Positions 1 to 64,000 of a stretch of 64,000 bases of DNA are shown one piece after another. The stretch comes from a virus, in the IMG/VR virus record IMGVR_UViG_3300032268_000832, positions 124,001-188,000 of that record, one strand, 5' to 3'. Below the pieces are notes generated by a model that was not told the DNA's origin, made no database searches, and was given only the letters and a program-made list of their open reading frames with translations. A program made the position numbers and the translations under genes. The first letter of the stretch is position 1; each line of letters begins with the position of its first letter.

Positions 1-12
1 TTGGTAGTTTAA

Positions 13-20
13 TATTTATA
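13..20 (+). promoter_or_regulatory. candidate late promoter core TATTTATA
   Basis: TATTTATA lies 15 nt before the start codon of the first structural gene. The same 8-mer, with A or T at its last position in most cases, precedes at least twelve other genes in this window at similar distances. It is the reverse complement of the T4 late core TATAAATA. A promoter role is inferred from recurrence and position only. Confidence 0.5.
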
Positions 21-35
21 TATAAAAGAAATATT

Positions 36-3000
36 ATGCCATTATTTTATGACACGGCTTCGCCAACACCAACTTCTAGAAATACAATCAATAGTGTTTC
101 AATTGATATTAGAGATTTTCTATTACAAAAAAATTTATTACCAACATATCCAACATTATCAACTAGTTTAAATGGTAGTCCACGTATTGGTCAACCAGTA
201 TTAGATACTGAAACTAATTTCCTTAATTTTTACCCTCAACAAAGACTTGAAGGTAATACATCAAGTTTAGACATACTAGGAAGCATTTTAAACGGTCAAG
301 GTGTTGGTTTGGGTGCTGGAGGTTCAATCGAACCTAATTTTGACGTTAGAGGGTCTCTATTAGGTCGTGTGTTAGGTTCTACAGGTATTTTAAGTGATAC
401 TAAGATAGGTACTATTGGTGCAAAGCAATTAGCGTTAGCTTTAGCTAATAATGCAGCGTTCAATGTTCAACAAGAAATATTAGGTACATTAAATGTAAGA
501 GAAAACATTTATTCACTTATCAAAGATGGAGATTTAGCTGGTTTCAGACCTAATTATAAAATCACGGTACCAAAATCTACAGGTGGTCAAATATTAAATG
601 GTATCACAAGAGTATTAGGGTTTCAAATACCAAGAAGTTATTTAGATGAAAGTGGTTCTATATTCCAAACAGAAAATGGTGATGCGGCAAATATAGTAAG
701 AGCTAATGCTATGATTGAAAACACTGGTAAGGGTCAAGTAGCTGCGTTAATTTCGTCTATGTTGAATAATTTAAGTGCTAATGAAGTTAATGGAAGTGTA
801 GAAATAAATCCTTTTAGAAGTGGTTATTCACCAGCATTCAATGATAAAAAAGGAGAACCGATGAGTGACCCTAAAATTTATGCTTATTATCTAACCAATG
901 GTCAAGGAACTGTTAATGGTGGTGTAAGTAAATTATTAGGTAATATAGGTGATTATATGCCTAGTCTTAGTTATCTTAGAGAACAAATGACTAGTGATTC
1001 TGGTTTTAAATCACCTGAAGAATTGTTTATTGGTACTGGTCAATTTTTTAATTCTGGATACGATAAAAGAACTATTAGTAGAATAGGATTTTCATGGGCT
1101 AGTGAACAACCAGATGCTGTTAACTCTTTAGCTGGTTTAGATAATACTTCAGATTTTGAATTTTTAACAGGTGTTGATACTAATAACATAAAAGGTGATA
1201 AAAAATCATTATTGGTTAAAACACAGAAATTATTCAATAGTAAAGGTATGAAAAACATTGTCACTGTTAAAGGTGATATGGAAAAAAATTCAACACAAAT
1301 ACAAACAGCTAATGGTAATGGTTTTTCTAAAGGTAGCGCTGTTTTAAAAGCAGAAATGTATGATTTAGAAAAAGGTATTTATATAGGTAAAGAAAATGCC
1401 ACAGCTGATGAAACATATTGTAGAAGTTGGACAACGTTAGACAGATATGATAGTGTAAGTAAATTGATTAGAAACAAGGCGTTATATACAGACCCAAATG
1501 TTGCGTATAGATTTCAAACACAAAACAGTGTGTTAGATGGTCCTTTTGTTAAAATAGCACCATACGCAAATGAAATTGAAGACCCTAAAAAATTCATGTT
1601 ATCAATTGAAAATCTTGCTTGGAAAGATGAAGTTCAAAATTTACCAGAATGTGAACAAGGTCCAGGTGATTTAATATCAGGTGAAAGAGGTAGAATTATG
1701 TGGTTCCCACCATATGATATCCAATTTAGTGAAAATAACACAGTCAATTGGGAAGAAACTAATTTCATTGGTAGAGGTGAACCTATATATACATATAATA
1801 ATACAAAAAGAAGTGGAAATTTATCTTTTAAAATAGTTGTTGACCACCCAAGTTATTATAATGCTTTTAATGCTAGAAAAAACCAAACAGGTTCACCTGA
1901 TGATAATTATATAGCATCATTTTTTGCTGGTTGTGTTGATGTTGATAGAAGATGGGCAGATAAATTAATGTCAACACAAACCGTTAATGAAATAATATCT
2001 AATAAAATAGAAACCCCTCAAAAAAGAGAAAGCCCTAAAAATCCAGATGCTCCTAAACCATGTAATGTTTATTTTCTTAATGACGTTAGGAAATATAATT
2101 CAGATTATGAAGATGGTTATTTATCTGGAACTACAACACCTATTAATTATGTTACAAACCCACAAGGTGAAGGACAAGGTGTAGGTTATTATAAAGCTGA
2201 TATTACACAAAAATTATATAATGGTATAACTAGGTCGTGGTTAGATAATAAAAACTTTGGGTTAAACGCTGGTAGAGACAGCGAATGTGAAACATCAGTT
2301 GTTAATGACTTTAAATACAATGGTTATAACGACCCTAATTGGCACACAGCTATGGTTGAGTTTTTAAAATCTTGTCCATGGGCTGTTGTTAATGTTACTG
2401 GATATGCTAGCCCACAAGGTTTTGAAGAATCTAATAAGAGATTAGCTGACCTTAGAGCGGATGGTATAATAGAAACGCTTAAAAGTACATGGGGTTCTCA
2501 ATTAGGTCTTAACAGTACCCAAATAGAACAGAGATTTAAAAAAATAGGTGCAAAAATACTTAAAGAAAACTCTTTTGGTGATAAAAAATGTGTTGTCCAA
2601 ACAAAATCAAACCCAAATCCACCAACAGATACTGAAGGATGTAAATTAGGTAGAAAAGTTGAAATTTCAATTGTTTTTGATGAGAATTTAAAAGCTGAAA
2701 TTGAAAAATCGTTAGCGCCTTTACCACCTAAAATAACTTATAGTAACACTAGACTAACAGGTGAGTTAAAAAATAAATTTTACACTGAGTGTGATTATTT
2801 TGAACGTTTAACTGAAAACGACCCTTTTGTTTTTGATAGTATTAGAGAAAAAATTAGATACTTTCACCCAGCGTTCCATTCAACCACACCAGAAGGTCTT
2901 AATTCTAGACTTACATTTTTATTACAATGTACTAGACAAGGACCGACATTAGAAAAACAAGGTGCAAATAATTTAGCGTTTGGTAGACCACCAGTTTGTA

Positions 3001-3941
3001 TTCTTAGAATTGGTGATTTTTATAACACAAAAATTGTTATTGATAATGTTAATATTAGTTATGAACCATTGGTATGGGACCTTAACCCAGAAGGTGTTGG
3101 TGTTCAACCTATGATTGCTAATGTTGATATAACGTTTAACTTTTTAGGAGGTTCAACTCTTATGGGTCCATTAAATAAATTACAAAATGCGTTATCGTTT
3201 AACTATTTTGCTAATACACATGTATATGACCCAAGAGCTGATTATATTTCTAGAGGTAAAGATGTATTTAAACAAGAATTTGTAGATGACGAAGAAGGTA
3301 ACCCAGTTTTAGTTGCAAAAAAAATACCTTCATATAATATAATAGATGGTGTGTCATATAAAGAATATACTGATATAACTAATAAACTAACGGAAACTGA
3401 TTTAGGAGTTACAGACCAACCATTAGACCAAATAAAAGATGAAGCTTTTGTTAATTCTGGTACAATAAATAATGAAACTGAAACACCTACAACTTCAAAT
3501 GTTGATGATAATCAAATTGTGAATAGTATAAAACTTGTAAATTATTTAAAATATACTACAACAGACGATATTTTAACGTTATTGTTAACGTATAATAAAG
3601 AATTTGATATACCTTTTAACCTTAAAGATGAAAACCCTAAAACGTATAAAGGACAAGTTTATTTAATAAATGGTATGTCTAAAATTAATATTGGTTTTGT
3701 TTCAGTTGTTTCTAATGGTTTAAATAATGGTGTTTTAGTAAGTACTAATAGTGGTGCTGAAATATCAATATCACCAAATATAAAAAATGACCAAACGTTT
3801 AACGTTATTTTAGTTTTTGATGATGAAACAATTTCAAACAACGTAAAAGATTTGTTTACTAAATCTGGAATCATGTTAAAACTTGAATGGGAAACTGGTG
3901 GGTCATCACAATGTAACTTTAATAACAACAATGGAATATAA
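36..3941 (+). CDS. large baseplate/tail structural protein with an internal OmpA-like domain
   Basis: This 1301-residue protein opens the baseplate hub block and sits directly upstream of gp53-like and gp5-like genes, so it is probably a tail or baseplate component. No signal peptide or membrane segment is visible. Residues about 745-905 resemble an OmpA C-terminal peptidoglycan-binding domain, with the core VNVTGYASPQG followed by SNKRLADLRADG; the Arg of the family motif is present, but the Asp of the usual G-H-T-D element is replaced by Ser. The C-terminal third (about 960-1070) reads as a compact tail domain (RIGDFYNTKIVIDN...). The start at 36 follows an A-rich leader and a TATTTATA motif. 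The OmpA call is moderately sure; the assignment to a specific T4 baseplate subunit is not made. Confidence 0.6.
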   Translation: MPLFYDTASPTPTSRNTINSVSIDIRDFLLQKNLLPTYPTLSTSLNGSPRIGQPVLDTETNFLNFYPQQRLEGNTSSLDILGSILNGQGVGLGAGGSIEPNFDVRGSLLGRVLGSTGILSDTKIGTIGAKQLALALANNAAFNVQQEILGTLNVRENIYSLIKDGDLAGFRPNYKITVPKSTGGQILNGITRVLGFQIPRSYLDESGSIFQTENGDAANIVRANAMIENTGKGQVAALISSMLNNLSANEVNGSVEINPFRSGYSPAFNDKKGEPMSDPKIYAYYLTNGQGTVNGGVSKLLGNIGDYMPSLSYLREQMTSDSGFKSPEELFIGTGQFFNSGYDKRTISRIGFSWASEQPDAVNSLAGLDNTSDFEFLTGVDTNNIKGDKKSLLVKTQKLFNSKGMKNIVTVKGDMEKNSTQIQTANGNGFSKGSAVLKAEMYDLEKGIYIGKENATADETYCRSWTTLDRYDSVSKLIRNKALYTDPNVAYRFQTQNSVLDGPFVKIAPYANEIEDPKKFMLSIENLAWKDEVQNLPECEQGPGDLISGERGRIMWFPPYDIQFSENNTVNWEETNFIGRGEPIYTYNNTKRSGNLSFKIVVDHPSYYNAFNARKNQTGSPDDNYIASFFAGCVDVDRRWADKLMSTQTVNEIISNKIETPQKRESPKNPDAPKPCNVYFLNDVRKYNSDYEDGYLSGTTTPINYVTNPQGEGQGVGYYKADITQKLYNGITRSWLDNKNFGLNAGRDSECETSVVNDFKYNGYNDPNWHTAMVEFLKSCPWAVVNVTGYASPQGFEESNKRLADLRADGIIETLKSTWGSQLGLNSTQIEQRFKKIGAKILKENSFGDKKCVVQTKSNPNPPTDTEGCKLGRKVEISIVFDENLKAEIEKSLAPLPPKITYSNTRLTGELKNKFYTECDYFERLTENDPFVFDSIREKIRYFHPAFHSTTPEGLNSRLTFLLQCTRQGPTLEKQGANNLAFGRPPVCILRIGDFYNTKIVIDNVNISYEPLVWDLNPEGVGVQPMIANVDITFNFLGGSTLMGPLNKLQNALSFNYFANTHVYDPRADYISRGKDVFKQEFVDDEEGNPVLVAKKIPSYNIIDGVSYKEYTDITNKLTETDLGVTDQPLDQIKDEAFVNSGTINNETETPTTSNVDDNQIVNSIKLVNYLKYTTTDDILTLLLTYNKEFDIPFNLKDENPKTYKGQVYLINGMSKINIGFVSVVSNGLNNGVLVSTNSGAEISISPNIKNDQTFNVILVFDDETISNNVKDLFTKSGIMLKLEWETGGSSQCNFNNNNGI

Positions 3942-3951
3942 AAAATAAATT

Positions 3952-4269
3952 ATGGCAGAATACTACGATAGATATAAATCATTTAGAAATAACTCTGGGG
4001 TTGAACCAATCCCAGGTATTACAATACCTTTTTCAAGTTCAGATAAATCGGTTGTTTATAAAAAAGGGGAAAGTAGACTTGACAAAATAAGTAATGTTTA
4101 TTATAATAACCCGTACAGTGGTTGGTTAATAATGCAAGCTAACCCAGAATTTGGTGGTTTAGAATTTAACATACCAGATGGTGCTGTTATTAGAGTACCA
4201 TTTCCTTTTAACGAAGCGATAAGTCGTTACTCAACCCAAGTTTTAAATTATAAACAATTATATGGATAA
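3952..4269 (+). CDS. 53: baseplate wedge protein gp53-like, LysM-like fold
   Basis: This protein of 105 residues has a LysM/tail-protein-X flavour: a basic Tyr-rich N-terminus, then a KKGESRLDKISNVYY segment and a LIMQANPEFGG segment, ending in IPDGAVIRVPFP. T4 gp53 is known to contain a LysM-like domain and joins the wedge to the hub. The next gene overlaps by 8 nt and encodes a hub protein with a muramidase, which reproduces the T4 order 53-5. Synteny plus the LysM-like pattern supports the call. A generic tail protein X is the main alternative. Confidence 0.6.
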   Translation: MAEYYDRYKSFRNNSGVEPIPGITIPFSSSDKSVVYKKGESRLDKISNVYYNNPYSGWLIMQANPEFGGLEFNIPDGAVIRVPFPFNEAISRYSTQVLNYKQLYG

Positions 4270-7200
4270 TCAACCTAAAATAGGGTGCCGTTTTGGTACT
4301 GGCACTGGAGATAGAACAAAAATTATAGACCCTAACGCGTTTTATGGTGAAACAAACTCATCTAGAAACATACCAGTTAGGACTGAAGATTTAACAATTT
4401 CAGTTAAATTAACAACAACAAAAAAATCTAGAACAACTATTGCTACTAGTGAAGATGAAAACACCGTTGTTAAAGAACAAAAAGGTGCTACTATAAATTT
4501 TATTGAAGGTTCTGATATTAATGGTAAAAAAGTGTTAACAACAAAGTACACTCAATTAACAACAGTATTTGACAAAGATGAGTTTAACCCAGAAACATTT
4601 GGTATTACTAATATTGATATAGATTATAATACTTCATACACACCAGTAATTAAAATTGATTTTGTTGATGTTAAAGGGTCTTCTATTTTTCAAAACGAAG
4701 AATCGTTAACACAAGATAATTCACAAAATAAATATACAACATTTTTTGAATTTCCTTATCCAATGTTTGAGTTGGAAGTAAAAGGTTATTATGGTCAACC
4801 AGTAACGTATTGTTTACATATGACTAAGTTTAACTCTAAATTTAATTCACAAACTGGTAATTTTGAAATTAGTTGTGAGTTTATTGGGTATACATATGCC
4901 TTATTATCAGACATGCTTGTTGGTGTTTTAAAAGTTATTCATTTAACAAATATTGGTGAGACTATATTTAATAATTACAACACAGAAAGAACAGACAAAG
5001 GTAAACAACCTATTTTAAATTTAGTTGAATTAAGAAAAAAAATAGCTGATATAAGTGAGGAAATACAAAAAGCTGCTGCAACTTCATCTGAATCAAAAGA
5101 TATAGTTTCGTTTCAAGAATCTAACAATTTATTATCTAGTTTAAATTTAAATTTAGCTAATTTAAACGACCAATTTTCTATAACAAAAAAAGATAATACA
5201 ACAGAAACGACTGAATATAGTTTTGTTGTTATGGATAATACACCTTTTTCTAATGAAAAAAATGCAAATTATAATGCGATAAATGCCGAGATAAAAGAAA
5301 CAATAAAAAAATATAACGATTTAAAAATTAATGGCTTATCAATAAATGAAAATGAATTTGCGTCACCAACAATTATAACTGAATTAACTTTAGATAAATT
5401 AGAACCAGACTATGATTTACAAATTGGTATTTATAAAGACGCCTCGGAAATAGAATCTTTTAAAAAGGATTTAAAAAATTATATAAAAAACAATTTTAAT
5501 TTAGCATCAAACGTAACATTTAGAGCGTTTGATTTAAGGTCTAGATATAAAATACTTGAAATTCAAAAATCTTTATCTGAAACTAGTTTAAAAGACGCTA
5601 ATAGAGCGTTAGCTATTCAGATAAAAGACAAGGTTGCTGTTACTTTAGGTTTTGAACCAACTGTTAGAAATATGGTTGAAATATTCACTAATTTAATTGA
5701 AGTTTTCATGGAAACTATATGGACAGTTTCAAATAAAGCTGAAAACAATGTCAAAAGAAAAGAATTATTACAAACAGCTTTTGGTCAAGATTTAAACAAA
5801 AGTGATTATACCGAAAAAATTAATTATTGGCCTTGGCCAGATTATAGAGAAAAAGATAGTAAAACAAACGCTTATGTTGATACGTATTTAGGTTCATGTC
5901 CTGAATTAAAAAATAATATATCAGACATAGACGAATTAGTTTTTATTGACGATTTATTAAAAGCGTTCCTAACAGCTAACAAACAACAAAAAGAATCAGA
6001 TTTATTAAATGCTGGTGATGAAACATTATTTATACCAACAAATCCTTTAGATACTAAGGTTTTTGGTGTTAGCGGTAATCCTTATGCTAAAAAAGATATA
6101 ATAAACACACAACAAGCTTTAAGAACTGTTTTGGTTAGAGCTATGACATTTTTAGGTTATTCCAATGACCAAGATTATTTAACTGCTGGTGAAGATGGTG
6201 AAATACAAACAATGGCTAAATTAGAAGCTAGAATGTTATATGATGCGTTATTAAATCCTACAGTAAAATCATTATTTAATAAAATAGAACAAGATAACAT
6301 AAAAAAAACAATTGGTAAGATTTCTGGTAGTGATAGATATGTGATTGGTGAGACAACGCGAGGTGATTATTATTACAACTATGTCAACAAAGAAGATGGT
6401 GGTTTATTAAATGATTTTAAATTATTACCTATTGGTTTTGATATTGAAGGTGAAGATTTAGAAACTGCTTATCAAAGTGAACCATTTGCTAGGACTTATA
6501 TTGAACAAGATAAATTAAGAGAATATGCTAGTTCTGGTAAAATATTTTTAACAAACTATGGTGGTGGTTTAAACGCTTTAGGTTCTGATTCTGTTGATAA
6601 CGCTAAATCTAATGATGGTGGTATTTATATAGAAATAAAACAACCATCAGATATAATCCCAACTACAACTGAAAGCTTATATGATACAAATTTAAAAACA
6701 GAAATGGTTTTAGATTTAAAAGCTTTAAAAGAAGATTCAATTGCTAGTGCAGGTTTTAATGTTTTTGGAGGTAATTATGGAATTTCAGATTATAGTAATA
6801 TTAATTTTGGTGAAGAGTTTAAAACGAGTCAACCAAAATCAATGTTTATTTTTTATGAACAAAATAGTATCCTAAATGGTTTAGGGTTATCTAGAAAAGC
6901 GTCTAAAAATTTAAAAAGTGATTATGATTTTAATAAAACGGGTAATATAAATTTATCTAATACATACGAAGAAAGAAATATAGATATACAAAGTATATTA
7001 GAAACAGGTAAATACAAAGGTAGCTACGCTAAACCTTTACATAAAGATTATGGTTCTAATTGGAGTTTATCTAGAAATATGGATAGTAGTGATGTAAGTT
7101 ATCCTTTTATAAGTCAATATTTAGATATTAGCGATGGTAGAAGAAAAACAATTTCTCTTTTTGGTAGTAAATTTTATTATTTTCAGAAAAATAATGTTAT

Positions 7201-10200
7201 TAATTTTTATGATAATAGACAATCATCGATTGCAGAAAAATATGTTAGAGGTTTATTGTTTTTAAACACATTACCGTTTAAAATATATGAAACTGGTAAC
7301 GTTGTCAATAACCCAAGTGGTACAGTAAAAAATAATAAAAACAATCCTTTTCAAGTACCTGAAATACGACATTTATTTGACATAAACGCTGGTTTTATAC
7401 ATACACCTAAATTATGGGTAGCCTATGTTGGTGGTTTATTGTGGTGGTTATCTGAAGAAGACCCAAAAGTTTCTGGAACTAAAATAATTGGTGGTGGTAG
7501 AGGTAAGACGGACCCTATTATTTGGAGAAAAGATTGTGGAAATGATTCAGGTAATTGGGCGTGTAAACCTACTAAAAATCAATATTTACCTAAAATGTTA
7601 ATGTTAGACCCTGAAGATATTGAAAGTGATAGTATACTACTTAATTTACCTAGACAAGTACAAGATAAATTTAAAGAAGTATTTTTTGAATTTATTAATG
7701 GTGAAGGTGAAACGTCATTTACTAACATAGCGTCTAAATTAGAAATTTACGATGGTACTGGGTTAGGATTTTGTAATTTAGTTAATAGATTTTCACAACC
7801 AGATTTACCAAATACTTTTATAAAAAAAACAAATGTTTCTAGTAATTACGTAAAAGGTAGTGACATAACAGATAATTTTAAAAATTATGATAATTATAAT
7901 GTTATTTTACCTGTTTATAGTGATATAGGTGGTGCAGAGTATTTAAGTTCAATATATTTGGAATTAAAAGATGATTCAGATATTGTAGGTAAATTAAAAG
8001 ACATTTTTAAAGAAGAATTAATAATTGTAAACACTGGTTATAAAATTTGGAATCCAAAAAAATATGCTCAATACAGACAAGGTGTTACAATAAAAAAAGA
8101 TGTTTATGGTGAATATTTTAAAACGTTTACAGAAGAAATAAAAGCTTTAACTGAAGGTACGACAATACAAGGTGAGGAAGAAAAACAACTAAATGAAGTT
8201 TTCGGTATGAGTAATAAAAACGACATTAAATTAATGTTGTATAAACACTGTAAAAACATTTATGATAAATGGGTTGGTGGTGTTCAAGATATTAACAACG
8301 TTATTTTCCAATGTGGTGATAATTCTAGAACTGATAGTAATAGAAAACAAACAGACACGGCTTTATCTGATAAATATGGTTCAGGCAAACCTAGATTAAT
8401 TGATAGTTTTAGATTTGTAACTAGGTCTTTTAGAGATATTGGTGACGAATTATTTATCGACCCTAGACCTGTTGAAGAGCAAATATCAGATTTTCCTAAC
8501 ACATCTAGTTATAGTGTAATTAGTGGTTTATTAAATGATAATAAATTTGAGTTTCACTCGTTACCAACTTTTATCAATTATAGAGATGATAAAATGTTAG
8601 AATCTGTTTTTACACCGCAAGAATATAATAATTCAATAACATCATGCGGTCCAACATTTGTTTGTGTTTATACAGGACAACATTCGAAAAGTTTAGATAT
8701 TAAATCTGGAAGATACCCAAATGATGGTTTTGATATGCGCTGTAATTCAACAACAATTCCAGACGATTTTAAAAACGCCTTACAACCATATGAGGACCCA
8801 GTTGCTGTTTTTGAGGTTAATTATTCGCAGCAAAATCAAAATATATTTAAAGACATAACTTTGGACCAAAGCGAATTTTCTGAAACTGAAGAATCTTTAA
8901 AGATTGTACAAGATATATCTATGAACGGGTTTGAAAATAAACCAACATATGCTGGTCAAAACATGTATAATATATATGGTGTTAGAAGTTATAGTGCTGA
9001 AATAGAAATGTTAGGGAATCCAATGATTCAACCTATGATGTATTTTCAATTAAATAACATACCAATGTTCCATGGTGCTTATATGATTATAAGAACTAGA
9101 CATAATATTAAACCTAATCACATGACAACATGGTTTACTGGTAGTAGGATTAGAGCTATTGAAACACCATTATTTGATGTTGCCGATGCGTATATGAGTT
9201 TAATCGAAACTTTAAACTTATCTGAAGTTAAGGGTGGTTCTACTACAGTTAGAGGAACTGGAGGTATGGTATTTGGTCAAAATTGTGGTGAGTTTAAATT
9301 AACTAAACCTATTGTAGATGGCGCTGAAGGTTTTTATAAAAGTAAACCAATTAGAGATTTAGTTGCAATTGTTGAAAGTAGAGGTGATTATAACGCTTAT
9401 AATAATGGTATTGCTGGTTCTAAAGGTACAGGAAACTATATACCATCACAAATGACCGTTTCTCAAATAAAATCAGCACAAGCAAAAACAGGTAACGATA
9501 GAATATTTGCAGTTGGTAAATATCAATTAATACCTAAAACTTTTGACACCATGGTAAAAACTTTAGGGTTTTCTGATAGTACAGTTTTCAATGCTGAAAA
9601 CCAAGAGAAAGCTGGTGAATGGTTAATATTAAAAGGAGCTGGTTATAGAAATGGTTTAATAAACTATTTCAAAACAGGTAGTTTGGGTAAAGAAAAAGAT
9701 TTACAAAACGCCATAACTGATTTAGCGTTAGAATTTGCATCTTTTCCATCTTATTATGGTGTAACTACTTCACAAGCGGCCTCTAGAGTTAACCCAATTG
9801 GTTATAATTCAAAAACAGCTTTATACGGTGGTTCAGCTGGAAATGCGGCGTCTGCTGTTTTTTGTGCATACGATGTTGCTGAAGCTTTAATTGAAACTTG
9901 GAAAAATTATAATCCTAATAAAACACCAGAATTTACTTTAGAAAAATTAAAAAATACGTCAACAATACAAACAGATAACGATAATTCTATAAAATTAACA
10001 GCGAATGATAAATCAACAGCTATTATTATGGGTGATTCAACTGTGGGTGTGATTAATTCTGTACCTAATGGTTTACAAAAAAATAAAATAGACATTTCTT
10101 TTAATAAAGTTGGTGAAACTGTTAATTGGTTAATCAGTAAATTGAAAGAATTTGGTAAAGATGGTAAAAAATATGGTAATACTAAATACGTTTTTGTGTC

Positions 10201-10513
10201 AATAGGTACAAATGATGGTTATGTTGTAAGTGATAGTAGTAAAAAGAAAATTAGTGAATTAAATGAATTGATAAAAAAAATATACCCAAATGCTAAAAGA
10301 GTTGTAATACCAGGTACTTACGGTTGGGGTAATGTAAATGATAAAACCAAACAGAATCAAGATAATTATTATAAAATATTTACTGATTTAGGGTTTACTT
10401 ATCAATATCCAAACGCTAGTGCTTTGGCGTCTACGGATGCTAAAGCTCATGATTCAAAATCTGATTGGTTTGTTAAATCAACTAAAAAAATTGTTGATAT
10501 AAAAAATGCGTAA
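4262..10513 (+). CDS. giant baseplate hub protein with muramidase and SGNH-hydrolase domains
   Basis: This 2083-residue protein is probably the central hub/spike component. Residues about 100-225 form a beta-rich domain (FFEFPYPMFELEVKGYYG) that I take to be a hub-ring-like region. Residues about 1680-1880 look like a lysozyme/muramidase, with VESRGDYNAYN supplying the likely catalytic Glu, then a MTVSQIKSAQ stretch and AVGKYQLIPKTF. Residues about 1915-2083 look like an SGNH/GDSL hydrolase: IIMGDST (nucleophile Ser), SIGTND, and an Asp/His-containing AHDS near the end. T4 gp5 is about a quarter of this length and carries only a lysozyme. The start overlaps the upstream stop by 8 nt. Muramidase is confident; SGNH is fairly confident; the hub role is inferred from synteny. 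Confidence 0.7.
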   Translation: MDNQPKIGCRFGTGTGDRTKIIDPNAFYGETNSSRNIPVRTEDLTISVKLTTTKKSRTTIATSEDENTVVKEQKGATINFIEGSDINGKKVLTTKYTQLTTVFDKDEFNPETFGITNIDIDYNTSYTPVIKIDFVDVKGSSIFQNEESLTQDNSQNKYTTFFEFPYPMFELEVKGYYGQPVTYCLHMTKFNSKFNSQTGNFEISCEFIGYTYALLSDMLVGVLKVIHLTNIGETIFNNYNTERTDKGKQPILNLVELRKKIADISEEIQKAAATSSESKDIVSFQESNNLLSSLNLNLANLNDQFSITKKDNTTETTEYSFVVMDNTPFSNEKNANYNAINAEIKETIKKYNDLKINGLSINENEFASPTIITELTLDKLEPDYDLQIGIYKDASEIESFKKDLKNYIKNNFNLASNVTFRAFDLRSRYKILEIQKSLSETSLKDANRALAIQIKDKVAVTLGFEPTVRNMVEIFTNLIEVFMETIWTVSNKAENNVKRKELLQTAFGQDLNKSDYTEKINYWPWPDYREKDSKTNAYVDTYLGSCPELKNNISDIDELVFIDDLLKAFLTANKQQKESDLLNAGDETLFIPTNPLDTKVFGVSGNPYAKKDIINTQQALRTVLVRAMTFLGYSNDQDYLTAGEDGEIQTMAKLEARMLYDALLNPTVKSLFNKIEQDNIKKTIGKISGSDRYVIGETTRGDYYYNYVNKEDGGLLNDFKLLPIGFDIEGEDLETAYQSEPFARTYIEQDKLREYASSGKIFLTNYGGGLNALGSDSVDNAKSNDGGIYIEIKQPSDIIPTTTESLYDTNLKTEMVLDLKALKEDSIASAGFNVFGGNYGISDYSNINFGEEFKTSQPKSMFIFYEQNSILNGLGLSRKASKNLKSDYDFNKTGNINLSNTYEERNIDIQSILETGKYKGSYAKPLHKDYGSNWSLSRNMDSSDVSYPFISQYLDISDGRRKTISLFGSKFYYFQKNNVINFYDNRQSSIAEKYVRGLLFLNTLPFKIYETGNVVNNPSGTVKNNKNNPFQVPEIRHLFDINAGFIHTPKLWVAYVGGLLWWLSEEDPKVSGTKIIGGGRGKTDPIIWRKDCGNDSGNWACKPTKNQYLPKMLMLDPEDIESDSILLNLPRQVQDKFKEVFFEFINGEGETSFTNIASKLEIYDGTGLGFCNLVNRFSQPDLPNTFIKKTNVSSNYVKGSDITDNFKNYDNYNVILPVYSDIGGAEYLSSIYLELKDDSDIVGKLKDIFKEELIIVNTGYKIWNPKKYAQYRQGVTIKKDVYGEYFKTFTEEIKALTEGTTIQGEEEKQLNEVFGMSNKNDIKLMLYKHCKNIYDKWVGGVQDINNVIFQCGDNSRTDSNRKQTDTALSDKYGSGKPRLIDSFRFVTRSFRDIGDELFIDPRPVEEQISDFPNTSSYSVISGLLNDNKFEFHSLPTFINYRDDKMLESVFTPQEYNNSITSCGPTFVCVYTGQHSKSLDIKSGRYPNDGFDMRCNSTTIPDDFKNALQPYEDPVAVFEVNYSQQNQNIFKDITLDQSEFSETEESLKIVQDISMNGFENKPTYAGQNMYNIYGVRSYSAEIEMLGNPMIQPMMYFQLNNIPMFHGAYMIIRTRHNIKPNHMTTWFTGSRIRAIETPLFDVADAYMSLIETLNLSEVKGGSTTVRGTGGMVFGQNCGEFKLTKPIVDGAEGFYKSKPIRDLVAIVESRGDYNAYNNGIAGSKGTGNYIPSQMTVSQIKSAQAKTGNDRIFAVGKYQLIPKTFDTMVKTLGFSDSTVFNAENQEKAGEWLILKGAGYRNGLINYFKTGSLGKEKDLQNAITDLALEFASFPSYYGVTTSQAASRVNPIGYNSKTALYGGSAGNAASAVFCAYDVAEALIETWKNYNPNKTPEFTLEKLKNTSTIQTDNDNSIKLTANDKSTAIIMGDSTVGVINSVPNGLQKNKIDISFNKVGETVNWLISKLKEFGKDGKKYGNTKYVFVSIGTNDGYVVSDSSKKKISELNELIKKIYPNAKRVVIPGTYGWGNVNDKTKQNQDNYYKIFTDLGFTYQYPNASALASTDAKAHDSKSDWFVKSTKKIVDIKNA

Positions 10514-10530
10514 ATTAAAAATATTTTTAG

Positions 10531-10538
10531 TATATTTG
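10531..10538 (+). promoter_or_regulatory. Bacteroidota-type -7 element TATATTTG, near-leaderless
   Basis: TATATTTG fits TAnnTTTG and ends only 4 nt before the ATG at 10543, so a transcript would start at or next to the start codon. No TTG is present 20 nt upstream, so the -33 box is weak or absent. Confidence 0.5.
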
Positions 10539-10542
10539 CAAT

Positions 10543-11139
10543 ATGAAAATTGCCAATATAGTTTCTACAACACAAATTAATCTTTCAGAAGATTTTAATG
10601 TGGTACAATCCATGGATGAAATAATCCATGGATTACCTACATTGATAATTGGTTTTGACGTTACAGACAAATTGTATCCAAACTATGATGTTGGTGAAAT
10701 AAAGGTTGAAGATAATGTTTATTGGACAACAAAACGAACAGAAAATAGAGATAAACACAATATTGAATTAGAATGGTTTAAATATTTTGTTTATAATGAA
10801 TTAATAAAAGATATAAATTACATATTTGTTGACCCAATACAATACAAGAGAAAATCTTTTTTAAAAATCCTTAAAAAAATATATTTAACTTCAAATAAAA
10901 TTACCTATCAACATAAAGACATGTTGTATATTTATGGTGATAATTTTATATTTGGGGTTGATTTAAAATTATTAAAATACATCGGGTTAGATATCAACAA
11001 AATAAAAGACAAAATATTTAAGCTAAGCTCAGTGTTTTTGGGTGAAACCGACATATTTATAGAATATAAAAATATAATCGAAGATTTAGATAATCAAGTT
11101 CGATTTTTACCGTTTTTATATTCTATTAGAAATGAATAA
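10543..11139 (+). CDS. hypothetical protein, 198 residues
   Basis: I do not recognise the family. The protein is soluble, mixed alpha/beta by eye, rich in Lys, Ile and Asp, with no signal peptide or membrane segment. It is preceded by a TATATTTG element and overlaps the next gene by 8 nt, so the two are probably co-translated from their own host-type promoter, separately from the upstream hub operon. This placement suggests early or middle expression and not a structural role. An inverted repeat in its own coding sequence (ATCCATGGAT-like, around 10609-10633) is noted but not interpreted. Confidence 0.55.
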   Translation: MKIANIVSTTQINLSEDFNVVQSMDEIIHGLPTLIIGFDVTDKLYPNYDVGEIKVEDNVYWTTKRTENRDKHNIELEWFKYFVYNELIKDINYIFVDPIQYKRKSFLKILKKIYLTSNKITYQHKDMLYIYGDNFIFGVDLKLLKYIGLDINKIKDKIFKLSSVFLGETDIFIEYKNIIEDLDNQVRFLPFLYSIRNE

Positions 11140-11527
11140 AGAAATATTATTAGCCTCGTTTATTTTCCCAGAAAGAGTTGATTGGTTTTTAGAATACCTA
11201 AAAACCAGTTTTGATATTGATAAAGTATTTTGCTACAAAAACCTAGATGATGAATCTAAGGTTATTATGACTTTTAGAATAACTGTAAACACAGAAAAAC
11301 CACTTAAATTTAAAGATTTATTTCCAAATGCCGTTATCATACATAAAAAAGGTGATGCGCTATACACTATAAATGCTATAAATAAATTAATAGAAGAAAA
11401 ATATCCAGAGTCTATAGGTAATATAGATAACAAAAACGTAAAAATAGATTGGTCAGAATATCAAAATAAGTTTATATTGATTAATAATGAAAAACTTTGT
11501 ATTTTTAATATAAAAAGAGTTTTTTAA
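11132..11527 (+). CDS. hypothetical protein, 131 residues
   Basis: Unknown family. The gene overlaps the upstream gene by 8 nt and appears to be the second member of a two-gene unit. The protein begins with a segment reading EILLASFIFPERVDWFLEYL, moderately hydrophobic but with charged residues, so it is not a convincing membrane helix. The rest is Lys/Asn/Ile-rich and soluble. No catalytic motif is visible. The next gene is preceded by its own TATTTATA motif, so the transcription unit probably ends near here. Confidence 0.5.
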   Translation: MNKEILLASFIFPERVDWFLEYLKTSFDIDKVFCYKNLDDESKVIMTFRITVNTEKPLKFKDLFPNAVIIHKKGDALYTINAINKLIEEKYPESIGNIDNKNVKIDWSEYQNKFILINNEKLCIFNIKRVF

Positions 11528-11538
11528 TTAGTTTATGA

Positions 11539-11546
11539 TATTTATA
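11539..11546 (+). promoter_or_regulatory. candidate late promoter core TATTTATA
   Basis: TATTTATA stands 33 nt before the start of the 62-residue gene and just after the stop of the preceding unit. It belongs to the recurrent TATTTAT(A/T) set. Confidence 0.45.
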
Positions 11547-11579
11547 AGTAAACATAAGAGATTATAAACTATTTTTATT

Positions 11580-11768
11580 ATGGAAAACAATAAAAACGAA
11601 AAGAAAACAGCTGAAGATTTAAACAAAACTTTAGATGGATATTTAAACACTCAAAACCAAGACATGGATTGTAGTTCAGGTGTTTGTGTAATTAAAGGTG
11701 ATAAAAGCCTTATTGAAAGAATAAACAAAAAAATCATAACAGAAGACGGTAGACAATTATTATTCTAA
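11580..11768 (+). CDS. small hypothetical protein, 62 residues
   Basis: Unknown family. The sequence is hydrophilic with a central CSSGVC pair of cysteines followed by VIKGDKSLIERINKKIITEDG. The stop codon overlaps the ATG of the acidic 261-residue gene (TAATG), so the two are translationally coupled. The TATTTATA motif upstream and its acidic partner suggest a late, possibly virion-associated role. The two cysteines three residues apart could bind metal or form a disulfide, but nothing else supports a function. Confidence 0.5.
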   Translation: MENNKNEKKTAEDLNKTLDGYLNTQNQDMDCSSGVCVIKGDKSLIERINKKIITEDGRQLLF

Positions 11769-12553
11769 TGAAAAAGAAAGTTACGTTTAACCCAGAATTA
11801 ATAAAAGAGGAAGCTAAACGCTTTAAACTTTTAACCGAATATTCTTTTTATCACGAAGAAAATGTTATGTCACCATCAGCCACACCAGAAAAACCTGTTA
11901 TCTTAGGTGGTGAGTTAGAAGAGGCTGAAGAAGAACCACAAGCAGGTGAAGAACAAGAAGAATTAGGTTTTGACCAAGCGGCAGGTATGGAAGACCAAAC
12001 TCCAGCTGAAACTGGTGGTGAAGAAATGCCAGCTCCAGAAGAAGATACAGATATGGATTTCGGCGCACCAGCTCCAGAAGGTGGTGAAGAAATGCCATTT
12101 GAAGAACCAGCGCCAGAAGAAGACGATATAGAAATTGACGTTACTTCTTTGGTTGACGGAACTGAAGATGCTAAAAAAGCTGCTATTAAAGCAATGAAAG
12201 TATCTAAGAATTCTAGCGAAAAATTAATGGATAAATTATCTGATTTAGAAGCTAGGTTGACTAGAATGGATTCTGTAGCGGATAAAATTGAAAATTTGGA
12301 AAAAGAAATCGTTAAGAGAAACCCAACACCAGTTGAAAAATTGGAAATGCGTTCATTAAGTTCATACCCTTATAATATTAAATTAAGTGATTATTGGTCA
12401 GAAAAAGAAGGTCCTTATGATGTTATGGATAAAAAAGAAAAAGAATACGTGTTAACCAATGATGATATAGATTCAAATTATAATTATTCACAAATAAAAG
12501 ACACTTTCGATAAACCATTAGAAGACCAAGGTTATGAAGAAGAAGAAATGTAA
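11768..12553 (+). CDS. acidic low-complexity protein, possible virion/scaffold protein
   Basis: A 261-residue protein. Residues 1-30 are basic and helical (FNPELIKEEAKRFKLL), residues about 40-115 are a Glu/Pro/Ala-rich low-complexity tract with repeated EEMPAPEE and APEGGEEMP units, and residues about 130-180 form a likely coiled coil (SEKLMDKLSDLEARLTRMD). It ends in an acidic tail (GYEEEEM). This architecture is typical of scaffold, core or packaged proteins, but no family is recognised. The coding start overlaps the previous stop, and a rho-independent terminator follows directly. Confidence 0.5.
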   Translation: MKKKVTFNPELIKEEAKRFKLLTEYSFYHEENVMSPSATPEKPVILGGELEEAEEEPQAGEEQEELGFDQAAGMEDQTPAETGGEEMPAPEEDTDMDFGAPAPEGGEEMPFEEPAPEEDDIEIDVTSLVDGTEDAKKAAIKAMKVSKNSSEKLMDKLSDLEARLTRMDSVADKIENLEKEIVKRNPTPVEKLEMRSLSSYPYNIKLSDYWSEKEGPYDVMDKKEKEYVLTNDDIDSNYNYSQIKDTFDKPLEDQGYEEEEM

Positions 12554-12562
12554 AAATAATAT

Positions 12563-12590
12563 AAACCCCTAAGAAATTAGGGGTTTTTTT
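12563..12590 (+). terminator. rho-independent terminator
   Basis: AAACCCCTAA / GAAA loop / TTAGGGGTTT gives a 10-bp stem with a GNRA-like tetraloop, followed by a T run. It lies 10 nt after the acidic gene and separates it from the gp32 promoters. Confidence 0.9.
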
Positions 12591-12615
12591 ATTTATAAAA
12601 AAAATATCATAAAAA

Positions 12616-12647
12616 TTTGTTATATTGTTATTTTTTTAGTATATTTG
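12616..12647 (+). promoter_or_regulatory. distal host-type promoter of gp32
   Basis: TTTG at 12616-12619, a 20-nt spacer, and TATATTTG at 12640-12647 match the Bacteroidota consensus TTTG / TAnnTTTG. It is the first of two tandem promoters before the single-stranded DNA-binding protein gene and follows a terminator. Confidence 0.75.
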
Positions 12648-12714
12648 TATATAAAAGAATTTAAAAATATAAAAAAACGTATAAAATAACGATAAAATTT
12701 TTAATTGTAAACAC

Positions 12715-12745
12715 TTGACTTTTATTATTTTTGTTAGTATATTTG
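12715..12745 (+). promoter_or_regulatory. proximal host-type promoter of gp32
   Basis: CTTGAC with TTG at 12715-12717, a 20-nt spacer, and TATATTTG at 12738-12745. Its start would lie about 40 nt before the ATG. Tandem promoters fit the high protein demand for gp32. Confidence 0.8.
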
Positions 12746-12790
12746 TATAAGTTTAATATTAGTAAATAACGTAAATTATATATATTTAAA

Positions 12791-13687
12791 ATGAGTGAAC
12801 AAATGAATGCTTTAGACGCTATGTTAGCACAGTACGAGAAGAATAATGCTCCTAAGTACGAAAAACAAGAAGCGAAAACCTATGATTTGAAGAATTACTT
12901 CAACACTTACATTCCAGAAGGTGTTAAAAGTGGTACTAAAACAATCAGAATCTTACCAACTAAAAATGGTAGTCCTTTTGTAGAAATGTATGGTCACAAA
13001 GTAATGGTTGACGGAGAATGGAAAACATTCCCATGTCTTAAACATGAAAAAGGTGAGGCTTGTCCTTTCTGCGAAGCTCGTCAAGAATTGTTAGCGACTG
13101 GAAAAGACTCTGACAAAGAATTGGCAAAAAAATACAATGCACGTTTAATGTACGTTGTAAAAGTTATCGATAGAGATAAAGAAGAAGAAGGTGTTAAATT
13201 CTGGAGATTTAATCACGACTACACTAAAGGTGGTGTTTATGACAAATTATTTGCTATGATTAGTGCCTTGAAAAAAGACGTGACTAGTCCAGAGACTGGT
13301 AGAGACATTGTGGTTACTATTTCTAGAAACCAAAACAATGTTCCTGTAGTTTCAGGAATCCAAGCGTTAGACCCTTCTGTATTATCTGAGGATGAAACTA
13401 AGACTAGCGATTGGTTATCTGACGAAAGAACTTGGGAAGATGTTTATTCAGTTAGAACTTATGATTATTTAGCTATCATCGTAAGAGGTTACACTCCAGT
13501 ATGGGACAAAGATGAAAAATGTTTTGTTGCCAAAGAGTTAATCAACGAAAGTGAAGCTAAAAACAAATTAGAATCTGAGTTGACTATGGGTATTGAGAAT
13601 GTTAAATCTAACATTCAAGCTCAAGTAGCTACTGAAACATCAACACAAGCTTCTACTGAAGAAGATGACGATGATTTACCTTTCTAA
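12791..13687 (+). CDS. 32: single-stranded DNA-binding protein, gp32-like
   Basis: This 298-residue protein is the phage ssDNA-binding protein that coats replication and recombination intermediates. It has the three-part gp32 layout: a basic/helical N-terminus for cooperative binding, a core with a zinc site formed by C82, H85, C91 and C94 (PCLKH...CPFCEA), and an acidic tail ending DDDDLPF that recruits partner proteins. The order zinc core then acidic tail and the length match T4 gp32 (301 residues). It leads a block of UvsX, RNase H and helicase genes and has two tandem host-type promoters of its own. Identification is firm. Confidence 0.93.
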   Translation: MSEQMNALDAMLAQYEKNNAPKYEKQEAKTYDLKNYFNTYIPEGVKSGTKTIRILPTKNGSPFVEMYGHKVMVDGEWKTFPCLKHEKGEACPFCEARQELLATGKDSDKELAKKYNARLMYVVKVIDRDKEEEGVKFWRFNHDYTKGGVYDKLFAMISALKKDVTSPETGRDIVVTISRNQNNVPVVSGIQALDPSVLSEDETKTSDWLSDERTWEDVYSVRTYDYLAIIVRGYTPVWDKDEKCFVAKELINESEAKNKLESELTMGIENVKSNIQAQVATETSTQASTEEDDDDLPF

Positions 13688-13704
13688 TCTAAGAAAGCGT
13701 ATTA

Positions 13705-13739
13705 ACCAAAATGGAGTGAGAAATTGCTCCATTTTTGGT
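13705..13739 (+). terminator. hairpin after gp32
   Basis: ACCAAAATGGAG pairs with CTCCATTTTTGGT around the loop TGAGAAATTG, with one extra T in the right arm. There is no separate T tract, so it may be a partial terminator or an mRNA 3'-end stabiliser between gp32 and UvsX. Confidence 0.55.
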
Positions 13740-13771
13740 CTAAAATAACAAGGGAATAATAATATTTAAAA

Positions 13772-14881
13772 ATGGCGGTAAAACCTACCAAAACAAGTAA
13801 AACAACAATTGCAAAAAAAGAATTTAATTTAGATGATTTTAAAGAAAGTGAAGGATTAGACAATGTTGTCAAAGACAAAGAATTATCATGGATTCCATTA
13901 TCAGAAGCATTCCATGACGCATTAAAGATTCCAGGTATTCCAATTGGATTCTTTACCAGTTTTAGAGGTTATTCGAACACTGGAAAATCAACTGCAATGT
14001 ATGAAGGTGTTGCTGGTTGTCAAAAATTAGGTATCCTACCTATTATCTACGAAACAGAAGGTAACTGGAACTGGGAACATGCTAGAAACATCGGAGTTAA
14101 ATACGAAGAAGTTGTTGATGAAGAAACAGGTGAAATAACAAATTACAAGGGTGATTTTATCTTTATGAGAAACTCAGATTTGTTAAAGCGTTATCAAAAT
14201 TATGACCATCAACATAGCAAAATGGGTACTAAACCATTAAGATATGAACCAGTAGTTGAAGATATATCAACACACATGCATTATATCTTAGATAAACAAC
14301 AAGAAGGTGTGTTACCAAGAGACGTAGCTTTCTTTTGGGATTCAGTAGGTTCAATCAACTGTTTCAAAGGAGCTACTTCAAAAACAACAAATAACCAATG
14401 GACTGCTGGTGCTTTGGCGAATTGTTTTAAATCTCTTATCAATTACAGAATCCCAGCGTCTAGAAACGAAGATTCACCTTATACCGCTACATTTGCTGTG
14501 GTACAACAAATATGGCTTGATAATGAAAATAAAGTTATCAAACACAAAGGTGGTGAAGCTTTCTTCTATTCTCCAAGACTTATTGTTCACTTCGGTGGTA
14601 TATTAACACATAGTACTGAGAAACTTAAAGCTACATTAGGTGGTGAGGAATATGAATTTGGTGTTGAGACTCGCGTTAGATGCGAAAAGAACCAAGTAAA
14701 TGGTGTTGTTCAGAAGGGTAAAATCGCTTCTACACCACATGGGTATTGGGCCCCAGATAAAATTAATGATTACAAAGACCAACACAAAGAGTTTATCAAA
14801 GCTCATTTGAATACTGAGTATGATGATTTTATCATTGAGAAAGAAGAAATTGGGTTAACTGGCAAAGACATGTCAGCTTAA
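13772..14881 (+). CDS. uvsX: RecA-family recombinase UvsX
   Basis: A 369-residue strand-exchange ATPase that works with gp32 and the gp46/47 complex in recombination-dependent replication and repair. The Walker A motif GYSNTGKST is at about residues 65-73, preceded by FFTSFR; a Walker B-like VAFFWDSVGS is near 184-193. ETEGNWNWEHA supplies the catalytic Glu region after strand 2, and a glycine-rich segment with GG ILTHS follows. Length fits T4 UvsX (391). It sits between gp32 and the flap nuclease, as expected for a recombination operon. Identification is firm. Confidence 0.92.
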   Translation: MAVKPTKTSKTTIAKKEFNLDDFKESEGLDNVVKDKELSWIPLSEAFHDALKIPGIPIGFFTSFRGYSNTGKSTAMYEGVAGCQKLGILPIIYETEGNWNWEHARNIGVKYEEVVDEETGEITNYKGDFIFMRNSDLLKRYQNYDHQHSKMGTKPLRYEPVVEDISTHMHYILDKQQEGVLPRDVAFFWDSVGSINCFKGATSKTTNNQWTAGALANCFKSLINYRIPASRNEDSPYTATFAVVQQIWLDNENKVIKHKGGEAFFYSPRLIVHFGGILTHSTEKLKATLGGEEYEFGVETRVRCEKNQVNGVVQKGKIASTPHGYWAPDKINDYKDQHKEFIKAHLNTEYDDFIIEKEEIGLTGKDMSA

Positions 14882-14908
14882 TAGTATTAACATTTAAAAA
14901 GAAATGTC

Positions 14909-15961
14909 GTGAATAAAAGACCACCTAAGAATGGTGAAATAAGACAAAAAATACAAAACACTTTATTGGTAGACGGAAATGCCCTGTTCAAATCAGGGTA
15001 TTTCGGCGCCAAAGGTGAGTACAACTACAAAGGAGAACATATTGGTGGTATTTACCAATTCCTAACCATGGTAAGAAAATTATTAACTGAGAACATGTAT
15101 CATAAAGTATATGTTTTTTGGGATGGTAATTTTAGTGGTAAATTAAGATATGAAATATATAGCCCCTACAAGAGCAGTAGAGGGAAAGACTACTTAAATG
15201 GCACGCAACCAATAGACGAAGATGAACTTCGCGAAAGAAGAGTTGTGATGCAATATCTAGAAGAATTATTTATTAGACAATTAAAACATGAGGTCGTTGA
15301 AAGTGATGACTTCATAGCTTATTATTGTCTAAACAAAAAACAAAATGAAAAAATAACAATATGTACCAATGATACGGACATGGCGCAATTAATTTCTGAA
15401 GATGTTAGAATTTATTTCCTACGTTTAAAAAATTATGTTGATAATGTCAATTTTTCTTCGTATTTTTGTTATCATTTAGAAAATGCCGCTTTGGTAAAAT
15501 CAATGGTTGGAGATAATTCAGATTCAATCAAAGGTATTAAGAGTTTAGGTGAAGATACGTTGGTAAAACACTTCCCAGAATTAAAAGAACGAAAAGTAAG
15601 TTTAACCCAAATAATTGAAAGAGCAAAAGAAATACAAAAAGAAAGAGCTGAGCAAAAAAAGAAACCTCTAGCTGTATTAGACAACATTATCAATAGAGTA
15701 ACGGATAGTGTATTGGGTGATAAAATCTATGAAATAAATTATAAATTAGTAGATTTAAAAAATCCATTTATGACAAAAGATAGCGAAAGAGAGTTAGAAC
15801 TTCTAATTGAAGGTGATTTAGACCCAAATGGTCGAAGCATCAAGAATGTTCTTAGTTACATGGAAAAAGATGGTTTAAGAAAATTGATAGGTGAAACTAG
15901 ATATGAAAACTACCTTATACCATTTAAAGAATTAATTACTAGAGAAACAAAAACAATTTAA
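14909..15961 (+). CDS. rnh: 5'-3' exonuclease / flap endonuclease, T4 RNase H-like
   Basis: A 350-residue FEN-type nuclease that removes RNA primers and 5' flaps on the lagging strand. Visible metal-binding motifs are LLVDGNALF near the N-terminus, VFWDGN, the ESDDFIAYY cluster, TNDTDMAQL, and GDNSDSIKGIKSLGE (helix-hairpin-helix-like). The start is GTG at 14909; the nearby ATG at 14904 runs into a stop after two codons, so the GTG is preferred. It lies between UvsX and the helicase, close to gp32, its T4 partner. Confidence is high for the family. Confidence 0.9.
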   Translation: MNKRPPKNGEIRQKIQNTLLVDGNALFKSGYFGAKGEYNYKGEHIGGIYQFLTMVRKLLTENMYHKVYVFWDGNFSGKLRYEIYSPYKSSRGKDYLNGTQPIDEDELRERRVVMQYLEELFIRQLKHEVVESDDFIAYYCLNKKQNEKITICTNDTDMAQLISEDVRIYFLRLKNYVDNVNFSSYFCYHLENAALVKSMVGDNSDSIKGIKSLGEDTLVKHFPELKERKVSLTQIIERAKEIQKERAEQKKKPLAVLDNIINRVTDSVLGDKIYEINYKLVDLKNPFMTKDSERELELLIEGDLDPNGRSIKNVLSYMEKDGLRKLIGETRYENYLIPFKELITRETKTI

Positions 15962-15964
15962 AAA

Positions 15965-16480
15965 ATGAGCGATTATAATAAAAACGAAGAATTGAGATAT
16001 CAATTCATTTTATATATCAATGACCATATTGTGTGTCAAAGATATTTTAACATTTTTGATTTTAATGAAGAATCATTAGAATCTATGGAATTAAAAGAAT
16101 TAATGGCATCTATTGCTGGAATGAATAACGGACAACATGGTTCTTTAGGAATCATACCGCGTTATTTACAAAAAAAGTCATTAACTTATTTGTGGGACAA
16201 TTACAACCCATATATGCAACAAACTGAAGACAACATTAGAAATGTTGTTGATAGAAAAGACAACTTTCAATTTGAAATTAAAATTGATGATAAGTGTGTT
16301 GCTAAAACTGAATTTAGTGGAAACAATTTTCCACCTAAAATTAGATACGCTGTCGATGTTAGAGAAATAATCCCAGAGATTATGAGTGAAATCAGAACGT
16401 ATTTAAGTCAAAAAACTTACACGATTGACAGTAAAACAAAGCCTTGGAAAAAATCTCAAAAAGAATTTTTGGTAAAGTAG
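15965..16480 (+). CDS. hypothetical protein in the replication block, 171 residues
   Basis: Unknown family. It is hydrophilic, mixed alpha/beta, with no membrane segment, and ends with a basic stretch (KTKPWKKSQKEFLVK). It lies 3 nt after RNase H and just before the replicative helicase. In T4 the helicase loader gp59 and the late co-activator gp33 sit in the equivalent neighbourhood, so a helicase-loading or replisome accessory role is possible, but I see no motif that proves it. The stop codon lies inside a perfect 11-bp hairpin. Confidence 0.55.
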   Translation: MSDYNKNEELRYQFILYINDHIVCQRYFNIFDFNEESLESMELKELMASIAGMNNGQHGSLGIIPRYLQKKSLTYLWDNYNPYMQQTEDNIRNVVDRKDNFQFEIKIDDKCVAKTEFSGNNFPPKIRYAVDVREIIPEIMSEIRTYLSQKTYTIDSKTKPWKKSQKEFLVK

Positions 16481-16500
16481 TTATTCATACTACTTTACCA
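16470..16500 (+). terminator. perfect hairpin spanning a stop codon, abutting a TATTTATA motif
   Basis: TGGTAAAGTAG / TTATTCATA loop / CTACTTTACCA is an 11-bp perfect stem. The stop codon TAG forms the end of the left arm. The next base starts TATTTATA. A T tract is absent, so it may be a terminator, an RNase-processing site or a 3'-end stabiliser. Confidence 0.6.
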
Positions 16501-16508
16501 TATTTATA
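16501..16508 (+). promoter_or_regulatory. candidate late promoter core TATTTATA before the helicase
   Basis: TATTTATA lies 28 nt before the helicase start and directly after a hairpin. It is the one member of the motif set that precedes a replication gene. Confidence 0.4.
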
Positions 16509-16536
16509 ATTACACAGTTTTAAAAACTATATATAA

Positions 16537-17985
16537 ATGGCAAAACAATTAAGAGAAGATTTTTCATATTTAGGTAACGAATACCAATACAAATTAATAT
16601 TACAATTACTAACGGACCGCAGGTTTGCTAACTCAATTATAGACATTATTGACCCAAAATACTTTAAAGATACAAATTTAAGTTTAATAGTTTCTACTAT
16701 AATTGATGCAAAAGAACAAGACGATACGATTATAGATAAACAAGGTTTAGAATATCGTTTATTGGAAAAAATTCCAGACGAGTTAAACAGAAGAGCCTTG
16801 ATTTCAGAATTGAGAAAAATAGAAAACTCTAATTTAAATGATAGTATCTATGTTCAAGAATCAGCTATGAAATTCTGTAAACAACAAGAATTAAAAAAAT
16901 CAGTTGGTGAAATTTCTAGAATTATTGAAAATGGTGATATTGACAGTTATGATGAATGTGAAAAAATACTTAGAAAAGCTTTAGAACATGGTGATTCTAG
17001 AGATGATGTAGTTGATGTTTTGGAAAATGTTGATAATGTTTTAGTTGATGATTTCCGTAACCCTATACCAACAGGAATTGAAGGTTTAGATGAAGTTATG
17101 GATGGTGGTTTATCTAAGGGTGAATTGGCGGTTATCTTAGCACCTTTTGGTGTTGGAAAAACAACAATGATAACAAAAATTGCTAACACAGCTATGAATT
17201 TAGGTAAAAATGTATTACAAATTTTCTTTGAAGATAATCCAAAAGTAATTCAAAGAAAACATTTAGCTTGTTGGTCTGGTTATGAATTAAACGATTTGTC
17301 TTTACATAAAGACAAACTTAAAGAAATGGTTGAACTTATGAAAAGTAAACAAGGTGTTCTTAAACTTAAAAAGTTTTCAAGTGATGGAACAACTATACCA
17401 GTAATAAGAAATTATATAAGAAAGCTTTCAGCTCAAGGGTTTAGACCAGATATCGTATTATTAGATTATATTGATTGTGTTGAACCATCTAAAAAATTTA
17501 CAGATGCTAATGTCGGTGAAGGTAGCGTAATGAGACAATTTGAATCATTATTATCCGAATTTGATATAGCTGGATGGACAGCCGTTCAAGGTAATAGAAG
17601 TTCAATTAAAGCCGATGTTGTTGAATCTGACCAAATAGGTGGTTCAATCAAAAAAGGTCAAATTGGTCACTTCATAGTATCGATAGCTAAATCATTAGAC
17701 CAAAAAGAAAGTGGTACTGCTACAATGGCAATACTAAAATCTAGATTTGGTAAAGACGGTATTGTTTTCCAAGACATTAGATTTGATAACGCTAGAATTC
17801 AAATTGACATGGGTGAAAACAAAGGCGGTAGAACGTACTCAGAGCAAAAGGAACACAAGAAGGTTAGTGAACAACAAAGGGTTAGAGAAATTTATGAACA
17901 AAAACAAAACAGAGATAACATCTTGAATAAAGAGGTTGTTTTAAACACATTAATTAACGAGAATTTAAACAAAGAAGAAATTTAA
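16537..17985 (+). CDS. 41: replicative DNA helicase, DnaB/gp41-like
   Basis: A 482-residue hexameric helicase that unwinds the fork with the primase encoded at 46047. Residues 1-150 form the all-helical N-terminal domain. The RecA-like domain starts with GIEGLDEVMDGGLSKGEL, with Walker A APFGVGKTT at about 201-209, Walker B IVLLDYID at about 305-312, and a downstream QGNRSS sensor. T4 gp41 is 475 residues. A Lys/Glu/Gln-rich tail extends the C-terminus. It runs straight into nrdB (stop and ATG 2 nt apart). Firm. Confidence 0.92.
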   Translation: MAKQLREDFSYLGNEYQYKLILQLLTDRRFANSIIDIIDPKYFKDTNLSLIVSTIIDAKEQDDTIIDKQGLEYRLLEKIPDELNRRALISELRKIENSNLNDSIYVQESAMKFCKQQELKKSVGEISRIIENGDIDSYDECEKILRKALEHGDSRDDVVDVLENVDNVLVDDFRNPIPTGIEGLDEVMDGGLSKGELAVILAPFGVGKTTMITKIANTAMNLGKNVLQIFFEDNPKVIQRKHLACWSGYELNDLSLHKDKLKEMVELMKSKQGVLKLKKFSSDGTTIPVIRNYIRKLSAQGFRPDIVLLDYIDCVEPSKKFTDANVGEGSVMRQFESLLSEFDIAGWTAVQGNRSSIKADVVESDQIGGSIKKGQIGHFIVSIAKSLDQKESGTATMAILKSRFGKDGIVFQDIRFDNARIQIDMGENKGGRTYSEQKEHKKVSEQQRVREIYEQKQNRDNILNKEVVLNTLINENLNKEEI

Positions 17986-17987
17986 AC

Positions 17988-18941
17988 ATGTATTTAAAAG
18001 ACAGTACCGTAAAAAAAAGATATTCTATTTTCCCAATCATACATAATGATTTGTGGCAAATGTATAAAAAAGCTGAAGCCCAGACTTGGGTAGCTGAAGA
18101 AATTGATTTAAGTAAAGATGATTTCGAGGGTCTAAAAGACGCTGAAAAAACATACTTAAAAAACATATTGGCATTTTTTGCCATATCGGATGGTCTAGTT
18201 ATTGACAATCTAGCAACTAACTTCTTAAACGAAGTTGAGTTGTTAGAAGCTCAGTATTTCTATGGTCATCAAACATTTATAGAACAAGTCCACGCAAATG
18301 GATATTCACTATTAATTGAAACCTATATTAAAAATTTAGTCGAAAGAGAAGAGTTATTCGATGCTATGGAAACTAACCAAGCGGTTGCTAAAAAAGCAAC
18401 ATGGGCTGAAAATTGGATTCACCATCCGTCTTTTGGTCATAGATTAGTTGCATTTGCTTGTGTAGAGGGTATTTCATTCGCGAGTGTATTTTCTGGAGTG
18501 TTTTGGTTTAGAAGTAAGAATAAAATGCCAGGTTTAGGTGGTATGAACGAATTAATTTTAAGAGATGAAACATTCCATTACGAGTTTGCACTTAACTTGT
18601 ATAAAAATTATTTGAAAGATGATTACAAACTTTCAAAAGAGGAACTTAGAAACATAATTTTAGGTTGTTACGAAATAGAAAAAGTATTTGTTGAAGATAG
18701 TATGCCAGATGGGTTACAAGGGATGACAAAAGATGATATGGTTCGTTACGTGCAATATGTAACAGATATCGTTCTTAATGATTTTGGTTGCGATGTAGAA
18801 TTCAATGTAACAAATCCTTTAGACTATATGGCTAGAATTGGTTTATCAGCTAAAAATAATTTCTTTGAAAAAAGAGATGGTGAGTATACTAGAGTTGAAA
18901 TACCTACAACCACTGAAGGAATGTTTGACGCAGATTTTTAA
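17988..18941 (+). CDS. nrdB: ribonucleotide reductase class I small subunit
   Basis: A 317-residue radical-generating subunit that feeds dNTP synthesis. All expected residues of the di-iron site are present: D69 (FAISDGLV), E99 and H102 (FIEQVH), E160 (CVEGISF), E194 and H197 (LRDETFHYEF). Tyr106, seven residues after E99, is the likely radical carrier. The local motifs resemble the eukaryote-like class I branch more than the E. coli type. It follows the helicase by 2 nt and precedes nrdA, the reverse of the T4 order. Likely active. Confidence 0.95.
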   Translation: MYLKDSTVKKRYSIFPIIHNDLWQMYKKAEAQTWVAEEIDLSKDDFEGLKDAEKTYLKNILAFFAISDGLVIDNLATNFLNEVELLEAQYFYGHQTFIEQVHANGYSLLIETYIKNLVEREELFDAMETNQAVAKKATWAENWIHHPSFGHRLVAFACVEGISFASVFSGVFWFRSKNKMPGLGGMNELILRDETFHYEFALNLYKNYLKDDYKLSKEELRNIILGCYEIEKVFVEDSMPDGLQGMTKDDMVRYVQYVTDIVLNDFGCDVEFNVTNPLDYMARIGLSAKNNFFEKRDGEYTRVEIPTTTEGMFDADF

Positions 18942-18954
18942 TTAATAATAAAAT

Positions 18955-21111
18955 ATGAAAATAGTAAAAAGAGACAAAACGACACAGGCGTTTACGCCTA
19001 ACAAAATTCTAACTAGAATTAAAACACAAGCCAAGGGGTTAAAAATTGATTCTGATGTGTTGTTCCAAGAAGTAATTCCGTTAATTACAGATAATATTAC
19101 AACAACTGAAATTGACGAAGTCATTGCTTTCAAAGCTGCTGATAAAATTATACAACACCCAGATTATTCGTTATTAGGTGGTCGTATATTATTAAGCCGC
19201 CAATCAAAATTAATAGGTAAAGAACTACAACCAGTAGACTTAACTTATGATTTCTTTGCAGCAACAACATTCTTGAGTAAATACTCAATGAGAGATGAAA
19301 AGAAAACACCATTGGAATTACCGTCATGTATGTACGAAAGAGTAGGCATGCACTTACACGGTGATAATGATATTGACAGAGAAGAATTATTAGAAGAATT
19401 AAAATCTAAAAGAGGTAACTTTGCAACACCAACATATACAAATGCTGGTATTGAAAAAAGAGGTGGTATGATTAGCTGTAACCTTACACATTTAGAAGAT
19501 GATTCTTTCGAAGGTATCGAAGAAACGCTTAAGAAGATTTCTGCGGCATCTAAAGAAGGTTCTGGTATTGGTTTATTAATTGACCCACTTCGTAGCAAAG
19601 AGAGCATGGTAGAGTCATTTCAAGGCAACGCTGGTGGTGTTGTGAGACTTGCCGATATGGTTCAATCTAAAATGAGATTTTATAAACAAGGTTCTCGTTC
19701 TGGAAGTTGCGCGTTATATATATCTTTATGGCATAGAGATATTATGGATTTCTTAGAATTAACTTTACCAATTGGTTCAGCTGAATTAAGAACCAAAGAT
19801 TTATTTACGTCAATCATTGTAAATGATTTGTTTATGGATAAATTGGAGAAAGGTGAAGATTGGTATTTGTTTTGTCCTAACGATATTAAAAAAGCTGGTT
19901 TAAAACCATTATATAATTTACATGGTGAAAAGTTCAACGCTGAATATCAAAAAGCTGTTGATTTAGGTATAGGTAAAAAAGTTAATCCTAAGGATATTTT
20001 TGATGCTATCATTAAATCACAAGTTGAAAGTGGTAGACCTTATGTTATGTTCAAAGACAACGCGAACAAACGTAATATGCAAGATAATATCGGGCCTATA
20101 AAACAATCAAACTTATGTATTGAGGTAATGCAAGCGTCTAAACCAAAATACACACCACAATGTACATTAGCATCTGTTAACTTAGCTGAACACGATACGT
20201 TAGAAACTATCGCGCAAACAACTAGAGTTCTTGTTAGAGCACTTAACAAAGTGATTGACAAAAACAAATGGAGTGATAATTGGAGCGAGAAAGCTGGTTT
20301 AGACCAAAGAGCGTTAGCTATTGGTGTTGCAGGTTTAGCTGATTTCTTTGCTAAAAAGAAAATATCTTTTGAGAGCGAAGAAGCTAAACAATGGAATAAA
20401 GATATATTCGAAACAATGTACAAAACAGCTGTTATTGAATCTATGTTATTGGCAGAAGAAAAAGGTGAGAATTATCCAGCATGGGAAGGTAGTCGATACT
20501 CTAAAGGTGAGACATATATTGAAGGTTGGTCACCAAAACCTGAGGGTGAACCAATTCCTATGTATAACAGTTTGTTATTAGGTTTGATGCCAACAGCTTC
20601 ATCAGCAATTTTGTTAGGTGTGTTTGAATCATTTGAACCAGCAACTGCAAATTTGTTTACCAGAAGAGTTGGTCAAGGGGAATTTTTAGTTGTTAACAAA
20701 TATTTGGTTAATGAATTAATTGAAAATAATCTTTGGGATTCAACCATAATTGATAAAGTAATTAAAAATCAAGGTAGTGTTCAAAACATTGTTGAAATTC
20801 CAGAAGAGATTAGAAATAGATATAAAGATGTTTGGGAAATTCCACAAAGAGTATTGTTAGATTTATCGATAATTAGAAATAAATATGTTGACCAATCTCA
20901 ATCACTTAATGTTTATCATTCTGATGCAAAATACGGTAAAATAGCCAGCGCGCTTATGTACGCATGGAAAGGTGGGCTTAAAACTGGTGTTTATTACACT
21001 AGAACTAAATCTAAATTAGAAGCGAATTCTAAATTAGCTAGTAATCAAATAGCAAACCAAGTTGAAAAACCAAAAGATTCTCAATTTGAATGCTTTGGGT
21101 GTTCAGCTTAA
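18955..21111 (+). CDS. nrdA: ribonucleotide reductase class I large subunit
   Basis: A 718-residue catalytic subunit reducing NDPs to dNDPs. An ATP-cone with VKRDKTTQAFTPNKI covers residues 1-90. Active-site Cys175 lies in GGMISCNLTHL; the SNLCIEVMQ motif near 385 carries the Asn-Cys-Glu triad; PQCTLASVNL carries the second redox Cys; GVYYTRTKSK near the C-terminus carries the tyrosine pair of the radical path. The tail ECFGCSA has the CxxC that is re-reduced by thioredoxin or glutaredoxin; no such reductant is seen in the window, so the host's may be used. A terminator follows. Confidence 0.95.
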   Translation: MKIVKRDKTTQAFTPNKILTRIKTQAKGLKIDSDVLFQEVIPLITDNITTTEIDEVIAFKAADKIIQHPDYSLLGGRILLSRQSKLIGKELQPVDLTYDFFAATTFLSKYSMRDEKKTPLELPSCMYERVGMHLHGDNDIDREELLEELKSKRGNFATPTYTNAGIEKRGGMISCNLTHLEDDSFEGIEETLKKISAASKEGSGIGLLIDPLRSKESMVESFQGNAGGVVRLADMVQSKMRFYKQGSRSGSCALYISLWHRDIMDFLELTLPIGSAELRTKDLFTSIIVNDLFMDKLEKGEDWYLFCPNDIKKAGLKPLYNLHGEKFNAEYQKAVDLGIGKKVNPKDIFDAIIKSQVESGRPYVMFKDNANKRNMQDNIGPIKQSNLCIEVMQASKPKYTPQCTLASVNLAEHDTLETIAQTTRVLVRALNKVIDKNKWSDNWSEKAGLDQRALAIGVAGLADFFAKKKISFESEEAKQWNKDIFETMYKTAVIESMLLAEEKGENYPAWEGSRYSKGETYIEGWSPKPEGEPIPMYNSLLLGLMPTASSAILLGVFESFEPATANLFTRRVGQGEFLVVNKYLVNELIENNLWDSTIIDKVIKNQGSVQNIVEIPEEIRNRYKDVWEIPQRVLLDLSIIRNKYVDQSQSLNVYHSDAKYGKIASALMYAWKGGLKTGVYYTRTKSKLEANSKLASNQIANQVEKPKDSQFECFGCSA

Positions 21112-21130
21112 CGATTAAAAATAAAGATAT

Positions 21131-21159
21131 AAAAAGGAGCTTATAAGGCTCCTTTTTTT
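21131..21159 (+). terminator. rho-independent terminator after nrdA
   Basis: AAAAAGGAGC / TTATAAG loop / GCTCCTTTTT gives a 10-bp stem followed by more T. It closes the replication and nucleotide block before the baseplate wedge genes. Confidence 0.9.
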
Positions 21160-21196
21160 ATTTCACATATTTACTAATAAAAATAGTTTATTATAA

Positions 21197-21204
21197 TATT
21201 TATG
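21197..21204 (+). promoter_or_regulatory. candidate late promoter core TATTTATG
   Basis: AATATTTATG lies 14 nt before the gp25 start, the same spacing as at 36100 and 56626. The last base deviates from the consensus. A weaker ATATTTAC is found 30 nt upstream. Confidence 0.45.
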
Positions 21205-21218
21205 AAATAAAGAACATT

Positions 21219-21605
21219 ATGGCCAACGGAGTATACATAAACATTAATTACCCCTTCAAAGATAGTCCTAAAGGGTTTTTCTTAGACTTAACGGAAACTG
21301 ATAACAAAGCGGTTAAAGCTGATTTGTTACACTTACTATTAACTAGAAAAGGACAAAGACTCTATAACCCAGAATTTGGGACTAGTTTATTAGAATACAT
21401 ATACGAACCCTATGACGGTTTAACATTTAATGATGTTAAAAACGAAATAGAAACATCGGTTAAAAAATACTTACCACAAGTTAGGTTAAATGATTTGACA
21501 GTAGAACCATCACCTTTGAATGAATATGCTGTTTTAGTTACAATAGATTACACAATAACAGATGATATATTTGAATCATCTGACTTAATACAAATAAATT
21601 TATAA
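21219..21605 (+). CDS. 25: baseplate wedge subunit gp25-like
   Basis: A 128-residue GPW/gp25-family protein of the inner baseplate wedge, which nucleates sheath assembly. The family signature is clear: LLLTRKGQRLYNPEFGTSL followed by LLEYIYEPYD, a helix, and a C-terminal beta-hairpin (VLVTIDYTI). Length is close to T4 gp25 (132). It is followed after 1 nt by the gp6-like gene, which is its physical partner in the wedge. It opens the 24-kb wedge and fibre block. Firm. Confidence 0.92.
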   Translation: MANGVYININYPFKDSPKGFFLDLTETDNKAVKADLLHLLLTRKGQRLYNPEFGTSLLEYIYEPYDGLTFNDVKNEIETSVKKYLPQVRLNDLTVEPSPLNEYAVLVTIDYTITDDIFESSDLIQINL

Positions 21606-21606
21606 A

Positions 21607-23427
21607 ATGGCAAACCAAGGAATAAATTACGGTTACAGAAACTTTGCAGACATAAGAAGCGGTTTAGTCGATATGGCTAGACAATATTACCCAGATATTT
21701 TTAATGATTTTAATGATGCGTCTGTAGGTATGATGTTATTAGAATTAAATGCAGCTGTTGGTGATATGCTTTCTTTTAACACTGATAGAATGTTTCAAGA
21801 AACTCAAATAGATTATGCACAGCAAACTAAATCCGTTTTATCTATGGCTAGAACGTTTGGTTTAAAAATTCCTGGTAAAAGACCATCTGTAACAATAGTC
21901 GATTTTAGTGTTACAGTTCCAGTTCTAGGTGATTCATTTGACATTTCATACGCACCAATCATTAACGCTGGTTCTCAAGTTACAGGTGCTGGTAAAATAT
22001 TTGAAAATTTATACGATATAGATTTTTCAAATCCATTCAACACCAATGGTATACCTAACAGATTAATTATACCAAACTTTAATTCAAATGGAACTCTTAT
22101 AAATTATACTCTAACTAAAAGAGAAATAGTTACAAATGGTTTTACTAGAATCTTTAAAAAAGTAATCAATATTTCAGATGTAAGACCATTTTTAGAAGTA
22201 ATTTTACCAGAAGATAATGTTTTATCAATAGATTCAATTATTACCTTAGATGGTACTAATATAAACACAATACCATCATTAAGTCAGTTTTCAAACCAAA
22301 GTCTTAGATGGTATGAAGTTGATGCGTTAGCTGAAAATAAAGTTTTTGTTGAGGATTATAATAAAATAACTGATAATTCAGGTGTAAAACCAGGTAAATG
22401 GATTACAGTTGATAAAAAATTTATTACTGAATATACCGATTTAGGTTTTACAAAAATAATATTTGGTTCTGGTACTAAAGACACTAGTAGTTTATGTGAT
22501 TTTGATTCAAACATTCCTTTAGTTAATCAAATAGGTGATTTTATAAATAATTTCTCTTTAGGTCAAACACCAACAGCAAACACAACGATGTTTATTAAAT
22601 ATAGAGTTGGTGGTGGTTCAGATACAAATGTTGGACCTAATGTTTTAAAGAGTGTTGGTTTATTAAACTTTACAATAAATGGTGCTAATAAAAATACAAA
22701 TTTAGCTGTTAAAAACTCTTTAACTGTAAATAATTCATTCCCAGCACTTGGTGGTAGAAATGCACCTAGCGTTGATGAAATTAGATACATGACAAAATAT
22801 AACTTTGCATCACAGAATAGAGCGGTTACCATTAAGGATTACCAAGCTATTATTTCTAAAATGCCGAGTCAATTCGGGGTACCATTCAGAATGGGTGTAA
22901 TGGAAGAACAAAACAAAATTAAAATTTACACAATAGGTTTAGACCAGTTTAATAAATTGAATAACAATTCAACTAGCGCGCTAAGAGATAATATGGCAAC
23001 ATATTTATCAGATTTTAGAATGATGAATGATTACGTTCAAATAACTGATGGTAAAATCATAAACTTAAGTTTTGAAATAGATTTATATATCGATAAAAAA
23101 CAACCTCAAGCACAGATTATTTCTGAAGTTATTAACAATGTTACTACTTATTTAGATGTCAATAAATATGATATGGGTGATAATGTTTATTTATCTCCTA
23201 TGATTGAAACAATTAATAATGTTGGTGGTGTTTTAAACGTAATTGACGTAAGGGTTTATAACAAAGTAGGTGAGGGTAAATATAGTTTAAATGAAATTTC
23301 ACAACCATATTTAGACACTGAAACTAGACAAATAGATATCAGTGGTAAATATACATTATTCGGAGAACCGACTTCAATGTTTGAAATAAAATATCCAACA
23401 ACAGATATTATGGTTAGGGTTAAATAA
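21607..23427 (+). CDS. 6: baseplate wedge subunit gp6-like (baseplate J family)
   Basis: A 606-residue protein with the layout of the gp6/baseplate-J family: N-terminal FNDASVGMMLLELNAAVGDMLSF helix, a central beta region, and the conserved VDEIRYMTKYNFASQNRAVTIKDYQAII segment near residues 395-420, then MGVMEEQNKIKIY. Gp6 forms the ring of inner wedge heterotrimers around the hub, binding gp25, gp53 and gp7. T4 gp6 is 660 residues. Adjacent to gp25 with no gap. Firm for family. Confidence 0.88.
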   Translation: MANQGINYGYRNFADIRSGLVDMARQYYPDIFNDFNDASVGMMLLELNAAVGDMLSFNTDRMFQETQIDYAQQTKSVLSMARTFGLKIPGKRPSVTIVDFSVTVPVLGDSFDISYAPIINAGSQVTGAGKIFENLYDIDFSNPFNTNGIPNRLIIPNFNSNGTLINYTLTKREIVTNGFTRIFKKVINISDVRPFLEVILPEDNVLSIDSIITLDGTNINTIPSLSQFSNQSLRWYEVDALAENKVFVEDYNKITDNSGVKPGKWITVDKKFITEYTDLGFTKIIFGSGTKDTSSLCDFDSNIPLVNQIGDFINNFSLGQTPTANTTMFIKYRVGGGSDTNVGPNVLKSVGLLNFTINGANKNTNLAVKNSLTVNNSFPALGGRNAPSVDEIRYMTKYNFASQNRAVTIKDYQAIISKMPSQFGVPFRMGVMEEQNKIKIYTIGLDQFNKLNNNSTSALRDNMATYLSDFRMMNDYVQITDGKIINLSFEIDLYIDKKQPQAQIISEVINNVTTYLDVNKYDMGDNVYLSPMIETINNVGGVLNVIDVRVYNKVGEGKYSLNEISQPYLDTETRQIDISGKYTLFGEPTSMFEIKYPTTDIMVRVK

Positions 23428-23490
23428 GTATTTCCTTATATTAAAAAAATCAATATATTTAACCATAATATTAAATAAAATAAATGAAAA

Positions 23491-23838
23491 ATGAGTTGTA
23501 ATTGTAAAACAAAAAATTATCCAACAAATCAAAAATCTTTAAATAAAACATTAACTAAAAATAATACAAATATTGTTCTTAGAATATTTGCCTTCAGTTT
23601 AGGATTATTGTTATTACCAATAATAATGATGGCTGTAATATGGTTTATGTTTGAATTATTAATGTTGAACAAAGAAATTGATATGAAAAAAATAGCCAAT
23701 ATGATGACTTCAAAAATAAAACCATTTAACGAAGATTATGAAGACGATTATGATGAAGAAGATGATGATGATGAATTTACAGAAGAAAACTATGAGATGT
23801 TAGACGTAGAAGAAATAACACCAATAACAAGCAAATAA
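23491..23838 (+). CDS. small membrane protein with acidic tail, in the wedge operon
   Basis: A 115-residue protein with an N-terminal Cys pair (MSCNCKTKNY), one long hydrophobic stretch at about residues 31-59, and an extremely acidic tail (EDDYDEEDDDDEFTEEN). It sits between gp6 and a large structural gene, an unusual place for a membrane protein. Unknown family. It could be a virion component that inserts into the host membrane during DNA entry or an inner-membrane protein unrelated to the tail. A TATTTAAC near 23456 is a weak promoter candidate. Confidence 0.6.
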   Translation: MSCNCKTKNYPTNQKSLNKTLTKNNTNIVLRIFAFSLGLLLLPIIMMAVIWFMFELLMLNKEIDMKKIANMMTSKIKPFNEDYEDDYDEEDDDDEFTEENYEMLDVEEITPITSK

Positions 23839-23839
23839 A

Positions 23840-26800
23840 ATGTCAAATAACAGTATAAGAATAAGAACAACAACAGACAATAAGGATAAATTTGTCAAAG
23901 TAAAATTAGACCAAGAATTTGATTTTATTGAAGTTTTATCACTTAAAATCACACAAGAAGAAGTTTATAGAAATTTTTGTGCTGATTATGGTGTTGTTGT
24001 TGGTAGAGTGTTTATAAATAATGGGTTTGGTATCCCTAATGCTAGGGTTAGTATTTTTATACCTATAGATGATATAGATAAAAATGACCCAATACTAAAA
24101 GGGTTGTATCCTTATGAGCTAGTTACCGATAAAGATATAGATGGTAAGAGATATAACCTTCTACCAAAAAATAGTGAAACTGACAATGATTGTTTCACAC
24201 CAGTTGGTACTTTTCCAAACAAAAGAGAAGTTTTAGACGACCCAGAAATGGGTCATGTTTATTGTAAATATTATAAATTTACCACATCGACAAACTATGC
24301 TGGTGATTATATGATATTTGGCGTACCAGTTGGTAATTATACTGTTCATGTTGACGCGGATATTTCTGATATAGGTATAGCCTCACAGAGACCTTACGAT
24401 AGCATTAGTCAAGGAGCACCTATCCAAATGTTTGATAGTCCAACAAAATTTAAAGGCGGTACTAATTTAGATAAACTAGTACAAGTAAAAACAGTAAATG
24501 CTGGTGTTAATGTTCAACCATTTTGGGGTTCTGTTGAAAATTGTGAAATCGGTATAAGTAGAATAGATTTAGACTTAAATTACACTATAACACCTTCAGC
24601 TATCTTTATGGGTGGTGCCTTTGGTGATAGCGATAAAAATAGTGTTAACAAAAATTGTAGACCTAGAAAAAGCATGGGTAAAATTTGTGAACAAAACACT
24701 AGTGAAGGAACTATTGAAATGATACGAAAAACCCTAGATGGTAAAATAGAAAAATTAGATATTGAGGGTGGTCGTTTAATGGATGAAAATGGTTCATGGG
24801 CCTATCAAGTACCTATGAACTTAGATTATTATTATACAAACGAATTTGGTGATTTAGTATTATCAGAAGACCCAAATAAAGGTATACCTACTAGAGCTAA
24901 TGTTAGGTTTAAAATTGCTATGGATGAAAGTGGTGGTTTAGGTAGACTTAGAACAAAAGCGAATTATCTAATCCCACACAACCCAACAGCTGGTAAACCA
25001 GATGAGATTGATTATGAATTTGGTGAATTAACCAAAGACAGTAGTTTTAGAGATTTATATTGGAATAAAATTTATTCAGTTTCTAACTTCATATCTAGAT
25101 ATCAAAAAAATAAAAGTTTTAGCGCAGTTAAAAATAGAAATTTTGTTGGGTTAAAAGATGTTGATGATTGTGTTGGAGATAAATTACCTGTACCTTTTAA
25201 TAGGGTTAATACAGTGTTTAACCCATTGTTTTTTATTATATGTTTAATTATGAAGATTATCGAGTTTATAATGTTTATTATAAATTCGACTATTATTGTT
25301 ATAGTAAATGCAATTGTAAGTGTAATTAGAAGTATTTTAGGTCTTTTATGTAGTGCGCATAGAAAATTAAAGAAAATTGGTATTAGATTTTTTAAAATTT
25401 TCTGTACTTTATATGATAGGGTTAACTATGTCCCATGTTTATACGCTAAATGTCCTTATGAGGAATCTTTTGTTTATTACTTTGCGCCAGGTTGTTCAGG
25501 AAAAGGTAAAGATAGAATAGATGACGATGGCGTACCAGTAAAAACAACTTTAGGGTTATTATCTAATTGTGTTGCTGCTTCTATGGCAGAAGCTCTTAAC
25601 TTATTTCAATTTGATTTTTATAATGATTGGTTAAATGGTTCGTTATATTATTATTTAATAAAATTTAAAAAAAGACGTAGACAAGAAAAATATTGTAATT
25701 ATGATTGTTCTGGTGGTGATTGTAAATCAAGTATGCTTATAGACACATGTTATACCGATGAAAATAGTTATAAGAGTACAAGTTTTAGAGAAGGTGTTGT
25801 TAAAAAATACAACAACGAATTATTCTACGCCCCATCTAACAAAACAGCAACAGTTAAATTATACGCAACTGAAATTATTAATCTAGGTTCTGTTTTTAAT
25901 TGTGATTGGCAAGGAGTACCTAAAATTCAAAATTATCTAGTACCAACAACATATATTATCCCACCAATAATCGATGAATATTCTGATGAAAACCCTAGTT
26001 GGACAGAAACTAGTGGACAAGTAGATATTGGGCGTGGTTTTGGTGGTGTATTTTTTGATATATCATGTGCTGGTTTATCTTCAGATAAACAACAATGCTT
26101 AAATATAAGGCATGCATGTGAATTTGGTGTTGACTTAGACGAAATAGATGAAACTGATAATGGAGTGGTTTTACAACCAAATCACATTATAGGTTCTGCT
26201 GAAATAAATTCAGAATATGGTAAATACGTTAGAGATGTTTTCTTTTTATTAAATAATGTGACAAATAATATAAACGTAAATTTAAACCCATCACCAACAA
26301 CTAATTTTAATACAAATAATGTGGGTGACTACAATTTCGCATTAATTGGCGACAATGGTAGTGATTATGTTAATTTTAGAGGTTATTTGGATAATAGTTC
26401 GTTTTCGCAACCTAAACATTCTTATTATTTCTATTTTGGGTCAACTCCAGGTTCAACTGGTTTAGACAAAATGAATAACAATTTTTTCACTAAATGTTTT
26501 CCAACATTAACCGTTGAATTTTTTATTCGTATTGATAATACTGATGCTATTAGTGCTAACAATGTTAATGATGGTAGTGCTACTTTTACAATAGTATCTG
26601 GCGTTGGTCCGTTTACTTATATTGTAAGTGGTCCTAATGGGTATAATTCTAGTGGAATATTAACAGAACCAAATCTAACACAATCGTTAAATGGTTTAGC
26701 ACAAGGTTCTTATATCATTAACGTTACAGACTCTTCTGGCGTTTCTATTTCACAATCATTTGAAATTTCAGGACCAACACCTTTATATGCATCGGCAATT

Positions 26801-28306
26801 GTTAGTGAAAATAACACAGCAATTTCATCACCGTATAATGGGCAAATAACAATAACATCTGTTGGTGGTGGTAATGGTACTTATACTGCATGGTTATACA
26901 ATTCTAGTAATTCATTAGTATCGATAGGAACGTGTCAAGCAAACGGTGCTTCATCAAATCCAACTTCAGTTACCCAAACACCTATAAGTTTTTGTGGCTT
27001 ACCTTCGGATATATTAACAAATACTAGTTCAACACATAGTGGACATACTGGTTACTATATTATTGTGAAAGATACAAGTTCACCACAACAACAATATATT
27101 ATATACGATTTAAATGTTGGTGGTGTTACTGGATTAAATATTGTAATAACTTCTGTAAACCCAACTTGTTTTGACTCAAGTAATGGTAAAATAACCATGG
27201 CAATTACAGGTGGTATTGAACCATATTTAATTGAAACAACATTAAATAACGAACCATTGTTCAATGGTTTAACTTCTAATATTTTAAGTCAAGGTATTTA
27301 CACAACAACTGTTACTGATAGTTCATCACCTGCTCAAATAGTGACAAGAACCACAACTCTTTTACCTACTGAACCAGAAATGAAACTTGAACCAGACTTA
27401 GTTTTATTACCACAACAGTGTGACCCTAATAATTACACAATCTATTTAGATGTAATTAACGGTGGTCAAAATAATCTAAATCAAAATTACACACAAGTAA
27501 ATGGTGTTACTCGTTGTTATTTACAATTTAATTATGATGGTAATGAAAATAGTGAGGGTAACCCAATTTGGACTTCACCACTACCGTTTACATATTTAAA
27601 TAACCCTACAGCTTCTGGACCTTTTAGAGTTAAAGTGACAATACCTAGAAATAGTATAACAGCAGGTGTTGCTATTAGGTTATCTAACTCACAAGGTACA
27701 TGTGGTAGTAATTATAGTGAAGATGGGACAGATTTTGATGTTTCACAAATGAAATTACCACCAAACGTATTATCTGTTGATGTTAATAATGTGGATAATA
27801 CTAGACAATGTGAGATTAATTTTGTTACATTCAAATTTAATATAAGTCATTTAAATGTGTTTGCAACATATAGAGCACCATATATTTTGGAATATCAAAT
27901 AGCTGGACAAACTGGTGTGTTCGGAACACCGACAATATATCAAACATCTATAACACAAAACCAACAACCTATTAGAATTTCGGTACCAAGTAATACATCA
28001 AATTTACCAAGTAATAAATGTAGTATTAAATTTAGAGTAACAGATAATGTAAATTGTCAATCAACATGGTTAACGATAAGTAATATAACTCTACCAACAA
28101 ATTCAATAACACCAAACTGGTCTCAAAGTACTGTAAGTGGTCAATGTATTAGAAGATATAGTTTATCTGGAGGTATCGCACCATATACGGTAACTAATGG
28201 TTTCTTACCAAACACACCATACGTAGTGTCATGTCAACCAAACGCTACTAGTGTTAGTGGATTAGATAATGTTGGTTGTCCATTTAATTTTACATATACA
28301 CAATAA
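23840..28306 (+). CDS. large tail/baseplate protein with carboxypeptidase-regulatory-like and SprB-like domains
   Basis: A 1488-residue structural protein, by position the candidate for the T4 gp7 role. Residues about 45-170 look like a carboxypeptidase-regulatory-like beta sandwich (GRVFINNGFGIPNARVSIFIP, then VPVGNYTVHVDADI). Residues about 455-520 contain a long, strongly hydrophobic stretch (FIICLIMKIIEFIMFIIN) broken by basic residues. Residues about 905-1175 carry repeats resembling SprB modules: each has a glycine-rich GVGPFTYIV or GGIEPYLIET strand and ends YIINVTDSSG or YTTTVTDSSS. These are host-type adhesin modules, suggesting receptor contact. It starts 1 nt after the membrane-protein stop. 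The exact T4 homologue is not assigned. Confidence 0.65.
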   Translation: MSNNSIRIRTTTDNKDKFVKVKLDQEFDFIEVLSLKITQEEVYRNFCADYGVVVGRVFINNGFGIPNARVSIFIPIDDIDKNDPILKGLYPYELVTDKDIDGKRYNLLPKNSETDNDCFTPVGTFPNKREVLDDPEMGHVYCKYYKFTTSTNYAGDYMIFGVPVGNYTVHVDADISDIGIASQRPYDSISQGAPIQMFDSPTKFKGGTNLDKLVQVKTVNAGVNVQPFWGSVENCEIGISRIDLDLNYTITPSAIFMGGAFGDSDKNSVNKNCRPRKSMGKICEQNTSEGTIEMIRKTLDGKIEKLDIEGGRLMDENGSWAYQVPMNLDYYYTNEFGDLVLSEDPNKGIPTRANVRFKIAMDESGGLGRLRTKANYLIPHNPTAGKPDEIDYEFGELTKDSSFRDLYWNKIYSVSNFISRYQKNKSFSAVKNRNFVGLKDVDDCVGDKLPVPFNRVNTVFNPLFFIICLIMKIIEFIMFIINSTIIVIVNAIVSVIRSILGLLCSAHRKLKKIGIRFFKIFCTLYDRVNYVPCLYAKCPYEESFVYYFAPGCSGKGKDRIDDDGVPVKTTLGLLSNCVAASMAEALNLFQFDFYNDWLNGSLYYYLIKFKKRRRQEKYCNYDCSGGDCKSSMLIDTCYTDENSYKSTSFREGVVKKYNNELFYAPSNKTATVKLYATEIINLGSVFNCDWQGVPKIQNYLVPTTYIIPPIIDEYSDENPSWTETSGQVDIGRGFGGVFFDISCAGLSSDKQQCLNIRHACEFGVDLDEIDETDNGVVLQPNHIIGSAEINSEYGKYVRDVFFLLNNVTNNINVNLNPSPTTNFNTNNVGDYNFALIGDNGSDYVNFRGYLDNSSFSQPKHSYYFYFGSTPGSTGLDKMNNNFFTKCFPTLTVEFFIRIDNTDAISANNVNDGSATFTIVSGVGPFTYIVSGPNGYNSSGILTEPNLTQSLNGLAQGSYIINVTDSSGVSISQSFEISGPTPLYASAIVSENNTAISSPYNGQITITSVGGGNGTYTAWLYNSSNSLVSIGTCQANGASSNPTSVTQTPISFCGLPSDILTNTSSTHSGHTGYYIIVKDTSSPQQQYIIYDLNVGGVTGLNIVITSVNPTCFDSSNGKITMAITGGIEPYLIETTLNNEPLFNGLTSNILSQGIYTTTVTDSSSPAQIVTRTTTLLPTEPEMKLEPDLVLLPQQCDPNNYTIYLDVINGGQNNLNQNYTQVNGVTRCYLQFNYDGNENSEGNPIWTSPLPFTYLNNPTASGPFRVKVTIPRNSITAGVAIRLSNSQGTCGSNYSEDGTDFDVSQMKLPPNVLSVDVNNVDNTRQCEINFVTFKFNISHLNVFATYRAPYILEYQIAGQTGVFGTPTIYQTSITQNQQPIRISVPSNTSNLPSNKCSIKFRVTDNVNCQSTWLTISNITLPTNSITPNWSQSTVSGQCIRRYSLSGGIAPYTVTNGFLPNTPYVVSCQPNATSVSGLDNVGCPFNFTYTQ

Positions 28307-28312
28307 TATAAC

Positions 28313-30100
28313 ATGAGTACAGAAAGAACAAAACAAAGATTAGGTAATCAAACATCAAAACAATCGGTAAATACCGATACATACCTCAATATAAACATTG
28401 AAGGTAAAGAAAGGTTATTACCAACGAATCAAATAAACCATATTTTAAATGTTGCTGAACAATTTAATAAAGAAAGACAATCTTGTAGTTTTTATAAGGT
28501 TTTAGGTACCATTAACTCTACGGTTAGTAATTGTTTGTTTAATCTAACTGACACTAGTATAAACAATTCATTTACATATGCTGCGTTTAACACATTACCA
28601 TTTTTAAGTAGGTCATATCCTCAAGATTTAGATTTAAACGATGAGGAAGACTTAACTTATTCTAAATCTATTGATTATTACTTAAAAGAAAGAGATGGTT
28701 GGTTTGGTTATTATGACCCAGATGTTTCTAAAAAATCATTGTGTAGTTTTTTTGATATGGAACCAAAAAGAGAAAGGTTTTCATTTTTATTAGATTATAA
28801 CCCATATAAGAGTACAAATAGCTCAGATAGTGTTAAGAACTGGGAGTTAACAATAACATACCCATCTTCATCAGACACAGGACATACCATGGTAAGAAAT
28901 GGTTTATTGGTTGTTGATTCTAAACCAATAATACTTTCTGAAAGACAAATGGTTTGTTTTGCAGTTACATGTAAACACAATTTATCTTCTGGTGATGTAG
29001 TTGAAATTACCAACACTAATGGATATAATGGTGAACATGTTGTTTATAGTGTAGGTTTAGAAAATGGTGATTTAAAAGATTATTATTTTGTAATAGACTT
29101 ACCAGCAAACGGCACCATCAGTAACAACACTAGAATAAATAAAATAGTTGATAATGTTAAGGTTAATTATTATTTTAGAAAATTTTCTAAAATAAAAACT
29201 AGAAATTCAAATATAATAGAAACGGATGATTATGAGACTTACCAAGCTGGTTTTAGTGAGAATTTTTATAATGACCCTATTATCCAATTTGTTTTTAATG
29301 AAGAAATAGATGTTTCTGGGTTAAAAGATAATTTAGGGAGACCATTATCTGAATTTTTTCTAACGATTTTTAAAACAAATAGTAATAATTTATTTACTAG
29401 TGTTAAATCTGGTATAGAAGCACCTTTCATTTCTAATTTGAATAATAGTGATGTTTTAACATATTTGAGAGATATTCCAGTAATACAAAAAATACATAAT
29501 GGTGGTAATTTACCTTATATTTCACATAACCCATTAGAAACATTAAATGGGTTACCAGATAGTTTTTATGGTGATATTGTTGAATATAACAACACAACAT
29601 TATTAGAAACTGTTTTAGCTGACGTACAACATAGGTTTAATACTATCAATAGAGAACAAACTAATAATATTCAAGAATATTTTTCAACAACAACTAGTTC
29701 AACTCAATTAGCTCAAACTAGGTCTTTAAATTTAGGGCCTAGACAAGAAGGGTATTTTTATAAACCTCACCATTCTATTAAAATAAGAAATTTTTCTAAT
29801 TACATAGAAGAAGCCGATAGTTTAGTAGACGGTATTCCAACGTATGCAACACTTAGAAATGATGGTAAATACGTTTGGAGAGATTTACTTTCAATAGGTT
29901 TTAATGATGGTGATGATAATAGTTTAGATTACCCATTCTTAAATGGTTCGCATTATAGATATCAAAATTATTGTTTTAATTTAAAAAGACAAGACCCTTA
30001 CGCGCAATGGGGTTTATTATATACAAAATTCCCTTCAGACGCGACAGGTGATAGAATAACAGATAGATTCACAGTAAAAAGTTCAGACGATGTTTGCTAA
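28313..30100 (+). CDS. tail/baseplate structural protein, 595 residues
   Basis: Unknown family by sequence, but it lies in an unbroken run of tail genes with tight spacing (6 nt from the preceding stop, 11-nt overlap with the next gene). No signal peptide or membrane segment. The composition is Asn/Ser/Asp-rich with many short beta-strand-like runs (ENGDLKDYYFVIDLP) and a C-terminal aromatic region (HYRYQNYCFNLKRQDPYAQWG). In T4 the genes after gp6 encode gp7 and gp8; this could be a wedge component. Structural role is likely; subunit identity is not. Confidence 0.6.
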   Translation: MSTERTKQRLGNQTSKQSVNTDTYLNINIEGKERLLPTNQINHILNVAEQFNKERQSCSFYKVLGTINSTVSNCLFNLTDTSINNSFTYAAFNTLPFLSRSYPQDLDLNDEEDLTYSKSIDYYLKERDGWFGYYDPDVSKKSLCSFFDMEPKRERFSFLLDYNPYKSTNSSDSVKNWELTITYPSSSDTGHTMVRNGLLVVDSKPIILSERQMVCFAVTCKHNLSSGDVVEITNTNGYNGEHVVYSVGLENGDLKDYYFVIDLPANGTISNNTRINKIVDNVKVNYYFRKFSKIKTRNSNIIETDDYETYQAGFSENFYNDPIIQFVFNEEIDVSGLKDNLGRPLSEFFLTIFKTNSNNLFTSVKSGIEAPFISNLNNSDVLTYLRDIPVIQKIHNGGNLPYISHNPLETLNGLPDSFYGDIVEYNNTTLLETVLADVQHRFNTINREQTNNIQEYFSTTTSSTQLAQTRSLNLGPRQEGYFYKPHHSIKIRNFSNYIEEADSLVDGIPTYATLRNDGKYVWRDLLSIGFNDGDDNSLDYPFLNGSHYRYQNYCFNLKRQDPYAQWGLLYTKFPSDATGDRITDRFTVKSSDDVC

Positions 30101-30944
30101 TAAATACAAATTAAATATAAATAATTTCAATACGGGTAGTACTGAACAATACATAACAATCCCAATTGGGACTCAATTTCAAATTGTTGATAATTCAGAA
30201 TTGATTGACAGGGTGTTTGTTGCAACAGAAGTAGAAAATTCTATTAACAAAATATTGGATTATGATAGAGTTAGATACATGCCACTAACACAAAACGATG
30301 AATTAGTTTCAGAAATAACTTATGATTTAAGTTTATTAGATTCAAATAATATATACACTAGTTTTTATGGTGGTATTGGTTTTCAATATGATGATGTTAA
30401 ATTTAGAAAGAATGCTTTTAGCAACAGTTTTTTAAGGTTAGGTATTTATGATACTGATGACCCTATGACACAAAATTTAGTGGGTTATACTACATTGTAT
30501 AGTAGACTTAGAACGGTTGATTTGGAAAGTGGAACTACGACTACGATAGCTGGTTTACCTAAACCAATAAATCAAATACCGATTAATTTTACGGTTGAAA
30601 ACCCTATTATTAATAAAAGAGGTTTTTCAGAAGGTTTCCACATTTATTATTATAAAGATTCTTTAAATATTGGTGAAAGTAAATATTTATATATAAAAGC
30701 TAATTTTAATAATGCCAAGACAGGTAAGTCAGTTAATTTAATGGTTAAAAACGCGCCACAAACAGTTAGCAACTTAGTGCATGAATTATATACTAGAATA
30801 ATAATAACTAGAACAACAACTGGTTATTATTATAAATTTGATGAAACATATCAAGGTAATACGACAACACCAAACATAACAAACAATATAACAATAGACG
30901 GTAATAGTGTTACTGTTAAATTATACCAAGTAGCTGCATTGTAA
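30090..30944 (+). CDS. tail structural protein, 284 residues
   Basis: The gene overlaps the previous one by 11 nt and the next by 1 nt, so it is part of a translationally coupled series. The protein is beta-rich and Thr/Asn-rich, without catalytic motifs, signal peptide or transmembrane segments. A block with GFSEGFHIYYYKDSLNIGESKYLYIKA resembles a beta-sandwich. Its size matches the range of T4 gp9/gp8-like baseplate proteins, but no specific similarity is visible. Called structural from context alone. Confidence 0.55.
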   Translation: MFANKYKLNINNFNTGSTEQYITIPIGTQFQIVDNSELIDRVFVATEVENSINKILDYDRVRYMPLTQNDELVSEITYDLSLLDSNNIYTSFYGGIGFQYDDVKFRKNAFSNSFLRLGIYDTDDPMTQNLVGYTTLYSRLRTVDLESGTTTTIAGLPKPINQIPINFTVENPIINKRGFSEGFHIYYYKDSLNIGESKYLYIKANFNNAKTGKSVNLMVKNAPQTVSNLVHELYTRIIITRTTTGYYYKFDETYQGNTTTPNITNNITIDGNSVTVKLYQVAAL

Positions 30945-31813
30945 TGGAAGTAATAAAAAGAAAAATATTATTAGAAGAAGGGATTGATAGAAACTATGGT
31001 AGTAAAACATGGGGTACTGTCACAGCTACTACTTTTTATTTAAACATTCAACTAAATCAAACTATAGATGATATGGGAATGTTTACTGATTTACCTTTTA
31101 TATCTAAGGATGGTAGTTCTGTTAATTATGATTTGTTGGTTGATAAATTAAATGAAGAAGGTATATCGTTCCCGTTTATGAATGGTGTTATTCCAATAAA
31201 TTTTGATAGCTTATTATCACCAACCGATAAAGTTACATTAAAATTACCACAAAAAACATTACCACAATATTATTTATATGGTAACAACCCATTAACTGGT
31301 TCTACAGATTCAAAAATAGATGATGTTCGTTCCTATAAACAAAATCAACCATACATAGTTGGTTTTGATATCAAAAAAGAAACATATTCTAATTACTTAG
31401 GTAATTCAATAAATGGTGTTAATAGAGTCACTAGCGTTGGTGAACCTAAAATATATGTCTTTGACGCAGTTAATGATTTAAACATAGGTACGGACAATCA
31501 AATTTATGGTATTCAATATAAAGATTTTTCTGCGGCAACAACAACAATATTAAACAGTGAGGGTATTGACTTTCCAACATCATCTTTTAGATTTATAACA
31601 CAAGGTTGGAACCAAACAAATACATCATTAGCAGCGTTAACTAAAGAAGAGTTTTTATTAGGAATAATTTCTCGTCCAGAAGTTGAAAACGATGTATTTA
31701 TTGATAGAGGTGTCACACCAGTATTAGATTATCATTTGAGGTTATCTGAAATAAAGAATTTAGGTCAATTACAACAATACGGAAACGGTTATTATAGAAT
31801 TGATACGATATAA
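30944..31813 (+). CDS. tail structural protein, 289 residues
   Basis: The start overlaps the previous stop (TAATG). The protein begins with a short helical segment (MEVIKRKILLEEGIDRNYG) and is then beta-rich (TFYLNIQLNQTIDDMG). No enzyme motif, signal peptide or membrane segment. It is part of the same coupled series of tail genes, and may form a heteromer with its neighbours of similar size (284 and 312 residues). Assigned from context only. Confidence 0.55.
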   Translation: MEVIKRKILLEEGIDRNYGSKTWGTVTATTFYLNIQLNQTIDDMGMFTDLPFISKDGSSVNYDLLVDKLNEEGISFPFMNGVIPINFDSLLSPTDKVTLKLPQKTLPQYYLYGNNPLTGSTDSKIDDVRSYKQNQPYIVGFDIKKETYSNYLGNSINGVNRVTSVGEPKIYVFDAVNDLNIGTDNQIYGIQYKDFSAATTTILNSEGIDFPTSSFRFITQGWNQTNTSLAALTKEEFLLGIISRPEVENDVFIDRGVTPVLDYHLRLSEIKNLGQLQQYGNGYYRIDTI

Positions 31814-31834
31814 AATAAAAATAAAAACAAAAAA

Positions 31835-32773
31835 ATGGCAACAGGAACATACGGAATAGTAAGACCAGCAGACGTTTTACCAGAAGACGTGCAAATATTT
31901 TATAGTTTTTCTCCAACTAGAGAATCACAAGGTACGGAATTAAGGGAGTTAAACCCAAATGAGGTTTTAATACCAATAAGTAACCCTAATTACAGAAACC
32001 CTGATTTAAACACTAATAATACAAACACTGGTTTTGAAATATTTGGTGGGTTATACACACTTAAATTACCAGTAAACACTTTTGGTGTTAAAGGTTACTA
32101 TACTATTATGATTAAACCAGTGGAAATAAGAACAACTATTGTAGATGTGGGTGTATTATCTGCTTACCCAGACATTAAAGGGTTAGTTTTTGATTTATCA
32201 ACAGTTGAGTCTAGATTTTTACCTAAATTTGAAAACAATGGATTGGTTGGTTATAGAATAGAATATATTAACCCAAACCCTACTGGGGACAACATAAAAC
32301 TTAATAATTTTTTTAGAGTAATCACATCTAATAATCGTTCAGAACCTGTAAACCAAAATTTAACTGATACGGTTCAAAAAGCTATTAGATATCGATTTAA
32401 CGATAATTCAACTTTAACTTTTTGTACTGTTTCACCAGCATCTGCTTCAAATGTTAAACCTAATGTATTACCGTTTATCGGTCAACCAAACCAAAATGTT
32501 ATTATAACAAATACATACTTCAACCCAATTATGATTGAAGTTGAAATGGTTGAGCACGATATTGAAACACTTGCATTTGCATTATTTGGAAATCAATCGA
32601 AATCACTTGAAGACGGTATTTATACTATATACAACTTCACTAATCAAATTTATAAACAATACAATTTATACGAAGTTAAAGACCAATTTACTGGGAAACC
32701 ATTATTTGAGGTTAGAGAACAAAGAAACAATATTGATTTTTCTAAAAATTTTAATAATATATCACAAGTTTAA
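31835..32773 (+). CDS. tail structural protein, 312 residues
   Basis: It starts 21 nt after the previous stop with a poly-A leader. The N-terminal segment GIVRPADVLPEDVQIFYSF is followed by a beta-rich body (LYTLKLPVNTFGVKGYYTIMI) and a C-terminal helical-to-beta region containing VEMVEHDIETLAFALFGNQ. No catalytic or membrane features. Position after three other tail genes and before the 1100-residue protein supports a structural role; family unknown. Confidence 0.55.
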   Translation: MATGTYGIVRPADVLPEDVQIFYSFSPTRESQGTELRELNPNEVLIPISNPNYRNPDLNTNNTNTGFEIFGGLYTLKLPVNTFGVKGYYTIMIKPVEIRTTIVDVGVLSAYPDIKGLVFDLSTVESRFLPKFENNGLVGYRIEYINPNPTGDNIKLNNFFRVITSNNRSEPVNQNLTDTVQKAIRYRFNDNSTLTFCTVSPASASNVKPNVLPFIGQPNQNVIITNTYFNPIMIEVEMVEHDIETLAFALFGNQSKSLEDGIYTIYNFTNQIYKQYNLYEVKDQFTGKPLFEVREQRNNIDFSKNFNNISQV

Positions 32774-32781
32774 TATAAAAA

Positions 32782-35700
32782 ATGGCTAACGAAAACATAA
32801 AAGTTGCTGGGTATGTTAAAAAAACAATATACAACGGTAACATAGAATATAGAAATTACAATCCAGACCTTGTAGGTTTACAACTTACTAGCGATGGTGG
32901 TACTCCATTATTTACAATGGGTAATTTCAATATTACAACTAATGTAGACCCTAAGACAGATAAGAATTTTATAACAAAACAATTTTCTGATTTTGTAACA
33001 TTAGATGGGTTAAACTTGACAGTTAGCCAAAGTGAAACATTATTAAATAATAACGCGACAGTTTTTTTAAATGTTGATAAATCAAAATTATCATACTACG
33101 CAACATTTGGTTCATTAACTGAATTTATGCGTGTTGGTTTGGAAAATATAATAATTAACTGGCCAGCATCTATTTATACGTCACCAATTAAAACCTTAGA
33201 CACTGGTTTTGAAATAACTGGTAATACTTATGAAAATTATTCTTACAATGAAATAACAAACGTAGCATCATTTAGAATACCTACTAATTTTATTGTTAAT
33301 CCATACAATATAAATTATTTAACAAACGGTGATATTAGCGGTACTTTTAACGAATCAAACACGTTAAGAAATTTGGTAACAAACTATGATTCATATGCGT
33401 TATTATATAATACAGTAGAATATGATGTAGTCGGTTTTACTGGTACAACTAGTACTGTAAATGACTACATATATTTTGAAATTAAAAACAATCCATTTAC
33501 CGCAACTAGTAGTGCGTTTAGTTTTCACATTAAACCAAAAAGTATAATTTGTGATAACTTTTTTAACACGTTAGATGAATTTGAATATTATTTATTAAAT
33601 AGACAATCATTACCTATATACACTGCAACATTTAAATATCCGTTAAGAACGGATTTTGGTGTTTTGTTATACACAGAAACTTCTGTAACATGGCCTACAA
33701 CGGATGGTTATAACTTAGATTATTCAACCGATTATTACGAAACGTATGCTACTTCATTATTTAATTTAGCCAATGACAGCGATTTAATTAACAGTAATTT
33801 AATGACTAGATTTTTAGTTAGTGAATCTATTACTGGTTTTGATACGATGCCATATTATTTATCTGACGAAGACCAAGATACTTCTGGTGGTAAAGTTAAT
33901 AAATTACTTAACATTTATGGTGTTTCTTACGATGATTTAAATAGATACATTGAAGGTATTTCATTTGCAAATACCGTTACATATAATAAATTAGATAACA
34001 CACCAGATGTTTATTTAAAAAACATAGCTAGAGTTATGGGTTGGGAGTTAATAGAATCGGTTATAAGCAACGATTTATTAACAGACTATATAAAGTCTAG
34101 TGAATCATCTTTTAGTGGCCAATCGGTAGGTTTAACACCAGTAGAAGCTGATATTGAATTATGGAGAAGAATAATACTAAACACACCATGGATTTGGAAA
34201 TCAAAAGGTACTAGAAAAACTATTGAGTTTTTACTTAGATTTATAGGAACCCCAAATGGTTTGATTACATTCAATGAACATGTATATAAAGCAGATAAAC
34301 CAATAGATATGGAATTGTTCTTAACAATTTTGGAATTAAATGGTTTAGATACTGATATTACAAATTATCCAGTTGACAGTGAAGGTTATCCTAGATTTTT
34401 CGCTGATACAAATGACATGTATTTTCAAGGTAATGGTTTATGGTATAGAGAAACCAGTGGTGTTAATTCTGTTTTAGATATAACAGCTGGTAACAACCCA
34501 CATATAGGTCCTTATGATAGAGGTTATAAATACTTTAATCAATTAAGAACGCTTATCCCAGATTTTACACCAGTAACTATAACATCAAATACAGTTACTA
34601 CAACATCTCAAGATTTATTTACAAATTATAACACAGGTGAGATTACTGATTACGATGGGGCTATATATGTAGATGTTCAAAATTTAAATGGTTCTAATTT
34701 ATCTGATTGTATAACATACACAACAGAAATAATTAAAGACCCCAAACCAGAAGATATAATAACCGAATGCGGTTGCCCATGTGAATCTATAAAAGATGAA
34801 TCTTTAAGTATTTGTTTAAAAACAGAAAAAACACCAATAGTTGAAGATGAATGTTATGCTAGTTATACTGAAGACCCAAAAACAGGTTTATATGTATTTG
34901 TACAATATTATGAAGACAATCAAGGTAATGATACAAATTATATCTATAAGACAGAATTTATAGATAGGGACTGTTGTTCAGCACCACCAATTGAAGGTTT
35001 TTCTATGTATAATGATGTTTATGATAGTGTTGAAGATACTATTTCTTCAGGTTATGTGTGTTGTAAAAAAGGTGTCGATTGTGCGTGTAATGTTGCTAAA
35101 GATTGGATTATTTCACAATCTCCAATACAAATAAATGGTGAAAATTATTTAAAATTTATAACACTTAACGGTTTTGGAAATAATGTTGTTGTTGGTGCCG
35201 ACTCTAGTCTTTGTCCATCTGTTAATTCAGCAGGTTACGGTCAACTATGGGCAACACCTGTAAATAATATTATAGACCCATACACTGGTTTAGTTGGTTT
35301 TGGTTGTAAATTAACACAATATGGTTTAGCGAATATTAATATATTATATACAGCTTATCAAGACAAAATTAAAAAAGACGCAGGGTGTGGATATGTTTTC
35401 CCAGATGTAGAATCAGAACCAGAACCAGTAACATGTATAGCTCCAACATTAACCCAAGTGGCATGGCAAGACTATGGTGGTTATAGATATATATGGACAC
35501 TACAACAAAGACCATGTAATAGAGGGACACTTAGATTACAATATTCTTTAAACGGCATTGATTTTAGCGATTTTGAGATTGAAACCAGCACAAACCCATC
35601 AATCGATGGTTCATTAGCTTATACAGTTTCAATTGATGATAATCTTTTTGATGGTTTGTTTGTTTATTTTAGATTAAATGTGACATATGAAATAAGTAGC

Positions 35701-36084
35701 GACTGTAACGAACCGTTTACTGACTGTACAGTATCTTCAAATATATTAACAATTGATAATAGAAAAGAAAAAGACTATGTAAGTATAAAAAGAGGTGATT
35801 TTTCAGCTTCTGATAGTGAACTTGGTGTGGCAACAGGAATACCTACCCCTACACAATTAGGTGTAGTTTGTAATAACACTAATAATTACTTTGATTGTAT
35901 ATTATATCCACAAAATATTGGACGATTCACAATAGGTGACAGGGTAAAAATTTCTGAAAATGAGGTGTTTATAGGTAACAATAAATGGGTGGTTTTAGAT
36001 TATCAAGACCAAGGTTATTGGAAAAGACCTTGCAAAGTTGATAACGACGGTTATATAACACTTGTATCCCAAGTTTCATGTTAA
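32782..36084 (+). CDS. large tail/baseplate protein with a cysteine-rich segment
   Basis: An 1100-residue structural protein. Residues about 390-500 contain a conserved-looking module (LKNIARVMGWELIES, then LWRRIILNTPWIWKSKGTRKTIEFLLRFIG) that resembles the tail-protein-I type segment linking baseplate to fibres. Residues about 660-775 are unusually rich in cysteine (CGCPC, CC, VCC, DCACN; eleven Cys within roughly 110 residues). Residues about 880-1000 resemble a fibronectin-type beta sandwich. A C-terminal 90-residue domain is small and basic. No signal peptide. The tail-I-like part is the firmest evidence; the rest is descriptive. Confidence 0.6.
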   Translation: MANENIKVAGYVKKTIYNGNIEYRNYNPDLVGLQLTSDGGTPLFTMGNFNITTNVDPKTDKNFITKQFSDFVTLDGLNLTVSQSETLLNNNATVFLNVDKSKLSYYATFGSLTEFMRVGLENIIINWPASIYTSPIKTLDTGFEITGNTYENYSYNEITNVASFRIPTNFIVNPYNINYLTNGDISGTFNESNTLRNLVTNYDSYALLYNTVEYDVVGFTGTTSTVNDYIYFEIKNNPFTATSSAFSFHIKPKSIICDNFFNTLDEFEYYLLNRQSLPIYTATFKYPLRTDFGVLLYTETSVTWPTTDGYNLDYSTDYYETYATSLFNLANDSDLINSNLMTRFLVSESITGFDTMPYYLSDEDQDTSGGKVNKLLNIYGVSYDDLNRYIEGISFANTVTYNKLDNTPDVYLKNIARVMGWELIESVISNDLLTDYIKSSESSFSGQSVGLTPVEADIELWRRIILNTPWIWKSKGTRKTIEFLLRFIGTPNGLITFNEHVYKADKPIDMELFLTILELNGLDTDITNYPVDSEGYPRFFADTNDMYFQGNGLWYRETSGVNSVLDITAGNNPHIGPYDRGYKYFNQLRTLIPDFTPVTITSNTVTTTSQDLFTNYNTGEITDYDGAIYVDVQNLNGSNLSDCITYTTEIIKDPKPEDIITECGCPCESIKDESLSICLKTEKTPIVEDECYASYTEDPKTGLYVFVQYYEDNQGNDTNYIYKTEFIDRDCCSAPPIEGFSMYNDVYDSVEDTISSGYVCCKKGVDCACNVAKDWIISQSPIQINGENYLKFITLNGFGNNVVVGADSSLCPSVNSAGYGQLWATPVNNIIDPYTGLVGFGCKLTQYGLANINILYTAYQDKIKKDAGCGYVFPDVESEPEPVTCIAPTLTQVAWQDYGGYRYIWTLQQRPCNRGTLRLQYSLNGIDFSDFEIETSTNPSIDGSLAYTVSIDDNLFDGLFVYFRLNVTYEISSDCNEPFTDCTVSSNILTIDNRKEKDYVSIKRGDFSASDSELGVATGIPTPTQLGVVCNNTNNYFDCILYPQNIGRFTIGDRVKISENEVFIGNNKWVVLDYQDQGYWKRPCKVDNDGYITLVSQVSC

Positions 36085-36099
36085 TAATTAAATTAAATA

Positions 36100-36107
36100 T
36101 ATTTATA
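36100..36107 (+). promoter_or_regulatory. candidate late promoter core TATTTATA
   Basis: TATATTTATA lies 14 nt before the start of the 1223-residue gene, splitting the long tail block into two transcription units. Confidence 0.5.
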
Positions 36108-36121
36108 ATAAAAAGAAAAAA

Positions 36122-39100
36122 ATGCCTTTAACAAAACAAGATATTAGTGATGTAAATGCTAAATGTACTAAGATTTGGAATAACATATTAAACTATGGTG
36201 GTGGGAATATAGTGTATGTACCAGATGGTACAATATATGCTGATATAGCTAATGGTGATGGAACGTTTACTAATTACGAAATAACACAAACGTGTTGTAA
36301 AATATTAGCAAAATCAGCTACTGATAACCCAAACACACCTAGCAACGTAAACCCACAGAACATATACTTTGATTTAGATGAACAAAAATGTAGATGGTCA
36401 GAAGAACCTAAAAATGCATGCTCAACTGAAAACACACCAATTAAAATAGTGTTAAACCCAGTTGGTAATGATGGCGCTTTTTTTACATTAACTGAAAACG
36501 ATATATGTTCTTTAAAGGTAAAATTTAATTATTTATTTAAAATAAATTGTGAAGTGTTAAAAGATATTATAAGCGGTCCAGCCGCCAACCCATCTTTTAA
36601 TGTAGCGTCAAATGATGAGTTATTAATTTTAAGACAATCAAAATTTGAATTAGAATCAAATTCTTTTGATATAAATAACGAATTAGATAATTTAGTACAA
36701 CAAAACGCTAAATTAAATTATTCTATTGTATGTAATGAATTCCCAACAAACGATGAAGTTCTTCAATCAACACCAGAAACAAAAATAAGTGCTTCACAAA
36801 CTTTACCGTTTACTAACACTGGATTTGGTTCATTAACAAACACAACCGATTTATCGTTAACAAATACTAAAGTAGGTCCAGTATACAAAACAAAAACTGT
36901 TAATTTTTGTTTAACTGAAATTGGTTTAGATAGTTGGAGACAAGTAATTGGTGAAGATAATTATTCAGGTTTTATAAACGGTATTGCTGATAGTTACACA
37001 TGTTTAGATGTGGTGTCTATATATGAGTTAAACAAAACTGCTGTATTAAACAACCAACCAGAATTATTATTTGAATGTAACACACCTTTCGGTGAAAAAA
37101 CTAGAACATTAAATAGAATTGAAGAATTATCTAAACTTAAAATAGAAAACAAAACAAAACAAGACAATGTTGATGTTAAAATTAAAAATATAACAGATAT
37201 AAAAGACACAAACGTTTGCTCAACATTATTAGGTCAATTTGAAAATTTAAGCGCAACAGTAACCTTAGACTTAGTAAATGATAACGGCACAACAACTCAA
37301 ATTTACTCACAAACTCTTTTTAATCGAATAGGTAACTTATATAATTATTTAAGTGAAAATACAGATAACAGTGGGTTTCTTGTATGTGGTGAAGCTTCAG
37401 AAACAGAAACATGGGCATCTGGGTGTACTGGTTTAATTTATCCAGAATTTACAAATGGTGTTTTAACCGTTGACCCAGAATCAGACAATATAAATGTGTC
37501 TATTTGTCAAATAGTTAAAGAAACATTATATAGTGAATTATACAATAACTCAGGGTTAGTCTCAACATCTGATTTCAATCAATCATTATCACCAAATGCG
37601 TTTAATTCAAATTGGTTAACATATGAAACAACAATTGATGACCAAGCTATAATAACTGGTATCACAAATAATCAAATAAAATTAAATGTGATTATTAACA
37701 GTTCATGTGGTAATTTATGTCTTTTAGTTGACCAAATTAATATGACAAAAGTTTGTGAAGATGCTAATAGAACAAATATATTTATTAGCCAATCACCAGG
37801 ATTTAATTTAACTAGAGTTATCGATAATAAAAAATCTTGGCTTCAAGCTGACTCATATACCGAAAGAGATTTCCACATTGGAAATTATAACGATGCTAAT
37901 CAAATTCGTCAAACAGAATACACTGTTGATGAAGAAAGGTTAATATTAAACACTAAAGAAATAGATTTAACCATGAATATGGCGTCAGCTATTGAAAATG
38001 ATGTTTGGTGTTATTTGGTTGATAACCCTAATTTATTAACAGGTCAAACATGTAGTTCAAACACAAGTTTAACACCAACAGATATTTATGGTAACCCAAT
38101 CATTTTACCTACTGCGCAAACATTAACAGATGTGTCGGTAATTATAGGGGATGCTACAAACTATTTATATAGTTGTATTGCGGCGGCGCCTTATCCAAAA
38201 ATAGATATATGTTATCCAGAGATAGAAAACCAAGTATGTGGTGATACTTTAAAAATTTTATTAGATAATGGTAATAAAAGTCTTTGGGTTACATGTCAGG
38301 ATGGGCAATTAGGTTTTTATTATATAAGCGCAAATACAAACACACAAAACACTATTTTTAATATAACACAATCTACCTTAGACCCAATAAGTTTAAAAAT
38401 AGATTTATTTAAATTGCGTGTTAGTGATGATGGTGGTATGTTTTATTCTGAAGATTGTTTAAGTGATATTTTAGTTAATTTTGTATTTAATGGTTCTAGT
38501 TTAGGTGCTTTAACTTCTTATATAGAAGTTATAAATGATTTTATAGTTAAAACTAATTCAGACCATCCGTTATATGAAGCTTTTTGGAACTCAGATGGTA
38601 CGTGTAATTTTTGTAATAATACATGTGGTGATAAAAGAATTGATTTCTCTGGATTTATGTCAACAAATATATCTGAAATTAAAACGTTAGAATCATTTGA
38701 TGATTTAATGATATCAGAATTGATTGATGTTAAAAATAGAAAAACACTTTCTAGCTACCCATCGCTTAGAGCAGTATATGATAGGTATATGGATGCTACA
38801 GAATATGGTTTAACAAATAGTAATGAATTTGATTACTATAAGATGGACCAATTTACTAGTCTTGTAAAAACATATTGGGATGATTTGATTGAACAAGTTG
38901 TTCCATCAACAACTATTTGGGGTAATGTTAAAGTTTATACAAACACCCTATTCGACCAACAAAAATTCAAGTATAGAAGCTATACTACATTGTTATGTAA
39001 CAGTCCTTTAAACTTCACAACATTACCAAGTCCGATAAATGGTTCTGATGGTCAATGTAAAGATATTGAAATAATAGTTCAAAATGTACAAACAACGTCA

Positions 39101-39793
39101 GGTGTTACATCTTACACGTCAAATAAACAAACGTTCAATAGTGTTTGTATATCACAAATGAATTGGGGTTCTGAGTTTGTTGGTAATGTTGATATAAGAG
39201 ATGGTAGTAATAATTATATTAATAACGATACTTTTTGTAATACCTGTGATAAAAATATTAGGTGGTATAACATGGTTGATAGACCAGAATTTATAATGGA
39301 AGCTTTAGTGTGTTACCCTATTGGTACAACCGCGGTTACGTTTTCAATCAGTACTTTAACAGTAAATGATACATCCTTCGTAACAACACCTTTAAGTTCA
39401 ACAACGATAACACCTAATAATGTTAATCTTGTCAGAGCTGAAAATAACATCATATCTGGTTGTACTAGTGGTGGTATAACTGGTTGGACATACACTAATT
39501 TTGTTGATTTCTTAAACGACACCTTTACTAATTTAGGTTTAACTGAATATAAAGCAATAATTTCCTTAAAAGAAAAACAAGGTGTTGGTAATGAGTGTAG
39601 TATGAATGGTTTTTATATAAGTTACCCTAAAAATGATGTTTTTTCAATTGTAATTGAGAGTGATAGTGATGTTAGTACAATATGTAATTATACAAATATA
39701 GGTCTTTTTCTTATAAAAGGTAATAAAAATTATTATTGTAGCACTGCCGACAATATAGGTTATGACTGTTTAAAAAATATCGTAAATGAATAA
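36122..39793 (+). CDS. large tail structural protein, 1223 residues
   Basis: Unknown family. A long, Asn/Thr/Ser-rich protein with scattered cysteines, many in short CxxC or CC contexts (TCCKIL, CNFCNNTCG). Residues about 860-960 hold a recognisable compact segment (SSYPSLRAVYDRYMDA and EQVVPSTTIWGN). No signal peptide, membrane segment or enzyme motif. It starts a new transcription unit with its own TATTTATA motif, and its end overlaps the nucleotidyltransferase by 8 nt. Context (tail block) and size suggest a fibre or distal baseplate protein. Confidence 0.55.
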   Translation: MPLTKQDISDVNAKCTKIWNNILNYGGGNIVYVPDGTIYADIANGDGTFTNYEITQTCCKILAKSATDNPNTPSNVNPQNIYFDLDEQKCRWSEEPKNACSTENTPIKIVLNPVGNDGAFFTLTENDICSLKVKFNYLFKINCEVLKDIISGPAANPSFNVASNDELLILRQSKFELESNSFDINNELDNLVQQNAKLNYSIVCNEFPTNDEVLQSTPETKISASQTLPFTNTGFGSLTNTTDLSLTNTKVGPVYKTKTVNFCLTEIGLDSWRQVIGEDNYSGFINGIADSYTCLDVVSIYELNKTAVLNNQPELLFECNTPFGEKTRTLNRIEELSKLKIENKTKQDNVDVKIKNITDIKDTNVCSTLLGQFENLSATVTLDLVNDNGTTTQIYSQTLFNRIGNLYNYLSENTDNSGFLVCGEASETETWASGCTGLIYPEFTNGVLTVDPESDNINVSICQIVKETLYSELYNNSGLVSTSDFNQSLSPNAFNSNWLTYETTIDDQAIITGITNNQIKLNVIINSSCGNLCLLVDQINMTKVCEDANRTNIFISQSPGFNLTRVIDNKKSWLQADSYTERDFHIGNYNDANQIRQTEYTVDEERLILNTKEIDLTMNMASAIENDVWCYLVDNPNLLTGQTCSSNTSLTPTDIYGNPIILPTAQTLTDVSVIIGDATNYLYSCIAAAPYPKIDICYPEIENQVCGDTLKILLDNGNKSLWVTCQDGQLGFYYISANTNTQNTIFNITQSTLDPISLKIDLFKLRVSDDGGMFYSEDCLSDILVNFVFNGSSLGALTSYIEVINDFIVKTNSDHPLYEAFWNSDGTCNFCNNTCGDKRIDFSGFMSTNISEIKTLESFDDLMISELIDVKNRKTLSSYPSLRAVYDRYMDATEYGLTNSNEFDYYKMDQFTSLVKTYWDDLIEQVVPSTTIWGNVKVYTNTLFDQQKFKYRSYTTLLCNSPLNFTTLPSPINGSDGQCKDIEIIVQNVQTTSGVTSYTSNKQTFNSVCISQMNWGSEFVGNVDIRDGSNNYINNDTFCNTCDKNIRWYNMVDRPEFIMEALVCYPIGTTAVTFSISTLTVNDTSFVTTPLSSTTITPNNVNLVRAENNIISGCTSGGITGWTYTNFVDFLNDTFTNLGLTEYKAIISLKEKQGVGNECSMNGFYISYPKNDVFSIVIESDSDVSTICNYTNIGLFLIKGNKNYYCSTADNIGYDCLKNIVNE

Positions 39794-40094
39794 AACAATA
39801 ATAAAAGGTAGAGAAAGATTAAATAGAGGTAAACTTAATAGTTTTGCTGAATTACCTATTGATAAACAAGAAATTTTTAAAAAAATAAAAGAAAGTTTAA
39901 AAAAATATTTAACTACTGAAGTTTTTGTTTTTGGTAGTTATAATCATGGTTATTGGGATGAAGAATCTGATTATGACGTTATTGTATTTAATGAAATACA
40001 CACCGACATTAGAGATAAAATTAGAGAAGAAGTTGGTGTTAAAGTGGATGTAATGTTTGGTAAAAATAACATAGGATATATTCCAATACCATAA
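39786..40094 (+). CDS. MNT-type minimal nucleotidyltransferase
   Basis: A 102-residue protein with the nucleotidyltransferase signature: VFVFGSYNHGYWDEESDYDVIV gives the G50-S51 motif and the D62/D64 metal pair, and the third Asp is D88 in KVDVMF. All three carboxylates are present, so it is probably active. Proteins of this size are usually the MNT half of HEPN-MNT toxin-antitoxin pairs, where they AMPylate the toxin. No HEPN partner is adjacent. It overlaps the preceding tail gene by 8 nt, yet is a foreign function inside the tail block. Domain call is firm; role (anti-defence or other AMP transfer) is inference. Confidence 0.8.
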   Translation: MNKTIIKGRERLNRGKLNSFAELPIDKQEIFKKIKESLKKYLTTEVFVFGSYNHGYWDEESDYDVIVFNEIHTDIRDKIREEVGVKVDVMFGKNNIGYIPIP

Positions 40095-40102
40095 TATTTA
40101 TT
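40095..40102 (+). promoter_or_regulatory. TATTTATT motif, very close to a start codon
   Basis: TATTTATT overlaps the end region of the nucleotidyltransferase gene and ends 3 nt before the ATG at 40106. If it is a promoter, the transcript would begin inside the coding sequence, so it may serve a later gene or be a chance match. Confidence 0.25.
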
Positions 40103-40105
40103 AGT

Positions 40106-40348
40106 ATGATACAATTAATACAAAACATACAAGGTAATTTTATAACCGAAATAAAGGGTGAGATAACTTATGCAAAAAGTATTGAAGCTGATATACAAAG
40201 AGAAGATTATATAAATATATACGCTTTTACCGCTTTTTTACAAAATTTATCACAAACACCAATCACTAATAGATTAGCTAAACCGTTTACGTTTGGTTAC
40301 ACTCCACCAATTGGTATAACAGAACAAAACATAGACATCAATTATTAA
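40106..40348 (+). CDS. small hypothetical protein in the tail block, 80 residues
   Basis: Unknown family. It is soluble, with an N-terminal beta-like run (IQLIQNIQGNFITEIKGEITYAKS) and a Pro/Thr-rich C-terminus. It lacks the R-x4-6-H motif expected of a HEPN toxin, so it is not a visible partner for the preceding nucleotidyltransferase. It lies 5 nt before the next structural gene. A small tail-accessory protein is the simplest guess. Confidence 0.5.
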   Translation: MIQLIQNIQGNFITEIKGEITYAKSIEADIQREDYINIYAFTAFLQNLSQTPITNRLAKPFTFGYTPPIGITEQNIDINY

Positions 40349-40353
40349 TTAAA

Positions 40354-41883
40354 ATGAGATATCAAGAAAGAATATACCCACAAACAAATGTAAGTGCTTT
40401 GAGAAACAAAGATATAACCATATTTAATATGAGTTCAGATATCTGTGTTTTCAATGCACCATCATATTATATTAGTGGTGCGACAACCTTAGATTGTACT
40501 GTATTAAGTGCAACATCTGTTAGTGGATACTCTCATATAATTTCAGGTGAAACTCAAAATATACCATTAAAAATTACTTTTACCTCAAATACTGAAAGCT
40601 TTACAATTAACAACGCAATTTTTAATTATAAATTATATAAATTTGAAGAAAATAATAATAGTTTTACTGCAATACCTAGTTATTCGTCAAACAATATATA
40701 TTATTCTTCATTAACTAGTAGCGCGACAACACAATTAATTCCATCATCTGGATTAACACTAGATGCTGAATATATGATAAAAGGGTTCTATAGTTTTTCA
40801 GCATGTACTGATTACATGGGTAAATTAGGTTATACAATAGACACATCTAAATATGTTGGTGGTTCAGAATACGGTATCTATAATAAAAATTTTGATTATT
40901 ATTTTGCTGTTATTGAAGCTGCTGCTACACCACAATTCAGTTATAATGCTAGTAATAGTGTGGCCAACAGTTCTTTACAACAATCTTACTTACCAATAAA
41001 TTATTACACAATTTATCCTGACATTGACCAATTAAATATTAATTTTGATGAAGAAGAATTTGAAGATGGTAACGAATTAATACCAGAACAAAATAACACA
41101 ATGATAGGGATACCTGCTCAAATAGACACACCTTTTATATTAACTTTAAATGGTTTAGTTCTAGCACCAAATGCTGATTATACTTATTCTGGTAATAGTA
41201 TTGTGTATTTAAATGCACCTTTGGACCCTGAAGATGTTGTGACTATAATTTATACTTCATCTTCACCAAACACGTTAAAAAATGACATTATTGAAATAAA
41301 TAGTGTGATACCTAGTGGAGCAACAAATGGACAAGGGGATTATTTAGTATACTACAACACCACTACCAACAGATACGAATTATTCACATCGGCTAAACCA
41401 ATAGATTTTAGTAAAGTTTTACTTATGATTAATGGTGTTATGTTGGCGAATGGGATTGATTTTTACCAATCAACATCAAACCCTAGAAGAATAATACTTA
41501 ATGGTGATGTTGTTTTAAATGACATCATAACTATATCTTATTTTCCAGATGGTGTTGTTGGTGATATAATAACTGAAAGTCCATCAGCTTCATGGTCAGT
41601 CACACCAACACCAAATAAGGTTAATGGATATTTTACATTACAATTATCTACAGATGTTGATTTTAAAAATATTGTTTATTCGTCAATAACTGACTATTAC
41701 GTTGGTTCACCTTTTTATAGTGTTGATTTCCCAGTTTCTGGTTACACTTATGGTGATAGGTTATTTTATAGAGTTAAAAATGATAAAAATTATGAGACTA
41801 TTTGTGGCAACATTATCAATAGTTATTCATATAGTGATATAATACCAATAACAATTGCAACGAATTCGATAAATTCATATTAA
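40354..41883 (+). CDS. tail fibre-like protein with a duplicated beta domain
   Basis: A 509-residue protein. The second half contains two copies of a beta module: FILTLNGLVLAPNADYTYSG with VVTIIYTSS at about residues 260-305, and VLLMINGVMLANGIDFYQST with IITISYFPDG at about 350-395. This repeated NG(LV)xLxxxxDY pattern is common in phage fibre proteins. The C-terminus looks like another beta sandwich (GYFTLQLSTDVDF). No catalytic or membrane features. Location before two fibre paralogues supports a fibre or fibre-connector role. Confidence 0.6.
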   Translation: MRYQERIYPQTNVSALRNKDITIFNMSSDICVFNAPSYYISGATTLDCTVLSATSVSGYSHIISGETQNIPLKITFTSNTESFTINNAIFNYKLYKFEENNNSFTAIPSYSSNNIYYSSLTSSATTQLIPSSGLTLDAEYMIKGFYSFSACTDYMGKLGYTIDTSKYVGGSEYGIYNKNFDYYFAVIEAAATPQFSYNASNSVANSSLQQSYLPINYYTIYPDIDQLNINFDEEEFEDGNELIPEQNNTMIGIPAQIDTPFILTLNGLVLAPNADYTYSGNSIVYLNAPLDPEDVVTIIYTSSSPNTLKNDIIEINSVIPSGATNGQGDYLVYYNTTTNRYELFTSAKPIDFSKVLLMINGVMLANGIDFYQSTSNPRRIILNGDVVLNDIITISYFPDGVVGDIITESPSASWSVTPTPNKVNGYFTLQLSTDVDFKNIVYSSITDYYVGSPFYSVDFPVSGYTYGDRLFYRVKNDKNYETICGNIINSYSYSDIIPITIATNSINSY

Positions 41884-41900
41884 TATTCTTTACAATTGCA

Positions 41901-41908
41901 TATTTATA
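41901..41908 (+). promoter_or_regulatory. candidate late promoter core TATTTATA
   Basis: GCATATTTATAAT lies 32 nt before the start of the 715-residue fibre gene in a 57-nt intergenic gap. Confidence 0.5.
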
Positions 41909-41940
41909 ATTAAAATAAAGATAAAAGACAAAACAAAATT

Positions 41941-44088
41941 ATGAGTTATATAATACAAAGTACTAGCCCGTTTGTTAGCATTAAATTAACACAAAAAGGT
42001 AGAGAACAATTAGCACAAGGTAAATTAAATTTTACATATTGGGCTGTTGGTGATTCTGAATTAAATTATGTTAGGGAAGCTAACGTAGACGCAAACCCAA
42101 CAGATGTTTCATTATCTGCAACAAGTGTTGTTATGAGACCAGTAGATAGAGAACCTAATCTTAAATATTTTGTTAAACCTAGCAATGCGTCTAGTCCTTT
42201 AAACACTATAGATGCAAGCGTTTTAAATGTTATCAAAGCACAAGTAAACAATGCTGCGACAGAAAGAGGGTTTTTCTCTAATTCTGGTGGTACATATACA
42301 ACTTTAACTGGTAGTACTTATACACCATTCACAACCACTGTGTCAAATAATGTATTAACTGGTGGCACTGTATTAAACATAACAATACCAACTGGAAGCA
42401 CAATTAACGTTGGTGATTTAATTTTGTTAAAATCGTCTAATACTAGTGCTGGTAACATAACAGTTAACGCGAACACAAAACCACTACCTAATTTATGGTA
42501 TAAGGTTCAATCAGTAGGTACGAATACTTTAACTTTAGATAGAAACTTACCTAATTTTTCTTCACAAACAACCACTAATCAAGTTATTGTTTATAGAGGT
42601 GGTGAGGTTTATAATACAATAGCAACTGGTAATACAACAGCTTATTGGGATACTGGTACTTTATCTTTTGATTCAGCTAACAATGTAACATGTTCAGATG
42701 TTCCCGTTTGGAATATGAATAATGTTTGGTGTGAAAATATAGCTGGTATCACTGGTTTAACATCTACAAATTTATATGAAGATTACACTAAATTTGGTTC
42801 TTATAATTTCTTAGGACAAAAACAACCATATTTTGAAATTGATTGTGAATCTGATAGCACAACAGGTCCAGCAACATGTGATGGTGTTGGCTTAAGTTAT
42901 TTAGACGATGTAAGCAAATCTATATCAATAGTTCATTATACAAATAACACAATTTCTAATTTATATGGTGAATATTTTTACACCGATTTAACGTCAGGTA
43001 AATATTTAAACATTACATTACCTGACTTGATGTATCATAGAACAACAGGTGCCACTGCTAGTGGTACTAGTATGGGTATGAATTTTATAGGGTCTGGTAG
43101 TACTAAATACATAACAAATACTGATATTGAATATATTGATTTAATAGAAGACCCAACAAAAATAAACACTGGGTTAACAGCTAATGTTGTTGGTAAAGTA
43201 TTCCCACAACTAAAAACAGTTGTGTTTACTGATGATGAAATTGTTTCAGCTATGTCATACAAATCAAATAGAAACTGGACATTACCAGAATTATCAGCAG
43301 TGTTACAAGCACCATCTGGTGGTACTTCTACAGGTGTGTTAGCAGTTGGTGAAACTATGTATATTTCATACGCATTAGAAAACAATTATAATAGCGGTTT
43401 AACTACTTCACTATCATGTCAAAAATACATAAAAATTACAAACAACACATCAACAGCAAAAGATGTTGCATTTAGAATAAATGGGACTGATTTATTAACT
43501 TATATGCGTAAGATAGAAAACGTTGGTTATGATGGGTATGGTTTTTATGCTGATACATTTAAGTTATTGTATCAAATAGTTGCTGAATCAACAACAAGAC
43601 CAGCATCTGGTAGTTGGAAACAATATGATTTTACATCAACAGCTATCACATCTGTTGCTAACAAAACGATAGACCCTAAATTATTAGAAAATCAAAACTC
43701 TAATATTACTGGTTTTATTTTAGATAAATTAAAAGATAACAACGCAACAACATACAATGCGATACAATCTTTAAATTTACCAGCAAATACAAACCCTACT
43801 TATTTACAATTTGGTGATGAAAGATTTTTCTATGGTAATTTAACAACGTACATTGGTGCAACAATTTACAAAACAATTTTTAACATTACGGTAAATGCGG
43901 GTCAGTTTAACTCTACTACAAACCCAACTAGAAGTACTAATCCAGCTACTAACCCAGCTACAATAAAAATAACTGAGGTTGGTATTTATGATTCTAGTAA
44001 TAATTTAGTTTGTATTGGTAAATTATCAACACCTATTCCTTTATCTGGAGGTAACACAATAATGCTAGAATTAAGTATGGATTTTTAA
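41941..44088 (+). CDS. tail fibre protein, collar-fibre type (paralogue 1)
   Basis: A 715-residue protein whose N-terminus (IKLTQKGREQLAQGKLNFTYWAVGDSELNYV) and C-terminus (IKITEVGIYDSSNNLVCIGKL) match the two ends of phage tail-collar fibre proteins (N-terminal attachment module and the TE(IV)GLYD module). The next gene has the same two modules, so the pair are paralogues. The middle is Thr/Asn-rich with no enzyme motif, and presumably forms the shaft. It has its own TATTTATA motif. The fibre call is fairly sure; receptor unknown. Confidence 0.7.
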   Translation: MSYIIQSTSPFVSIKLTQKGREQLAQGKLNFTYWAVGDSELNYVREANVDANPTDVSLSATSVVMRPVDREPNLKYFVKPSNASSPLNTIDASVLNVIKAQVNNAATERGFFSNSGGTYTTLTGSTYTPFTTTVSNNVLTGGTVLNITIPTGSTINVGDLILLKSSNTSAGNITVNANTKPLPNLWYKVQSVGTNTLTLDRNLPNFSSQTTTNQVIVYRGGEVYNTIATGNTTAYWDTGTLSFDSANNVTCSDVPVWNMNNVWCENIAGITGLTSTNLYEDYTKFGSYNFLGQKQPYFEIDCESDSTTGPATCDGVGLSYLDDVSKSISIVHYTNNTISNLYGEYFYTDLTSGKYLNITLPDLMYHRTTGATASGTSMGMNFIGSGSTKYITNTDIEYIDLIEDPTKINTGLTANVVGKVFPQLKTVVFTDDEIVSAMSYKSNRNWTLPELSAVLQAPSGGTSTGVLAVGETMYISYALENNYNSGLTTSLSCQKYIKITNNTSTAKDVAFRINGTDLLTYMRKIENVGYDGYGFYADTFKLLYQIVAESTTRPASGSWKQYDFTSTAITSVANKTIDPKLLENQNSNITGFILDKLKDNNATTYNAIQSLNLPANTNPTYLQFGDERFFYGNLTTYIGATIYKTIFNITVNAGQFNSTTNPTRSTNPATNPATIKITEVGIYDSSNNLVCIGKLSTPIPLSGGNTIMLELSMDF

Positions 44089-44100
44089 TATAATAAAAAA

Positions 44101-45303
44101 ATGGGATATAACAATACAGCCACAACACTTACATTAACTGCTAAATTAACACCGATAGGCAGACAAAAAATGATTTCAACAAATAATGGTTTAATAAAAA
44201 CTTTTAGTTTGGGTGATTCAGATGCTAACTACTACACCAATCTATTATTAGGAACAGGTGAAGTACCTAGTATAGCTGGTGATATAGGTGTTAATAACAC
44301 TAACAATAATAGTACAACTAAAGTTACAGGTATTAAAAATCCACTTATAGTTAATACTAGTGGATTACTAACTAAATCTGTAGGTACACAATCTACAAAT
44401 ATTTTAACAGAATCAGAATTAATTGGTTACACAACAATAAGTGGTAGTAATTTAAATTTTTCTGTTATCAATAGAACAGATTATACTACTGATAGTAAAA
44501 CAAATTTATATTATTCTTTCGGGTTACCGATAAACGATACAAACTTTACCACATTTACATCAACAACGGCAACAAATAACGGATACGCGAATACAGCATT
44601 TAGTGGGTTCGCGGTTAATAAAATTGTGGCAATTGCTATTAACGATTCTACTTATGGTGAATTGATAGATGGTAAATCTTTAAAAATTGAATTACCAACT
44701 AGTGCTGGAACATATACTATTTATTCTACTTATCAGTATAACACACAACCATTAAATATAATGGATAGTTTGTTAACCGATGGTAACCTTAAAAGTAGTA
44801 TGTTTGGTAACAATGTATCTATGTTAGTTTGTGATTCAATAAAAAAACCAAATGGTGGTGATTCTAGTTTAAGTTGGGCTACTGGTTACAACACAAACAG
44901 ACCTTTTAGTTATAACGGTAAAAAAGCATATAATTATCAAACAAATACAAATTTATCATTAACAGCGGATACCTTAGTTGGTATAGCGTATTTAGATAAA
45001 GGTTTTATCGTTATTACGGACCCTACAATCGTTAATAATTTTACATCATCAGCTAGTACAGCAACAACAGTTAGTTTCGATAGTCAATCAACAGGTGTTT
45101 ACCAAATAGTTAATTGTATTGCTGATAGAGGTGAATTTGGGTCATCAACTAACCCTACATTTGAATTTGATGATATCCCTAGAATTTCTGAAGTTGGTTT
45201 ATATGATGATGTTGGTAATTTAATAGCTTATGCTAAACCTGACCGACAAATATCTAAAAATATAAATGAATTTTTAGCTCTTTCAATAAAAATTAGTGTT
45301 TAA
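44101..45303 (+). CDS. tail fibre protein, collar-fibre type (paralogue 2)
   Basis: A 400-residue protein with the same end modules as the preceding gene: LTAKLTPIGRQKMISTNNG with TFSLGDSDANYY at the N-terminus and RISEVGLYDDVGNLIAYAKP at the C-terminus. It is shorter in the middle, and the shared ends show duplication followed by divergence. It starts 12 nt after the first copy and ends in a hairpin that includes its stop codon, closing the tail block. Fibre role inferred from the modules and position. Confidence 0.7.
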   Translation: MGYNNTATTLTLTAKLTPIGRQKMISTNNGLIKTFSLGDSDANYYTNLLLGTGEVPSIAGDIGVNNTNNNSTTKVTGIKNPLIVNTSGLLTKSVGTQSTNILTESELIGYTTISGSNLNFSVINRTDYTTDSKTNLYYSFGLPINDTNFTTFTSTTATNNGYANTAFSGFAVNKIVAIAINDSTYGELIDGKSLKIELPTSAGTYTIYSTYQYNTQPLNIMDSLLTDGNLKSSMFGNNVSMLVCDSIKKPNGGDSSLSWATGYNTNRPFSYNGKKAYNYQTNTNLSLTADTLVGIAYLDKGFIVITDPTIVNNFTSSASTATTVSFDSQSTGVYQIVNCIADRGEFGSSTNPTFEFDDIPRISEVGLYDDVGNLIAYAKPDRQISKNINEFLALSIKISV

Positions 45304-45330
45304 GACTTTATTTTTCACAATAAAGTCTTA
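45301..45330 (+). terminator. hairpin starting at the stop codon of the last tail gene
   Basis: TAAGACTTTA / TTTTTCACAA loop / TAAAGTCTTA is a perfect 10-bp stem whose first three bases are the stop codon. No T tract follows, so a processing or stabilising role is as likely as termination. Confidence 0.6.
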
Positions 45331-45350
45331 AATTACTATAAAAAAGTTAT

Positions 45351-46007
45351 ATGGAAGAAAAAGAACCACAATTTTTATTAGCATTGGATGTATCTACATC
45401 TACTATAGGTATTGCACTTTTTGAGGACAAAGGTAATAAGGGTGATATTAAACTATTACACCATGTCAGTCCTAAAGTTAAACCAAAACCTACAGATAAA
45501 ATGGAAGAACTTTTTAGAAAAGTTGAAATTTTTGAAAGTGAGTTCTTATCAAATTATGCTGATTTTGGTATAACTAAAGTAATCATTGAAGAACCTCTTC
45601 TTCAATCAAATAACGTATATACAATTGCAACTCTTTTAAGGTTCAATGGTATGATATCTAAATCGGTATACGATACATTGGGTGTTGTTCCAGAATTTAT
45701 TTCATCTTATGATGCTCGTAAATACGCTTTTCCAGATTTAATGGCGGTTAGAACTACTAAAAAAGATGGTACACCCTTAACAGAAAAACAAATATCAAAA
45801 AACACACCAGTTCTTTTTGGTGGTTACCCTTTTGATATTGATAAAAAATATGTTTTATGGGAAAAAGTTGCTGAATTAGAACCACAGATTAGTTGGTTTT
45901 ATGATAAAAACAACAAACTTAAAAAAGAAACTTTTGATACTTCAGATGCCTACGTATGTGGTCTAGCTTATTTCAACAAAAGAAATTTAGAAAATGAAAA
46001 TAAATAA
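45351..46007 (+). CDS. RuvC-like Holliday junction resolvase / RNase H-fold nuclease
   Basis: A 218-residue protein with the RNase H-fold pattern of RuvC-type resolvases: LALDVSTSTIGIALF with Asp13, KVIIEEPL with Glu80/81, and TFDTSDAYVCGLAYF near the C-terminus with two candidate Asp ligands. Four acidic residues in this order are the metal-binding set of the family. It would resolve or trim branched DNA before packaging, replacing T4 endonuclease VII, which is not seen here. It lies directly before primase in the second replication block. Confidence 0.78.
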   Translation: MEEKEPQFLLALDVSTSTIGIALFEDKGNKGDIKLLHHVSPKVKPKPTDKMEELFRKVEIFESEFLSNYADFGITKVIIEEPLLQSNNVYTIATLLRFNGMISKSVYDTLGVVPEFISSYDARKYAFPDLMAVRTTKKDGTPLTEKQISKNTPVLFGGYPFDIDKKYVLWEKVAELEPQISWFYDKNNKLKKETFDTSDAYVCGLAYFNKRNLENENK

Positions 46008-46011
46008 ATTA

Positions 46012-46042
46012 TTGTAAATATAATTTTTTATTAGTATATTTG
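46012..46042 (+). promoter_or_regulatory. host-type promoter of primase, near-leaderless
   Basis: TTG at 46012-46014, a 20-nt spacer, and TATATTTG at 46035-46042. The ATG at 46047 begins 4 nt after the -7 element, so the mRNA would have little or no leader. Confidence 0.75.
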
Positions 46043-46046
46043 CTAG

Positions 46047-46988
46047 ATGAATTACTTAGCTAGCATATTTGAAAGTTTTTTAGGTGACCCTAGAAAACAC
46101 AACCACGATACTGGACAGATAGCCTTTGACTGTCCAGCATGCTCTGCTGATAAAGGTTTATATAATGGTGATGGTAAGGGTAATTTAGAACTCAATTACC
46201 ATAAAGGTGTATATAAATGCTGGGTTTGTTACGAAACAAATCACATGTACGGTTCTTTAGAAAATCTAGTTAAAAAATACGGAACTAAAAGTCACCTAAG
46301 AGAATATAATTTATTCAAACCAGAATACAACTACAATGGTTCTAAAAATTCAGAAAAAATAATTGTTAGATTACCAGAAGGTTATAAAAAATTATCAGAA
46401 TGTACCAAACTTGATTACAAATCAGATTTAGCTATAAAATATTTAAAAGATAGAGGTATTACCGATGAAATTATAAAAGAATATAATATCGGTTATACAA
46501 TATCTGGTGACTTCCAAAATAGGATAATAATACCTTCTTATGATTCTGATGGTAATGTTAATTATTTTATAGCTAGATGGTTTTTAAATAAAAAAACCAA
46601 AGTAAAATATCTTAACCCTCATGCTGAAAAATATGAAATAATATTTAATGAGAATAAAATAAATTGGGACACAACGATTTATTTAGTTGAAGGTGCGACT
46701 GACCATATTGTTGTACCTAATTCAATACCATTATTAGGTAAATTTATTAGTGATAAATTAAAATATCTATTACACGAAAAAGCTAAAGCGTTTGTTGTTA
46801 TATTATTAGATAGTGACGCTTATGATGATGCTGAAAGACTTTATTGGGAATTAAATACTGGTGATTTAAAAGACCGTATAAAAATATGTACACCACCAGA
46901 TGGTTATGACCCTTCCAGTGTATTTCAATATTTGGGTAATAGTGGTATTGTTAAGTTATTAATGAGTAGTCACAAATTAAAAGAATAA
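46047..46988 (+). CDS. 61: DNA primase, DnaG/gp61-type
   Basis: A 313-residue primase that lays RNA primers for lagging-strand synthesis with the gp41-like helicase at 16537. The zinc ribbon uses C29, C32, C58 and C61 (DCPAC...KCWVC). The catalytic core has RIIIPSYDSDG and IARWF, and the Toprim domain has YLVEGATDHIVV near residue 213 and VILLDSDAYDDA near 250-260. T4 gp61 is 342 residues. It is expressed from its own host-type promoter. Firm. Confidence 0.9.
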   Translation: MNYLASIFESFLGDPRKHNHDTGQIAFDCPACSADKGLYNGDGKGNLELNYHKGVYKCWVCYETNHMYGSLENLVKKYGTKSHLREYNLFKPEYNYNGSKNSEKIIVRLPEGYKKLSECTKLDYKSDLAIKYLKDRGITDEIIKEYNIGYTISGDFQNRIIIPSYDSDGNVNYFIARWFLNKKTKVKYLNPHAEKYEIIFNENKINWDTTIYLVEGATDHIVVPNSIPLLGKFISDKLKYLLHEKAKAFVVILLDSDAYDDAERLYWELNTGDLKDRIKICTPPDGYDPSSVFQYLGNSGIVKLLMSSHKLKE

Positions 46989-47020
46989 TTTGCATTTGGT
47001 ATAAAAATTTAGTATATTTG
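46989..47020 (+). promoter_or_regulatory. host-type promoter of the PD-(D/E)XK nuclease gene
   Basis: TTTG at 46989-46992 overlaps the end of primase (its stop is at 46986-46988), then a 20-nt spacer and TATATTTG at 47013-47020. The start codon is 16 nt further on. Confidence 0.8.
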
Positions 47021-47036
47021 TAATAAACTAAAAATT

Positions 47037-47819
47037 ATGTCAAATGCTAAACTATGGGTTGGTCCAGTCTACTTGGAACCAATTGAACACAAATATCATC
47101 ACAGAGAAACTGGTAAAATTTATAAATCAGTTACAACTACACTTACATCAATCGAACCACACTTTGACTCTGAAGCTGTATCGGCCGCTATTGTCAATCA
47201 ACCAAACAATGTAAAACAAGAACGATATATTGGTTTAACGCAACAACAAATACTTGATTATTGGCAAATGCTTAATGATGAAGCGAATGTGTATGGTACA
47301 AAGGTTCACGATATTGTTGAAAGATATTTGTTGGCCAACAAATGGTATTTTCCAGATGACACAGAAGAAGGTAAGTTTGAACAAAAAGTGATTGATGGTT
47401 TTAATGACTTGAAAATTGATGAAGGTATTGCAATGTGGCCAGAAAGAATTATGTTCTCTGAACAATATGAATTAGCTGGTATGTCTGACCTTATTATTGA
47501 TATTGATGATACTTACTTTGATGTTTGGGACTGGAAAACCAACAGAGAATTCAACTTCTTTAACCAATACGGTTATGAAACTCTTTTCAAACCATTCGAC
47601 CACTTACAAGCATGTCAATGGTCAATTTATACATTACAATTAAGTGTGTATGCTTACATGTATGAATTAGAATTTCCACATAGAAAATGTAGACAAATCT
47701 GTATTGGTTATTGGGATAAAGAAAAAATGAGTTTCCAAAAAATACAAATAATGTATCTTAAACATGAAGCCAAGAAGCTTATTGAGATGCACCACTATAA
47801 CTTAATGAAAAATGCATAA
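47037..47819 (+). CDS. PD-(D/E)XK nuclease, Cas4/RecB-like
   Basis: A 260-residue nuclease with the RecB/Cas4 arrangement: GTKVHDIVERYL around residue 88, RIMFSEQYELAGMSDLIID around 140-158 with the catalytic Asp after AGMS, DVWDWKTN around 163-170 with the D-x-K core, and QWSIYTLQLSVYAYMYE with the motif-III Gln. No iron-sulfur cysteine cluster is obvious. It belongs to the replication/recombination operon and overlaps the next gene by 8 nt. Substrate unknown; end processing with gp46/47 is likely. Confidence 0.82.
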   Translation: MSNAKLWVGPVYLEPIEHKYHHRETGKIYKSVTTTLTSIEPHFDSEAVSAAIVNQPNNVKQERYIGLTQQQILDYWQMLNDEANVYGTKVHDIVERYLLANKWYFPDDTEEGKFEQKVIDGFNDLKIDEGIAMWPERIMFSEQYELAGMSDLIIDIDDTYFDVWDWKTNREFNFFNQYGYETLFKPFDHLQACQWSIYTLQLSVYAYMYELEFPHRKCRQICIGYWDKEKMSFQKIQIMYLKHEAKKLIEMHHYNLMKNA

Positions 47820-48081
47820 CAGAAGTTTATATGAACCCTTTAATGATGAACAATTATATAAAATTGTTCATGATGGTTGGTCAGAATTTAAAGTTGCTTT
47901 AACTCATGAATTAAAACATGGTACCGACCAAGTATTAACGTTATTAATGCAAAGCACTGCTAGTATTCTAATAATGGATAGAGAAGAATTATTAGATATG
48001 ATAGGTTTAATGGATAAATACATTTACAAATTAAATAAATACAACGAAGAAAATGGTAAAGAAGATAATACATCTCGCTGA
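47812..48081 (+). CDS. small hypothetical protein between nuclease genes, 89 residues
   Basis: Unknown family. It is mostly helical with a central hydrophobic helix (VLTLLMQSTASILIM) and acidic ends. It overlaps the upstream nuclease by 8 nt and the downstream gp47-like gene by 29 nt, so it is co-translated with both and is probably a small accessory factor of the recombination complex. The long overlap with gp47 is supported by the good phosphodiesterase start in the other frame. Confidence 0.5.
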   Translation: MHNRSLYEPFNDEQLYKIVHDGWSEFKVALTHELKHGTDQVLTLLMQSTASILIMDREELLDMIGLMDKYIYKLNKYNEENGKEDNTSR

Positions 48082-48865
48082 TATTCACATTAGAACTTTT
48101 CGCATGCACGAAGAGTATATGTCAGTATTCAAAAAATTAATTTCTGATTTAACAGATTTGTTAACAGAATATAAAAAAGAAGAAATTAGGGTGGTAATTG
48201 CTGGGGACTTAGTTCACCAAAAAATTGTAATCTCGAATGAGCAACTTATGCTTGGAACATGGTTTATTAGAAAACTTGAAGAAATAGCACCAGTTATTAT
48301 AATAGCTGGGAATCATGATTTGTTAGAAAATAATAAAGACCGTATGGATTCTATATCACCAATGGTTCAATTTTTATTCGACAAAAATGTGAATTACTTC
48401 AAAGAATCAAAGTGTTATTTAGATGATAACATCGTATGGTGTGTTTATTCTATTTTTGAAGAAAATTCTAGACCAGATATTGAAGGTGCTAGAGCTCAAT
48501 TTGGTGATGACAAAACATATATCGGTTTATATCACGCACCAGTACTCAACGCTAAAACAGATATAGGTTACGAGATTGACCATGGTGCTGCGTTGGAAGA
48601 GTTCGAGGGTTGTGATATGGTTATGCTTGGTGATATTCACAAAAGACAATCGTTCAACCATAAGGGGATACCAATAGCATATCCATCAAGTCTGATACAA
48701 CAAAACTTTGGTGAGAATGTAAGTAAACATGGATTCTTATTATGGGATGTTAAAACCAAAACATTTACAGAGCATGATGTTGAAAACAAAGCACCATTCT
48801 ATCAATTTAAAATAAAGTCCCTTGAAGACCTCGATAACGGGACAGAGGTATTAACTAATTTATAA
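48053..48865 (+). CDS. 47: recombination endonuclease subunit gp47 (SbcD/Mre11-like)
   Basis: The 270-residue nuclease half of the gp46/47 complex that resects DNA ends for recombination-dependent replication. All metallophosphoesterase motifs are visible: LADIHI near the start, VIAGDLVH near 50, IAGNHDLLE near 78, the GLYHAP segment, and LGDIHKRQSF. T4 gp47 is 339 residues, so this version lacks some C-terminal capping sequence. The start overlaps the upstream small gene by 29 nt, and its stop overlaps the next ATG. Firm. Confidence 0.92.
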   Translation: MVKKIIHLADIHIRTFRMHEEYMSVFKKLISDLTDLLTEYKKEEIRVVIAGDLVHQKIVISNEQLMLGTWFIRKLEEIAPVIIIAGNHDLLENNKDRMDSISPMVQFLFDKNVNYFKESKCYLDDNIVWCVYSIFEENSRPDIEGARAQFGDDKTYIGLYHAPVLNAKTDIGYEIDHGAALEEFEGCDMVMLGDIHKRQSFNHKGIPIAYPSSLIQQNFGENVSKHGFLLWDVKTKTFTEHDVENKAPFYQFKIKSLEDLDNGTEVLTNL

Positions 48866-49095
48866 TGACATTAAACGAATTAAAAAAGTTTGTAAATGGA
48901 CTACCAGAAGAAATGGGTGAATGGTCTGTTGTAAACGGAGAAGTTGGGTATTTAGACCCTAGTGATGATAATTCTATGGTATATAGAATTGACAAACCAA
49001 TAATTGCTTTGTTTGTGGACCAAAGCTCACAAGAGATATGTTTATTCCATCAAACGCAAGAAGATGTAACAAATATGTTAGATGGAGGTGAATAA
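48865..49095 (+). CDS. small hypothetical protein between gp47 and gp46, 76 residues
   Basis: Unknown family. It is acidic and soluble, starting MTLNELKKFVNGLPEEMGEW and ending QEDVTNMLDGGE. Start and stop overlap both neighbours (TAATG upstream, 14 nt downstream), so it is translated as part of the gp47-46 operon. In T4 small genes also lie between 47 and 46 (46.1, 46.2). Function unknown. Confidence 0.5.
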   Translation: MTLNELKKFVNGLPEEMGEWSVVNGEVGYLDPSDDNSMVYRIDKPIIALFVDQSSQEICLFHQTQEDVTNMLDGGE

Positions 49096-49501
49096 AGAAT
49101 TAAACGATGAAATCTGGAACTATTGTAGAGCAAACAATATAACGAATATAGATGAATTTATGTTGAAATGTTTAAAACAAGGTTTCACATCTGAAAAGTT
49201 TGGTGCAACACCAACCACAAAAGAAAAAATTGTTGAGAAAGAGGTTGAAAAGATTGTAGAAGTACCTATTGAAAAAATTGTAGAAGTAATTGTTGAGAAA
49301 GAAGTTTTCATAACTGATAACAAAGAAATGAAAAAACTAACCAAAGAGATTGATAAGTTAAACGGTGTGATAAAAACAACAGCTGAAAACAAAGATAAAG
49401 CTATAGGTGAATTAGCTGCTCTTGAAATTGAACACAAAAAGTTAAAAATAGAATTAGAACAAGAAAAAAAGAAAAAGAAAACAGATTTGTATGGCGAATA
49501 A
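49082..49501 (+). CDS. coiled-coil protein with KIVE-type repeats, 139 residues
   Basis: The N-terminal 40 residues form a small domain (LNDEIWNYCRANNITNIDEFMLKCLKQGF) that looks like a helical bundle. Residues about 50-80 carry tandem heptad-like repeats (IVEKEVEKIVEVPIEKIVEV), and residues about 85-135 are a continuous coiled coil ending in a Lys-rich tract. Lying between gp47 and gp46, both of which rely on coiled-coil architecture, it may be a subunit or adaptor of the resection complex, but the family is unknown. It overlaps gp46 by 11 nt. Confidence 0.55.
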   Translation: MEVNKELNDEIWNYCRANNITNIDEFMLKCLKQGFTSEKFGATPTTKEKIVEKEVEKIVEVPIEKIVEVIVEKEVFITDNKEMKKLTKEIDKLNGVIKTTAENKDKAIGELAALEIEHKKLKIELEQEKKKKKTDLYGE

Positions 49502-51866
49502 CACACAACACATGACTGACAATTTAAATTTGTTATCATCAAACGCTAAGATTAAAATCTATTGGGATGATTTACCTCATAATTATAGTCGCGAAGCTAA
49601 GAATAAAATTAAAAATTATTTTGCTTCTAAGTATGGTTTTAACAAAAACAATATAAATATTGTTTACCGTCCAGTTAAAAGAACGGCAAATGGTGACGTT
49701 ATTGAAATTACTGGTGCTGGTATTGAAAACATCATGGATGTTAATTACCAAAGAAGTCTTATGCGAGAGTATTTAGACAGAGAGGGTAAAAACATTGATT
49801 TTAATAGAATCGTTGCTTTAGATGAGAAAGTAAACGGTGAGTTAAATATCGATTTAAATAATATCCAACATAAGACTTGGTCTATAAAATGGATAATGAT
49901 TGATAATTTTTTATCTTTTGGTGAACAAAATTATGTTCCATTTACAAAACTTAAAGGGTTGACTATTGTTAATTCAGTCCCTAGTAATCAAGGTGGTAAA
50001 ACGTCACTTACAATTGACGCTATTAAATTTTTATTACATGGTAACACAACTAAGACCGATACCAACGAACAAATATTTAATCAATTTTCAGATAAGAATG
50101 AATTGGTTGTTAGAGGTATGATTGAAATTGAAAATGAAGAAACAATCATTGAGCGTAAAATGAGAAGAACCGCCAAAAAAGGTGGTGGTTGGACAGTTAC
50201 CAATAAAGTAAACTACTATAAGATTTTACCAGATGGTGATGAGGAAGAATTAAATGAAGAGGACGCTAAACAAACGACTAAAAAAATAAAAGATAGTATT
50301 GGTTCTGAAAAAGATTTTGAAATGCTTGTATTAGCAACTGAAAAAAACTTAGATGAACTTATTGGTCTTACAACAACTGAATCTGGTAAAGTATTAACTA
50401 GATTAATTGGTTTAGAAGTTTTAGAATTGAAAGAAACCATTTCTCGTTCAATGTATAATGAATTTGCTAAAAAGAAAAAATCTAACGAATATGATGTTAT
50501 TACATTAAAACAAGAAATTGAAGACCACGAAACTAAAATTCAAGATTTACAAGATTTAGAACAAACACTTAACGAAAGTCTAGAAACTTATAAAAATAAA
50601 ATTAAAGAGCTAGAAGATGAACGAGATGGGTTATTATCAAATAAACAAACAATTGATGTAACTATATCAGAAATGAATCCAGAGTCCCTAGAAGAGACTA
50701 TTAAGGTGTTAACTAAAAAAGGTGTCACGATTAACAATAAAGTGTCTGTAATCAAAGAAGAATTGGTTAAAATAGGTGATATAAGTTTTAACGAAGACAT
50801 TCATCACCAGCTAACAAAACATTCAGCTTCTTTAAATACAAAATTAGCTTTAAAAGAAGCTGAGATTAAAAGATTACAAAAAGTTATTTCAAGTTTAATA
50901 GCTGGTGGTATATGTCAGTCATGTAATAGAAAACTTGATGATGTAGATAATTCAGAACACATAGCGAGTCATGAGTTAGAGATTGAAAAATTATTAAAAG
51001 AGGTTGAACAAACCGAAAAAGAATTAAAATTAACTGAATCTGAACTAACATCGTTAAACACAACTAAAAAATTAGTTGATGAAAAAAATAAAAAAGAGTT
51101 AGATATTGATAGGTTTGAGGTTGAAATGGGTGGTTTAAGAAATAAAATCATAGAAAAGAAAAATGACCTTAAAAAATACAATTTAAATTTAGATTCAATT
51201 ACTTTGAATAGAAAATTAGATATTCAGATTACTAAAATAAAAACAGATTTGAATGTTGAGAATTATTCTAAAGATGAAACTATTAAAAAAATTGAAAGAA
51301 TCCAATCTGACTTAAAAATTAACGCTGAAAGCATAGTTAACAAAAATAAGTTAATAACAACGATTCAGAAAGAAGAAGAAATTGATAAAATTTTCAAACT
51401 ATACATTGAATTAGTTGGTAAAAAAGGTATTAGTAAATTAGTTTTACGTTCTGTATTGCCGATAATTAATTCTGAATTACAAAGATTGTTAGAAGATGTT
51501 GTAGATTTTGAAGTTGAGATATTTATTAATGATAAGAATGATGTTCATTTCATGTTAACCAAGGATAATGTTCAAAAATTATTAAAATCTGGGTCTGGGT
51601 TTGAAAAAACAGCTGCTAGTTTAGCGCTAAGAGCCGTATTAGGTAAATTATCAACATTACCTATGCCTAATTTTATAACCTTTGATGAAGTGTTAGGTAA
51701 AGTAGCGCCAGAGAACTTAGAGAAATTAAAAACATTATTTGATAAAATAAAAGACATGTATGAGATTGTTTTCTTTATAACACATAACGATTTAGTTAAA
51801 GACTGGTCGACAAAAAATATCACGGTAGTGAAAAACAATAACATTTCAACAGTTAAGATATCATAA
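49491..51866 (+). CDS. 46: recombination endonuclease subunit gp46 (SbcC/Rad50-like)
   Basis: A 791-residue SMC-type ATPase. An unusual N-terminal domain of about 130 residues precedes the ATPase. The ATPase begins at MIDNFLSFG; the P-loop NQGGKTSLT near 164-172 departs from the usual GxNGxGKS. Two long coiled-coil arms flank a zinc hook GICQSCNRKL near 473-482. The signature region (KSGSGFEKTAASLALR) and Walker B/D-loop (FITFDEVLGK) are near 698-735, and an H-loop follows (FFITHND). T4 gp46 is 560 residues. Firm for family. Confidence 0.9.
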   Translation: MANNTQHMTDNLNLLSSNAKIKIYWDDLPHNYSREAKNKIKNYFASKYGFNKNNINIVYRPVKRTANGDVIEITGAGIENIMDVNYQRSLMREYLDREGKNIDFNRIVALDEKVNGELNIDLNNIQHKTWSIKWIMIDNFLSFGEQNYVPFTKLKGLTIVNSVPSNQGGKTSLTIDAIKFLLHGNTTKTDTNEQIFNQFSDKNELVVRGMIEIENEETIIERKMRRTAKKGGGWTVTNKVNYYKILPDGDEEELNEEDAKQTTKKIKDSIGSEKDFEMLVLATEKNLDELIGLTTTESGKVLTRLIGLEVLELKETISRSMYNEFAKKKKSNEYDVITLKQEIEDHETKIQDLQDLEQTLNESLETYKNKIKELEDERDGLLSNKQTIDVTISEMNPESLEETIKVLTKKGVTINNKVSVIKEELVKIGDISFNEDIHHQLTKHSASLNTKLALKEAEIKRLQKVISSLIAGGICQSCNRKLDDVDNSEHIASHELEIEKLLKEVEQTEKELKLTESELTSLNTTKKLVDEKNKKELDIDRFEVEMGGLRNKIIEKKNDLKKYNLNLDSITLNRKLDIQITKIKTDLNVENYSKDETIKKIERIQSDLKINAESIVNKNKLITTIQKEEEIDKIFKLYIELVGKKGISKLVLRSVLPIINSELQRLLEDVVDFEVEIFINDKNDVHFMLTKDNVQKLLKSGSGFEKTAASLALRAVLGKLSTLPMPNFITFDEVLGKVAPENLEKLKTLFDKIKDMYEIVFFITHNDLVKDWSTKNITVVKNNNISTVKIS

Positions 51867-51881
51867 TTTACACTAAAAAAG

Positions 51882-51912
51882 TTGTAAATTAAAGAAAAAA
51901 ATCATATCTTTG
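51882..51912 (+). promoter_or_regulatory. host-type promoter of the 169-residue gene
   Basis: TTG at 51882-51884, a 20-nt spacer, and TATCTTTG at 51905-51912. The start codon is 16 nt beyond the -7 element. Confidence 0.75.
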
Positions 51913-51928
51913 TAAAAAAACTTATATT

Positions 51929-52438
51929 ATGAAATTCAGAAATTATTGTATTGTTGTTATTGGTGATACTAAAGCTGTTTATCCTGAAGTTGACAAGGTA
52001 AGTGAAGGTAAACCAAATTTTTTAGATGGTAAGGGTATGATTATATCAACCTTCACTTCTTTTATGGACCCAATAGAATTAACCGATTATTTTACTTTTA
52101 ATAATAGGAATTTTTTATTATTTGATTTAAACAAAGATAATTCAGGATATTGTATAAACAAAAAAGATATTCATGAATCTTTATTTGGTTTTTTAAGGGA
52201 TATGGATGAAGAAACATTAAAACATAAATCGGAAGATTTTTTAAATGTATTAAAAAATGAAGATGTTATCGTAACAGCGAAAACAGAAAATATAATAACT
52301 AAATGTGTGGTCACTGAGAAAGAAATAGAGAAAATGACCAAAAACCAAAAGCAAGCATTATTCGACAAGATAATTGATGCTGGGGTTGAAAATCTAACAG
52401 AAGAAGATAAAAAAATATTGGATTTGTTAGTAAAATAA
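51929..52438 (+). CDS. hypothetical protein, 169 residues, monocistronic
   Basis: Unknown family. The N-terminal part is alpha/beta (YCIVVIGDTKAVYPEVD), and the C-terminal 50 residues are helical and charged (KMTKNQKQALFDKIIDAGVENLTEEDKKILDLL). It has its own host-type promoter and a strong terminator, so it is expressed alone, probably early or middle. It stands directly before the sigma-factor gene but is separated from it by the terminator. No motif reveals a function. Confidence 0.55.
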   Translation: MKFRNYCIVVIGDTKAVYPEVDKVSEGKPNFLDGKGMIISTFTSFMDPIELTDYFTFNNRNFLLFDLNKDNSGYCINKKDIHESLFGFLRDMDEETLKHKSEDFLNVLKNEDVIVTAKTENIITKCVVTEKEIEKMTKNQKQALFDKIIDAGVENLTEEDKKILDLLVK

Positions 52439-52474
52439 ATGATAAAACCCTTGACTTTTAAGGGTTTTATCATT
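52438..52474 (+). terminator. strong terminator hairpin
   Basis: AATGATAAAACCCTT / GACTTTT loop / AAGGGTTTTATCATT is a perfect 15-bp stem. The first base is the last base of the preceding stop codon. The T-rich right arm and its symmetry would work in both directions. Confidence 0.85.
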
Positions 52475-52479
52475 ATAAT

Positions 52480-52499
52480 TTATTGTTAAATAACAATAA
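52480..52499. promoter_or_regulatory. 20-bp near-perfect palindrome upstream of the sigma gene
   Basis: TTATTGTTA AA TAACAATAA is an inverted repeat with 9-bp arms and a 2-nt centre, 21 nt before the sigma-factor start. A hairpin with a 2-nt loop is strained, so a dimeric repressor operator is a better reading. Confidence 0.45.
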
Positions 52500-52520
52500 A
52501 CAGAAAAAAGAAAAGTATTA

Positions 52521-53342
52521 ATGAGTAAAAAATTTTTAAACTACAATGCAGATGATACCATATCAAAATATTTTAAAGAAATAAAAAAATCAACTGTGTT
52601 AACTCCAGACAAAGAAGTTGAGTTAGCAATAAGAATAAAAAAAGGTGACCAGTTAGCGATAGATGAATTAGTTAATGCAAATTTAAAATTTGTTATTTCA
52701 ATTGCCAAAGATTATCAAGGTCAAGGTTTAACGTTATCTGATTTAATAAGTGAGGGTAATTACGGATTAATTAAAGCTGCAACTAGATTTGACCATACAA
52801 GAGGTTTTAAATTTATATCTTATGCTGTTTGGTGGGTTAAACAATCAATAATTCAAAGTTTAAATGATAACGCTAGAGTTGTAAGATTACCAGCAAATGT
52901 TATCAATAAAATTTCAAAACTAAATAAAGAGTTTGGTAATGGTGAGGATAATGAAGATGAATTAATGCGTGAAATGTCTAGTTTTGATGAGTCGTTATTA
53001 AATTACCCTAAAACATCATCTCTTAATCAAAATGTAAATGAAGACGGTGGTGAGATAATCGATTTAATTATTGGTGATGAGTTAGAAAATAAATTAGAAG
53101 ATGTTGAAATATCAGACATAGTTAAAATAGAATTGAACAACATACTATCTATTTTAGATGAAAGAGAAAGAATGATAATTGAATCTTATTTTGGTATTAA
53201 TAACGAACATGATGGTATGACACTTGAAGCTATCGGTGACAAATATGATTTAACGAAAGAAAGAATCAGACAAATCAAAGAAAAAGCAATAAGAAAATTA
53301 AGACATAACACAAAAAAGTTACAAAGTCTTATTAATTTATAA
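52521..53342 (+). CDS. sigma-70 family factor, RpoD-like
   Basis: A 273-residue sigma factor with regions 1.2 to 4.2. Region 1.2 reads DTISKYFKEIKKSTVLTPDKEVELA; region 2 has ANLKFVISIAKDYQGQGLTLSDLISEGNYGL and FKFISYAVWWVKQSI; region 4.2 has LEAIGDKYDLTKERIRQIKEKAIRKLR. This is close to the primary sigma of Bacteroidota (about 285 residues) and far from the divergent T4 gp55. Region 3 is acidic and shortened (GEDNEDELMREM). Probable role: redirecting host polymerase to phage promoters, perhaps the TATTTAT motif. Family firm; target inferred. Confidence 0.9.
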   Translation: MSKKFLNYNADDTISKYFKEIKKSTVLTPDKEVELAIRIKKGDQLAIDELVNANLKFVISIAKDYQGQGLTLSDLISEGNYGLIKAATRFDHTRGFKFISYAVWWVKQSIIQSLNDNARVVRLPANVINKISKLNKEFGNGEDNEDELMREMSSFDESLLNYPKTSSLNQNVNEDGGEIIDLIIGDELENKLEDVEISDIVKIELNNILSILDERERMIIESYFGINNEHDGMTLEAIGDKYDLTKERIRQIKEKAIRKLRHNTKKLQSLINL

Positions 53343-53360
53343 CAAATAAGTTTAAATCTA

Positions 53361-53368
53361 TATTTATT
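53361..53368 (+). promoter_or_regulatory. TATTTATT motif before the membrane-protein gene
   Basis: CTATATTTATT ends 4 nt before the annotated ATG (53373). If it is a promoter, translation may begin at the next in-frame ATG (53397), which still leaves three membrane helices. Confidence 0.35.
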
Positions 53369-53372
53369 AAAT

Positions 53373-54785
53373 ATGAAGTTCAAACTTAAATATGTCATGT
53401 TAGGTCTAGCTCTCGCTGTTGCTGGTTGCGCAGCATACTTTTCAGTATGGGGTCTTAGCCAACTATTTGCAGGTGCTAGCGTGTCTGTTATTATAATGGC
53501 GTCAGTATTAGAATTAGGTAAATTAGTAACAACAACAGCCTTACACACTTATTGGAACAAGTTAGCCAAAACACTTAGAATTTATTTAGCGATAAGTGTT
53601 GTTATATTAATGGTTATCACATCCGCTGGTATCTATGGGTTTCTTTCAAACGCTTACCAATCAACAGCAAATAAGTTAGAAATCCATGAAGGTGAGTTAG
53701 GTGTTTTAGATGCTAAAAAAGCAACCTTTGAAAAAAGTGTAGTTGATAATCAAAAATTAATAGACACTAAAACAAAGCGTTTAGACCAACTATCTAACTT
53801 AAGAAGTAGTCAAGAATCTAGATTAGATAATTCTGGTTCTAATAGAGCTAAAAATAGCGTTAGAGGTGATATTAAGTCTGCTGATAGTGAAATACAAAAA
53901 TTAAACACTGAAATAGATGTGTTAAATGCTAAAAACATTGTACTTTCAGATTCTATAAACGCATACAATGTTAAAGCAATTGAATTGAAATCTGGTAGTT
54001 CAGTCGCTGCTGAAGTTGGTCCTTTAAAATACATTGCCCAATTAACTGGTATCTCTATGGCTAGTGTTGTTAATTATTTGATATTACTTTTAATTTTTGT
54101 TTTTGACCCATTAGCAGTTGCTTTGGTTCTTATTACAAACAAAGTTTTTCAAATTGAAAAAGAAGAAGAAGATGAAACTAAAAAAATATTAGAAGATATA
54201 GTTGAAGTGTTAAATAATGAAGATGAAAAAAATGTTGAAGTACAAAATGAACCAAATTATAATAAATTCGAATATAAATCACCTGGAGTATCTACTAGAG
54301 AGCATGATAACGATGTTTTAGAAGAACCAATCGAATTTTCAGATGATGAAACAATTGAACAACCAATTTTTGAGAATATAATAGACCCAGTTGATGAACT
54401 TATCATAGATGGAGAATCTGGAGAAATTAAATTCCCAGAAAAACCTTTAGAAATAAATCAAGAAGTGTTCTTACCATCACCACAAGAAAAAGAAGAAGAT
54501 GAGGAAGAATATGATGAATCACATGCGTTAGATATGGTTATGAACCACATTTTAGGTGATTATGAAGAAGTGGTTGAAGTTGAAAATGAAGTTGCTAAAG
54601 TAGAAGAAGAAGTTGCTGTAGTTGAAGAAGAGATTTTACCAATTGAAGAAGAAAATTTAAACGCTAAAGGTAAGATAACCTTAGAAGAAATTAAAGAAGT
54701 TAAAGAAAGAAATAGAGGTTTTTCGGTAAACATTCCAGAACCAAAAAGAAATAATTTAATTCAAAGAATAACTGGGAAACGTTAA
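53373..54785 (+). CDS. membrane protein with four helices, coiled coil and acidic tail
   Basis: A 470-residue inner-membrane protein. Helices lie at about 6-28, 32-56 and 69-92, then a periplasmic-length coiled coil at about 95-200 (LGVLDAKKATFEKSVVDNQ), and a fourth helix at about 228-258 (VVNYLILLLIFVFDPLAVALVLI). The last 200 residues are very acidic (EEPIEFSDDETIEQP) and end basic. Family unknown to me. It is at the head of the lysis/membrane cluster, so a lysis-control or membrane-remodelling role is possible. The stop overlaps the next start. Confidence 0.6.
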   Translation: MKFKLKYVMLGLALAVAGCAAYFSVWGLSQLFAGASVSVIIMASVLELGKLVTTTALHTYWNKLAKTLRIYLAISVVILMVITSAGIYGFLSNAYQSTANKLEIHEGELGVLDAKKATFEKSVVDNQKLIDTKTKRLDQLSNLRSSQESRLDNSGSNRAKNSVRGDIKSADSEIQKLNTEIDVLNAKNIVLSDSINAYNVKAIELKSGSSVAAEVGPLKYIAQLTGISMASVVNYLILLLIFVFDPLAVALVLITNKVFQIEKEEEDETKKILEDIVEVLNNEDEKNVEVQNEPNYNKFEYKSPGVSTREHDNDVLEEPIEFSDDETIEQPIFENIIDPVDELIIDGESGEIKFPEKPLEINQEVFLPSPQEKEEDEEEYDESHALDMVMNHILGDYEEVVEVENEVAKVEEEVAVVEEEILPIEEENLNAKGKITLEEIKEVKERNRGFSVNIPEPKRNNLIQRITGKR

Positions 54786-55396
54786 TGGTTTTAGATGAAA
54801 AAACATATGTGTTATCTGAAAATAATTATATTAAAGAGGAAACAAAAAAAACACAAATAGTAATAGGTCATACGTTTAATGACCAAATGAAACATTTTTT
54901 TGGGTGGAAACACCGATATAATGGAAAATATAAAAAAACAGCTGCATTTACTATAGATGCGGCTGGTTTTGTTTATAAACATTTCGAACCAAAATTTAAA
55001 TCTGATTTTTTTAATTCAGACGATTTAAACGACAAATCAATTATAATCCTTTTAGAAAACTATGGTTCTTTAAGCAAAGTTGTTGAAAAAAATCAATACA
55101 TTACGTGGTTAGGTGATATTTATAATAAACCAAAAGAGGTAATAGATAAGCGCTGGAGAAATAACAAATATTGGGATTCATATACTACAGAACAATTTAA
55201 TTCGTGTTTAGAATTAATTAAAGATTTGTGTGATGAGTTTAATATACCTAAAAAAGTTATTAGTCATAATACAAAAATAGATAATTTTTTTGATTATTCT
55301 GGTGTGTTATATAAAAGCAATTTGGATAAAAATTTTACAGATTTAAACCCATCATGGGGTTTTGAGATATTTAAAGAAAAACTAGAAGAACTATGA
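54785..55396 (+). CDS. putative N-acetylmuramoyl-L-alanine amidase, Amidase_2-like
   Basis: A 203-residue protein with a diverged Amidase_2/PGRP pattern: TQIVIGHTFND with the first His, TAAFTIDAAGFVYKHFEP as the central strand pair, SIIILLENYG, a helix ending in VISHNTKID with the second His, and SNLDKNFTDLNPSWGF as the closing segment. The usual third zinc ligand would be the Asp or an adjacent residue there. No signal peptide, so it would act with a holin or as a virion enzyme. It overlaps both neighbours by 1-4 nt. Moderate confidence. Confidence 0.55.
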   Translation: MVLDEKTYVLSENNYIKEETKKTQIVIGHTFNDQMKHFFGWKHRYNGKYKKTAAFTIDAAGFVYKHFEPKFKSDFFNSDDLNDKSIIILLENYGSLSKVVEKNQYITWLGDIYNKPKEVIDKRWRNNKYWDSYTTEQFNSCLELIKDLCDEFNIPKKVISHNTKIDNFFDYSGVLYKSNLDKNFTDLNPSWGFEIFKEKLEEL

Positions 55397-55890
55397 AAGA
55401 ACGTATAAACGAACATGACATGACAAAAAAAATGATGTCTATGATAAGAGGTGGTTATCAAAATGTTTTGGTAAAAGAAAATAGCGATGACGTTAAAGCT
55501 GTCGAGATTGAAAAAAACACACCGATTTATAAAGATGAGTTAAAAAAATTAAAAGAGATAGTTTACCCTATTGCTGTGATAAAATCTATCACGGTTTCAA
55601 AACAAGGTGATTCTAGAAACGTTAACATGAAAGTTGTGTTTTTAGAAGGTGATGAAGGTAGTGGTGTAAACAATAACCAATCAGACAGACAACAAATGCC
55701 AACTTGGGTTAACCAAGATAATCGTTCTGGTGTATATTTTGAAATGGATTTAATTAAAGGTTTTGAGGACCCTATTGTTAAAAACGTTTCTAACCCTAAA
55801 TTACCAGAAATATTAAATAAATTAGAAGGTTATTATGATGTTTGGGCAACAGAATGGGCTAAACAAAATATTGATGATTATTTAAAATAA
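55393..55890 (+). CDS. hypothetical, possible virion protein, 165 residues
   Basis: Unknown family. A basic Met-rich N-terminus (MTKKMMSMIRGGYQNVLVKE) precedes a beta-rich domain (YPIAVIKSITVSKQGDSRNVNMKVVFLEG) and a helical C-terminus (NKLEGYYDVWATEWAKQNIDDYL). The N-terminal segment ends in LVKE, which resembles a prohead-protease cleavage site (see findings). It overlaps the amidase-like gene by 4 nt. No enzyme motif. Confidence 0.5.
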   Translation: MKERINEHDMTKKMMSMIRGGYQNVLVKENSDDVKAVEIEKNTPIYKDELKKLKEIVYPIAVIKSITVSKQGDSRNVNMKVVFLEGDEGSGVNNNQSDRQQMPTWVNQDNRSGVYFEMDLIKGFEDPIVKNVSNPKLPEILNKLEGYYDVWATEWAKQNIDDYLK

Positions 55891-55897
55891 TAGTATT

Positions 55898-56260
55898 ATG
55901 AATTTATTACAATTAAACAAACAAAACGTTTTATTAGGTATTATAATCGTTTTAGCGTTATACAACATTATTAACACCAATGGTATTAAAACAGATGTAA
56001 AAGCGTATAAAGATAAAATAGAATCAATACAAACAAAGGTTGACTCAGCTCAAGTTGTTGATAAAAACATATCGACCAAAATAGATTCAGTAAAAGAAAA
56101 TGTGATTTCTATTACAAAAGAAATACAACATATAGATAACACAATAACAATAGTAAAAAATCAAACAAATGAAAAAGTTAATAATATTGATAAGCTTTCT
56201 AATGCTGAGCTTGAGCAGTTTTTCACAAGTAGATACAACGAAAACAATTTTACCAAATAA
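55898..56260 (+). CDS. i-spanin-like protein, 120 residues
   Basis: One N-terminal membrane helix (VLLGIIIVLALYNII, residues about 11-27) followed by a long periplasmic coiled coil (IESIQTKVDSAQVVDKNISTK) to near the end. This is the architecture of an inner-membrane spanin (Rz-like). The last 92 nt overlap, in another frame, a second gene with a signal peptide, as in Rz/Rz1. Amidase-like and GH19 lysin genes lie nearby. The spanin role is inferred from topology and overlap, not from sequence similarity. Confidence 0.5.
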   Translation: MNLLQLNKQNVLLGIIIVLALYNIINTNGIKTDVKAYKDKIESIQTKVDSAQVVDKNISTKIDSVKENVISITKEIQHIDNTITIVKNQTNEKVNNIDKLSNAELEQFFTSRYNENNFTK

Positions 56261-56570
56261 AATTCTAAGGTTAGTAGCTAAGGATTTACTTAGATACGAC
56301 GGTTGCAAAATTGAGTTAGAATTGACTAAAGAAAAAATCTTAAAACTTCAAGAAAGAGAAGCTCAAAAAGATACTATAATTTCATTGTATAAAGATAAAG
56401 ATGAAAACAATAAGTTTATCATTCACCAAAAAGATTTGCAAATAAACCAATACGAACATTTAACTGATGATTTACACAAAGAATTAAAAGGTCAAAAGGT
56501 TAAATCATTTTTTTGGAAAGCTGGTACTTTTTTAGGTATTATAACAACATCTTTCCTTTTGATAAAATAA
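56169..56570 (+). CDS. exported protein with signal peptide and C-terminal helix, possible lysis partner
   Basis: A 133-residue protein with a typical Bacteroidota signal peptide (KKLIILISFLMLSLSSFS, cleaved before Gln), a charged helical body (LELTKEKILKLQEREAQK), and a C-terminal hydrophobic helix (FFWKAGTFLGIITTSFLLI). It overlaps the preceding gene by 92 nt in a different frame, as outer-membrane spanins often do, but there is no lipobox Cys. It may therefore be a non-canonical spanin partner or an unrelated membrane-anchored periplasmic protein. The terminator follows at 56591. Confidence 0.5.
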   Translation: MKKLIILISFLMLSLSSFSQVDTTKTILPNKILRLVAKDLLRYDGCKIELELTKEKILKLQEREAQKDTIISLYKDKDENNKFIIHQKDLQINQYEHLTDDLHKELKGQKVKSFFWKAGTFLGIITTSFLLIK

Positions 56571-56590
56571 AATTAAATGAAAACAAAAAT

Positions 56591-56614
56591 AAAGCCCGTT
56601 TTGGGCTTTTTTTA
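56591..56614 (+). terminator. rho-independent terminator
   Basis: AAAGCCC / GTTTT loop / GGGCTTT plus a T tract. It ends the lysis cluster; a TATTTATT motif follows within 15 nt. Confidence 0.9.
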
Positions 56615-56625
56615 TTTATTGTAAA

Positions 56626-56633
56626 TATTTATT
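56626..56633 (+). promoter_or_regulatory. candidate late promoter core TATTTATT
   Basis: AAATATTTATT lies 14 nt before the start of the 83-residue gene, directly after a terminator. Confidence 0.5.
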
Positions 56634-56647
56634 AATAAAATATAACT

Positions 56648-56899
56648 ATGAATAAAAATAGTAAAAAAATAAACGAAGATATTACCAAATCTGATATTTC
56701 AAAAGAGATTAAGGTCTACATGGATTCAACAACTTTTAAAAATAAAGTTGAAAAAATAGTTAAAGATAGACTTAAAAATGATAAAGAATTAGAAGATAAA
56801 GTTGTTGAAATTACTAAAAACGTATTGACACAATTATATAAAACTCTTTGGGTTAAAAGAGGTGTCTGGAGAGACTCATTATCAAATAAAAACGCATAA
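56648..56899 (+). CDS. small basic helical protein, 83 residues
   Basis: Unknown family. It is Lys-rich and helical throughout (DSTTFKNKVEKIVKDRLKND and VVEITKNVLTQLYKTLWVKR), with no membrane helix. It starts a late-type unit behind a TATTTATT motif and precedes two acidic virion-like genes. A small virion or core protein is plausible; no evidence beyond context and composition. Confidence 0.5.
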   Translation: MNKNSKKINEDITKSDISKEIKVYMDSTTFKNKVEKIVKDRLKNDKELEDKVVEITKNVLTQLYKTLWVKRGVWRDSLSNKNA

Positions 56900-56901
56900 C
56901 C

Positions 56902-58230
56902 ATGAAAAAAATAAAAATAACAAAAGAACAATATGAGAACCTAACTAAAATAGGTATCATAAAAGAAGGTGAAGATGTAATAACTAAAAGCTTTAGGAGA
57001 AGTATGGCTGGTAAGGATATACGTAATTTAAAATATGTACCAGAAGAGAAAGTTATTTTTGGTGATAAACTTAATTTAAAAAAACCATTACCAGGAATAA
57101 AAAACTCAATACATGAAGAAGTTAATTCTTTATTAGAATACATCTACGGTTTAAATGAAGAATTCTCAACATTTTGGGAAAATCATAATTTAACCTACGA
57201 AGACTTATGTGAAGCATTAGAATCTAAGGGTTATTTAGTAAAAAAAGAAGGTTCTTACAAAGTATCTAAAAAAATGGGTGATGTTAATTCCGTAAAAGAA
57301 GCTATATCACAAACACTTTCAGAAATGATTACACCAATCGATGAAGATTATCCAGCTGGAGCTGAATTTGATTCTAAAGCACCATACAATAGAGGTGAAT
57401 TAAACAAAATGTCAGGACAAAAATCTACTAAAAAATATGTTGATTTACAATATATGAACTTAGAAATGGCTATATTAAAAGATTTAAACACTGGTGAATT
57501 ATATGTGTTTGATTATGGACAAATGGACCCAAAAATATTTGAACCATATGTTGATAAATATGGTGAATTAGATTCTGTTGGTGATATAGAATTTAACGAT
57601 GATTTTGATATTGATGATGAGGTATTAGAAAACTATGTTAACGATAATTTTCAAGAAATGTCTAAGGGTGAGGGTGTTGAAGACTTTGAAAAAAACAGAA
57701 TGGATTTAGTGTTAATTGATGAAGAATTAAAAGATGAGTTATTGTATTTATACGACAAAGACAGTAAATTAGTTATGGTTTTAGAACCGATAGCTGAAAG
57801 TACTGGAGCAGCATCTTCTGGTGCTTATACTGCTTTATTCTCACCTTCAAATCAAAAACCAGAAGAATACAATGAAAAAAAATTACCACCAGTAGTTACT
57901 GAAACAGACACAGCAAGTGTTGGTAATATAGGTTATGATAACCCAGGTTTTGTTGGTATTTCAAGAGATGGTAAATTCCCAACCAACCCAAAAAAAACTA
58001 AAGCTCAAAAAAACACACAATGGGCTGGTGGTTCATTTGTTGAATTCGATGATTGTACGAAGTTAAATAATAACAAAGAAGCGCAGAAGGGTAAATGTAG
58101 TACAGGGGCTGCTAACAATGTTGTTAAATTAAAGAGCACCAAAAGTAATATTAACGCACCATCATTATCTGAAGGTAAAAAATACACGATTTATAAGTTA
58201 GATAGACTTGTTAAAAAAAATAACATATAA
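56902..58230 (+). CDS. acidic protein, probable virion/internal protein, 442 residues
   Basis: Unknown family. It begins with a basic helix ending in IIKEGED (KKIKITKEQYENLTKIGIIKE), which resembles capsid-targeting propeptides of phage internal proteins. The middle is strongly acidic (DSVGDIEFNDDFDIDDEVLENYV) and the C-terminal third is Lys/Asn-rich with two cysteines (CTKLNN, KGKCSTGA). No membrane or signal sequence. It follows the 83-residue gene by 2 nt and ends just before a hairpin/TATTTATT pair. Virion location is inferred. Confidence 0.5.
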   Translation: MKKIKITKEQYENLTKIGIIKEGEDVITKSFRRSMAGKDIRNLKYVPEEKVIFGDKLNLKKPLPGIKNSIHEEVNSLLEYIYGLNEEFSTFWENHNLTYEDLCEALESKGYLVKKEGSYKVSKKMGDVNSVKEAISQTLSEMITPIDEDYPAGAEFDSKAPYNRGELNKMSGQKSTKKYVDLQYMNLEMAILKDLNTGELYVFDYGQMDPKIFEPYVDKYGELDSVGDIEFNDDFDIDDEVLENYVNDNFQEMSKGEGVEDFEKNRMDLVLIDEELKDELLYLYDKDSKLVMVLEPIAESTGAASSGAYTALFSPSNQKPEEYNEKKLPPVVTETDTASVGNIGYDNPGFVGISRDGKFPTNPKKTKAQKNTQWAGGSFVEFDDCTKLNNNKEAQKGKCSTGAANNVVKLKSTKSNINAPSLSEGKKYTIYKLDRLVKKNNI

Positions 58231-58236
58231 AGTATG

Positions 58237-58267
58237 ATATCACAGTTTTTATATAAAACTGTGATAT
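58237..58267 (+). terminator. perfect 13-bp hairpin abutting a TATTTATT motif
   Basis: ATATCACAGTTTT / TATAT loop / AAAACTGTGATAT is a 13-bp perfect stem, 6 nt after the preceding stop. Its right arm overlaps the TATTTATT motif by 3 nt. The left ATG within it (58234 frame) is unlikely to be a start. Confidence 0.7.
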
Positions 58268-58272
58268 TTATT
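58265..58272 (+). promoter_or_regulatory. candidate late promoter core TATTTATT
   Basis: TATTTATT lies 15 nt before the ATG at 58288, the preferred start of the acidic 571-residue gene, matching the spacing seen at 13, 36100 and 56626. Confidence 0.5.
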
Positions 58273-58287
58273 ATAAAATACATTGAA

Positions 58288-60003
58288 ATGGATAAAAATA
58301 ACATTAAAAAACAATTAGTTAAAAGATTTGTAAACGAAGCTACTCCTGGTATTGATGTAACAAAAGCTATTTTAACTAAATCTAAAGCGTTTAATGATGA
58401 AGGTTTAAAAGACATCGAGAAAAATCTTAAAGCTGCTGATAAAGGTCAAAAGAAATCTGCTTCTAAAACCAAGGACATGGCGCAAAACAAATTCAACTAC
58501 AATTCTGATTTTGAGAAAGAGTATCACCAAGAAATGGAGATAATGAATGGTCCAGAAATGAATGAATATGATAGAGACCCAGACAAAATGTTCAAAGAAA
58601 GAGCAAAAAGAGCAATAGAAGGTCACCCAACTATGGGTAATAGTCCAGACTATGCTAATGTTGTTCCAGAACAACAAGGGTTTACAGGACCAACTTTTGG
58701 TAAAAAATTGGTTCAAGCTATTAAAGACTCAAATAAAAAGAGAGAAGACGCTGTTAAGGGTATTATTAGTTTTGGTGACGACATTGAAACAGTACCAGAT
58801 AATTATGCACCAATGGCTAAATTTTCATCTTTGTCTGAGAGTGAAGACAAAACAAAAATGGATGACCCAGATGATATGTCACAATCAGACGCTTCTGGTG
58901 ATGACTACGAAAAAGCTAGCAGAGAAATCGCTATGAAAGATAAAACTAACAATAAATCACAAATAAAAGAAGGAATGAAAAGATTAAAATTCAAACAAGA
59001 ATTCAAAGGTGTTGGAAACGCTTTGAAGCTTATCCCTGAATCATATAGAGTTGATAACAAAGTATTTGAAATGACTGACGGTGTTGAGTCATATAGAATG
59101 CGTTGGGAGGGAACACTTACTGAAGGTAAAGCGATTGTGCTTATGGCTTCTGACAAAACCTTGGTTAACGAGGATATGCAAAAAATGAAACACCTTATGG
59201 GGTATAAATCTCAAGATACTCTTGGAACAGTTAAAGGTAAATCTAGAATTGATGAAAATGTTATTTTCTCTGATATCTGGAAAAAATCTGTAGTTCTTAT
59301 TGAAGGTGAAGATATTGAATCACAAAAAGCTCCAGAGAAAAAAACTGACGAAAAAGTTGCTCAAGCTGGTGAAGCTAAAAAACATGTTAAGGGTTCAGAA
59401 ACCACTGACAAAGGCACAAAAGCACCTGCTGCTAAAACTGGTTCAGCTGATTCATTAGAAAAAGTTAAAAAACAAGCACCAGACGCTAAAAAACACGTAC
59501 AAGGTAGTGTTGAGAAAAAAGTAGGATTAGGTCTTGGTGACCAATCTGAAGGTGAAGGTGAATGGGACCAAATAGATGTACCACAAGCAGCTGCTCATGG
59601 TAATCCATCAAAAACTACATATGCTGCAAAACCAGCTACAGGTGAATGGGATAAAGCTAAACCAGCTCACGCGGCAGACGCTAAAAAACATGTTCACATG
59701 AAAGAAGGTATCCAATTAGGTGAAAGTTATTTCGCACCAATGGATGAAGCATGGATGGAAGAAATGATGAATGGTGGTATGGGTGAAAACTACATGGGTG
59801 AAGAAGAAGAATACGTTGATTACACAATGGGTAGAGACGATGAAGACCAATTACCAAACCCTCCAAGAGAACTTAATATCCCTATGGATGAAGAAATGGA
59901 TTCTTTATATGAATTTGAAGAAGAAGAAAAAGACATGGATGAAATGGATTCATTGATGGAAGGTGAAGAAGAAGACGAAGAAGACTACGAAGACGAAGAA
60001 TAA
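58288..60003 (+). CDS. acidic repeat-containing protein, probable virion/scaffold protein
   Basis: A 571-residue protein. The start at 58288 is chosen over 58234 because the longer form would begin inside a hairpin and lacks an A-rich leader. Basic N-terminus (NNIKKQLVKRFVNEATPG) may be a cleaved targeting segment. Residues about 350-480 carry three AKKHV repeats in Lys/Ala/Glu-rich sequence; the last 100 residues are extremely acidic (EEEDEEDYEDEE). Composition resembles phage scaffold and core proteins. Family unknown. A strong terminator follows. Confidence 0.55.
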   Translation: MDKNNIKKQLVKRFVNEATPGIDVTKAILTKSKAFNDEGLKDIEKNLKAADKGQKKSASKTKDMAQNKFNYNSDFEKEYHQEMEIMNGPEMNEYDRDPDKMFKERAKRAIEGHPTMGNSPDYANVVPEQQGFTGPTFGKKLVQAIKDSNKKREDAVKGIISFGDDIETVPDNYAPMAKFSSLSESEDKTKMDDPDDMSQSDASGDDYEKASREIAMKDKTNNKSQIKEGMKRLKFKQEFKGVGNALKLIPESYRVDNKVFEMTDGVESYRMRWEGTLTEGKAIVLMASDKTLVNEDMQKMKHLMGYKSQDTLGTVKGKSRIDENVIFSDIWKKSVVLIEGEDIESQKAPEKKTDEKVAQAGEAKKHVKGSETTDKGTKAPAAKTGSADSLEKVKKQAPDAKKHVQGSVEKKVGLGLGDQSEGEGEWDQIDVPQAAAHGNPSKTTYAAKPATGEWDKAKPAHAADAKKHVHMKEGIQLGESYFAPMDEAWMEEMMNGGMGENYMGEEEEYVDYTMGRDDEDQLPNPPRELNIPMDEEMDSLYEFEEEEKDMDEMDSLMEGEEEDEEDYEDEE

Positions 60004-60012
60004 AAAAAAATT

Positions 60013-60043
60013 AAAACCCTCTAAAATTTAGAGGGTTTTTTTT
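60013..60043 (+). terminator. rho-independent terminator
   Basis: AAAACCCTCT / AAAATTT loop region / AGAGGGTTTT followed by more T. It separates the acidic gene from the endolysin. Confidence 0.88.
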
Positions 60044-60054
60044 GTTTTACAAAA

Positions 60055-60062
60055 TATTTATA
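60055..60062 (+). promoter_or_regulatory. candidate late promoter core TATTTATA of the endolysin
   Basis: AAAATATTTATATA lies 17 nt before the endolysin start and follows a terminator, so it should drive that gene. Confidence 0.55.
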
Positions 60063-60079
60063 TAAAAACAATATATATT

Positions 60080-60694
60080 ATGAGTATCTCAAAACTACAA
60101 GAAAAAATCGGTGTACAAGCCGATGGAGCCTTCGGGCCTAACACGCTAAAAAAAGCAATGGCGTTTTATAACATGACACCAGAAAGAGCAGCACATTTCT
60201 TTGGGCAAACTTCACATGAAACTGGTGGTTTCGCAAAATTCAGCGAAAATTTAAATTATTCAGCACAAGGATTACAAGGTATCTTTGGTAAGTATTTCCC
60301 AGGTACGCTTGAGGAATCTTACGCTCGTCAACCAGAAAAGATTGCAAACAGAGTTTACGCATCTAGAATGGGTAACGGAGATGAGAAATCTGGCGATGGA
60401 TGGAAATTCAGAGGTAGAGGAGCGCTTCAATTAACTGGTAAGGATAATTACAAATTATTCTCTGAAAGCCTTAAAAGACCTGAAATTATGACAAACCCAG
60501 ATTTAGTTGCTGGAGAGTTAGCTTTTGAATCAGCTATTTTCTTTTTCAATAAAAACAAATTATGGGATATTTGCGACAAAGGTGTTAACGATGCTTCAAT
60601 TTTAGCGTTAACCAAAAGAATTAACGGTGGAACTCACGGTCTAGATGATAGAACTGAGAAAACAAAAAAATACTACGGTTGGTTAACAGCATAA
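60080..60694 (+). CDS. endolysin, GH19 (chitinase-class lysozyme)
   Basis: A 204-residue muramidase of glycoside hydrolase family 19 that cuts peptidoglycan at lysis. The N-terminus has a short peptidoglycan-binding-like motif (DGAFGPNTLKKAM). Catalytic Glu47 lies in FGQTSHETGGF; Glu56 follows in SENLNY; NRVYASRMGNGDEKSG and WKFRGRGALQLTGKDNY are the family core. No signal peptide, so a holin is needed to reach the wall. It has its own TATTTATA motif. Firm. Confidence 0.92.
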   Translation: MSISKLQEKIGVQADGAFGPNTLKKAMAFYNMTPERAAHFFGQTSHETGGFAKFSENLNYSAQGLQGIFGKYFPGTLEESYARQPEKIANRVYASRMGNGDEKSGDGWKFRGRGALQLTGKDNYKLFSESLKRPEIMTNPDLVAGELAFESAIFFFNKNKLWDICDKGVNDASILALTKRINGGTHGLDDRTEKTKKYYGWLTA

Positions 60695-60702
60695 CCAAAA
60701 AG

Positions 60703-60710
60703 TATTTATT
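60703..60710 (+). promoter_or_regulatory. candidate late promoter core TATTTATT with a 5' hairpin downstream
   Basis: TATTTATT lies 38 nt before the ATG at 60749. The sequence between them folds (TTCTAATGTT at 60712-60721 with AACATTAGAA at 60740-60749), so the leader would end in a stem whose right arm ends on the A of the start codon. Confidence 0.4.
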
Positions 60711-60748
60711 TTTCTAATGTTATTCATATATTATAATAAAACATTAGA

Positions 60749-61225
60749 ATGAATGAAAATTACGATAAATCTAGATTTCTAGCGTACATACATCAGCCCA
60801 TGAGTTGGGAAGCCATTCAAATGATATACACTAAAAATAATATACTATTTCAAAAGTGTGAACTCTTTAATGATTTTGTTAAGAGTTTATTATTGAAGGT
60901 TTTCGAAACTTACATGGGCGATGATGTTACGAATCAAAACGAACAACTTAACCATTTTAATTGGTGTTGGGTTAAAACCCTTGAGGGTTTTGAAGGTGAA
61001 GGTTTTTTATTTAATAATGATAATCTATATCATTATTTTTTAGAATTTTGTTTTGAAGTATTTTATTCCAATAAAGATAAATCAAAACAAGGATTTGAAA
61101 TAGGTATTTTAAATATTTGGAATGACCTATTTAATTACAATAAAACAAAAACAAATTCAGATGTTGATGCGTTGGTTGAGATATATTCATTAATGGATAT
61201 TTCATTAAAAACCAATAAAAAATGA
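60749..61225 (+). CDS. hypothetical protein, 158 residues
   Basis: Unknown family. A soluble, aromatic-rich protein (FNWCWVKTLEGFEGEGFLF and LYHYFLEFCFEVFYSNKD) with helical periodicity. The start codon touches the right arm of a 10-bp leader hairpin, which may limit translation. It lies alone between the endolysin and the next small operon, with TATTTATT motifs on both sides. Confidence 0.5.
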   Translation: MNENYDKSRFLAYIHQPMSWEAIQMIYTKNNILFQKCELFNDFVKSLLLKVFETYMGDDVTNQNEQLNHFNWCWVKTLEGFEGEGFLFNNDNLYHYFLEFCFEVFYSNKDKSKQGFEIGILNIWNDLFNYNKTKTNSDVDALVEIYSLMDISLKTNKK

Positions 61226-61232
61226 GTTTTAC

Positions 61233-61240
61233 TATTTATT
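61233..61240 (+). promoter_or_regulatory. candidate late promoter core TATTTATT
   Basis: CTATTTATTTTTAAAAATAAAT forms a near-palindrome; the motif lies 31 nt before the ATG at 61272. Confidence 0.4.
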
Positions 61241-61271
61241 TTTAAAAATAAATGTTTAGTTTTAGGTAATT

Positions 61272-61499
61272 ATGGAAACTAATAGAACAATACAAGCTTT
61301 ATTGATGAGTTATTCCACTGACCAACTTATGGTTGAAGATGATTTGGAAAGAGCTATCAATGATAAAAATAAACCTCTAACTGAAAAATTAATTGAGGTT
61401 AAACGATTGTTGGTAAAATTAACAACAATTGAACAAAGCGTGGTTAAACTACAAGCTATGCTACAAAATAACAATAATAATGATTTAAAAAAAGATTAA
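61272..61499 (+). CDS. small helical protein, 75 residues
   Basis: Unknown family. It is helical and charged (LEVKRLLVKLTTIEQSVVKLQAML), ending in a short Asn run. It is the first gene of a tight four-gene unit (next start 2 nt after the stop) with the histone-like gene, a two-helix membrane protein and a 222-residue gene. A small coiled-coil accessory protein is the most that can be said. Confidence 0.5.
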   Translation: METNRTIQALLMSYSTDQLMVEDDLERAINDKNKPLTEKLIEVKRLLVKLTTIEQSVVKLQAMLQNNNNNDLKKD

Positions 61500-61501
61500 A
61501 A

Positions 61502-61681
61502 ATGGAAAATTTTAACGAATTAAAAGAAACATTATTAGCATTAGAAGAAGATGTTAATAAATTTTATGAAAAAAACAATAAAGCAGCTGGTGTAAGACTT
61601 AGAAAAGGATTGCAAGATATCAAAGCTATGGCTCAAACTATTAGAGTAGACGTTTCTACTAAAAATAAAGAATCTAAATAA
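61502..61681 (+). CDS. histone H1-like DNA-binding protein (Hc1 family)
   Basis: A 59-residue gene. The sequence reads NFNELKETLLALEEDVNKFY, then EKNNKAAGVRLRKGLQDIK and AMAQTIRVDVSTKNK. The N-K-A-A-G-x-R-x-R-K core and Glu-rich first helix match the histone H1-like Hc1 proteins common in Bacteroidota genomes. Those bind DNA non-specifically and compact the nucleoid. In a phage it might pack or protect phage DNA, or act on the host nucleoid. It starts 2 nt after the previous stop. The family call rests on this short core, so moderately sure. Confidence 0.75.
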   Translation: MENFNELKETLLALEEDVNKFYEKNNKAAGVRLRKGLQDIKAMAQTIRVDVSTKNKESK

Positions 61682-61688
61682 TAAAAAT

Positions 61689-61901
61689 ATGTTTGAAGTT
61701 TTACTTAATAAATTATTTATGTTTTTGTTTTTCGTTTCATTACTAAATTCAATTAGACATGCATATTATTTTATCCAAGCAATTGTTTCATCAACTGAGG
61801 AACAACAATTAAAATATGTGATTTCAAAAACATCATTAATATTGTTAGGTTTATCAATAGGATATATTTTATCTGTTATTTTTACAGGTATTAAAATTTA
61901 A
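61689..61901 (+). CDS. small membrane protein with two helices, 70 residues
   Basis: Two hydrophobic segments at about residues 8-28 and 46-68 (LFMFLFFVSLLN and ISKTSLILLGLSIGYILSVIF), joined by a polar loop. No lipobox. Its size and topology fit a holin, and it lies 1 kb after the endolysin, but no sequence signature supports that, and the position inside a unit with a histone-like gene is not typical. Holin candidate only. Confidence 0.5.
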   Translation: MFEVLLNKLFMFLFFVSLLNSIRHAYYFIQAIVSSTEEQQLKYVISKTSLILLGLSIGYILSVIFTGIKI

Positions 61902-61905
61902 AAAT

Positions 61906-62574
61906 ATGTCAAGTATTCAAAAAGCTTTAGATTCATTACAGCCTTATGTTATAGGTATTAGGTATCTAGAAGGATTACCTTTAATTGATACAGTGTTTAA
62001 AGAAGGGTGGACAGTTCCAGAGGACCCAGCAATCACTAAAGTTAAGGGTGATGAAGGAATGAATTACTATATGATTTATAGTGAAAAAAAAGGGATTGGG
62101 ATTGATGAATTATTGTCTTTTGTTGATAAAACAATTAAATTAAATCTTGAAAGAGAAAAAAAACATGAATTATTAAGAGTTAAAGTTGAAGAACTTAAAA
62201 AATTATTTAAAGAAAATTCATTAACAAAACTTTCTAGATTAAAATTTAGTTTTTCAGAAGAAGACATAGTGCCGTCTTTAGGTGAGTTTGATTTAAACAT
62301 AGACGAAGATGTTGAACCACAAGACATCCAACCAAGTGAAAATTATCAAGAACCTATTATCTATACTTCTGAAATGATAGACAATATGGGTGTTGAAGAA
62401 ATGTCTGAAACAATGACAACTCCACAATACTTAGATGAAAACGGAAAACCAATTCAATTTACAGAAGAAGAATTGGAAATGATGGAAGAAGAAGCGAGAG
62501 CTGAAAGAAATCGAAAAATGTTTAAAAACAAAAAAAACGGGATGGCTAGCAAAATAGAGTTACCACCTAGATAA
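61906..62574 (+). CDS. hypothetical protein, 222 residues
   Basis: Unknown family. It starts with a compact N-terminal domain (IQKALDSLQPYVIGIRYLEGLPLIDTVFKEGW) followed by a helical linker and a highly acidic middle (DLNIDEDVEPQDIQPSE). The C-terminal 60 residues are helical and charged with a basic end (MFKNKKNGMASKIELPPR). Last gene of the unit; the bidirectional terminator follows at once. Seems a soluble, partly disordered protein, possibly virion-associated. Confidence 0.5.
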   Translation: MSSIQKALDSLQPYVIGIRYLEGLPLIDTVFKEGWTVPEDPAITKVKGDEGMNYYMIYSEKKGIGIDELLSFVDKTIKLNLEREKKHELLRVKVEELKKLFKENSLTKLSRLKFSFSEEDIVPSLGEFDLNIDEDVEPQDIQPSENYQEPIIYTSEMIDNMGVEEMSETMTTPQYLDENGKPIQFTEEELEMMEEEARAERNRKMFKNKKNGMASKIELPPR

Positions 62575-62606
62575 AAAAAAGCCTTAGAAATTTCTAAGGC
62601 TTTTTT
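62574..62606. terminator. bidirectional terminator between convergent genes
   Basis: AAAAAAAGCCTTAGAAA pairs with TTTCTAAGGCTTTTTT as a near-perfect stem with A tract on one side and T tract on the other, so it can end both the + strand unit and the reverse-strand gene. Confidence 0.9.
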
Positions 62607-62622
62607 AATTAAAACAATAACA

Positions 62623-62958
62623 TTAAGAAAATGCTCTTTCAAGTAACTCTTGAAAAGTATGTATCAACCAGACTCCTCCAGCTGATAATAATCCGTTTAG
62701 GAAAATCACTAAATAAAAATCGGTTACGCCCATAGAGCCAACAGGTGTTAAATCTGAATAACCAAAATAAATAAAAATGAACGATATCGCAAAACCCATC
62801 CATGTACCTAAGCACATAAAACAAGTGAATAGTTTATGTAAACTATAACCACCAGTCCCATATTTACTTAAGAAATTTCTGAAACTTTCGAATAAAGACC
62901 CATAAATTAAATTATTACATGCCCCATAACAAATCAGTAAAAAAACAATTGTATTCAT
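62623..62958 (-). CDS. membrane protein with CxxC motif, DUF1360-like; only reverse-strand gene
   Basis: A 111-residue membrane protein with hydrophobic segments at about residues 3-20, 50-66 and 80-100. The segment KLFTCFMCLGTWMGFAI carries C46 and C49 at the edge of a helix, resembling DUF1360-type membrane proteins with C-x-x-C-x-G-x-W. It is the only gene on the reverse strand in the window and converges with the preceding unit at a shared terminator. Its own promoter would lie in the divergent gap toward 63019; a TATTTAAT variant is present on the reverse strand at 62966-62973. Family match is tentative. Confidence 0.6.
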   Translation of the reverse strand: MNTIVFLLICYGACNNLIYGSLFESFRNFLSKYGTGGYSLHKLFTCFMCLGTWMGFAISFIFIYFGYSDLTPVGSMGVTDFYLVIFLNGLLSAGGVWLIHTFQELLERAFS

Positions 62959-62998
62959 AATTTTTATTAAATATAAACATAATATATAAATTAGTCAA

Positions 62999-63006
62999 TA
63001 TTTATA
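62999..63006 (+). promoter_or_regulatory. candidate late promoter core TATTTATA in a divergent gap
   Basis: CAATATTTATAATA lies 12 nt before the zinc-ribbon gene. The 60-nt gap between the reverse-strand gene and this one must hold promoters for both. Confidence 0.45.
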
Positions 63007-63018
63007 ATAAAAAAAAAC

Positions 63019-63192
63019 ATGAAGAATTTTATAAAAAAATTACTTAGAGAAACCATAGATAGAATCATAAAATGTAAAAAATGTGGTTGGTCTTGGAAAG
63101 AATCTGAATCTTCAAAAGAAGATTTGTATGTTTGTCATAAATGTGGGTTTGATAATGAATCAAATTATATTGACAAAAACAAAAATAACTAG
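63019..63192 (+). CDS. small zinc-ribbon protein, 57 residues
   Basis: The gene opens with a basic helix (NFIKKLLRETIDRIIKC) and holds two CxxC pairs at residues 19/22 and 39/42 (CKKCGWSWKE and VCHKCGFDN). These would bind one zinc ion, as in the ribbon domains of nucleic-acid-binding proteins. The N-terminal segment ends in LLRE, similar to sites cut by prohead protease. Function unknown. It is preceded by a TATTTATA motif. Confidence 0.75.
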   Translation: MKNFIKKLLRETIDRIIKCKKCGWSWKESESSKEDLYVCHKCGFDNESNYIDKNKNN

Positions 63193-63212
63193 TATATTTA
63201 ATAAAAAAAAAT

Positions 63213-63428
63213 ATGGACGATAAAATAATAAGTAGAGAACAGTCGTTGGCTGATAAAGATGTGTTGGTTGAAAAATATAAAACAGCACTTAAAAAAACAC
63301 AATTTATAAACGAAGTTAAAAACGGCCTTGGTGATGAGATTAAAAAGAACCCAAAACCTAAAGTGATTAAAAAAAGCTTCACATCAAAAATAATATCAGC
63401 AATAAAAAAAGTGTTTACTAAATTTTAA
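63213..63428 (+). CDS. small basic protein, 71 residues
   Basis: Unknown family. Helical and Lys-rich, with an acidic first third (REQSLADKDVLVEKYKTALK) and a strongly basic tail (KKSFTSKIISAIKKVFTKF) that could form an amphipathic membrane- or nucleic-acid-binding helix. It stands between the zinc-ribbon gene and the 77-residue gene, 1 nt from the latter. No further support. Confidence 0.45.
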   Translation: MDDKIISREQSLADKDVLVEKYKTALKKTQFINEVKNGLGDEIKKNPKPKVIKKSFTSKIISAIKKVFTKF

Positions 63429-63429
63429 T

Positions 63430-63663
63430 ATGAACTTTGATAAATTAATTGAAACAGTTTCCGAAATATTCGAAAATGAGAAAATAGAAAAAAATGGTCT
63501 GGTGCTAACCTACCAATTACATCCAAAAGCCCACTTGTCGATGAACTTAGAATTACTACAAAAAACACAAGGTGTTAATACCAATTTTGAACCAGTTGAT
63601 GAATTTGAAGTTGAAATTAGTGGTATTTTAATAAAATTTGTTAAAAAAAATTACGAAGAATAA
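63430..63663 (+). CDS. small hypothetical protein, 77 residues
   Basis: Unknown family. Soluble, acidic, with an alpha/beta pattern (LIETVSEIFENEKIEKNGLVLTYQLHPKAH then FEVEISGILIKFVKK). It starts 1 nt after the preceding gene and ends before the RNase HII promoter, so it is the last gene of a short unit. Confidence 0.45.
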   Translation: MNFDKLIETVSEIFENEKIEKNGLVLTYQLHPKAHLSMNLELLQKTQGVNTNFEPVDEFEVEISGILIKFVKKNYEE

Positions 63664-63673
63664 AAAAAAGTAG

Positions 63674-63681
63674 TATATTTG
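63674..63681 (+). promoter_or_regulatory. host-type -7 element TATATTTG of RNase HII
   Basis: AGTATATTTG fits TAnnTTTG and lies 13 nt before the start at 63695. No TTG is found exactly 20 nt upstream, so the -33 part is weak. Confidence 0.6.
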
Positions 63682-63694
63682 CCAAAAATAATTA

Positions 63695-64000
63695 ATGGCA
63701 AAGACAAAGAAAATACTTGAAGACTTTGGTGATTACGATTATGTAGTCGGATTAGACGAGGTTGGTCGTGGAGCTGGCGCTGGGCCAGTTGTAACAGCAG
63801 CTGTGATAATGCCTAAGGGTTTTAAATCAGAACTAATAAGAGATAGCAAACAACTTACCGAAAAACAACGCAAAGACGCATACAAATTAATTATGGATAA
63901 TGCGATTGATGTTGTATGCGAAGCTGTCTCAGCCATTGATATCAACGAAATAGGTATCAACCCAGCAACATTCAAAGCAATGCACCTATGTTTAGATAAA
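63695..64000 (+). CDS. rnhB: ribonuclease HII, truncated by the window edge
   Basis: The first 102 residues of an RNase HII. Asp21-Glu22 in VGLDEVGRGAGAGP form the first metal pair, and RDSKQLTEKQR (D50-S51-K52) is the family's second motif. The third and fourth Asp ligands lie beyond the window end. The enzyme cuts RNA in RNA-DNA hybrids, including single ribonucleotides. It complements the flap nuclease at 14909 in primer removal. A host-type promoter precedes it. Start chosen at 63695 because it follows the promoter and an A-rich leader. Firm on family. Confidence 0.92.
   Translation, partial: MAKTKKILEDFGDYDYVVGLDEVGRGAGAGPVVTAAVIMPKGFKSELIRDSKQLTEKQRKDAYKLIMDNAIDVVCEAVSAIDINEIGINPATFKAMHLCLDK

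Follow-up and report, generated by a model that had tools for sequence, protein, structure and literature searches.

A primary-type sigma-70 factor in a T4-type jumbo phage, probably separate from the phage's gp55-like late factor

T4-type phages are expected to transcribe their late genes with gp55, so what is a sigma factor resembling the primary sigma of the host doing in such a phage? The gene that raises this question, sigA, lies in the window, i.e., the 64-kb stretch of DNA analysed here (bases 124001-188000 of a 306,463-base virus record). A sequence-only reading of the window proposed that sigA is a captured host-like sigma which pairs with the motif TATTTAT and serves in place of gp55. 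We think it probable, and the best explanation overall, that sigA is instead a long-established phage sigma-70 of primary type, separate from a gp55-like late factor encoded by the same phage. The sigA reading frame is open and intact, with these features:

52521-53342, + strand: RpoD-like phage sigma factor (sigA), ATG start, 273 aa, with Pfam, PHROG, NCBIfam and PDB matches
52554-52655, + strand: sigma region 1.2 (aa 12-45), Pfam PF00140, 1.2e-10
52668-52877, + strand: sigma region 2 (aa 50-119; core binding and -10 reading), Pfam PF04542, 3e-17
52893-53090, + strand: shortened acidic region 3 with the 3.2 finger (approximately aa 125-190), from alignment with FCB RpoD
53145-53306, + strand: sigma region 4 (aa 209-262) with the helix-turn-helix LTKERIRQIKEKAIRKL, Pfam PF04545, 1.5e-15

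The three Pfam domains (Sigma70_r1_2, Sigma70_r2 and Sigma70_r4) occur in order, each above its curated cut-off, which places sigA in the sigma-70 family with the architecture of a primary sigma (1.2-2-3-4). Its PHROG match is phrog_351 (RNA polymerase sigma factor, 4e-62), and among solved structures it matches SigA/RpoD, the best at 1.2e-53. The predicted structure is moderate (pLDDT 72.7, pTM 0.41, with low confidence in the region 3 stretch), and its best matches listed are all SigA/RpoD/RpoS-type. The NCBIfam RpoD/RpoS models match at approximately 1e-57, with scores one-third to one-half of the equivalog cut-offs (185.8 and 194.9 bits for TIGR02393 and NF006666, where 354 and 572 are needed), so by the NCBIfam standard sigA is “RpoD-like” and not RpoD. 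T4 gp55 is absent among the PDB matches listed for sigA, the PHROG search gave no match to phrog_234 (late sigma), and sigA is not of the gp55 family type, as it carries regions 1.2 and 4 besides region 2. The claim that it resembles a primary sigma and not gp55 is therefore borne out.

How close sigA comes to the host's sigma is a matter of degree. Its identity is 43-48% to Bacteroidota/FCB RpoD vs 29-37% to other RpoD/SigA/RpoS proteins. In the alignment, it shares most of the region 2.3-2.4 and 4.2 substitutions that separate Bacteroidota RpoD from E. coli RpoD (e.g., most Bacteroidota-type substitutions are present in the region 2 segment FISYAVWWVKQSI), and its DNA-reading residues, FISYAVWWVKQSIIQ and LTKERIRQIKEKAIRKL, are mostly host-type. 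The sequence-only reading called the motifs nearly like those of Bacteroidota RpoD, which fits the shared substitutions but is somewhat strong for this level of identity. It was right about region 3, which is approximately 20 residues shorter than in Bacteroidota RpoD and D/E-rich; the 3.2 finger SLNQNVNEDGGE is retained. The two proteins are also alike in having no region 1.1 and in being of similar length, but sigA lacks the C-terminal SRSK tail and belongs to a separate clade. From its conserved regions 2.1-2.4 and 4.2, we infer that sigA should bind the host core and read host-like elements.

The closest cellular relatives found for sigA are Bacteroidota/FCB RpoD proteins, but the scan was guided by two peptide patterns biased towards FCB RpoD and the tree adds few non-FCB sigmas, so we do not claim these relatives as the nearest in all bacteria. 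SigA does not group with gp55. In a phylogeny with RpoD sequences, it stands in a phage-only clade of its own (support 96/98, 17-24 sequences), outside all 20-28 FCB RpoDs and thus not inside the Bacteroidota RpoD clade. The FCB RpoD rows fall on one side of a branch in 84% and 100% of bootstrap trees (two trees), a single clade of sigA and FCB RpoD is not rejected (p-AU 0.22), and a 100/99 branch splits the phage and FCB sigmas from E. coli, Acinetobacter and Enterococcus RpoD/SigA, E. coli RpoS and the other sampled outgroups. In the annotated phage collection there is no close relative of sigA: every match is below 60% identity, the best at approximately 39%. The surroundings of the gene are as follows:

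48053-51866, + strand: gp47-like and gp46-like recombination genes, conserved left neighbours of sigA (gp47-like from PHROG, gp46 from its position and coiled-coil ATPase look)
51905-51912, + strand: host-type -7 element TATCTTTG with TTG 20 nt upstream, preceding the 169-aa gene
51929-52438, + strand: 169-aa gene upstream of sigA (window ORF)
52451-52481, + strand: sigA promoter, TTGAC (52451-52455), 18 nt and TATAATTT (52474-52481), conserved in relatives
53361-53367, + strand: late-type motif TATTTAT, upstream of the 470-aa gene at 53373-54785

A gp46 homologue adjoins sigA in 77/80 relatives.

Which other sigma factors the phage carries can only be seen beyond the window. It is a T4-type phage, as are its relatives, since the Gp23 major capsid protein is present in 6/6 records (E to 1e-64). 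PF02916, a family which may be too narrow, did not match a gp45 clamp in the 6 records. Small ORFs of 152 and 192 aa, distant from the capsid gene, also give short partial Gp23-family matches, at G000:C1:226610-226774 and 278534-278647 (G000:C1 being the whole record), and G001, G002 and G004 have similar ones. The 306-kb record holds three sigma-region-2 proteins, i.e., sigA and the following two:

L001:1342-2214 (G000:C1:287999-288871): second RpoD/RpoS-like sigma, 290 aa
G000:C1:66043-66768, opposite strand to sigA: gp55-like protein, 242 aa, with a weak region 2 only (match 66451-66621)

The 290-aa sigma has an altered region 2.4 (WWVRKLMMEY in place of WWVKQSIIQS) and may read a different -10 element; its gene lies in the early region and has a host-type promoter, TTTGG..TATATTTG. 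The phage's two RpoD-like sigmas group as sisters at 92/92, a relation that we do not regard as firm.

The 242-aa gene sits approximately 110 kb from sigA, outside the window, and its evidence for homology with T4 gp55 is suggestive, not proven. Pfam finds region 2 alone, just under the cut-off, and region 4 is not recognisable. A T4 gp55 profile aligns collinearly with the protein, weakly (hhalign E 0.0014, probability 17), and one member of the family has its best match in phrog_234 (late sigma transcription factor, E 0.0039), the family into which T4 gp55 itself falls (2.9e-69). A first profile of the 242-aa family had only three PDB matches, all sigma factors, with T4 gp55 among them at E 0.53; a broader profile did not return T4 gp55 from the PDB. 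The fold comparison falls short of significance (model pLDDT 67), so the structure does not decide on homology. The gp55-like protein is present in 12/16 long sigma-bearing records, and the 4 lacking it are fragments of 129-215 kb. A cyanophage “RpoD” (KJ019143) was dropped as a gp55 yardstick, with only 3 relatives obtained. Just downstream of the gp55-like gene lies a gene for a 127-aa protein (L003:681-1064, - strand, G000:C1 approximately 65631-66014) with its own TATTTATA motif. Homologues of this protein occur near the gp55-like gene in 82/88 loci, approximately 30 bases downstream in most close relatives, making it a candidate late-sigma partner, perhaps gp33-like.

The next question is which of these factors reads TATTTAT. 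Over the whole window this motif shows no excess (66 vs 68.6 expected), so the sense intergenic counts alone are informative: 14 copies vs 2.8 expected, the copy at 53361 included, and 1 antisense. Most sites lie 4-39 bases before a start codon and have no -33 element. The T4 motif TATAAATA in sense orientation shows no excess in the window. A replication gene, that of a DnaB-like helicase (16537), has a late-type TATTTATA upstream at 16501-16507.

Phages with a gp55-like gene alone are informative here, and the motif test has two of them, both isolates: Flavobacterium phage vB_FspM_immuto_3-5A (immuto, MW353176) and Microcystis phage Mel-JY01, which is listed with a cyanobacterial host. The gp55-like profile matches them at 1.4e-25 and 1e-19, respectively, and the window-sigma family profile finds nothing at E<1 in either. 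Immuto and the window have a common gene order (recombinase-exonuclease-helicase-ribonucleotide reductase). Before genes, TATTTAT occurs 39 times vs 5.1 expected in immuto and 29 times vs 5.4 in Mel-JY01, ranking first and second, respectively, among all upstream 7-mers. In immuto, the genes that follow it include those for terminase, portal, sheath and other structural proteins, and it occupies different parts of the genome from TTG-N20-TATMTTTA promoters (25/12 vs 4/29, p=2e-6). The 16-76 kb part of immuto also has a very regular early promoter, AGTTG-N20-TATMTTTAGGTAT, in approximately 25-30 copies, most of which lie 20-32 bases upstream of a start codon. Because TATTTAT is enriched in phages with no detectable RpoD-like gene, it does not depend on an RpoD-like sigma, and the gp55-like factor is its best assignment. 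This comparative argument gives the late motif to the gp55-like family in these phages.

Promoters of a two-part kind are the more natural targets for sigA, whose intact region 4 suits them. Upstream of the sigA orthologue, most close relatives have CTTGACTTT..TATATTT[AG] (also written TTGACTTT..TATATTT[AG]), and all 15 TTGAC-N17-19-TATATTT sites in 257 kb of close relatives' sigA flanks are the sigA promoter, which is not seen in distant relatives of the sigma family. Between the -10 of this promoter and the gene start is a perfect 20-bp palindrome, TTATTGTTAAATAACAATAA (52480-52499); part of it (ATAAC) recurs in relatives, and an operator is possible. For this phage, the promoter counts cover stretches totalling approximately 176 kb of the 306-kb record. 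Sense intergenic TTG-N20-TAnnTTTG occurs 5 times in the window vs 0.02 expected and 5 times in the other stretches vs 0.07. The phage has many TTG-N19/20-TAnnTTTG promoters, of which the early ones equal the host consensus: the Bacteroidota primary sigma (sigma-ABfr, RpoD) reads TTTG/TANNTTTG (PMC6847099). In the stretches sampled from this phage, sense TTGAC-N16-19-TATATTT sites number 5 vs 0.01 expected; G001 has 3 vs 0.01, and immuto none. A TTGA-type -35 is found in 14/45 two-part promoters of two sigA-bearing phages vs 1/39 in two phages without sigA (p=5e-4), a comparison confounded by clade and host, and more than half of the TTGA-type sites end in the host form TTTG. This enrichment may reflect the host and not the sigma. 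Since every TTG-N20-TAnnTTT promoter could also be read by the sigma of the host, these counts single out no regulon specific to sigA.

These results bear unequally on the alternatives. That sigA recognises TATTTAT and drives late transcription instead of gp55 is very unlikely. The motif is enriched upstream of phage genes and one copy lies directly 3' of sigA, which would fit, but TATTTAT persists in phages where a gp55-like gene is present and no RpoD-like gene is detected, and it has no -33 partner for an intact region 4 to use. The substitution for gp55 also loses its premise: this phage and related ones carry a gp55-like gene, which in this record sits beyond the window that the sequence-only reading saw. 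A seemingly gp55-less phage is thus corrected to one with a gp55-like factor. Recent capture of a host rpoD gene, which was part of the same proposal, is more improbable still. It would agree with the nearest cellular relatives found being Bacteroidota/FCB RpoD and with the earlier idea of a cellular origin for phage sigmas of this kind (PMC7824862), but the phage-only clade outside the FCB RpoDs, the kept place beside gp46 and the modest identity to FCB RpoD all tell against it. We take sigA to be an old, vertically inherited phage gene because of this clade and the conserved synteny.

The explanation we prefer, a long-established primary-type sigma beside a gp55-like late factor, comes in two finer forms, and the confounded TTGA-type excess leaves a place for each. 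In one, which is possible, sigA simply substitutes for host RpoD: it recognises precisely the host promoter class, has no class of its own, and keeps early/middle genes on once the host sigma is blocked or outcompeted. Near-host residues in regions 2.3-2.4 and 4.2 and early phage promoters of the host consensus (PMC6847099) favour this form, whereas a TTGAC -35, hardly present in phages without sigA, marks the sigA promoter and a few more, and region 3 and the C-terminal tail are unlike host RpoD. The other form, in which we have slightly less confidence, makes sigA a dedicated middle sigma with its own class, TTGAC-N18-TATATTTA, as one step of a cascade from host sigma to phage sigma to gp55-like factor. 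The TTGAC-N16-19-TATATTT excess in this phage and G001 (with none in immuto) and the conserved promoter at sigA in relatives point this way, but the sites are few, more than half of the TTGA-type sites end in host TTTG, and distant sigma-family relatives lack the promoter. The 290-aa RpoD-like sigma could share or own a middle class. We offer only as a speculative proposal a full three-sigma cascade on one host core, in which host RpoD would serve early genes, the phage RpoD-like factor(s) a TTGAC-N18-TATATTTA middle class (in place of T4 MotA/AsiA appropriation), and the gp55-like factor late genes through TATTTATA, the reverse complement of T4 TATAAATA. Should the RpoD-like sigma turn out to own the TTGAC class, these phages would offer a natural system for the switching of middle transcription by a second full sigma.

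Returning to the preferred explanation, its mechanism can be sketched as follows. A clade of T4-type jumbo phages shares sigA, and their promoters, like the closest cellular sigmas found, suggest hosts among the Bacteroidota. SigA would most likely bind the host RNA polymerase core and direct it, in the early/middle phase, to two-part host-like promoters (TTG, approximately 20 nt, TATATTT[GA]), its own TTGAC-N18-TATATTT included. Late structural and lysis genes, with TATTTAT(A) and no -33/-35 element, would most likely be read by the separate gp55-like sigma encoded approximately 110 kb away.

An RpoD-like sigma alongside a gp55-like one is already known in other giant phages (group-2 and CBB), and because the late-gene signal tracks the gp55-like factor, the phage at hand is a new example of this arrangement, to which it adds a divergent late motif, TATTTATA, and a new sigma clade. 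Group-2 (T4-type) jumbo phages, among them phages of Bacteroidetes, carry sigmas of two kinds, of which one is near cellular RpoD (PMC7824862). They include Prevotella LAK and Tenacibaculum PTm1, and resemble our phage in having a Gp23-type capsid, no RNA polymerase of their own and a fuller RpoD-like sigma. The differences are that the sigA clade has no close annotated-phage relative and that here two RpoD-like sigmas stand beside the gp55-like one. In T4, gp55 acts with gp33 and gp45 as a sigma-2-type late factor at late promoters without a -35 (PMC2988020); its likely counterpart is the 242-aa protein and not sigA, which has regions 1.2, 3.2 and 4.

Phage CBB encodes a sigma-70-like protein (CBB_513) in its early region and a T4 gp55-like protein (CBB_244), and has a TATAAATA-like late motif (PMC5259590). 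Like our phage, it has early promoters of host type, a sigma of its own with regions 2-4, a second class of promoters, a gp55-like sigma and a late motif before structural genes; gp33/gp45 were not found there either (PMC5259590). CBB differs in its gammaproteobacterial host, in its late motif (TATAAATA-like there, TATTTATA here) and in the -35 of the second promoter class, which is TGAAACG there and TTGAC here.
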